A DNA stretch of 27,175 bases from a virus: the IMG/VR virus record IMGVR_UViG_3300037485_001753, positions 1 to 27,175 of that record. One strand, written 5' to 3'. The translations under genes were made by a program, and so were the position numbers. Position 1 is the stretch's first letter, and the number at the start of each line of letters is the position of its first letter. This document shows positions 1 to 27,175 of the stretch, piece by piece. Under the pieces are notes generated by a model, which saw only the letters and a list, made by a program, of their open reading frames with translations, ran no database searches and had not been told where the DNA came from.

Positions 1-2
1 CC

Positions 3-83
3 AATACGGGAGCGATCATCTGTGACCCAAATAAAGAAGCGCAGGGAACCCTGGAAAGCAGGAAAAGGCGGGAAGAGTGTTGA
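3..83 (+). CDS. Partial unknown ORF entering from the left edge
   Basis: An open frame enters from the left edge and stops at TGA 81-83, giving about 26 residues that begin NTGAIICDPNKEAQ. I recognise no family. Another frame is open from base 1 to about 123, so the coding frame is not certain. This frame is preferred because its stop overlaps the GTG of the next small ORF, as in coupled genes. The stretch is clearly AT-richer than the phage genes to its right, so it may be flanking host DNA or the phage end. Confidence 0.25.
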   Translation, partial: NTGAIICDPNKEAQGTLESRKRREEC

Positions 84-178
84 AAAGACGCGACTTACAT
101 GGACTTTTAGAGGATTTAGGTAATCAGGAAAAATTACGCATCAAAACGGGAATATATCAACTAGTCTGGAAAAAATAA
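77..178 (+). CDS. Possible 33-aa ORF, unknown
   Basis: A GTG start at 77 overlaps the stop of the preceding partial frame. A purine-rich GGGAAGAG lies immediately upstream, too close for a normal ribosome site. The product is 33 residues, charged, beginning with a Leu-Lys-Arg-Arg stretch and ending LVWKK, and it stops one base before the terminator hairpin at 180-204. It could be a tiny gene, or the C-terminal end of a frameshifted gene whose upstream part is the ORF at 3-83. No function can be assigned. Confidence 0.25.
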   Translation: MLKRRDLHGLLEDLGNQEKLRIKTGIYQLVWKK

Positions 179-179
179 C

Positions 180-204
180 CCGCCTGCAATTGGTTTGCAG
201 GCGG
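180..204 (-). terminator. Rho-independent terminator of the leftward early operon
   Basis: A perfect 10-bp inverted repeat (180-189 and 195-204, arm CCGCCTGCAA) encloses a 5-nt loop. Read on the minus strand, the stem is followed by GGTTATTTTTTCC, a good U-tract. It lies just past the last leftward gene (ending at 226). In the plus direction the stem is followed only by TTTGAA, so termination there would be weaker. Confidence 0.8.
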
Positions 205-225
205 TTTGAATGATAGCAGAAAAGG

Positions 226-795
226 TCATGCGACGGCTGAATGATGATGCTCTATGATCTTGAAAGTTAGGCATCCTAGCACGCACTCGTAGTGATAGTC
301 AGGATTGAAACCAAGCGGAGTGCCATCCGCTGATCCAGACCAGTTCCAGTCACGGACAAGCAACCGCCGGCGGTGAGTATCCAGCATCTTAAACGCAGAC
401 GCGAGCAGCGTGTCTGGAATGTCCAGCCACGATGATGGAAAGCCAGCCTGGACGAATGTTGATCGACAGTAATCCCACCCGTTATGCACACCGGCGATCT
501 CTCCGATCTGGCGCGCACACTCGCCGATCATGTGAGCGGTTCTGCGCTCGGTTCCGATCACCCAATAACAAGCCTCCATATAATCTCCAGACATCTCGGC
601 ACAGGCATGCATTAGGCGGTCAAATTCTACCGTGCGATTCACAAGGCGAATGCTTGTTTTTCCCGTCGCCTTGAGGATGATTTCATGGCGCATCTTTTCG
701 CGGGCTTCCTTTGAGTCAGCAGCCTTGAAAACCTCGGATTCTACGCGCGCCCACAAGCGCCAAAATAATGCCAACTGTGAAGGCGACAGCGTCAT
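226..795 (-). CDS. Hypothetical early protein, last gene of the transposition operon
   Basis: This 189-aa protein has no family I can name. It is moderately basic with scattered Trp and Cys (YWVIGTERR, NGWDYCRS, RDWNWSG) and no signal peptide or membrane segment. The ATG at 793-795 was chosen over upstream starts because it overlaps the stop of the preceding gene (ATGA) and has a strong AAAGGAGGTGG at good spacing. It follows the transposase, ATPase and DUF3164 genes, where Mu relatives carry small early accessory genes such as Gam-like or kil-like proteins. It does not resemble Mu Gam by eye. It is less GC-rich than the genes upstream. Confidence 0.7.
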   Translation of the reverse strand: MTLSPSQLALFWRLWARVESEVFKAADSKEAREKMRHEIILKATGKTSIRLVNRTVEFDRLMHACAEMSGDYMEACYWVIGTERRTAHMIGECARQIGEIAGVHNGWDYCRSTFVQAGFPSSWLDIPDTLLASAFKMLDTHRRRLLVRDWNWSGSADGTPLGFNPDYHYECVLGCLTFKIIEHHHSAVA

Positions 796-1430
796 GGTGC
801 CACCTCCTTTGCAGCCGGCCAGCAATCGGCGATGTCCAGGCGGATAGGGACGGGATCGTGCTGGCGGTCGGGACGCGTCTCGACGCGGAGGTAGGACTTG
901 CCACGCCGGGTCTCCATAGACTCGACCAGGAGCCGCTTGGCCTCTTGCCATTTTGGCGCTTTGATCTCCATCCGCATGAGAGAGAGCACGCGAGAAATGG
1001 ACAGCGATCCAGACTTGGAAGCCTGAAAAGCCTCATCGATCAGGGCGAGCAAAGCCTGGGCGTCTTCGCCCCCTAGCTTTTCGGCCAGACTGCGGGCGTA
1101 ATCGAGCATCAACTCGCGAGCTTTTATGACCCTCTCGTCGAGGTGGATTTCATACCGGACGTTGAGGCCCACGGTCAACAGTCCGTCGAAGGAAGACACC
1201 TGCATGTTTCCCTTCTCTCCACTTTCGATCCCGGCCTCGCCACGGGCAGCGGCTATCTTATCCAGATCGGCCAGGGAATCGGCCATTACTCTCTCCATAT
1301 AGGACCGCGCCTTGATCCAGCGCGCGTGGATCCGTCGCACGCCGGCATCCCTGGCTTTGTCGTATGCCGAAACGTAGCGCACCGGCACCGTGTTGCCCAT
1401 GGAATCTGACATAGTGGATTCTGTTTTCAT
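792..1430 (-). CDS. DUF3164 family protein (Mu-like phage early gene)
   Basis: This 212-aa protein carries the DUF3164 pattern: a long helical middle (KARELMLDYARSLAEKLGG), a LIDEAFQ segment, a G-x-L-S-x-x-RVLSLMRMEI block, then W-x-x-A and a Tyr-containing strand (SYLRVE) near the C-terminus. The family is widespread in Mu-like phages next to the A and B transposition genes; its biochemical role is not established. The ATG at 1428-1430 has AAAGGAGC upstream and overlaps the stop of the ATPase gene. Its own stop overlaps the next start, so it is coupled on both sides. Confidence 0.85.
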   Translation of the reverse strand: MKTESTMSDSMGNTVPVRYVSAYDKARDAGVRRIHARWIKARSYMERVMADSLADLDKIAAARGEAGIESGEKGNMQVSSFDGLLTVGLNVRYEIHLDERVIKARELMLDYARSLAEKLGGEDAQALLALIDEAFQASKSGSLSISRVLSLMRMEIKAPKWQEAKRLLVESMETRRGKSYLRVETRPDRQHDPVPIRLDIADCWPAAKEVAP

Positions 1431-2506
1431 GCCGCTCCTTTCGACAGCGCGAGCACGCTTCGGTAAGCCTTCGCAAAATGCTCCCACGACAGCGGCTGGC
1501 CGTCCGTCTTAGACAGGCCGTGCGCGTACTGGAGAAACTTGATGTACTTGCCGACCCCCGACGCCTGCAGCATCTCGCGGATCGTCTCCCACGTGGGCTG
1601 GTCTGGATCTGGCAGACCGAAGGCCGCCGCGATCTTAATGATGTCGGCCTTCGGTGGCGTGTCAGGCAACGTCAATTCGATCATGCCACGCCGCTTGAAC
1701 TGATCCCACACCATCGACTGACGCCCGCGCGCCAGCTCGTTTTGCAGCACTTTCGTCCCGCATATTACCACGCCACATCCGGTCCGGTCGTAGACCTCGC
1801 GGATGAACTCCACGATCTTGCGGGCGCCCAGGTCGCTCGTGTTGAGCAGCGCCTGGTGAAACTCATCGACGATCAGCAACGTCTTGTCGTCGAGGGCGTC
1901 CATCACGCGCCGACGCAGATCGACCTGCGACAGCCGCGTCGATATGTAGCACGCCTCGGCCAGGTAGCCCATGACCAGCGGCATAGTCGGAGCGGCCGGC
2001 ATGCGCAGATAGCGCGTCTGGCCGTGGTTGTTTCGGCGCTGGTATTCCAACAGCGCGGCGGTCTTGCCGATCTGACTCGACCCGTAGACATACGCCGGCA
2101 TGTTGTCGTAGAGCGCCCCCCTGCAGACTGCCGCGATCTTGCGCCAGGTGCTGGTCTCGATGTATCCGATGTCACGCCGCTTAGCCCGCTCCTCGGCGAT
2201 CTTGCGGTAGCGGGCGATCTCCGACAGCAGGTTGTCGTATTTGGCCCCATACCGGCCGTTGAAAAGCCGGTGGATCGTGGTCCCGTCCCGGTCGATGCAC
2301 TTGCCGGCATCGCCCAGCGTCATGGCCCGGTCCCGGACGTGGCCATAGAACCACCAGATCGACGCCTTGCCGTCCTGGTCTATGTCGCCCGAATCCACCA
2401 GCCGCCCCAACGCCTGCAGCACCTTGTCACCAGGGATGGTGATATGCAACCCAGCGTCCACATCCGCCCCGTCCTGCCCCGCTACTTGATCCTTGTCATC
2501 GCTCAT
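1427..2506 (-). CDS. MuB-like transposition ATPase (AAA+ target selector)
   Basis: This 359-aa AAA+ ATPase is expected to bind target DNA cooperatively and deliver it to the transposase, as MuB does. Walker A is G-SSQI-GKT at residues 142-149, Walker B is LLIVDE around 210-215, and a sensor-1-like strand VVICGTK follows near 247-252, with a basic FKRRG at about 270-274. The N-terminal ~100 residues include an HTH-like segment (TIHRLFNGRYGAKYDNL), as in MuB. The ATG at 2504-2506 was chosen because GAGAGGG lies 7 nt upstream, whereas the earlier ATG at 2531-2533 overlaps the transposase stop and lacks a site. It lies directly after the transposase gene, the normal A-B order. Confidence 0.9.
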   Translation of the reverse strand: MSDDKDQVAGQDGADVDAGLHITIPGDKVLQALGRLVDSGDIDQDGKASIWWFYGHVRDRAMTLGDAGKCIDRDGTTIHRLFNGRYGAKYDNLLSEIARYRKIAEERAKRRDIGYIETSTWRKIAAVCRGALYDNMPAYVYGSSQIGKTAALLEYQRRNNHGQTRYLRMPAAPTMPLVMGYLAEACYISTRLSQVDLRRRVMDALDDKTLLIVDEFHQALLNTSDLGARKIVEFIREVYDRTGCGVVICGTKVLQNELARGRQSMVWDQFKRRGMIELTLPDTPPKADIIKIAAAFGLPDPDQPTWETIREMLQASGVGKYIKFLQYAHGLSKTDGQPLSWEHFAKAYRSVLALSKGAA

Positions 2507-2523
2507 GTCTCGTCCCTCTCCTA

Positions 2524-4575
2524 TTAGCGGCACTGTGCGATCATCGCCAGCGCCTCATCCTGGGCGTCTCCATCCGCCCCGTCCTCGTACCGTTCGGGCA
2601 CCCGCCCGTCCGTAAGCTCTTCCAGATCGCACACCGGCCCGTCGCCGACCGCAGACGGCACCGCCACGCGACCCGCAAACACATCGGCATTGCGCCCGAT
2701 CAGCGCCATGCGCGCCTCGGCCTCCTGTTGGTGCCGCCCGCGCACCGGCATCATCTTGCGGGCCAGATCCGCATTCTGCGCACCGGCCGCGAGGATGATC
2801 GCCTCGCGGTCATAGATCGGCGCCCGCTTGTAGTTGGGCGCCACGCCGACCGTCTTGCCGCTCTCGCGGTCCACGATCACGGCGTCGGCATGGTACGGCG
2901 TCCCAAACAGCGCGTAGCTCTGCCCTGGTACCAGCGCACACCGAAACCCGTTGCGGTCCCGGCACTGCGCATGGAAGAGAACCTCATCGCCGCCATAGTA
3001 GAATTGATCTTGGAACCCGATCGTGCCGTTGGGCCTCACCGTCACCATCCGCGCGTCCGTCTCATCGAGCAGCATGGGCAGCTCGATCATCGGTATCCGC
3101 CGCAGCAGCGACTGCCCGCGTGCCCACACCTCGCGCCGCGTCATCCGCCGCGACGCCTTGTGCTCGGGGTGCCCAGCCAGCCACGCCAAGATCGCCTCGC
3201 GCCGATCCGGCGCCATGTCATCCAGCTCGCGCACCGGATGCCAGCAGTCGGTCTCACCCGTCCGCCACATCACGACCGTCCGACCCTCCCAACCCTCAAG
3301 CTCGTGCCCCGCATCATCGGCGATCCGGTCCGACAGCGCCGCCGCCAGCCGCCCATACGTCGGCCAGTCCAGCATGTTGTAGCGCACCAGGTCGCGCTGC
3401 TCCGCCGGCAACGCCCTCACTGCGTCCATGATCCGCTGATCGTACCGCACCAGCCCCGCGTGACTCTCCGGCCGGTGCTCGGCGTCCTGGCCGACCTGAC
3501 CCGGCAACATCGCCCGCATGCTGTGCTCGATCTTGTGCGCCCCTTCGCAATACGCCTTGAAGCGGAAGTTGCCGCCGCCGTCGCCCTTGAACATCCCCGC
3601 GTGCACCGCCTCGGCCAAGATCCCCGACCGCTCAACCTGAACCAACTCGCCGAAGACCGGGATGCTCTTGATCCGCTTCTCCAGGGGAGCACGGATCGCC
3701 GTGGTACCATGCTCGACCACCAACCGCACGCCGTTGGTGTGGAACCCCACACCCGTCAGCAAGTGCGCCACCATCATCCGAAACTCGCGTTCCTTCAATG
3801 CGCTCTTTTTTCCCGTCTCCGCGTCGGGGTAAAGAGGCCGCGACGCATCGCACACCCGGAACCCGCTCGCAATGTCGTAGCCCACGAACATCAACGGCCG
3901 CGCCACCTTCCCCACGCCAGGCATTACGATCTCGCAGTCCACATTCACGTCGTCAAACTCGATCACCTGCCCCGGCTCCAACCCCACCCGCGTCCGCAGC
4001 ACCGGCAGCAGATACGTCTGCGCCGCCGACCGCCCGCGCCGGCTGGCCACAAGCTGGAAGCGGTAGTTCGGATTGCGCTTGGCATCGCGCTGCAGCGTCG
4101 TGTACCGCGCCCGCGCCGGCACCCAACCCTCCGGACACAGATCCGGCATCGCCTCATCGGGGCGCTCGCGCCGCCAGCACGCCTTCCAGTCGCCCACGCC
4201 GTGGGGCAGCGCCTTGCCCGCGTGCAGGTCCGCCATCATCGCCCGCCACGCGCCCATGTTGGTCCGGTTGTGGTTCTCGCAATAGCTCATGTAGCACTCG
4301 GCCCAGTCATGCGACTTCCCCAGGCGCTTGACCTTGCGCTGATCCACCAGCCCCGCCACGCCTTTCGCCTTATAGGTATAGTAGGCGTTGCGCAGCGTCC
4401 CGAATGTCAGTTGCGCCGGATGCGCCTTCACGGCCTCGATCATCGCCTCGACCTTGCGCGGCGCCGCGTCGATGTCGCGGCACACCGCCGACAGCAGCGC
4501 CACGCGCTTCCGCTCGGCTTGGCTATCCACCGACGCCAGCGACTCATACCCCTGCAATGCCAGTGCCGTACTCAT
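2524..4575 (-). CDS. MuA-like DDE transposase
   Basis: This 683-aa protein is close in length to MuA (663 aa). It should catalyse end cleavage and strand transfer for integration and replicative transposition. An N-terminal helical DNA-binding region (to about residue 190) leads into an RNase H-like core. The first acid is in EFDDV (D208/D209), with a strand GYDIASGF at 232-239 behind it. The second position reads LVVEHGTTAI, with E288 where Asp is usual. E344 or E350 (AYCEGAHKIEHSM) is the likely third acid. A beta-barrel domain (residues ~430-580) and an acidic C-terminal tail follow, as in MuA, whose tail contacts MuB and ClpX. The next gene is the MuB homologue. AAGGGGCG precedes the ATG. 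Confidence 0.9.
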   Translation of the reverse strand: MSTALALQGYESLASVDSQAERKRVALLSAVCRDIDAAPRKVEAMIEAVKAHPAQLTFGTLRNAYYTYKAKGVAGLVDQRKVKRLGKSHDWAECYMSYCENHNRTNMGAWRAMMADLHAGKALPHGVGDWKACWRRERPDEAMPDLCPEGWVPARARYTTLQRDAKRNPNYRFQLVASRRGRSAAQTYLLPVLRTRVGLEPGQVIEFDDVNVDCEIVMPGVGKVARPLMFVGYDIASGFRVCDASRPLYPDAETGKKSALKEREFRMMVAHLLTGVGFHTNGVRLVVEHGTTAIRAPLEKRIKSIPVFGELVQVERSGILAEAVHAGMFKGDGGGNFRFKAYCEGAHKIEHSMRAMLPGQVGQDAEHRPESHAGLVRYDQRIMDAVRALPAEQRDLVRYNMLDWPTYGRLAAALSDRIADDAGHELEGWEGRTVVMWRTGETDCWHPVRELDDMAPDRREAILAWLAGHPEHKASRRMTRREVWARGQSLLRRIPMIELPMLLDETDARMVTVRPNGTIGFQDQFYYGGDEVLFHAQCRDRNGFRCALVPGQSYALFGTPYHADAVIVDRESGKTVGVAPNYKRAPIYDREAIILAAGAQNADLARKMMPVRGRHQQEAEARMALIGRNADVFAGRVAVPSAVGDGPVCDLEELTDGRVPERYEDGADGDAQDEALAMIAQCR

Positions 4576-4578
4576 GCC

Positions 4579-5313
4579 TCACGCCCCTTTCGCCGCCTTC
4601 ACCGCGTCGCGGATGGTGTCAATCTTGAGCAAGATCGCGTCGAGCAGGTTCTCATCGAAGAGCATCAGGCTTTTGCAGACCCTCGCCTCGCCGAGCAACG
4701 TCTCCAGACTCTCCAGCCAGATGTTCTGGGCCATCTGCACCGACCGCACGTGCTTCTCTTCCTCGGTCATTTTGAGGCCGCTGCGCCGGTCGCCACCCTT
4801 CGGCGCCGTCTCCGCGCACCCGAAGTCAAACGTCAACTGCCGCGCACTCTTGCCTTCCAGGAAGTCCCATATCTCCTTGCGCATCTGCGCCAGCCGCTTC
4901 GGCTTGATCCCCAACTCGCCAGCCAGATCCGCATTGACCTCGGCATCCTGATCCGTCCCCGACGGCAACGCCAGCCGCAGCGGCCAGTTATCCGGTATCC
5001 GCAAATGGAATTGCAAACCCTCTGCAAGGCCCTTGAACCGCAGCGCCGTCTTGTAGTTGATCGCCGGGCAGTTATCCTCCAGCCAGCTCTTGAGGCTTTC
5101 GCCTTCCCCGTCTGGATTATGGCGCGATACATCCAGCCCCGCATCCACCTCGATCATCATCGCCCCAAACCGGATCATCTCCAGGCACCCGCTCACCGCC
5201 TTGCGGTACTGCTCCGTGATCTGCTCCGGGCTGTACGGCCGCTGGTACTCCTCGACCGCCGCCTGAAACTTCGTGACCTGTGACTCATCGATGCGTGTGA
5301 TTGCTTTGCTCAT
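4579..5313 (-). CDS. Hypothetical early protein, DUF3102-like
   Basis: This 244-aa protein has no firmly recognised function. Residues ~25-100 have a helical pattern with a GAMMIEVD helix, then LKSWLEDNCPAINYKTALRF, resembling the DUF3102-type arrangement (hydrophobic helix, Trp-Leu, then an HTH-like helix). A later segment (KRLAQMRKEIWDFLEGKSARQLTFDF) and GGDRR precede a helical C-terminus. It is probably DNA-binding. The second ATG (5311-5313) is preferred because GGGAG lies about 10 nt before it but only 1 nt before the first ATG (5320-5322). An octamer repeat array forms its leader. It ends 3 nt before the transposase start, so the two are likely co-translated. Confidence 0.6.
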   Translation of the reverse strand: MSKAITRIDESQVTKFQAAVEEYQRPYSPEQITEQYRKAVSGCLEMIRFGAMMIEVDAGLDVSRHNPDGEGESLKSWLEDNCPAINYKTALRFKGLAEGLQFHLRIPDNWPLRLALPSGTDQDAEVNADLAGELGIKPKRLAQMRKEIWDFLEGKSARQLTFDFGCAETAPKGGDRRSGLKMTEEEKHVRSVQMAQNIWLESLETLLGEARVCKSLMLFDENLLDAILLKIDTIRDAVKAAKGA

Positions 5314-5331
5314 AAGACCCATGCTCCCTTT

Positions 5332-5378
5332 CAGTTTTCAGCATTTCAGCATTTCAGCATTTCAGTATTTCAGCTTTT
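5332..5378 (-). repeat. Octamer tandem array F (AAATGCTG units)
   Basis: Five in-register 8-bp units occupy 5339-5378 (plus-strand CAGCATTT three times, then CAGTATTT and CAGCTTTT), preceded by a 7-nt partial unit at 5332-5338. Read with the leftward transcript the unit is AAATGCTG. It forms the leader of the gene at 4579-5313 and ends about 10 nt before that gene's ribosome-binding site. The unit also occurs once inside array E (18052-18059). Confidence 0.85.
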
Positions 5379-5382
5379 ACCT

Positions 5383-5661
5383 TTAGATCCCTTTTTCCAT
5401 GTTGCTCGCCATCTCCAACACCGCCGACCGCGTGATCCGCCACAGCGGCCGCAACTCTTCCCCCTGCCTTACGATCCCCGTATTCAGGTTGGCGCACGGC
5501 AGCCGCCCCTCCTCGATCCACTCCCGCACCTTCGTGCAGCCCACATCAAACACCGTCGCCACATCGGCGACGCCAAAAAGCTCCTGCCCCTTGATCCGCT
5601 TCTCGACCAGCTCGCGGAACCCCGCGTGCACAGCCGTCAAATCTCTCGCCACGATTGCCAT
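5383..5661 (-). CDS. Small MerR/excisionase-type HTH protein
   Basis: This 92-aa protein has a winged-helix/HTH_17-like core: FGVADVATVFDVGCTKVREW followed by IEEGRLPC, then a strand with PLWRITRSAVLEM. That is the standard layout of small excisionase-like DNA-binding domains, where the HTH is followed by a recognition-helix Trp and a basic wing. It could regulate early transcription or act in transposition. The ATG at 5659-5661 follows GGAGGGGGA at good spacing. The leader carries octamer array A. The basic partner specificity cannot be told from sequence. Confidence 0.7.
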   Translation of the reverse strand: MAIVARDLTAVHAGFRELVEKRIKGQELFGVADVATVFDVGCTKVREWIEEGRLPCANLNTGIVRQGEELRPLWRITRSAVLEMASNMEKGI

Positions 5662-5674
5662 ACTTCCCCCTCCA

Positions 5675-5746
5675 ATTGCCTTATTGCCTTAATGCGTTAT
5701 TGCCTGATTAACGCATTTCCGCATTCCCGCATTCCCGCATTTCCAC
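5675..5746 (-). repeat. Octamer tandem array A
   Basis: Nine exactly in-register 8-bp units fill 72 bp. Read with the leftward transcript they run from GCGGGAAT-type units, through GCGTTAAT, CAGGCAAT and an inverted AACGCATT, to two AAGGCAAT units. The array lies between the genes at 5697-6089 and 5383-5661 and overlaps the 3' end of the former, so part of it is translated. It has the same order of unit types as arrays B-E on the other strand. Confidence 0.9.
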
Positions 5747-6089
5747 CATGGACCGCCCGATCCATCGCAATCATCCGCCGCAGCATCGCCCGGATCTGGC
5801 TCCGGTACCTCGGCCGCTCCTGGGCGTAGTATTCGGCGACCGACGTCAGCGCTGCCAGCCGGTAGCCCGCGATCCCTGGGGCGCTCAACACCGCGCCCCC
5901 GCAAGCCTCCGCCGCCGCCCGCACCCGCCGGTCATGCCACTCATCGCCCATCGCCGCCACGATCTCCGTCGCCGTCCGCCGCCCGCCCGCCTGACGCAGC
6001 CACCCCAGCAACGCCCGCGCATCATCATCCACCTGCGACCGATCCGCCGTCCGCCGCGCCGTAAACGTTAGCTCAAGTTGCTGGGTCAT
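5697..6089 (-). CDS. Small protein with winged-helix-like segment; C-terminus encoded by a repeat array
   Basis: This 130-aa basic protein has TATEIVAAMGDEWHDRRVRA followed by a GGAVLSAPGIAGYRL strand-turn-strand, which looks like a compact winged helix (HTH then beta-hairpin). GAGAGGTGATCT precedes the ATG at 6087-6089. The last ~16 residues (from about GGNAGMRECGN to the end) are encoded by octamer array A, so the natural C-terminus may once have been shorter. Because the unit is not a multiple of three, any change in copy number would rewrite this tail. The function is unknown; a DNA-binding role in early regulation or replication is plausible. Confidence 0.6.
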   Translation of the reverse strand: MTQQLELTFTARRTADRSQVDDDARALLGWLRQAGGRRTATEIVAAMGDEWHDRRVRAAAEACGGAVLSAPGIAGYRLAALTSVAEYYAQERPRYRSQIRAMLRRMIAMDRAVHGGNAGMRECGNALIRQ

Positions 6090-6092
6090 AGA

Positions 6093-6368
6093 TCACCTCT
6101 CGCATCGATGCGCAATATGCTCTTCGAGCGGATGCAGCTTCCCGCAGTACTGGCAGATCCACAGCTCCTGTCGCCGTGCCCGAGGCCGCCACGCCCGCCC
6201 CGCCATCACCCCCAGTGCCGCCATGAGCGCCAAAAACACAACACCCCAAAACAACACCGGCCTGTTCACCGCCAGCCACAGCGCCGCGAGCACCACCGCC
6301 GCGCCAGCCAGCCCAGCCATGCACCCCGCCATCACCGCCACACACCACTCTTGTTTCGTCAACTTCAT
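6093..6368 (-). CDS. Small two-helix membrane protein with C-terminal zinc finger
   Basis: This 91-aa protein has two hydrophobic stretches (about residues 10-33 and 38-56), a basic linker RAWRPRARRQ, then a compact metal-binding motif WICQYCGKLHPLEEHIAHRC with Cys-x2-Cys and a His/His/Cys set. The arrangement suggests a hairpin in the inner membrane with a cytoplasmic zinc finger facing DNA, RNA or protein. TAAGGAGAGAAT gives a strong ribosome site for the ATG at 6366-6368. It lies 3 nt before the next gene in the early operon. I do not recognise a named family. Confidence 0.75.
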   Translation of the reverse strand: MKLTKQEWCVAVMAGCMAGLAGAAVVLAALWLAVNRPVLFWGVVFLALMAALGVMAGRAWRPRARRQELWICQYCGKLHPLEEHIAHRCER

Positions 6369-6380
6369 ATTCTCTCCTTA

Positions 6381-6406
6381 TTACCGCCCCGCGCGTTATC
6401 GCGTGG
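6381..6406. repeat. TTAC-hairpin element, copy 1
   Basis: TTAC (6381-6384) is followed by 4 nt and a 7-bp stem (6389-6395 with 6400-6406, one G-T pair) around loop TTAT. It lies between the genes at 6396-6800 and 6093-6368, and the loop contains the stop codon of the former. Five other elements of the same design are on the plus strand at 15251, 16216, 23080, 25737 and 26639. Confidence 0.6.
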
Positions 6407-6800
6407 ACAGCGGCTCCCCCGCCCGCAGCGCCTGCATCTCTGCCATCACGTCGAGCCAGGAGACGCCCTTCTCCCGCGCCTCCGCCTTCACCACCGCCTT
6501 GGCCGCGTCATCCCCGGCCAGCGCCGCCGCCCGGAACCGCTCGGCCAGCCCCGTCGCCGCCGTCTTCGGCGCGGCCGATGCGATCTCATCATCCCAGCGT
6601 TCGGCATGCAGCCAGGTCGTCGGGTAGGGGCAATACGTCATATCCTTGCTAAAGCACCCCGCCGCCACCTGCGCCGTCACCGCCGCAATGATCGCCTCCG
6701 GCTTAGCCTTCCGGCACGCCTTATCAAAGGCCGCCCGCGCGGCCCCCTTCCCCACGCGCCTGGGATACGCCGCCCAGAAAGCCTCAAACATCTCATTCAT
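6396..6800 (-). CDS. Replication-organiser C-terminal-like protein
   Basis: This 134-aa protein opens with MFEAFWAAYPRRVGKGAARA and has AFDKA, then PYPTTWLHAERWDDE. That is the recurring signature (FWxxYPRKxxK...PTTWLxxxRWxDE) of the C-terminal domain of many phage replisome-organiser or DnaT/gpO-like proteins, here without the usual N-terminal DNA-binding domain. It may recruit host replication proteins for replicative transposition. The ATG at 6798-6800 overlaps the preceding stop (ATGA) and has GGAGGGCG upstream; a longer open frame lacks these. A hairpin element overlaps its stop codon. Function is inferred from the motif alone. Confidence 0.65.
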   Translation of the reverse strand: MNEMFEAFWAAYPRRVGKGAARAAFDKACRKAKPEAIIAAVTAQVAAGCFSKDMTYCPYPTTWLHAERWDDEIASAAPKTAATGLAERFRAAALAGDDAAKAVVKAEAREKGVSWLDVMAEMQALRAGEPLSTR

Positions 6801-7105
6801 GCCCGCGCCCTCCACGCCTTGCACGTCCCATCGCGATAGATAAACTGCGACGTGACGCCGCACTTCCCGCACTCGCCCGACTCACTCTTCCACTCTGCAC
6901 AGACGCGACACATCCGCCGCGCCTCCGGGCAGCATTGCACGCGGCATTCAGCGCAATCCCGCTCCCGCTCCTCGCAACCCCGCCGCGCCGCATTCCGGTC
7001 CACATCATCGGCGGGGGTCCACCATGCCGGCATACCAGCCGCGACGGCCGCCGCCTGATCCAGCGCCACGCGCGTGGGGTACGTGTTGAAGAATCGGTTC
7101 TTCAT
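6797..7105 (-). CDS. Cysteine-rich putative zinc-binding protein
   Basis: This 102-aa protein begins MKNRFFNTYPTRVALDQAAA and then becomes Cys-rich. CAECRVQCC, MCRVCAEW and CGKCG make at least three Cys-x2-Cys or Cys-x3-Cys knuckles over residues ~50-95, so one or two structural zinc sites are likely. Similar small zinc-ribbon proteins are common in phage early regions, usually without a known role. It is coupled on both sides by ATGA overlaps (start at 7103-7105, stop at 6797-6799), with GGTGGAGG before the start. Confidence 0.7.
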   Translation of the reverse strand: MKNRFFNTYPTRVALDQAAAVAAGMPAWWTPADDVDRNAARRGCEERERDCAECRVQCCPEARRMCRVCAEWKSESGECGKCGVTSQFIYRDGTCKAWRARA

Positions 7106-7320
7106 AGCGTGGCCTCCACCGAAGAATGCGTGATCCGCCGCTTCCAGATCGCATACATCCCGTCATCCCGTTCCACCGGCAGGCATCCCGCGCCTAGGCA
7201 TGAGATCCCGTTGGCCGAGAACGCGAATCCCTCGCAACCGAACTGATTCTTCGGCAGGATCACCGCGTCGTAGATCACGCCGCTTACATTGATCACCTTT
7301 TGTTCACCCCGTTCGTTCAT
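7102..7320 (-). CDS. Small hypothetical early protein
   Basis: This 72-aa protein has no recognised family. It is predicted mostly beta (VINVSGVIYDAVILPKNQFG, then GFAFSANGISCL) with a C-terminal MYAIWKRR segment, and it lacks a signal peptide or membrane helix. The start (7318-7320) overlaps the upstream stop and its stop overlaps the next start. GGAGAGGTGG gives a strong ribosome site. The tight coupling supports a real gene. Confidence 0.65.
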   Translation of the reverse strand: MNERGEQKVINVSGVIYDAVILPKNQFGCEGFAFSANGISCLGAGCLPVERDDGMYAIWKRRITHSSVEATL

Positions 7321-7673
7321 CTCGCCACCTCTCCCTGGCTAATCATCCTCAGCGCGTGGGTATCGATCCTGTCTTGAACGTTGGCGAGCAAGCGCAAGGC
7401 CTGCACCGACGAGACCCGACTCTTTCTCTCGGGCGGCATGATCTCCGGCTCGAAAACCTCGCTCCTCTTATCACCCCGCTTAACGAATGAGTATCCGGAC
7501 AGCGCCTCGATCGAGCAGGTTACCGGTTCGGTTTTGAGCTTGATCCCTCGCCCGTCGTAACGGCGGTCCTCATCCACCTCCTGCGCCCGGCTCAGCGTGT
7601 CGAGCACGGTCTGCAGCCCGCGATTCGACGGCAGCACATACGATCGGTATCCGATCTTGAGCATGTAGTTCAT
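7317..7673 (-). CDS. Hypothetical early protein
   Basis: This 118-aa protein begins MNYMLKIGYRSYVLPSNRGL. It has a helical N-terminal half (QTVLDTLSRAQEVDEDRRYD), a central strand-rich part (IKLKTEPVTCSIEALSGYSF) and a charged C-terminus. The ATG at 7671-7673 was chosen because it overlaps the preceding stop and has GGGGAGGTGG upstream; an upstream in-frame ATG would extend it across the neighbouring gene. I do not recognise the family. Confidence 0.65.
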   Translation of the reverse strand: MNYMLKIGYRSYVLPSNRGLQTVLDTLSRAQEVDEDRRYDGRGIKLKTEPVTCSIEALSGYSFVKRGDKRSEVFEPEIMPPERKSRVSSVQALRLLANVQDRIDTHALRMISQGEVAR

Positions 7674-7951
7674 CGCGCCACCTCCCCGCGAGTCTTGGCC
7701 AGCGCCGCCATCGCATCGTGCATGTGCATCCAGGCGCGCACATGGCGCACCGGCCCCGTGCCGATAGCCGCGCCCCAGTAATGGCCGCTCCAATAGGCAG
7801 CCGTGAGATACGTCTCGTCGTCGCGCTCGCAGCGCACCACCACCGTAATGTCGCCGTCGGGCATCTCATCGCCCACGTTGATCCACAGCGATTTCGCCCG
7901 CTTCGCCGCGCGCCGCGCGGCAGGCCCCATCGTATTCGCGCCCATACTCAT
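7670..7951 (-). CDS. DUF551-like small phage protein
   Basis: This 93-aa protein has the layout seen in DUF551-type phage proteins: WINVGDEMPDGD, a VVVRC strand, a TAAYWSGHYWGA segment, and a C-terminal VRHVRAWMHMHDAM in place of the usual V-T-H-W-M-P-L-P. The role of the family is unknown. The ATG at 7949-7951 is preferred because it overlaps the stop of the preceding 37-aa gene (ATGA), in keeping with the whole operon, although AGGGAGG is then very close; the ATG two codons later has better spacing. Confidence 0.6.
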   Translation of the reverse strand: MSMGANTMGPAARRAAKRAKSLWINVGDEMPDGDITVVVRCERDDETYLTAAYWSGHYWGAAIGTGPVRHVRAWMHMHDAMAALAKTRGEVAR

Positions 7952-8061
7952 CCCCTCCCTTCGCACTTTGCAGCCTCGTTATCGCTCCCGTCGTCGCCCG
8001 CGATCACCGCAGCCGCGACCAGCCCCACCACCACCCACACCGCCATCATCATCCGCTTCAT
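7948..8061 (-). CDS. 37-aa membrane/exported peptide
   Basis: This small gene encodes 37 residues: basic MKR, a hydrophobic stretch of about 18 residues rich in Val and Ala, then an acidic DDGSDNE tail. It could be a single-pass membrane peptide or a short exported one. CGGGAGG lies about 6 nt before the ATG (8059-8061). Its TGA overlaps the next start, which supports translation. No family is recognised. Confidence 0.6.
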   Translation of the reverse strand: MKRMMMAVWVVVGLVAAAVIAGDDGSDNEAAKCEGRG

Positions 8062-8088
8062 ACCCTACCTCCCGTTTCTATCCGTTCG

Positions 8089-8202
8089 TCATTTCGCCAA
8101 CACCGCACCGAGCAACATGCAGAGCACAAAAAAGACAAGCCGCACCATGTGCTCAATGCGCTTCAAGCATGCGATCTCCTGCTCACAATCAGACTTAAGC
8201 AT
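8089..8202 (-). CDS. 37-aa single-pass membrane peptide
   Basis: The 37-residue product has a charged N-terminal half (MLKSDCEQEIACLKRIEHM) followed by one hydrophobic helix (VRLVFFVLCMLLGAVLA) and a terminal Lys. This is an N-in, tail-anchor-like layout. GGGAGG precedes the ATG at 8200-8202. It lies between the HTH gene and another 37-aa membrane peptide. The pair may modulate the envelope early in infection, but that is inference. Confidence 0.6.
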   Translation of the reverse strand: MLKSDCEQEIACLKRIEHMVRLVFFVLCMLLGAVLAK

Positions 8203-8227
8203 CCCCTGCCTCCCTTTTCTTGTTACC

Positions 8228-8249
8228 CCGGCCGCAACCGCGCGGCCGG
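8228..8249 (-). terminator. Hairpin after the HTH gene (attenuator-like)
   Basis: An 8-bp perfect stem (CCGGCCGC at 8228-8235 pairing with 8242-8249) with a 6-nt loop lies 6 nt past the HTH gene's stop. No U-tract follows on the minus strand, so it may be an attenuator, an RNA-stability element or a pause site separating the regulator from the rest of the operon. On the plus strand it is preceded by TTAC, like the hairpin family noted elsewhere, but the loop differs. Confidence 0.45.
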
Positions 8250-8255
8250 AAATCC

Positions 8256-8441
8256 TCACGCACCCCTTAGCATGCGGTACCGCACCACCAACCTCGGCGA
8301 ATGCCGGCGACCCGTAAGCACCGCGTGCAGGTGCTGGCGCGAAACACCCAGCCGCCGCGCAGCCATCACGATCCCCGGATGCACCGGACGCATGACAGCA
8401 TCCCCGGTACCGCTATTTTTTGTGTTGACCATTTTCATCAT
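8256..8441 (-). CDS. Small HTH regulator at the early promoter (Ner/Cro-like position)
   Basis: This 61-aa protein has a compact HTH: HPGIVMAARRLGVSRQHLHA followed by VLTGRRHSPRLVVRYRML. This is the lambda-repressor-like fold found in small phage and toxin-antitoxin regulators (A-x3-LGVSRQHL turn, then GRR-x-S). It is the first gene after the leftward promoter, where Mu has ner, so it probably represses its own promoter and sets the timing of transposase expression. GAGAGGG lies 8 nt before the first of two tandem ATGs. A 10-bp direct repeat just downstream of the promoter is a candidate binding site. No larger c-type repressor is visible in the window. Confidence 0.7.
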   Translation of the reverse strand: MMKMVNTKNSGTGDAVMRPVHPGIVMAARRLGVSRQHLHAVLTGRRHSPRLVVRYRMLRGA

Positions 8442-8458
8442 CGGGTCTACCCTCTCTT

Positions 8459-8481
8459 CGTTACATGTCGCCGTTACGTGT
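8459..8481. promoter_or_regulatory. Candidate operator: 10-bp direct repeat
   Basis: CGTTACATGT (8459-8468) and CGTTACGTGT (8472-8481) are direct repeats with one mismatch and a 13-bp period. They sit immediately downstream of the leftward -10 box, around the expected transcription start, a typical place for repressor binding. Confidence 0.45.
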
Positions 8482-8483
8482 GC

Positions 8484-8512
8484 ATAGTAGGTGAGAGTGG
8501 TTAGACTGTCAA
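8484..8512 (-). promoter_or_regulatory. Leftward early promoter (sigma70 type)
   Basis: On the minus strand, TTGACA (8507-8512) is separated by exactly 17 bp from TACTAT (8484-8489), close to the consensus. It lies about 45 bp upstream of the HTH gene start and would drive the whole leftward operon through the transposase and ATPase. Confidence 0.75.
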
Positions 8513-8612
8513 GCGGAAAATTAGCACGGATGCAAATTTACCCAGCGAGCGCCTCCGCCGCGCACGGACGGCCGCTGGACCGCAAGGATTGCTCCGCGCG
8601 GCCTTCTTGTTT

Positions 8613-8642
8613 CAGCTTTCAGATTTTCAGCTTTCAGATTTT
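8613..8642. repeat. Two tandem copies of a 15-mer
   Basis: CAGCTTTCAGATTTT occurs twice head to tail (8613-8627, 8628-8642). Each copy is itself two CAG-N-TTT-type sub-units spaced 7 or 8 bp, resembling the plus-strand form of array F (CAGCATTT). Confidence 0.8.
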
Positions 8643-8694
8643 CTCTCCCCTTTCCCCCCTTGCAAGGCGGCTTTTTTGTGCCATAAAACAGGCC

Positions 8695-8722
8695 CGAACT
8701 TGTCTCACGTGTGAGACAAGTT
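8695..8722. promoter_or_regulatory. 28-bp perfect dyad, candidate operator
   Basis: GAACTTGTCTCAC (8695-8707) and its exact reverse complement (8710-8722) flank a 2-bp GT. The tiny spacer argues against an RNA hairpin and for a dimeric DNA-binding protein. It lies between the leftward promoter and the rightward genes, where a lysogeny repressor or late activator would act. Confidence 0.6.
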
Positions 8723-8863
8723 CCCGATTTTTCACTGATTTGCAATCACTTACGCCGGAAAAACCGTCAAAAACGCCTCTTTGATAGTCTTTTTCGCGAG
8801 CATCCGCCCGTATCAACCAACTCCGCTTTTTATCCCCGTGTCCCGCTTATTTGCACCCCTTGC

Positions 8864-8913
8864 TTGACATGCCCGTCAGATCGTTGCGTCCCGCGTACCG
8901 TGTGGCCTATAGT
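8864..8913 (+). promoter_or_regulatory. Possible rightward promoter elements
   Basis: TTGACA (8864-8869) and TATAGT (8908-8913) lie in the right orientation but 38 bp apart, so they are not one sigma70 promoter. TATAGT lacks a good -35. An activator-dependent late promoter, as at Mu middle/late promoters, is possible but no activator gene is recognised. Confidence 0.25.
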
Positions 8914-9031
8914 GCCGCCATGCACACGATCATCCGAACGCCAGCGCCGCATCCGTCCCTGCGATAAGCTGGCCGTGGGAGTCCCCGGACCCCGCGCCTC
9001 CAAAGCGAAAGCATCCGGATCTTTTTTGAGA

Positions 9032-9079
9032 AATGCGTTAATGCGTGAATGCGGGAATGCGTTAATAAGGCAATAAGGC
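9032..9079 (+). repeat. Octamer tandem array B
   Basis: Six in-register 8-bp units: AATGCGTT, AATGCGTG, AATGCGGG, AATGCGTT, then AATAAGGC twice. The array ends 19 nt before the ATG at 9099, which also has its own GAAAGG site. Confidence 0.9.
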
Positions 9080-9098
9080 AATAGAAAGGCTATATGAC

Positions 9099-9422
9099 AT
9101 GGAAGGCATAAACGTTTCGATGGTGCTCTCGGGCGCCTCGCTTATCTCGATCCTCGGGATCGGCGCCAAGCTCTGGATTGCCAACCGCCCGCAGCAGATG
9201 GGTCCCCAGCCTTTCGAGGTCAAGCAGTCCATCGCCCACACCCCGACGGTGCAATGCGACGAACGCCATCACGAACTAAACAGCCGCACCTCCAATCTTT
9301 TTTCCCGCATGTCGCAGGCCGAGCAGCGGATCGCCGCCGTGGAGGCTAGCCACGCCGCCCAGGAGAAACGCCTGGAATCCATGGACGCCAAGCTCGACAA
9401 GTTGCTCGCCCGGAAAGGTTGA
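9099..9422 (+). CDS. Mu gp25 / DUF2730-like membrane-anchored coiled-coil protein
   Basis: This 107-aa protein has an N-terminal hydrophobic helix (about residues 7-28, MVLSGASLISILGIGAKLWI) and a C-terminal coiled coil with heptads (MSQAEQRIAAVEASH, KRLESMDAKLDKLL). That is the layout of Mu gp25-type DUF2730 proteins, and its position as the first gene before a gp26-like and a DUF3486-like gene matches. The exact role of gp25 is not settled. A holin-associated or membrane-tether role is the alternative. GAAAGG precedes the ATG. Confidence 0.6.
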   Translation: MEGINVSMVLSGASLISILGIGAKLWIANRPQQMGPQPFEVKQSIAHTPTVQCDERHHELNSRTSNLFSRMSQAEQRIAAVEASHAAQEKRLESMDAKLDKLLARKG

Positions 9423-9426
9423 TCCC

Positions 9427-9678
9427 ATGAAGACCGACAAAGCCCTGATCAAACACCTGCTCTCGATCCTCCGCCGCCTCGGCCCCGCGGGCCTGGAGGA
9501 GACCGCCCTCATGACCGAGCTTGAGATCGCCTCCGGCCGCCCCCTCACCACCGCCGAGGCCCGCGACGCCATCCTCTTCGCCGCCGACCGTGGCTGGACC
9601 CTCTCCCGCCGCGACGACTTTGACCGCACCATCATCTGGATCACCGACTCTGGCATCAACACACTTTCCGGCATGTAG
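9427..9678 (+). CDS. Mu gp26-like small winged-helix protein
   Basis: This 83-aa protein has the pattern of a compact winged helix: three helices (LIKHLLSILRRLG, ETALMTELEIASG, AEARDAILFAADRGW) and then a beta-hairpin (TLSRRDDFDRTIIWITD). It sits where Mu-like phages have the small gp26 gene, between DUF2730 and DUF3486 genes, often annotated as ArsR-like. It may bind phage DNA for packaging or regulate late genes. AAAGG lies 8 nt before the ATG. A perfect hairpin overlaps its stop codon. Confidence 0.6.
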   Translation: MKTDKALIKHLLSILRRLGPAGLEETALMTELEIASGRPLTTAEARDAILFAADRGWTLSRRDDFDRTIIWITDSGINTLSGM

Positions 9679-9686
9679 CCGGAAAG
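9664..9686 (+). terminator. Perfect 9-bp hairpin at the end of the gp26-like gene
   Basis: CTTTCCGGC (9664-9672) pairs with GCCGGAAAG (9678-9686) around loop ATGTA; the TAG stop lies within it. No U-tract follows. It may be a processing or stability element just before octamer array C. Confidence 0.5.
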
Positions 9687-9687
9687 A

Positions 9688-9798
9688 AATGCGTTAATGC
9701 GCTAATGCGTTAATGCGCTAATCAGGCAATAAGGCATTCCCGCAATAAGGCATTTTTCAATAAGGCAATCAGGCAATCAGGCAATCAGGCAATTCCAC
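9688..9798 (+). repeat. Octamer tandem array C (longest)
   Basis: Thirteen 8-bp units plus one 7-nt unit (9752-9758) fill the entire gap up to the ATG at 9799. Four AATGCG-type units come first, then AATCAGGC/AATAAGGC units with one ATTCCCGC, and a final AATTCCAC that abuts the start codon. The downstream gene has no other ribosome-binding site, so an AGG within the units (for example in AATCAGGC at 9783-9790) may serve. Confidence 0.9.
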
Positions 9799-10383
9799 AT
9801 GGACACTTTGACAAAACCGCGTAGCGACGCCTGGGACGCCTCTCTCGACGAGGCCCAGCGCTGGCGTGCCTACGCCCAGTTCCGGCGCTCGCCCTGGTTC
9901 AAGGTCTCCACCTGGATCGCCGACGAGTTCAAGCTCCCGCCTCCCTCGCGCACCTCCCTCTACCGCTGGGCCGCCCGCATGCGCGCCCTGGAGAGCGCCC
10001 ACCGCATCGAGCAAGCAGTAACGGCCCGCGACGAGGTAGACGCCCTCGCCGCCTCTGCCGGCCAGACCGACGCCCGCCTGATCGACGCCTACAAAACCAT
10101 GGCCGCCGAGATCGCCATGCGCACCGGAGACGCCGCCACCGCCTCCACCTACACCCGCATGGCCCTCGACCTCGCCGCCGCCCAAGCCAAGCGCGCCGAT
10201 CTCGACCTCAAGGCCCGTGCCCAGGAGACCAAGGACGCCGCCCTCCGCCTGGCCCGTGAGAAGTTCGAGGCTGCCGAGGCTCGCCTCGCCGCCGCCCGCA
10301 AGACGCTTGAAACGCTCAACCAGTCCGGCGGCCTCACGACCGAGGCCCGCGCCCAGATCGAGAAAGCCATGGGGATGCTGTGA
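9799..10383 (+). CDS. Mu gp27-like / DUF3486 protein (small terminase candidate)
   Basis: This 194-aa protein has an N-terminal HTH-like region (FKVSTWIADEFKLPPPSRTS then LYRWAARMR) and a long Ala-rich helical rest with coiled-coil heptads (KEFEAAEARLAAARKTLETL-type segment). That matches DUF3486 proteins, which lie just upstream of the Mu-type large terminase and are thought to be the small terminase or DNA-recognition subunit. The ATG at 9799 abuts octamer array C and lacks a classical ribosome site. The stop overlaps the GTG of the terminase gene (GTGA), so packaging subunits are translationally coupled. Confidence 0.7.
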   Translation: MDTLTKPRSDAWDASLDEAQRWRAYAQFRRSPWFKVSTWIADEFKLPPPSRTSLYRWAARMRALESAHRIEQAVTARDEVDALAASAGQTDARLIDAYKTMAAEIAMRTGDAATASTYTRMALDLAAAQAKRADLDLKARAQETKDAALRLAREKFEAAEARLAAARKTLETLNQSGGLTTEARAQIEKAMGML

Positions 10384-11876
10384 CCGCTACCTGCGACATC
10401 GTCTATGAGAGAGGGACCACGGAACGCCCGGCCTACGTCGGCGCGGCCAAACCCTTCCTCGGCGCGTGCCGTGTATACCCGCGCCCGCTGCCCGACGGCC
10501 GCGAGCCGTTCTTCCTGGGCTACCAGGCGGCGTGGTCCGCCGACGATCACATCATGCTACTGGCCGAGAAGTCGCGCCAGATCGGCTGGACGTGGACCAG
10601 CGCCCACGGCATCGCCCGTCGCCACGCCGTGGCCGACTATGGGCTCGACACCTGGGGCACCTCGCGCGACGACCTGCAGGCCATGCTCGCCGTGCAGGAC
10701 TGCAAGAAGTTTGGCGACATCCTGCACGCGGGCGCCCAAGACCTCGGCATGCAGGTGCTCGACTCGCGCGGATCTTCCGGCCACGTCCTCGCTTTCGCCA
10801 ACGGCACCAAGTACTACAGCCTGTCGTCCAACCCCGACGCCCAGGCCGGCAAGCGCGGCAACCGATTGGGCGACGAGTTTGCGCTCAACAAGGAAAACCG
10901 GCAGCTTTACGCGATCATGGAGCCGGGCGTCACCTGGGGCGGGTTCATCTGGCTCTTCAGCACCCACCGCGGCAGCCACAACTATTTCAACCAGCTCCTG
11001 CAGGAGGCCCGAGAGAAGAGCAACCCCAAGGGCTGGCACGTCTGGCGCGTCACGCTCCAGGACGCGCTCGACTGCGGCCTGCTCTACAAGCTCCAATGCA
11101 AGCTGCCCCCCGGCGACGCGCGGCAGGGGATGGACGAAGCCGCCTACTTCGACTTCGTCAAGTCCAAGGCCGCCGACGCCGAGTCGTTTGCCCAGGAATA
11201 CATGTGCGTCCCGTCGGATGACGCCAGCGCCTTCATCTCCTTTGACCTGCTAGACGCCTGCAAGTACGCCTCTGGTGTCGCATGGGAGGCCGATCTGGCC
11301 GCCTGCCAGGGCGAGCTGTACATGGGTGTAGACGTCGGCCGTACGCGCGACCTCACCGTGTTCTGGGTCAACGAACGCCTCTCCGGCGTGTCGTTCACGC
11401 GCCGCGTGATCCGGATGCAGAACGCCACGTTCGCGTCCCAGGAGGCGGTGTTCTACGGGTTGATGGAGAATCCCAGGCTGCGGCGCGCGTGCGTGGATCA
11501 GACGGGCATCGGCCGCCAGTTCGCCGAACGGGCCGCCGTGCGCTTCGGCTCCCGCGTCGAAGGCGTCACCTTCTCGGGGCCGGTCAAAGAATCGCTTGCC
11601 TACCCGCTCAAGGCCGCGCTGGAAGACCGCTCGCTCAAGATCCCCGACGACCCCAAGATTTTTGCCGCCTTCCGCTCGATCCGCAAAGAGACCACCAGCG
11701 CCGGAAACGTACGCTTCGCGGGCGACCGCGGCGCCGACGGCCACGCCGACGAGTTCTGGGGCGCGGCCCTGGCGCTGCACGCGGCGTCGGCCCAAGCCCC
11801 CGGCGCGCCGCCCACGGCCGCCCCGTCTGCGCTCCGCACGCGCCTTGAAGCCAGCCGCTCCAGGAGGATCTTCTAA
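10380..11876 (+). CDS. Large terminase subunit (Mu gp28-like)
   Basis: This 498-aa DNA-packaging motor has an ATPase followed by a nuclease. A Walker A-like P-loop, EKSRQIGWTWT, spans residues ~63-73 (degenerate, with RQIG as in other Mu gp28 proteins), and Walker B RLGDEF spans 162-167. The RNase H-like nuclease has acids in MGVDVGRTRD (D318), CVDQTG (D373) and DGHADEFWGAALAL (D453/D457). The start is GTG at 10380, overlapping the previous stop. Mu-type headful packaging cuts into host DNA at random distances. The portal starts directly after its TAA. Confidence 0.92.
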   Translation: MTATCDIVYERGTTERPAYVGAAKPFLGACRVYPRPLPDGREPFFLGYQAAWSADDHIMLLAEKSRQIGWTWTSAHGIARRHAVADYGLDTWGTSRDDLQAMLAVQDCKKFGDILHAGAQDLGMQVLDSRGSSGHVLAFANGTKYYSLSSNPDAQAGKRGNRLGDEFALNKENRQLYAIMEPGVTWGGFIWLFSTHRGSHNYFNQLLQEAREKSNPKGWHVWRVTLQDALDCGLLYKLQCKLPPGDARQGMDEAAYFDFVKSKAADAESFAQEYMCVPSDDASAFISFDLLDACKYASGVAWEADLAACQGELYMGVDVGRTRDLTVFWVNERLSGVSFTRRVIRMQNATFASQEAVFYGLMENPRLRRACVDQTGIGRQFAERAAVRFGSRVEGVTFSGPVKESLAYPLKAALEDRSLKIPDDPKIFAAFRSIRKETTSAGNVRFAGDRGADGHADEFWGAALALHAASAQAPGAPPTAAPSALRTRLEASRSRRIF

Positions 11877-13754
11877 ATGCCCGCAATCGCACACACCTTC
11901 CGCGCCGGCCGCACAGTCCAGGCCGCCAACACCTGGCGGCAGAACTACGACGCGCTCCGCTGGCTCGACATTTCGCGCGCCGTTACGCTGATCGAGCAAG
12001 AGCGCCGCGGCGTCCTCGCCGATGTGCAGTGGATCTACGAGCTGGTCGAGCAGAGCGACGCCGACATGATCGCCCTCGTCTCCCTGCGCGCCTCGGCCAT
12101 CAAGCGCCTCAAGCCATCCGTCCTGACGGCCGACCCCGCCACCCTCGGATTTGACAAAGCCCTCGCGGCCGAACAAGAAGCCGCCTTGCGCGCCACCTAC
12201 GACGCGGCCAACACCGCCGAAGCCGTGTCCTGGCTGGCCGGGGCGACCTTCCGCGGCTTCTCGATCCTGCAGGTGATCCCCGGCGCCGACGGCTTGCCGA
12301 AGCGCTTCGAGCCGCTGCCGCGCTGGCTCTTCGCCCGCGACGGCTACGGCGGCGCCTGGTATTGGAACCCCACCGGCGCATCGCTCCCCGGCGCATCGCT
12401 CCCCGCCACCGATCGCATCGGCGGCGACGAGCTTCCCTCCGAAGATTTCGTGATCCGCACCGTCCCGCTCTACATCGATCGCGTGGCGCTGGTCTGCGCC
12501 GTCCGCACGGGCATCTGTGAAAAGGACTGGGACGCCTGGTGCGAGATGTACGGCCTCAACCAAGCCGTCCTGACCGAGCCGCCCAACGCCGACTCCAAAG
12601 ATCGCCCCGCCTACGATGCCGCCGCGCGCGCCTTTAGCGACGGCCAGGGCGGCACCATCCCCAACGGCGCCGCGATCACCTTCCCTCAAGCCACGCGCGG
12701 CACGCCGCCCTTCAAGGACCGCGCCGACTATCTCACCTCCAAGAAGATCCTGGCGGGCACCTCCGGCAAGCTCACGATGCTCTCCCAGTCCGGATCTGGC
12801 ACGCTGGCGGGCGGCGCCCACCAAGACACCTTTGACGCCCTGGCCGACGCCGAAGCCGCCGACATCGCCGAGGTGCTGCATCATGCCGTCTCGGTGCGGA
12901 TCTGCGCCGCGCTCTTCCCCGGCCGGCCGTGCCTCGCCCGGCTTGAACTATCCCGCAACGCCGCAGAAGACAAAGACGCCGCCGCCGATCGCATCGCCAA
13001 AGTCGCCCCCCATTTCGAGATCGACCCCGCCAACGCCTCCGAACTCACCGGCCTACGCATCACCTCGGCCAAGGCGCAGCCGACATCTGCCCAGGCCGCT
13101 TCAGGCTCCGTCGCCGAAGCTGCGGCAGCAGCAGGCGGAGACGTGAGCGCCACCGCGCTCAACGGAGCGCAGATATCCAGCATGGTCGAAATCCTCTCGT
13201 CCGCCTCAGCCGGCACGCTGCCCAAGGAATCCCTGATCCCGATCCTGCGGGCGGCATTCCCCGCGATCCCGCTCGACGTGCTCAAGCTGATCGTTGGCCC
13301 CGTCATGGGTTTCGAGCCGACAACCCCGGCTACCAACGCGCAACTACGCTCAATCATCGGCGTGGCCCTCAACGCCTCCGGATCCGACGCGGCCCCCGCG
13401 CCCGTCGCCATCGAAGACGCCGCCGTCGAAGCGCTCGTCGAGGCCCGCGCCCGCAACCTCTCCCCGGTGATCGACCGGCTCCTGGATGCTCTGGCCGAGA
13501 CCGACGACACCGCCATGCGCGCCTCGCTCGCCGCCATTCTTGACGACCTCCCCAAACTCGCCACCGCATCGGGCGAGGCAGCCGCCGCCGACGCCTCCCT
13601 CCTGGAGCGCATCCTCTCCGACGCCGTGGGCGCCGGATACGCCTCATCGACCGCCAAAAAAGGGGCTGCATCACGGAAAAGCGCCAAACCGCCGGAAACG
13701 GCCCTTCCTGCGGTTTCTCCCTCCACCCGCCGTCCACGTAAAGGCAACCCATGA
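11877..13754 (+). CDS. Portal protein (Mu gp29-like, DUF935)
   Basis: This 625-aa protein should form the dodecameric head-tail vertex pore. It has the DUF935 layout: QWIYELVEQSDADMIALVSL with RASAIKRLKP, then ASWLAG-type helix (AVSWLAGATFRGFSILQV), EPLPRWLF, and EKDWDAWCEMYGLNQAVLTE. A stem/crown region carries NGAQISSMVEIL and a helical C-terminus ends near LLERILSDAVGAGYASS. It is longer than Mu gp29 (about 500 aa), with a Pro/Lys-rich tail of ~30 residues. AGGAGG precedes the ATG, which abuts the terminase stop. In Mu the MuF gene follows; here only a 29-aa ORF lies before the protease. Confidence 0.9.
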   Translation: MPAIAHTFRAGRTVQAANTWRQNYDALRWLDISRAVTLIEQERRGVLADVQWIYELVEQSDADMIALVSLRASAIKRLKPSVLTADPATLGFDKALAAEQEAALRATYDAANTAEAVSWLAGATFRGFSILQVIPGADGLPKRFEPLPRWLFARDGYGGAWYWNPTGASLPGASLPATDRIGGDELPSEDFVIRTVPLYIDRVALVCAVRTGICEKDWDAWCEMYGLNQAVLTEPPNADSKDRPAYDAAARAFSDGQGGTIPNGAAITFPQATRGTPPFKDRADYLTSKKILAGTSGKLTMLSQSGSGTLAGGAHQDTFDALADAEAADIAEVLHHAVSVRICAALFPGRPCLARLELSRNAAEDKDAAADRIAKVAPHFEIDPANASELTGLRITSAKAQPTSAQAASGSVAEAAAAAGGDVSATALNGAQISSMVEILSSASAGTLPKESLIPILRAAFPAIPLDVLKLIVGPVMGFEPTTPATNAQLRSIIGVALNASGSDAAPAPVAIEDAAVEALVEARARNLSPVIDRLLDALAETDDTAMRASLAAILDDLPKLATASGEAAAADASLLERILSDAVGAGYASSTAKKGAASRKSAKPPETALPAVSPSTRRPRKGNP

Positions 13755-13840
13755 AACGCATTTTGCAATGGATTGAAATAGTTTTGCAAGGGGGTCTAGT
13801 GTCGGCCGTCGCCGAAGACCCGGTTCGGAGGGCATCATGA
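13751..13840 (+). CDS. 29-aa coupled micro-ORF between portal and protease
   Basis: An ATG at 13751 overlaps the portal stop (ATGA), and its TGA at 13838-13840 overlaps the protease ATG. The 29-residue product begins MKRILQWIEIVLQGG, an amphipathic helix with a basic start. Coupling on both sides is the main evidence. The alternative is a noncoding spacer: GGGTCT (13792-13797) pairs with AGACCC (13816-13821) around an inner CGGC/GCCG stem, and TTTTGCAA occurs twice. This is the place where Mu has MuF and gene G. Confidence 0.45.
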   Translation: MKRILQWIEIVLQGGLVSAVAEDPVRRAS

Positions 13841-14847
13841 CCGCTAAAGCACCTTTCAAGGCCCTGGAGATCGGTCCCGACGGCTGGGCCCACGGCATAC
13901 TCATCGGCGAGGTTAAGATCGACCGCCCCAAACCGGACGAAAAAGGCTCCGACGAAGGCGCCGACGAAGGCTCCGACGAGGTCACCCAGATCGTCACCCC
14001 CGACGATTGCGCCGCCATCGTCGCCGCCTTCGATGCGGGAGGCCAACCGCTGCTGGTTGATCGTGACCACTCGTCTGACCTGGGCGACTCCACCGAGGCC
14101 TACGGCTGGGTCAAGGCCATGCGGATCTGCCCCGACGGCGTCGAGGTGCTCCTGGAGCTTACCGACATCGGCCGCACGGCGGTCGAGGGCAAGCGCTGGC
14201 GCTACCTCTCGCCGGTTTTCCCCTGGGAAGATTTTGTCTACGACGACGCCGCCCGCCTGCTGGGCCATCCGCGCCGCTGCTCCCGCTTCGCGTTCACCAA
14301 CCGCCCGCGCATGCGCGGCATCCGCCCCGTCGTCAATGCCGAGGGCGGCCCCACCCCCAAACAAACCCCCAAACCAACCCCGAAAGGAATCAGCATGGAC
14401 TACAAAGCCAAGCTGCTCTCCATGCTCGGCCTGGCGGACACCGCCACCGACGAGGAGATTCAGGCGGCCATCGACGCCGCATCCGGAGCCAAGGCCGACG
14501 GAGAAGCCGACGCCGCGCTCAACGCCGCCGGAATCCCCGACAGCCCCGCGATCCGCGACCCGGTGAAACAGGCGTATCGCGCCTCGGCCGAGACCGGCCT
14601 CAACGCCCTCAACGCCGTCAAGGCCACGTTCGCCCTGGGCGCCGCCGCCAAGCCGACGCCGCCTGCGCGCGTCCCCTTCCGGGCGCTCAACGCCGAGGCC
14701 CGCACGGCCCCGCCCGCGCTCAACGGCGCCGCCTTCGAGTCGGCGCGCGAGCAGGCCATCGAGGCCGCATCCAAGACCTTCAATCTCAAATCCCGCGCCG
14801 ACGCTGTCGCTCGTGCCCAGCGCGAACGGCCGGACCTGTGGCAATAG
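13837..14847 (+). CDS. Prohead protease with fused scaffold (Mu gpI-like)
   Basis: This 336-aa protein has an N-terminal protease domain with the Mu gpI pattern: LLVDRDHSSD (D75-H78 region), EAYGWVKAMRICPDG (GWVK at 90-93), VLLELTDIGRTAVEGKRW, and RYLSPVF at 122-128. A Pro/Lys linker (~residues 170-186) leads to a helical Ala-rich C-terminal half, the scaffold. In Mu the protease cleaves scaffold and head proteins during maturation. GGAGGG lies 5 nt before the ATG. An in-frame internal start with its own ribosome site at 14395 probably gives the free scaffold, as with Mu I/Z. Confidence 0.9.
   Translation: MTAKAPFKALEIGPDGWAHGILIGEVKIDRPKPDEKGSDEGADEGSDEVTQIVTPDDCAAIVAAFDAGGQPLLVDRDHSSDLGDSTEAYGWVKAMRICPDGVEVLLELTDIGRTAVEGKRWRYLSPVFPWEDFVYDDAARLLGHPRRCSRFAFTNRPRMRGIRPVVNAEGGPTPKQTPKPTPKGISMDYKAKLLSMLGLADTATDEEIQAAIDAASGAKADGEADAALNAAGIPDSPAIRDPVKQAYRASAETGLNALNAVKATFALGAAAKPTPPARVPFRALNAEARTAPPALNGAAFESAREQAIEAASKTFNLKSRADAVARAQRERPDLWQ
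14395..14847 (+). CDS. Nested scaffold protein (Mu Z-like, internal start)
   Basis: An in-frame ATG at codon 187 of the protease gene is preceded by CGAAAGGAATCAGC, a clear ribosome site in a sequence that otherwise encodes a linker. The 150-aa product begins MDYKAKLLSMLGLADTATDE, is helical and Ala-rich, and ends in RERPDLWQ. Nested scaffold genes sharing a stop with the protease are established for Mu (I/Z) and lambda (C/Nu3). It would guide capsid assembly and then be digested. Confidence 0.75.
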   Translation: MDYKAKLLSMLGLADTATDEEIQAAIDAASGAKADGEADAALNAAGIPDSPAIRDPVKQAYRASAETGLNALNAVKATFALGAAAKPTPPARVPFRALNAEARTAPPALNGAAFESAREQAIEAASKTFNLKSRADAVARAQRERPDLWQ

Positions 14848-14878
14848 GGGCAAACAGCCCCGAAAGAAAGGAAGCATC

Positions 14879-15244
14879 ATGAGCAATCGCGTGCTCAATC
14901 TCATCGCGGGAGAAACGCTCACCAACAAGGAAGGCGCTCCCATCATGGTCACCACTGGCAAGGCGTACATGTGCGACGCCGTGACCGACGCCTGCATCGG
15001 CGTGCTCACCAAGGGCGGCGCGTCGGCCGCAGAAGTCGAAGTCACCATCTTCGGCGAAGCGCCTGTGCGCATCGCCGACACCGTCAAGCGCGGCGAGCAT
15101 CTCGTCCTCGCCACGGGCGGCGAATCCTGCGACGGCGGTCTGGCCTCCGGCTCGGTCCGCGTCGGCCTGGCGCTCCAAGACGGCGTGTCGGGAGACCTCA
15201 TCCCCGCCTTCATCACCCTGCCCCTTCGCTACGAAGAGGGTTGA
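14879..15244 (+). CDS. Capsid decoration/cement protein, DUF2190-like
   Basis: This 121-aa mostly-beta protein has the pattern of DUF2190 capsid cement proteins: ETLTNKEGAPIMVTTGKAYM, a GVLTKGGASAAEVEVTIFGE strand pair, VKRGEHLVLA, and ALQDGVSGDLIPAFI. It lies directly before the major capsid gene, the usual place for a head-stabilising protein. AAAGGAAG precedes the ATG at 14879; a longer open frame upstream has no ribosome site. Expected in one copy per capsid subunit or per trimer. Confidence 0.75.
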   Translation: MSNRVLNLIAGETLTNKEGAPIMVTTGKAYMCDAVTDACIGVLTKGGASAAEVEVTIFGEAPVRIADTVKRGEHLVLATGGESCDGGLASGSVRVGLALQDGVSGDLIPAFITLPLRYEEG

Positions 15245-15250
15245 TTGTAG

Positions 15251-15277
15251 TTACCGCGCGCGGGCGTTGTCGCCCGC
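15251..15277 (+). repeat. TTAC-hairpin element, copy 2
   Basis: TTAC (15251-15254), 5 nt, then GCGGGCG (15260-15266) pairing with CGCCCGC (15271-15277), loop TTGT. It is followed by CTCACTCAGAAAGG, the ribosome site of the capsid gene. The whole leader is nearly repeated at 16216-16257. Confidence 0.75.
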
Positions 15278-15301
15278 CTCACTCAGAAAGGATCAAGCAT
15301 C

Positions 15302-16210
15302 ATGGCACTCATCACCACCCTCAGCAAAGCCCTGTCCGACTACGCCTTCGGCGTCGCCTCCGACATGGCCTCCACCCTCGCCCTGGCCAACGCCCTGGCG
15401 CCGGTTGTGGAGACTGGCGTCACCAACGTCCAGTACATCGAGTTCAACGACGACAACGCGTTCCAGAAGTACAACGCGCGTCGCGGCATCGGCGGCCGTC
15501 GTCAGCGGGTCCTGTTCGGCGCATCCGAGGCCAGCGTCATCCTCGGCGCCAACGGCCTGGAGATCCCGATCGACGATCAGGAGAAGGGCCGCGCGGGCGA
15601 TTCGTTCGCAGCCCTGGAGCAGGCCAAGGTCAAGACACTGGTCACGTTGGCCTACAACGCCCACCTGACCGAAGTCGCCACCGTCCTGCAGGCTGGCATC
15701 ACTGCCGAAGCCGGCAAGGGCGTCTGGTCGAGCGCCAACGTGGACCCGATCGACGAGATCGACGAGCAGATCGCCGCGATCGCCCGTTACGGCATGCCCA
15801 ACCGCATGACCCTCGACATCGGCGCGTGGCGTCTGGCCAAAAACAACCCCAAGGTCAAGGCCCGCTTCTCGGCCAAGGGATTCAGCCTGCAGGATTTCGC
15901 CTCGCAGCTCCTGAACCCCGGCATCCAGATCCACCTGACCGCCGTCGGCCTCAACACCTACGGCTTCGGCAACGCCTCGCAGACCAAGACGGCTGCGCTC
16001 GGCTCCGAATGCTGGGTCTACAACTCCCTCGACGCCGCGACGGCCTACGACCCCTCGATGGCCAAGACCTTCGCGACCCGCAAGGAGCTGTTCAACGGCG
16101 TCGGCACATACCGCGACGAGACCTGCGCCAGCGACGTCTACTTCCTCGACTGGACGGCTCTGCCCAAGGTCATCTCCACCAAGCTCGGTCGCCGCCTGGC
16201 GATCTCGTAA
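15302..16210 (+). CDS. Major capsid protein (Mu T-like position)
   Basis: This 302-aa protein is the most likely head shell subunit, with the HK97 fold expected. Supporting features are the position after protease/scaffold and cement genes, an N-arm-like start (SKALSDYAFGVASDM), a long central helix region (DSFAALEQAKVKTLVTLAYN and IDEQIAAIARYGMPNRMTLD), and a typical capsid ending with VYFLDWTALPKVIS. The length equals that of Mu gpT-type proteins (~300 aa). AGAAAGG lies upstream of the ATG. A stable leader hairpin with a near-copy before the next gene suggests high, coordinated expression of the two. Confidence 0.85.
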   Translation: MALITTLSKALSDYAFGVASDMASTLALANALAPVVETGVTNVQYIEFNDDNAFQKYNARRGIGGRRQRVLFGASEASVILGANGLEIPIDDQEKGRAGDSFAALEQAKVKTLVTLAYNAHLTEVATVLQAGITAEAGKGVWSSANVDPIDEIDEQIAAIARYGMPNRMTLDIGAWRLAKNNPKVKARFSAKGFSLQDFASQLLNPGIQIHLTAVGLNTYGFGNASQTKTAALGSECWVYNSLDAATAYDPSMAKTFATRKELFNGVGTYRDETCASDVYFLDWTALPKVISTKLGRRLAIS

Positions 16211-16215
16211 GGTTG

Positions 16216-16242
16216 TTACAGCGTGCGGGCGTTCTCGCCCGC
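16216..16242 (+). repeat. TTAC-hairpin element, copy 3
   Basis: TTAC (16216-16219), 5 nt, then GCGGGCG (16225-16231) pairing with CGCCCGC (16236-16242), loop TTCT. CTCATTCAGAAAGG follows as the next gene's ribosome site. It is almost identical to copy 2. Confidence 0.75.
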
Positions 16243-16264
16243 CTCATTCAGAAAGGGTCTCATT

Positions 16265-16663
16265 ATGCGCAAGTTCATCATCATCCTTCTGGCCTTCGCC
16301 GCGACGTTCAGCGCCCAGGCCGGCACGGTCTTCGACCGCTCCACCAACGCCACGGCCGCTGCCACCGGCATCTGCACCATCACGCCCAAAGCCAGCTACG
16401 CCGGCATGGAGCTCAAGAAGGTGTGGGTCGAAAAGGCCGCGGCCACCAACCAGTCCTTCACGGTCTACCGCGTGGTCGAGGCGGGCGCGTACACGCAGTC
16501 CGTCGCCACCGTCGCGATCACGACCTCGACCACCGGCTCGGGAGTCCCCGCGCAATACGCGGGCCTCAAGTCCGGCGAGTACTGGCTGGTCAAATCGCTC
16601 GGCGGCATCGCATCCAGCAACGCCGTGGTCCTGCTCGACTACGAAGTCCAGACGCACGATTAA
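16265..16663 (+). CDS. Secreted-type beta protein next to the major capsid gene
   Basis: This 132-aa protein starts with a textbook Sec signal: MRK, a hydrophobic core (FIIILLAFAATF), and a likely cleavage site after SAQA. The mature part is Thr/Ala-rich and mostly beta (FDRSTNATAAATGICTI, AITTSTTGSGVPAQYAG), like a small capsid or fibre beta domain. AAAGGG precedes the ATG at 16265; an upstream in-frame ATG has no site. It shares its leader design with the capsid gene, so it is probably highly expressed. A signal peptide here is unexpected for a virion protein. Its role is unknown. Confidence 0.75.
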   Translation: MRKFIIILLAFAATFSAQAGTVFDRSTNATAAATGICTITPKASYAGMELKKVWVEKAAATNQSFTVYRVVEAGAYTQSVATVAITTSTTGSGVPAQYAGLKSGEYWLVKSLGGIASSNAVVLLDYEVQTHD

Positions 16664-16669
16664 GCCCCC

Positions 16670-16697
16670 GCCGGCGGCGGCACCCGCCGCCGCCGGC
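16670..16697 (+). terminator. Very stable hairpin after the secreted protein gene
   Basis: GCCGGCGGCGGC (16670-16681) is the exact reverse complement of 16686-16697, with a 4-nt loop. CCCTTTC follows but no clear U-tract, so termination may be partial, lowering expression of the connector genes relative to the capsid. Confidence 0.6.
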
Positions 16698-16710
16698 ACC
16701 CTTTCAAAAA

Positions 16711-16766
16711 AATGCGTTAATGCGTTAATGCGTTATTAAGGCAATCAGGCAATAAGGCATTTCATC
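16711..16766 (+). repeat. Octamer tandem array D
   Basis: Seven in-register units: AATGCGTT three times, ATTAAGGC, AATCAGGC, AATAAGGC, ATTTCATC. The ATG at 16769 follows after two bases, with no other ribosome site. Confidence 0.9.
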
Positions 16767-16768
16767 CC

Positions 16769-17236
16769 ATGTCCTGGATCACGCTCACCGTCACCGACCT
16801 GCGCAATCGCCTCTCCCCACGGGAGGCCGACGCCATCGCGCGCGCCATCGGCGCCTTTGACGACGCCGCCGCCCAGGCCGCGATCGACGACGCGGCCGAC
16901 ACCGCCCGCGGCTACATCCGCGCCAACGCCCGCAACCGCGTCGCGGCCGGGCCCCACAGCGTGCCCCGCGCCCTCAAGGCCGACGTCCTCGCCGTCGCCC
17001 TCGTGGACTACTGCTCCTCTGTGGCCGGGATGCTGCCCGACCCCAAGGGCATCCGCAAGGCCGCCTACGACCGCGCCGTCAAGCGTTGGGAAGACGCCGC
17101 CGCCGGCAAGTTCGCTGTCGAGCAGCCCGCCGAAGGGGAGACCGAAGACGGCCAGTCGGCCGCCTCGCCAGCCCCGCCCAGCACCTATAGCAAGGACATC
17201 CTGGCCAGCCGGCAGAAACAGCAAGGCGTATTATGA
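16769..17236 (+). CDS. Head-tail connector, Mu gp36-like (DUF1320)
   Basis: This 155-aa protein fits DUF1320: WITLTVTDLRNRLSPREADA at the start, then a helix with AIDDAADTARGYIRANA, a LKADVLAVALVDYCSS helix, and KAAYDRAVKRWEDAAAGKF. The family forms the adaptor ring under the portal in Mu-like and other long-tailed phages. It lies after the capsid region and before a gp37-like gene, as in Mu. The ATG follows octamer array D directly and lacks a classical ribosome site. The C-terminal ~35 residues are Pro/Ser-rich and likely flexible. The stop overlaps the next start. Confidence 0.8.
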   Translation: MSWITLTVTDLRNRLSPREADAIARAIGAFDDAAAQAAIDDAADTARGYIRANARNRVAAGPHSVPRALKADVLAVALVDYCSSVAGMLPDPKGIRKAAYDRAVKRWEDAAAGKFAVEQPAEGETEDGQSAASPAPPSTYSKDILASRQKQQGVL

Positions 17237-17673
17237 CCCTTGAAACCCTCCAGCAATGGGTGTGCGACGAGCTTGCAAAAAGCGAATGGCTCACCGCCAG
17301 GCATTTCTCGGCCGTGCCCGAATCGCGGGCCGACGCCGCGGCCGACATCGAGGCCGCCTACGATGCCTTTGGCCTAGGCTGCCTGGTCATGACGCCCAGC
17401 TTCATCGCCCAGGGCGGACAAGAGGACGGCATCGTCCCTGGCATCGCCACCGTCGCGATCCAGATCGTCGAGATCCCCGCGACCAACCGAGCCAATGCGG
17501 GTTATGCCACCTCCCTCGCCGCCGCCCAGCACGCCGGCCTGATCGCGTCGACCTGGCCTGGCGCGCGCCTCGCCGAGATCGGCCTGGTGGACCTCAAGGA
17601 TCTGGCCGCCGACGAAGCCGTCGCCCACCAGGCGCGCGTCGAAATCGCAATCTGCCTCTCAATCGAAGAATAA
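17233..17673 (+). CDS. Mu gp37-like (DUF1834) tail-terminator/connector candidate
   Basis: This 146-aa protein begins MTLETLQQWVCDELAKSEWL, a helix typical of DUF1834 and minor-tail-terminator proteins, followed by strands (GCLVMTPSFIAQGG, VATVAIQIVEIP) and a C-terminal RVEIAICLSI strand. The alpha/beta layout and its location after the gp36-like gene match Mu gp37, which closes the top of the tail tube. AAGG precedes the ATG, which overlaps the preceding stop (ATGA). The family match is by pattern and context, not by a decisive motif. Confidence 0.65.
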   Translation: MTLETLQQWVCDELAKSEWLTARHFSAVPESRADAAADIEAAYDAFGLGCLVMTPSFIAQGGQEDGIVPGIATVAIQIVEIPATNRANAGYATSLAAAQHAGLIASTWPGARLAEIGLVDLKDLAADEAVAHQARVEIAICLSIEE

Positions 17674-17694
17674 ACCCAAAACAAGGAGACCTCC

Positions 17695-18039
17695 ATGGCC
17701 AACGAAGTAGCAATCAAGGGAACAACCATTATCGTCGGCTTCGCCACCGGCGAAACCGTCAGCGGCATCATCCGCGACACCCACGACACCGATCACACCG
17801 CCGACATCGAGTACATCCGCGACGAAAACAACAACGACGGAACCGCCCTCGTCAGCAACCTCGGCCGCCGCATCACCATTGCGGGCGTCTGCAGTTCCGC
17901 GCAGACCACCGCCAAGGGCGACGTGGTCACGGTCAACTCCATCAAATACCTCTGCGAGTTGGCCAACGAGCGCCGCACCAAACTCGCATGCAGATTCGAG
18001 CTCACGCTCTACAAGCCGACCGCCATGACCCTCACGTAA
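17695..18039 (+). CDS. Probable tail tube protein (short)
   Basis: This 114-aa beta-rich protein reads ETVSGIIRDTHDTDHTADIE, a loop EYIRDENNNDGTAL, then GRRITIAGVCSSAQ and a final strand FELTLYKPT. The long hairpin and small barrel pattern resembles tail-tube subunits, and it is the only such gene between the connectors and the tape-measure candidate. Mu has a sheath (L) and a tube (M) at this point; no sheath is present here. AAGGAG gives a strong ribosome site at good spacing, consistent with high expression. A head-tail adaptor is the alternative. Confidence 0.5.
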   Translation: MANEVAIKGTTIIVGFATGETVSGIIRDTHDTDHTADIEYIRDENNNDGTALVSNLGRRITIAGVCSSAQTTAKGDVVTVNSIKYLCELANERRTKLACRFELTLYKPTAMTLT

Positions 18040-18043
18040 GGGA

Positions 18044-18115
18044 AATGCGTTAATGCTGAAATGCGTTAATGCGTTATTAAGTCAATAAGGCAATCAGGCA
18101 ATCAGGCATTTACTT
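18044..18115 (+). repeat. Octamer tandem array E
   Basis: Nine in-register units: AATGCGTT, AATGCTGA (the array F unit), AATGCGTT twice, ATTAAGTC, AATAAGGC, AATCAGGC twice, ATTTACTT. The ATG at 18118 follows after two bases. Confidence 0.9.
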
Positions 18116-18117
18116 GT

Positions 18118-18837
18118 ATGGAATACGTCGAGCACAAAGCCGTCTGGTTCCCGGAACCCTCGCGGGTTGCCGGCAGCCGACTCATGCCGCCGACCATCGG
18201 CCAGATCCGGCTGCTGGAGGCCTGCAGCTCGCCGTTCCTGTGCGGCGGCCCGGCCGACGCGCTCGACGTGGCGATCGCCATCCGTATCCTGCGCACTCCC
18301 TGGCGTGCGGGCCGCCGCCTGCTCGCCCGCCCCAGGCTATTCGCCCTGGCCGCCCACGTCGATCTCCTGCTGCGCCCCGCGCTTCGCAGGCCGGGTTCCG
18401 CCGATGAGGTGGCCGCGTGGATCACGCGCTGGCTGTGGACGCCCGAGATGTACGTCAAGGATAACGCCGGATCGGCGTTCGAGCCAGCCTGCGGGTTCAC
18501 GTGCCGTTTGGCGCTCCGGGCCGCCAAGCTCCCGCTCGCCGCGCTCTGCCACGACCGGCCGGGCGCGTGGGGCTGCGTGTGGGACGTGCCTGTAGACGCC
18601 GCGCTGCTCTGGTGTGTCGCCGCCACCGAGGCAGCAGGGGAAGAATTTCAGAACCGCGCCGAATGCGACTCACTTGCGCAGACGCAAAAACTCGACGCAG
18701 CAGAGCACGCCGACCACGACGCCGGCGGCGAGAACCACAGCCTGCGCAATCAAGAGCGTGATATAGATGAGATCGCCCATGGAAATAGCATAACACCTGC
18801 GTCCGAATCGGTCAACGGGGAGGATGCGCATGTCTGA
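18118..18837 (+). CDS. Unknown protein in the tail-assembly-chaperone position
   Basis: This 239-aa protein lies between the tail-tube and tape-measure candidates, where siphophages encode tail assembly chaperones. Its N-terminal part has PPTIGQIRLLEACSSPFLCG and PADALDVAIAIRILRTPW, then a Trp-rich middle and DAALLWCVAATEAAGEEFQN, an ending seen in chaperone-like proteins. The last ~55 residues are hydrophilic with poor GC3 bias and overlap an antisense membrane ORF (18670-18780), so the true end or a frameshift product is uncertain. I see no convincing slippery site. The start follows octamer array E without a clear ribosome site. Confidence 0.5.
   Translation: MEYVEHKAVWFPEPSRVAGSRLMPPTIGQIRLLEACSSPFLCGGPADALDVAIAIRILRTPWRAGRRLLARPRLFALAAHVDLLLRPALRRPGSADEVAAWITRWLWTPEMYVKDNAGSAFEPACGFTCRLALRAAKLPLAALCHDRPGAWGCVWDVPVDAALLWCVAATEAAGEEFQNRAECDSLAQTQKLDAAEHADHDAGGENHSLRNQERDIDEIAHGNSITPASESVNGEDAHV
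18670..18780 (-). CDS. Possible antisense 36-aa membrane peptide
   Basis: On the minus strand an ATG at 18778-18780 opens a 36-residue frame: MGDLIYITLLIAQ, a hydrophobic helix to GVLCCVEF, then a basic LRLRK end. This is a single-pass, holin- or toxin-like layout. Its codons show the high GC3 of the phage genes, whereas the overlapping plus-strand frame does not. The ribosome site is weak (AGGTG too far upstream). It lies inside the 3' end of the 18118-18837 gene and would be transcribed against the late unit. Confidence 0.3.
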   Translation of the reverse strand: MGDLIYITLLIAQAVVLAAGVVVGVLCCVEFLRLRK

Positions 18838-20014
18838 AGACGTCAAAATCAACATCACCGCAGAGACCGCCGGTGTCGAAGGCAAACTCAATGGCACCGC
18901 CGCCGGCGTTACGGCCGTAGGCGTTGCATCAGCCGCGGCCGCCCCCGCCGTGCGCACATTGGCCGGTACCGTCGACGTGTTGCGCGTTTCGTTTTCTGCG
19001 GTGCAAAAGGCGCTCGGTTGGTTGGCAGTAATAAACCTAGTCATCACGTGGCTGATCCGGCTGTATGATGCGGTCAAAAACGTCATCGCGTGGTTCAAGA
19101 AACTGGACGATCCGGCCGCCAACCAAGCGCTCGACAAGACTGCCGAGTCTGCCAAGGCCGCCGCCGACTCCGTGAAAAAGCTAGCCGACTCCTACGACGC
19201 TCTCGCCGCAGCCCGGAAAAAGCTCAGGGACGATGCGGCCGCCGAGGCCAATTCGTTCTTGGGCGTCATCGATGCCCAACAACAGGCCGAAGATTCAGCC
19301 GATCCAGATCCGGCCAGCCGGGAGAATAAAAGGCGGCAGAACCAGGCATTCCTGCAGCGCCGCAAAACCGAAGCGGCCCTGGCAAACGCCAACACCGACG
19401 AGACCAATGCCGGCTCCGCCATCGCCGACAACCGATCCCAGCGCGCCACCCTCGTAGCCCGCATGGAGAATGCCCAGCGCATCGCCTCGCCTTTCAATCC
19501 CAATGCAACTCCAAGCACCAAGGCAAAGGCCAGCGCGGCGGCCCAAGCGTTTCAGACAGCGATCGAGGGTCTCGACGCCGCGCTGCCATCCCTGCAGTCG
19601 GCCGCCCGCACGGCCGCCAACGCCGCGCGCGAAGCCAAGACGCGCTTCGACAACAGTCTGGTTGACGTTCGCTCAGTCGACGCGAACATCCAAAAAGAGA
19701 ACCGCGACAAGGAAGCCTCCACCGCCGCCGCCACAGCCGCCAAGCAGGCCGATGACGACGCCAAGAAAAAGAAAAATCTCGCTGACGTTGCTACCAAGCG
19801 CACAGACATCGAAAAATCAGCCCAGGAGAAGATCAAAGCCATCACCGTCGACGCGCCCATCGCCGCCTCATCCGCCGCAGCCGCGGGCGGATTTATGGGC
19901 GGCAGCATGAACAACGCGGCCCGCCTTTCCGAGCAGCGCGAGTTCAAGCGCGACGCGATCGAGCGGGAAAAAGTAGATCTGCTCGCCAAAATCAATAACA
20001 AGCTGGACGACTAG
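18830..20014 (+). CDS. Short tail tape-measure protein candidate
   Basis: This 394-aa protein has a hydrophobic segment around residues 55-80 (RVSFSAVQKALGWLAVINLV then ITWLIRLYDAV), followed by long Ala/Lys/Glu-rich helices and coiled coil (ALDKTAESAKAAADSVKKLA, AAATAAKQADDDAKKKKN). A Gly/Ala-rich patch (SSAAAAGGFMGGSMNNAA) and a final helix end it. This matches tape measures. At roughly 1.5 angstrom per residue it would specify a tail near 60 nm. GGGGAGG precedes the ATG at 18830, which overlaps the previous gene by 8 nt. Position after tube and chaperone-place genes supports the call. Confidence 0.6.
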   Translation: MSEDVKINITAETAGVEGKLNGTAAGVTAVGVASAAAAPAVRTLAGTVDVLRVSFSAVQKALGWLAVINLVITWLIRLYDAVKNVIAWFKKLDDPAANQALDKTAESAKAAADSVKKLADSYDALAAARKKLRDDAAAEANSFLGVIDAQQQAEDSADPDPASRENKRRQNQAFLQRRKTEAALANANTDETNAGSAIADNRSQRATLVARMENAQRIASPFNPNATPSTKAKASAAAQAFQTAIEGLDAALPSLQSAARTAANAAREAKTRFDNSLVDVRSVDANIQKENRDKEASTAAATAAKQADDDAKKKKNLADVATKRTDIEKSAQEKIKAITVDAPIAASSAAAAGGFMGGSMNNAARLSEQREFKRDAIEREKVDLLAKINNKLDD

Positions 20015-20016
20015 CC

Positions 20017-20793
20017 ATGGCCAACGAACCCAAAATCATCGGGACCCCCGGCTGGCGCACCCTGTTCGATTACTCAACGGGCGCTGGAGACTCCGTCCGA
20101 ATCCGCGTCCGCATGGGTCCCGCCTCCAGCATCGATGGCGAGATCGCCGCCCTGCGCGCCGCCCTCGACGTAGAGTCCCTCGACCCCTCGGTCTCTGTCG
20201 GGTCGGCCGTCGGTTCCATCCGTTGCACCTACCGATCATTTCCCGACGGCGGCTTTGCGCCATCCGAGCGCCGCTCTCCCGTCTACGCCATCACCCCGCT
20301 CCGCGAATCGCTCGATCTGCGCTCCCACGTAAAGGCCCAGTCCATCGCCGAAGAAATCCCCACGATTGAACGCTACATTGCAGCGGGCGATCTCACCGGC
20401 CTCAAGGCCAAATACGCCGGCAACGCCAACGCCCTCGCCTTCGCCGCATTCTGGGTCGCTGGCGTCAGCGTGTATGAAGCCTGCGCCTTCCAGCTCTCCG
20501 TCACCCGCTACTACACCTCGACCCCAACCATCTCCGCCGATTACGCCGCCATCAACACCGTCTTCGCCTGGGCCGCGATCCGCACCGACGGCAAAGCCAT
20601 CCCTTCCTACGTCGAAGAGCCAAAATACCTGCGCGACACCGGCGCCGCGATCGGCTTCGAGTGGCGATTGGAGAGCGTCGCACCCGTCATTGTAAAACGC
20701 GCCGAAAACGTCGTCTCCTGGACCTTCCTCGGACGCGAGCGCTGGGCCAAGGCGCTCTACAAAGGCGGCACCTGGGAACCCACAGCCCTATGA
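20017..20793 (+). CDS. Hypothetical tail protein (after the tape measure)
   Basis: This 258-aa protein begins MANEPKIIGTPGWRTLFDYS. It is beta-rich at both ends with a helical middle (AEEIPTIERYIAAGDLTGLK) and ends RERWAKALYKGGTWEP. No family is recognised by eye. Being directly downstream of the tape measure, it is a candidate distal-tail or tail-tip component. Start spacing is 2 nt after the previous stop with no strong ribosome site, so coupling to upstream translation is likely. Confidence 0.55.
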   Translation: MANEPKIIGTPGWRTLFDYSTGAGDSVRIRVRMGPASSIDGEIAALRAALDVESLDPSVSVGSAVGSIRCTYRSFPDGGFAPSERRSPVYAITPLRESLDLRSHVKAQSIAEEIPTIERYIAAGDLTGLKAKYAGNANALAFAAFWVAGVSVYEACAFQLSVTRYYTSTPTISADYAAINTVFAWAAIRTDGKAIPSYVEEPKYLRDTGAAIGFEWRLESVAPVIVKRAENVVSWTFLGRERWAKALYKGGTWEPTAL

Positions 20794-21317
20794 TCTTCCT
20801 ACAGAAAATATCCGGCTTTCGCTCAGGCGTCATCAACGCCCTGATCGACTGCGTCCGGATGCAGTGTCCGGTCGCCGGTCCCGGAATGCTCTTATCCGAA
20901 GGCCCCGGCGGCACCGTGATCTCGCTGGCCAGGCCATCGGCATCGGCCAGTCAAGTCTCCACGCCCTGGGCGCCATCGATCAGCGACAGCACCCTCACCA
21001 TAACCGACCCCATCTTATTCCGCTCGCCCAAATACACCATCCCCGCCACCCTTACCTACAGCCTCGCCGCCAGCGACGGCGCGGGCGACTACTACTGCGG
21101 CGTCAAGATTAGCGTGATCGACGGCACCATCGACAGCACGCTACTCATTTCCAAGACCCTCGCCAACGTCGTCTATACCAGCCTCGCCGCCGCCAACGCC
21201 GACGCCGACTACATGCGCCTACTCGTCTGCATAGTCACCTACGACTCCACCGCCGCCACCTTCACACTCAAGCTCCGCTGCATCTCATCCGTCCCCGAGT
21301 TGGGCCTTTACGCATGA
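20790..21317 (+). CDS. Hypothetical tail-tip protein
   Basis: This 175-aa protein begins MIFLQKISGFRSGVINALID; the ATG overlaps the preceding stop (ATGA). It has a short helical N-terminus, then Ser/Thr/Ala-rich beta strands (SDSTLTITDPILFRSPKY, TYSLAASDGAGDYYCGVKIS, STAATFTLKLRCISS). The fold looks like a beta-sandwich of a tail-associated protein. Its stop overlaps the next start. No family is recognised. Confidence 0.55.
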   Translation: MIFLQKISGFRSGVINALIDCVRMQCPVAGPGMLLSEGPGGTVISLARPSASASQVSTPWAPSISDSTLTITDPILFRSPKYTIPATLTYSLAASDGAGDYYCGVKISVIDGTIDSTLLISKTLANVVYTSLAAANADADYMRLLVCIVTYDSTAATFTLKLRCISSVPELGLYA

Positions 21318-23071
21318 CCACCCGCACCTACACAACCGGCCTGATCGTCTCTGCCGCGCTCGCCATCACCGGCGTGCTCTGGCACCAGCCCCGCTCGCCC
21401 TACGTCGCCGGCGAAGACATTGCCGCCATCCTAGCCGACACCCTCACAGTACTCAAGATCGCCTCCGAAGACACGAGCACCAACGCTGTCGCCCTGATTT
21501 CCCGCCGCTGGTACTGGCAGGATATGTCCGGCGACAACTCATACGGGGCATGGGTGGCAGAACCCGAGATCATATCCGCCACGTCGTTCACCGTTACGGC
21601 CTTTCGCGCTTCCGCGTCGCTCCGGGACGCATCGATCGCGCTGCATCACAGCGTGAGTGGGTGGTGGTGGTACAGCACCGGTGTCCGCTACTTCCTTGAC
21701 CGGCGCACCTTCGACGGATCGGCGGGCCAGTTCGACTTCGCCGTTGCGCCCTCCTGGGGCACAAATCCGGTTTACGCAATTGCAAATTCTTGGAATTTCG
21801 GCCGCTCCAACATCGTCTTCAACGCCAACTTGATCGACGTCGACGTCAATGCCGTCGCACTCAAAGACCGCATCGTCACCGGCACCAATCGATACGGATT
21901 CAGCGGCGCACCTGCAGTGAGCACATTAGCCGCCGCGTCGATCTTCGCTGGCGCCCAAAACTACTCCGCGTTTACCAACCGCCTAGCCGGCGAGGAGTCG
22001 TGGTGGACCTACGCAGGGATCTCGCCTGTGTCCTACCTTCTAGAGCCAGTCGAGGTCTTACGCGCAAATGCCGGGCAGGGTGTGTGTCTCTCGTCAGACT
22101 GGATCGATCGCACAGAATACGACGCATCCACGTGGCCCTACAAGGCGACAGACCACATGTGGTTTGACGATAACGTAGAGTCCTATCGCCCCGGCGTCAA
22201 CATCACCCCCTTCATTTCCAAAGCCAGCCTTGACGTTTTCCGCCGAGTCCTCACCAACATGACCCGCACAGTCGAGTTCAACCCCGCATGCTCCGTCATC
22301 GCCACGAGCTACTCCTATAGCGGAACCAACGCCATGACCACCGCCACCAACGCCATCGACGCAACGATGCCCATTACATTCTTTGGTCACAACGAATTGA
22401 TTTCTAGTTGGGTGGCAATTTCCGGGTCATCCACCAACCACTACACGAACAACGTCTTTTCAGCATCGTGGAGCGATTTATCAATCACCCCTACCTCTAT
22501 CGCCAGCAACTGCTTTGCCTCCGGCATGGTCGATCGCGTCCGCCTTTACGCAGTCACCGAGGCATCGACTCCTGGGATCTGGTATCCACTCGACTGGATA
22601 TACAATTACGATGTCTACTTCTCCCTCTCCAACCTCAACTCTTACGTTGGGGCCAGTCTATCCGCCAACCAGACCGAGACCTACGGCTACCCCATCACAC
22701 ACTGCAGCATTCCCGACATCCATTTCCCCCGATCCGCTCCGACCCAGCCCAAAGATTGGCTTATGACGTGCGGATACGTGTACGAAACAGTCACCCCTTC
22801 CTACTTCTCCACCAACCAGATCTGGAACCTCATCGGCGACGTATCCCACCCAGCCACCCCGCCCACTTTCAGCCTGGCCGCCACATCGCACGCTCGCACA
22901 GACCTACTTACTCCCACTCAAGCCATCGACGTAGAGGGCTACGAAGGCTCCACCTATCGCCACCTCACCGCCTCCTGGCGCTACCACACCATGCGCCTAT
23001 CCAAGCTCATGCTCATCGTCGACTGGTCCATCACCCTCAAATCCTCCGGAGGCTACACCAATGCGCCCTAG
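21314..23071 (+). CDS. Large beta-rich tail protein with N-terminal hydrophobic segment
   Basis: This 585-aa protein is rich in Ser, Thr, Trp, Tyr and Asn, with many short strand-turn patterns (SGWWWYSTGVRYFLDRRTF, EESWWTYAGISPVSYLL, TPGIWYPLDWIYNYDVYFS). That fits a large surface-exposed beta structure, such as a receptor-binding or tail-tip protein. The N-terminus has a basic/polar start and a hydrophobic core (GLIVSAALAITGVLWH) that could be a signal peptide or an anchor. It lies just before the adhesin gene and overlaps it by 11 nt. The start is in an ATGA overlap. No catalytic motif is visible. Confidence 0.55.
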   Translation: MTTRTYTTGLIVSAALAITGVLWHQPRSPYVAGEDIAAILADTLTVLKIASEDTSTNAVALISRRWYWQDMSGDNSYGAWVAEPEIISATSFTVTAFRASASLRDASIALHHSVSGWWWYSTGVRYFLDRRTFDGSAGQFDFAVAPSWGTNPVYAIANSWNFGRSNIVFNANLIDVDVNAVALKDRIVTGTNRYGFSGAPAVSTLAAASIFAGAQNYSAFTNRLAGEESWWTYAGISPVSYLLEPVEVLRANAGQGVCLSSDWIDRTEYDASTWPYKATDHMWFDDNVESYRPGVNITPFISKASLDVFRRVLTNMTRTVEFNPACSVIATSYSYSGTNAMTTATNAIDATMPITFFGHNELISSWVAISGSSTNHYTNNVFSASWSDLSITPTSIASNCFASGMVDRVRLYAVTEASTPGIWYPLDWIYNYDVYFSLSNLNSYVGASLSANQTETYGYPITHCSIPDIHFPRSAPTQPKDWLMTCGYVYETVTPSYFSTNQIWNLIGDVSHPATPPTFSLAATSHARTDLLTPTQAIDVEGYEGSTYRHLTASWRYHTMRLSKLMLIVDWSITLKSSGGYTNAP

Positions 23072-24830
23072 AAATCTCATTACCGCGTGCGCCGTTATCG
23101 GCGCGTTCTCCGCCTATGCCGGCCCCGTCACCTGCCGCTGGACCGCCGAGACCTCCAAGCCCGCCGCGCAGGTCATCGACGCCTTTCAGGGCGAGACCAT
23201 TCACATCGAGCCTACACTCGTCAGCTACGGCACCGCCATCTCCGTCACCAACTCCACCCTCACCCTGTACTGGCAGACCAACGGCATGGGCGCCGCCTGG
23301 TGGAGCACGCCCGCCGCAGCCGACTCCAGCGTCACCGGCCGCGTCCGCGCCGTCTTCGCCCCCACCAACGACATCGGCGCCGCCCAATACACGTTCTACA
23401 TCCAGGCCACAGACTCATCCGCCTCCAACTTCCGCGCCTACGGCCTGATCCGGATGCGCTCATCCCCTGGCTACGCCCCCACCGCAGCCCCCGCCCCCGC
23501 CTATCAATGGGTATCCCCATCCGACATGCAAGCCGCGATCGATGCCGCCACCAATCCTATCCCCACTTGGATCAACGCAGCCACGAACCCGATCCCCGCG
23601 CAGACGGCCGCTGCGATCAACGCCGCGACCAACCCGATCCCTTCCGCCATTGCGGCCGCGACCAACCCCGTCCCTGGCTGGATCGCGGCCGCTGTCGGAT
23701 TACCCCGTTATCAGTATTCACACAGCCCCACGCAATACGTGGGACCGAATGAAGCCTATTTTGCGTGCTACAGTTCAACTACGCAGCAGGTGTTCATCCC
23801 GAGCAGTGTGGGTATAGGTCAGTCATTTTTTATCAGCGGAATATACACGAATGGGTGGATCATTAAGCCAGATAATACCAACTCCGTTATGGTTGATGAT
23901 TTGTCGTCCACAAACTATATATCTGTCACAGGCAATCACCCATCATCTATTTTTGTGTGCGCGTCAAATGTCTATTACGCGATTAATCATTGGGGATCGT
24001 ATAAAGATGCGCCAAGTTATATTACTGGGTCTGGCGGTGATGCCACAAACTTTTACGGGGACTGGGCGGCACATGTGTATCTAAAGAGTGGAACCTTTAG
24101 ATCCACCACGCCAGGGACTGCCTATCTGTTTTTAGTAGCCGGTGGTGGTGCTGGCGCTAGTGGCGCTGGTGGTGGTGGTGGTGCGGGTGGGTATGTTTAT
24201 GGCGTGACAAATATCGCAGCAAACAGAGATTACAATGTAATTGTTGGCGGTGGTGGAAAAGGCAACGCGACCGGATTAAACAGTGTTGGCGGAAACGGTA
24301 CTAACTCGTCATTCGGTGCATTTGTGGCAGTCGGCGGCGGTGGTGGTGCGTCGTGGCAATTTGCGTCAGCCGCACCGAGTGGTGGCTCTGGTGGCGGCGG
24401 CGGAGGTTGGAGTGCCGGTTTTACTACTGCGGGCAACGGAACAGTTGGCCAGGGATACGTGGGTGGAAACAACGCGGGAAGAAACGCAGCCCCATATCCG
24501 TCTGGTGGCGGTGGTGGTGGCGGTGGCCAAGGCCAAAGCGCATCCGCAGCGTCGGTTTCCGGAAATGGTGGAGTCGGCATATCCTCAACATGTGCAACCG
24601 GTACAACAAATCTATTTGGCGGGGGCGGGGGGGGTGGAAATTATAGTTCCGGGACCGCAGGAACAGCGTCGCATGGCGGCGGTGCCGGAGGTGTTCACGC
24701 CGAGACATCAACCGCAGGAACGGATGGGACGGGTGGTGGCAGCGGGGGCGCAGGTGACGTAGGCGCCTCTGCTAATGGCGGGTCTGGTGTAGTTGTGATT
24801 TATTACAAGGTTCGAGGAGATTACGAATGA
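23061..24830 (+). CDS. Glycine-rich tail adhesin with N-terminal signal peptide
   Basis: This 589-aa protein has four parts. Residues 1-20 form a Sec-like signal ending in SAYA. A beta domain follows to about 145. Four ATNPIP/ATNPVP repeats (~161-206) may form a stalk. After a middle beta part, residues ~355-585 are dominated by runs of Gly with short motifs such as YLFLVAGGGAGASG and DYNVIVGGGGKGN. This C-terminal type is known from phage tail-tip adhesins, where polyglycine-II helices form a receptor-binding sandwich (T4-like gp38). It should determine host range. GC drops sharply from about 23697. GGAGG precedes the ATG; the next gene is coupled. Confidence 0.75.
   Translation: MRPRNLITACAVIGAFSAYAGPVTCRWTAETSKPAAQVIDAFQGETIHIEPTLVSYGTAISVTNSTLTLYWQTNGMGAAWWSTPAAADSSVTGRVRAVFAPTNDIGAAQYTFYIQATDSSASNFRAYGLIRMRSSPGYAPTAAPAPAYQWVSPSDMQAAIDAATNPIPTWINAATNPIPAQTAAAINAATNPIPSAIAAATNPVPGWIAAAVGLPRYQYSHSPTQYVGPNEAYFACYSSTTQQVFIPSSVGIGQSFFISGIYTNGWIIKPDNTNSVMVDDLSSTNYISVTGNHPSSIFVCASNVYYAINHWGSYKDAPSYITGSGGDATNFYGDWAAHVYLKSGTFRSTTPGTAYLFLVAGGGAGASGAGGGGGAGGYVYGVTNIAANRDYNVIVGGGGKGNATGLNSVGGNGTNSSFGAFVAVGGGGGASWQFASAAPSGGSGGGGGGWSAGFTTAGNGTVGQGYVGGNNAGRNAAPYPSGGGGGGGGQGQSASAASVSGNGGVGISSTCATGTTNLFGGGGGGGNYSSGTAGTASHGGGAGGVHAETSTAGTDGTGGGSGGAGDVGASANGGSGVVVIYYKVRGDYE
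23080..23104 (+). repeat. TTAC-hairpin element, copy 4 (inside a signal-peptide region)
   Basis: TTAC (23080-23083), 5 nt, GCGCCG (23089-23094) pairing with CGGCGC (23099-23104), loop TTAT. It is within codons of the adhesin signal peptide (ITACAVIGA). Confidence 0.55.
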
Positions 24831-25186
24831 AGTTTATAGTAACTGTTTTATGCGCAGCGTTGTCTACTGTTTTATGCACAATTTCCCATGCGCAGGACAT
24901 TGAAGTTGAACAAACCCTCTTGCCCGTCAGTAAATTCGTTGACTGGCAAGCATCTACCGGCACAAACAAGGTCTATCGAACTTCAGCAAAAGCAACACGC
25001 CTCGTTATCTATTTAGGCACAAATAACATGCCCGTATTGGTGACAGCAGCGATGAACAATGGGTCAATTCTTAGTGTGTCAAATAACGTGGCTCCGTTCA
25101 CAAACCGAGTTATTGCAACTTCAATCTCGGCAATCCTACGCACAACTGTAACTAAGGGCACAGTTATCCACCCGCAGGACAATTAA
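24827..25186 (+). CDS. Small exported protein coupled to the adhesin gene
   Basis: This 119-aa protein has a Sec signal (MKF, hydrophobic core IVTVLCAALSTVLCTI, likely cut after SHA). The mature part is Thr/Asn/Val-rich beta (KATRLVIYLGTNNMPVLV, RVIATSISAILRTTVTKGT). It overlaps the adhesin stop (ATGA) with GAGGAG before the ATG, and shares the low-GC composition of the adhesin 3' half, so the two probably arrived together. A chaperone, cap or immunity partner for the adhesin is plausible but unproven. Confidence 0.65.
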   Translation: MKFIVTVLCAALSTVLCTISHAQDIEVEQTLLPVSKFVDWQASTGTNKVYRTSAKATRLVIYLGTNNMPVLVTAAMNNGSILSVSNNVAPFTNRVIATSISAILRTTVTKGTVIHPQDN

Positions 25187-25238
25187 AGCCCATTTTTTTC
25201 AATCCGACCGGCAAACTTCTAAACCAGAAAGGCACGCC

Positions 25239-25706
25239 ATGAGCAGCATCCTTGGTCTTATCAGCTCCGCACTGTCCCTCGCCCGCGAGCTCCTGTATCG
25301 CCTCCGCCGCCTCCGCTCCACCCCGTTGCAGCGCGCCGAGCGGGCGATCCACGACGCCCGCGCCGCCTCCGCCCAGGGCGACACTGCCAAGGTCAACGGC
25401 CAAGTCGAGCGCGATCGCGTCCGCCGCAGCCTCGGCGTCATGGTCATCCTTCTCCTCCTCTCCGGCTGCGGCTGCGCCACCATCCGCGCGATCCTCACGC
25501 CCGACCCCGAAGCCACTCTCCCGGATCTGGTCCCCGCCGTCGTCGTGATCCCCTCCGACCGCTATCAATATCCCATGGTCTCCACCAACGGCGTCCCCGG
25601 CTGGTTCGTCCCAGCCGCCGTCCATGCCGAGTACTGCGAGGCCCTCGCCCTTGTCGCCTACTACCGCACCCTTCTCAAACCCACCACCCAGGAGCCTACG
25701 CCATGA
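25239..25706 (+). CDS. Spanin-like protein with an internal lipobox
   Basis: This 155-aa protein has a basic amphipathic N-terminal half (LARELLYRLRRLRSTPLQRA, then a coiled-coil-like AIHDARAASAQGDTAKVNGQ). A hydrophobic segment VMVILLLLSGCGC at residues 67-79 ends in a perfect lipobox (L-S-G-C77), followed by a Pro-rich periplasmic-type tail. Lipobox plus proline resembles o-spanins (Rz1). An internal ATG at 25440 could give the lipoprotein alone, and the long form could be the i-spanin-like partner. AGAAAGG precedes the first ATG. Neighbouring genes (exported protein, one-TM protein) fit a lysis cassette. Confidence 0.5.
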   Translation: MSSILGLISSALSLARELLYRLRRLRSTPLQRAERAIHDARAASAQGDTAKVNGQVERDRVRRSLGVMVILLLLSGCGCATIRAILTPDPEATLPDLVPAVVVIPSDRYQYPMVSTNGVPGWFVPAAVHAEYCEALALVAYYRTLLKPTTQEPTP

Positions 25707-26242
25707 GCACACGCCTATCCCTCGCCGCAGCCCTTATTACCGCGAGCGCCATTATTGGCGCTGCCCAATCCACCGACTTCTCCGGCCGCCTCTCCGTCTC
25801 CCCCGACTGGGCCCACTCCAAGACCTCCGGCGTCTCCACCGTCCAGGAGCGCTTTTCCCGCATCCTCGACCAGACCCACACCTACGGCACCAATGCCTCC
25901 CAAATGACCGCCGTGATCCAGCTCTCTGGCACCCTCACCAACAGCCAGACCACCGCCGTCGCCCTCACCACCGGCGTCACCGACAGCTTCGGGGACACCA
26001 TCCAGTTCACCCGCCTGTCCGTCCTAGCCTTCAAGGCCTCCGCCAGCAACCTCGGCGCCATCAACCTAGGCACCATCTCCACCAACTGGCTATCCGCCAC
26101 CAACACCGTCGCCATCATTGCACCCGGAGGCCTGATCCTACTCACAGCCCCCGACGCCACCGGCTACCCAGCCAGCCCTCTCTCCATCTCAAACCCCACC
26201 ACAAACCCCGCCGCCTACACCCTCACAGTAGGCGGCTCGTAA
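25703..26242 (+). CDS. Exported beta-rich protein, unknown
   Basis: This 179-aa protein starts with a Sec-type signal (MSTRL, then SLAAALITASAIIGAAQS) and continues with a Thr/Ser/Asn-rich beta region (TAVIQLSGTLTNSQTTAVAL, TGVTDSFGDTIQFTRLSVLA, TGYPASPLSISNPTTNPAAY) ending TLTVGGS. Such endings are typical of phage beta-sandwich decoration or fibre proteins. CAGGAG precedes the ATG, which overlaps the previous stop. The signal-peptide codons contain a copy of the TTAC-hairpin. Function unknown. Confidence 0.6.
   Translation: MSTRLSLAAALITASAIIGAAQSTDFSGRLSVSPDWAHSKTSGVSTVQERFSRILDQTHTYGTNASQMTAVIQLSGTLTNSQTTAVALTTGVTDSFGDTIQFTRLSVLAFKASASNLGAINLGTISTNWLSATNTVAIIAPGGLILLTAPDATGYPASPLSISNPTTNPAAYTLTVGGS
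25737..25762 (+). repeat. TTAC-hairpin element, copy 5 (inside a signal-peptide region)
   Basis: TTAC (25737-25740), 4 nt, AGCGCCA (25745-25751) pairing perfectly with TGGCGCT (25756-25762), loop TTAT. The codons encode ITASAIIGA, matching the ITACAVIGA of copy 4. Confidence 0.55.
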
Positions 26243-26243
26243 G

Positions 26244-26261
26244 GGCGACCGGAAGGTCGCC
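26244..26261 (+). terminator. Hairpin between the exported-protein gene and the next gene
   Basis: GGCGACC (26244-26250) pairs with GGTCGCC (26255-26261), loop GGAA, a GNRA-type tetraloop that makes it stable. No U-tract follows, so it is more likely an mRNA stabiliser or processing site than a strong terminator. Confidence 0.45.
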
Positions 26262-26284
26262 ATCAACCCCGAAAGGACACACCC

Positions 26285-26632
26285 ATGAGCATCACAGTCA
26301 CCACCGCCAAGACCCCCTGGTACCGCCGCATTCTCTCCGCAATCGGCATCGGCGTCGTCGCCGTAGCCAAGGCGATCTACCAGATCCTCGCCCCGGCCGT
26401 ACACTCCGCCGCGATCCAGTTCGTCAACGATCCGGCCAACCAAGCCGCAGCCATCGCCGCCGCCCGTGCCGCCATGGCCCGTGGCCTCTACGGCGACGCC
26501 GCCTGGGTCGCCGCCCGCGACGCCCTCGTCAAGCAGATCGGAAGCAGCGCCAGCGTCATTGCCGACAACTGGCTCGACACCCTCCTGCAGACGGCCTACT
26601 TCAGCGTCCGCAATGCCCTCGACCAAAAGTAA
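26285..26632 (+). CDS. Single-TM protein, holin-like candidate
   Basis: This 115-aa protein has a basic start (TPWYRR), one hydrophobic helix (ILSAIGIGVVAVAKAIYQIL, about residues 15-35), and a helical remainder (FVNDPANQAAAIAAARAAMA, AWVAARDALVKQIG). This is the layout of Holin_LLH-type proteins and some pinholin-like proteins. Context next to a spanin-like gene supports lysis, but no endolysin is seen in the window. CGAAAGGA lies upstream of the ATG at good spacing. An alternative is a tail-associated membrane-penetrating protein. Confidence 0.4.
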   Translation: MSITVTTAKTPWYRRILSAIGIGVVAVAKAIYQILAPAVHSAAIQFVNDPANQAAAIAAARAAMARGLYGDAAWVAARDALVKQIGSSASVIADNWLDTLLQTAYFSVRNALDQK

Positions 26633-26638
26633 CTTTTA

Positions 26639-26666
26639 TTACATCGCCGGGCCGTTATCGGCCTGG
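26639..26666 (+). repeat. TTAC-hairpin element, copy 6
   Basis: TTAC (26639-26642), 4 nt, CCGGGCCG (26647-26654) pairing with CGGCCTGG (26659-26666, one G-T), loop TTAT. It fills the gap before the gene starting at 26678. Confidence 0.6.
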
Positions 26667-26677
26667 TCCCCCCACCC

Positions 26678-27175
26678 ATGCCCTACGACCTGCCACGGAT
26701 CCCGCTACCGACCGACGCCTCCAGCGCCGAGCTCTCGCGTTTGCCCGTAGCCATCCGTCAGCAGGCCCTCTTTTCCGCCCGCCTCAACACCCTCGGCCCC
26801 CTGGCCCAGATTGGCAGCGACATTCAGGGCATCCTCTCTGGCACGCGAGACGAGTCAGCGGCCCGCCGCGACATCCGCGCCGCCCTCCGCGCCGCAGGCT
26901 ACCAGCCCCCGGCTGGCACCGAGGGCGGCCTGCTCGACCACACATCCAAGACCCGCCTTGACCTCATTATCAATCAAAACGTCCGCGCCGCCCGAGGCTA
27001 CGGAAAATGGGCCGCCGACATGGACCCCGTTTCCCTCGACCTCTGGCCCGCCCAGGAGCTGATCCGGATCATGGCCCGTCGCAATCCCAGGGGCGATTGG
27101 AAACGCCGCTGGACCGAGGCTGGCGGGCGCCTGTACGGCGGTCGCATGATCGCCCTCAAGACCGACCCCGTATGG
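26678..27175 (+). CDS. Possible MuF-like minor head protein, partial at the right edge
   Basis: At least 166 residues run off the right edge. The frame begins MPYDLPRIPLPTDASS and has an ALFSARLNTLGPLAQIGSDI stretch, ESAARRDIRAALRAAGYQPP, then SKTRLDLIINQNVRAARGYG and WPAQELIRI, ending near GRMIALKTDPVW. The central pattern (L-x-x-I-I-x-x-N-V-x-x-A-x-G) resembles the MuF core, where R/L-x-x-I-x-x-T-N-x-x-x-A-x-x-x-G precedes the C-terminal motif. MuF is missing from its usual place after the portal. No strong ribosome site is visible before the ATG. The call needs the rest of the gene. Confidence 0.45.
   Translation, partial: MPYDLPRIPLPTDASSAELSRLPVAIRQQALFSARLNTLGPLAQIGSDIQGILSGTRDESAARRDIRAALRAAGYQPPAGTEGGLLDHTSKTRLDLIINQNVRAARGYGKWAADMDPVSLDLWPAQELIRIMARRNPRGDWKRRWTEAGGRLYGGRMIALKTDPVW

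Follow-up and report, generated by a model that had tools for sequence, protein, structure and literature searches.

The adhesin gene of a Mu-like phage is compositionally split, and replacement of its distal tip is the best reading of the DNA that we analyzed, because tip exchanges are visible in sister prophages and several members of the adhesin family have GC3 change points at codons 188–210, that is, at the end of the linker. The stretch examined (hereafter the window) is a 27,175-base virus contig representing a partial phage genome. Its minus strand carries the Mu-like genes for a MuB-like ATPase and a transposase, and these are followed by Gp27-like, terminase, portal, protease, major capsid, and head–tail adaptor genes. 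The window would represent a Mu-like transposable tailed phage or a prophage fragment, and its host would be a Kiritimatiellota/Verrucomicrobiota-type bacterium. The family to which the adhesin belongs was collected from IMG/VR contigs, from MAGs labelled Kiritimatiellae or Verrucomicrobia, and from 21 of 388 genomes of that phylum. The account as a whole, in which such a phage carries a three-layered adhesin whose earlier tip was replaced by a low-GC cassette consisting of a new tip and a small gene, appears probable to us.

Composition break in the adhesin gene and its downstream neighbor

The adhesin, a chimeric tail-fibre–like protein of 589 aa with the N-domain of the family and a Gly_rich_2 tip, is encoded by a single unbroken frame (23061–24830, plus strand) of two-part composition. 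GC3 was 0.85 in codons 1–212, 0.44 in the tip (23691–24830, plus strand), 0.44 in the next gene (24827–25186), and again 0.85 in the gene starting at 25239. The third-position change point fell at codon 210 (nt ~23691; top candidates, codons 204–215), with a log-likelihood gain of 59 compared with a maximum of 11.2 over 500 shuffles. GC per 300 bp decreased from 0.68–0.69 (23100–23600) to 0.43–0.44 (23700–24100) and returned to 0.68 by 25200–25500. The right-hand nucleotide change point was located at ~25262, with GC recovering before ~25265, so that this boundary (25187–25265, plus strand) runs from the intergenic gap into the very start of the next gene. That gene (25239–25706, plus strand) has phage composition again and encodes a hydrophobic/lipobox segment; it gave a faint Rz-like spanin match (E 0.09). 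The two change points are the biggest GC drop and the biggest GC rise across the entire 27 kb.

The sequence-only reading had placed a shift near residue 213, just after a set of ATNPIP repeats, and had extended the AT-richer stretch through the tip and the next gene (23697–25186); both the position and the extent proved accurate. Sliding GC and codon-usage plots, which had been suggested as a check, revealed a break at both ends and the poorest codon fit within the cassette: when 30 segments were scored against the phage's own usage, the two cassette genes ranked lowest, with mean log relative codon use at −0.52 and −0.48 (+0.2 to +0.7 in the other plus-strand genes). In the glycine-rich part of the tip, raw GC climbs back to ~0.6 because glycine is encoded by GGN, while GC3 stays at 0.41; GC3 is thus the measure of the continuing foreign character. 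The G–C skew flips in the same part, and we set this flip aside as an independent sign because it partly reflects glycine codons.

Predicted anchor, linker, and probably exchanged tip

The part following the N-terminal signal peptide (23127–23510, plus strand) is conserved throughout the family. An alignment of the N-terminal ~150 residues of 13 members showed an invariant YWQTNGM, which in the window is found as LYWQTNGM at about 23265–23291. The AlphaFold model of this domain had a mean pLDDT of 82, and a Foldseek search of the PDB with it returned matches with E 8e-8 to 4e-5, probability 1.00, and TM about 0.5–0.6; the top 18 all came from phage necks or baseplates (TP901-1 BppU, 80alpha, Sf14, and Bas63). 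Matches in BFVD were BppU(-domain), baseplate, and tailspike proteins. The curated BppU profile gave no Pfam match to the window N-domain and only chance-level matches to other members. Since its best structural matches are phage neck/baseplate Ig-like, BppU, and tailspike proteins, the predicted domain most likely serves to attach the protein to the virion.

The domain is followed by a linker of phage-like GC (23511–23690, plus strand) containing four (A)ATNP(I/V)P repeats at 23548–23690, directly before the composition break. These repeats had been proposed to act as the recombination hinge that allows the tip to be exchanged. Switch points in sister loci do lie in or beside the linker; however, the units are divergent as DNA (64–76% alike) and were absent from all other loci that we retrieved. 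The proposal fits in position, and a recombination role for the repeats is only suggested: they may be a plain fibre linker lying at the boundary by chance.

The tip consists of a homolog-free stretch and a glycine-rich domain (PF21722, residues 344–583; 60.5 bits, above the Pfam gathering cut-off of 24.3; E 3e-16), and the tip also matched phrog_2295 (1e-36). A single-sequence structure model of the tip reached a pLDDT of only 31. Among the 37 family members, N-domains matched each other in 633 of 666 pairs, and tips in 58 of 666. Comparing the two ends separately, we found the N-domain in all 36 relatives of the window adhesin and the window tip in none of them, nor did IMG/VR scans with this tip yield relatives. 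The sequence-only reading would have been refuted by relatives sharing the entire gene with conservation unbroken at this point; none of these 36 members was of that kind. The best-scoring sequence relatives of the tip were host secreted proteins and not phage fibres: its PF21722 part aligned full-length, at 39–45% identity, with domains of Kiritimatiellota secreted proteins. Two such host loci (L102 and L103) encode secreted proteins of >3000 aa in which this glycine-rich domain occurs two to six times.

The second cassette gene (24827–25186, plus strand) overlaps the adhesin stop codon through ATGA and encodes a 119-aa orphan protein with a predicted signal peptide. The cassette extends past the adhesin end into this gene, which is coupled to the adhesin in translation, a feature that the sequence-only reading had not anticipated. 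No relative was found in IMG/VR or in the 388 genomes of the phylum, although the empty phylum search proves little by itself. The protein had no PHROG match, only sub-threshold matches to unrelated Pfam families, and no homology to known tail fibre assembly chaperones (TFA). In the relatives, the next gene usually overlaps or abuts the adhesin gene and bears a predicted signal peptide, and it belongs to other families. The 119-aa protein may pair with the tip or act as its chaperone.

Exchange was directly visible in sister prophages. In two G295 prophages (L078/L079), the N-domain and C-terminal DNA were 95.3% and 95.2% identical, respectively, while the middle segments were unrelated (288 vs 600 bp, 43%) and had a GC of 0.52/0.49 compared with 0.67 in the core; in one of the two, the adhesin is directly followed by an additional small gene with a predicted signal peptide. 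The adhesin tip of L079 (8632–9231) contains two modules in tandem, both of which close with an ALGLARL/SLGLARL motif. Conversely, the N-domains of two G390 loci (L076/L090) were only 39% identical, whereas their tips were 92% identical over 140 aa. In two G366 loci (L077/L082), a 153-bp linker block of 93.5% identity lies between divergent flanks, and the tips differ. Together with the split in conservation between N-domain and tip, these replacements bear out the view that the distal end is a separate, exchangeable module. They were observed in sister prophages and not in the window lineage, for which we found no close sibling: IMG/VR scans with three flanking genes, the tip, and the 119-aa gene gave none, and a protein search of INPHARED returned no matches.

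The break might have arisen in other ways. In Mu, the switched unit (the G segment, Sv-U/Sv′-U′) comprises the fibre C-terminus and the next gene, which is the extent of the cassette in this Mu-like phage, and the cassette could accordingly have an alternative counterpart with which an invertase switches it. However, the ~27 kb window contains no second copy of the tip, no convincing inverted repeats were present at the cassette boundaries, and no invertase was found among the scanned ORFs of this partial genome, which makes such switching extremely unlikely. The tip was also rejected as a target of a diversity-generating retroelement, as the window has no near-copy of it and no RT among the scanned ORFs. 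Alternatively, tips could be intrinsically AT-richer owing to their amino-acid content or to relaxed selection, with no exchange involved. Tip GC3 was indeed below core GC3 in 27 of 35 members (Wilcoxon p 1.5e-4). Against this, amino-acid content has little influence on GC3; the step of 0.39 in the window is the largest when set against 34 other members (next, 0.21; z = 4.3); the low GC3 extends into a separate downstream gene; and the physical replacement of tips in sister loci contradicts intrinsic AT-richness without exchange. We thus regard this explanation as very unlikely and favor tip replacement. In the mechanism that we propose, the N-terminus of the adhesin would be exported and would carry the BppU/neck-type Ig anchor, the repeats would form a linker, and the glycine-rich tip would bind the host surface. 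The tip and the coupled small exported gene would have been acquired as one low-GC cassette in place of an earlier tip, by ordinary recombination (homologous or illegitimate) with its left junction in the linker and its right junction in the intergenic gap, so that the anchor was kept and the receptor changed. Receptor binding by the tip, co-transfer in a single event, and the recombination route are what we infer here.

Predicted signal peptides and the possible site of adhesin function

A rule-based call assigned a Sec-type signal peptide to the window adhesin (MRPRNLITACAVIGAFSAYA followed by GPVT; 23061–23126, plus strand). Across the family, the simple rule flagged 28 of 37 adhesins and three further cases were judged by eye, giving 31 of 37; the remaining six comprise one adhesin fused to an upstream ORF and a single well-supported clade of five without a signal peptide (L092–L096), in which the next genes mostly keep one. 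In the fused case (L015, 1693–2574), an upstream structural ORF, which we read as tail-tube–like, is joined in frame to the adhesin N-domain in place of the signal peptide; L015 is probably a decaying prophage because the fused frame soon stops. The gene just after the adhesin in L012 starts with a twin-arginine–like motif (MRRRAFIAGGACAAAGAAAAG), which suggests, as far as the motif can tell, that its product is exported by Tat and not by Sec.

Within the window, the same rule left the terminase, portal, protease, capsid, and adaptor proteins unflagged. A small signal-peptide protein (MRKFIIILLAFAATFSAQA...) is encoded directly behind the major capsid gene (16265–16663), and L086 has a similar signal-bearing gene in the same position. 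Two further genes with signal peptides flank the adhesin (21314–23071 and 25703–26242), and the adhesin therefore lies within a run of proteins predicted to be exported. Because tail assembly is normally cytoplasmic, signal peptides on a virion fibre are unexpected and hard to reconcile with such assembly. The presence of signal peptides on both cassette products, and the closer resemblance of the tip to host secreted proteins than to the phage sequences found, had not been anticipated by the earlier reading. The searchable literature, limited to open-access papers, provided no precedent for exported tail fibres, and gp38, once considered as such, was dropped since it has no signal peptide.

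The adhesin could instead be an exported host-surface adhesin or a superinfection-exclusion factor, with a tip derived from a chromosomal surface protein, and not a virion fibre. The signal peptides in 31 of 37 adhesins and in most of the next genes, as well as the whole-length alignment of the tip domain with Kiritimatiellota secreted protein domains, are consistent with this possibility. However, the anchoring domain specifically matches phage neck/baseplate proteins, several family adhesins have collagen-like fibre repeats, and one adhesin clade lacks a signal peptide. In addition, many family adhesins are located inside a late structural operon with a conserved late-gene neighborhood, often immediately downstream of a putative conserved tail-tube ORF. 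The names tail tube and gpF-like for these neighbors are our own reading, and PHROGs gave no match for them except a weak one to a tape-measure protein. On balance, we consider a non-virion surface protein possible but rather unlikely. As a tentative and rather doubtful proposal, this Mu-like phage lineage may export its fibres and their companions by Sec, so that outside the cytoplasm the fibres fold and are either loaded on virions or displayed on the host against re-adsorption, with tips derived from host-surface proteins. Should the signal peptides prove genuine, the use of an exported fibre by a tailed phage becomes a testable question.

Relation to known systems

The exchange of receptor-binding modules in general is well known. 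New here are the adhesin family, the host group, the systematic occurrence of predicted signal peptides, and the relatedness of the tip to secreted proteins of the host. The family defines an anchor with swappable tips for phages of a phylum with almost no phage biology, and it supplies natural before/after pairs. Like the Mu G segment, the window belongs to a Mu-like phage in which the exchanged unit is the fibre C-terminus plus the next gene; unlike it, the ~27 kb yielded neither the invertase and inverted repeats nor an alternative copy. The predicted fold of the window N-domain is common to BppU N-terminal and neck-passage Ig-like domains (TP901-1, 80alpha, and Lactococcus NPS), and BppU-type adsorption proteins likewise combine an N-terminal anchor with a variable distal part. 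Sequence identity to these domains is only about 5–18%, with no Pfam match, and the window family, unlike BppU-type proteins, usually begins with a signal peptide. The Kiritimatiellota PF21722 proteins share the domain family of the tip; they are chromosomal, several copies often occur in one very large protein, and no BppU-like anchor was seen in them.

S16/PP01 gp38 and Pam3 gp24, like the window tip, have glycine-rich tips with GGGGxGG motifs. The tip of Pam3 gp24 has been proposed to contact the receptor, and its assembly depends on a dedicated chaperone, gp25 (PMC9608196). A profile of the glycine-rich domains matched the Pam3 fibre only weakly (E 0.018), the Pam3 chaperone has no sequence counterpart in the window, and the signal peptide of the 119-aa gene product distinguishes the cassette from the gp24/gp25 pair. 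In the Alteromonas phages A5, V22, and P24, modules of a tail fibre and its chaperone move between unrelated phages (PMC10579305). The window differs from these in that the fibre gene itself is interrupted by the break and the adjacent small gene is an orphan, and it resembles them in that a receptor-binding protein and an adjacent small gene would move as one.
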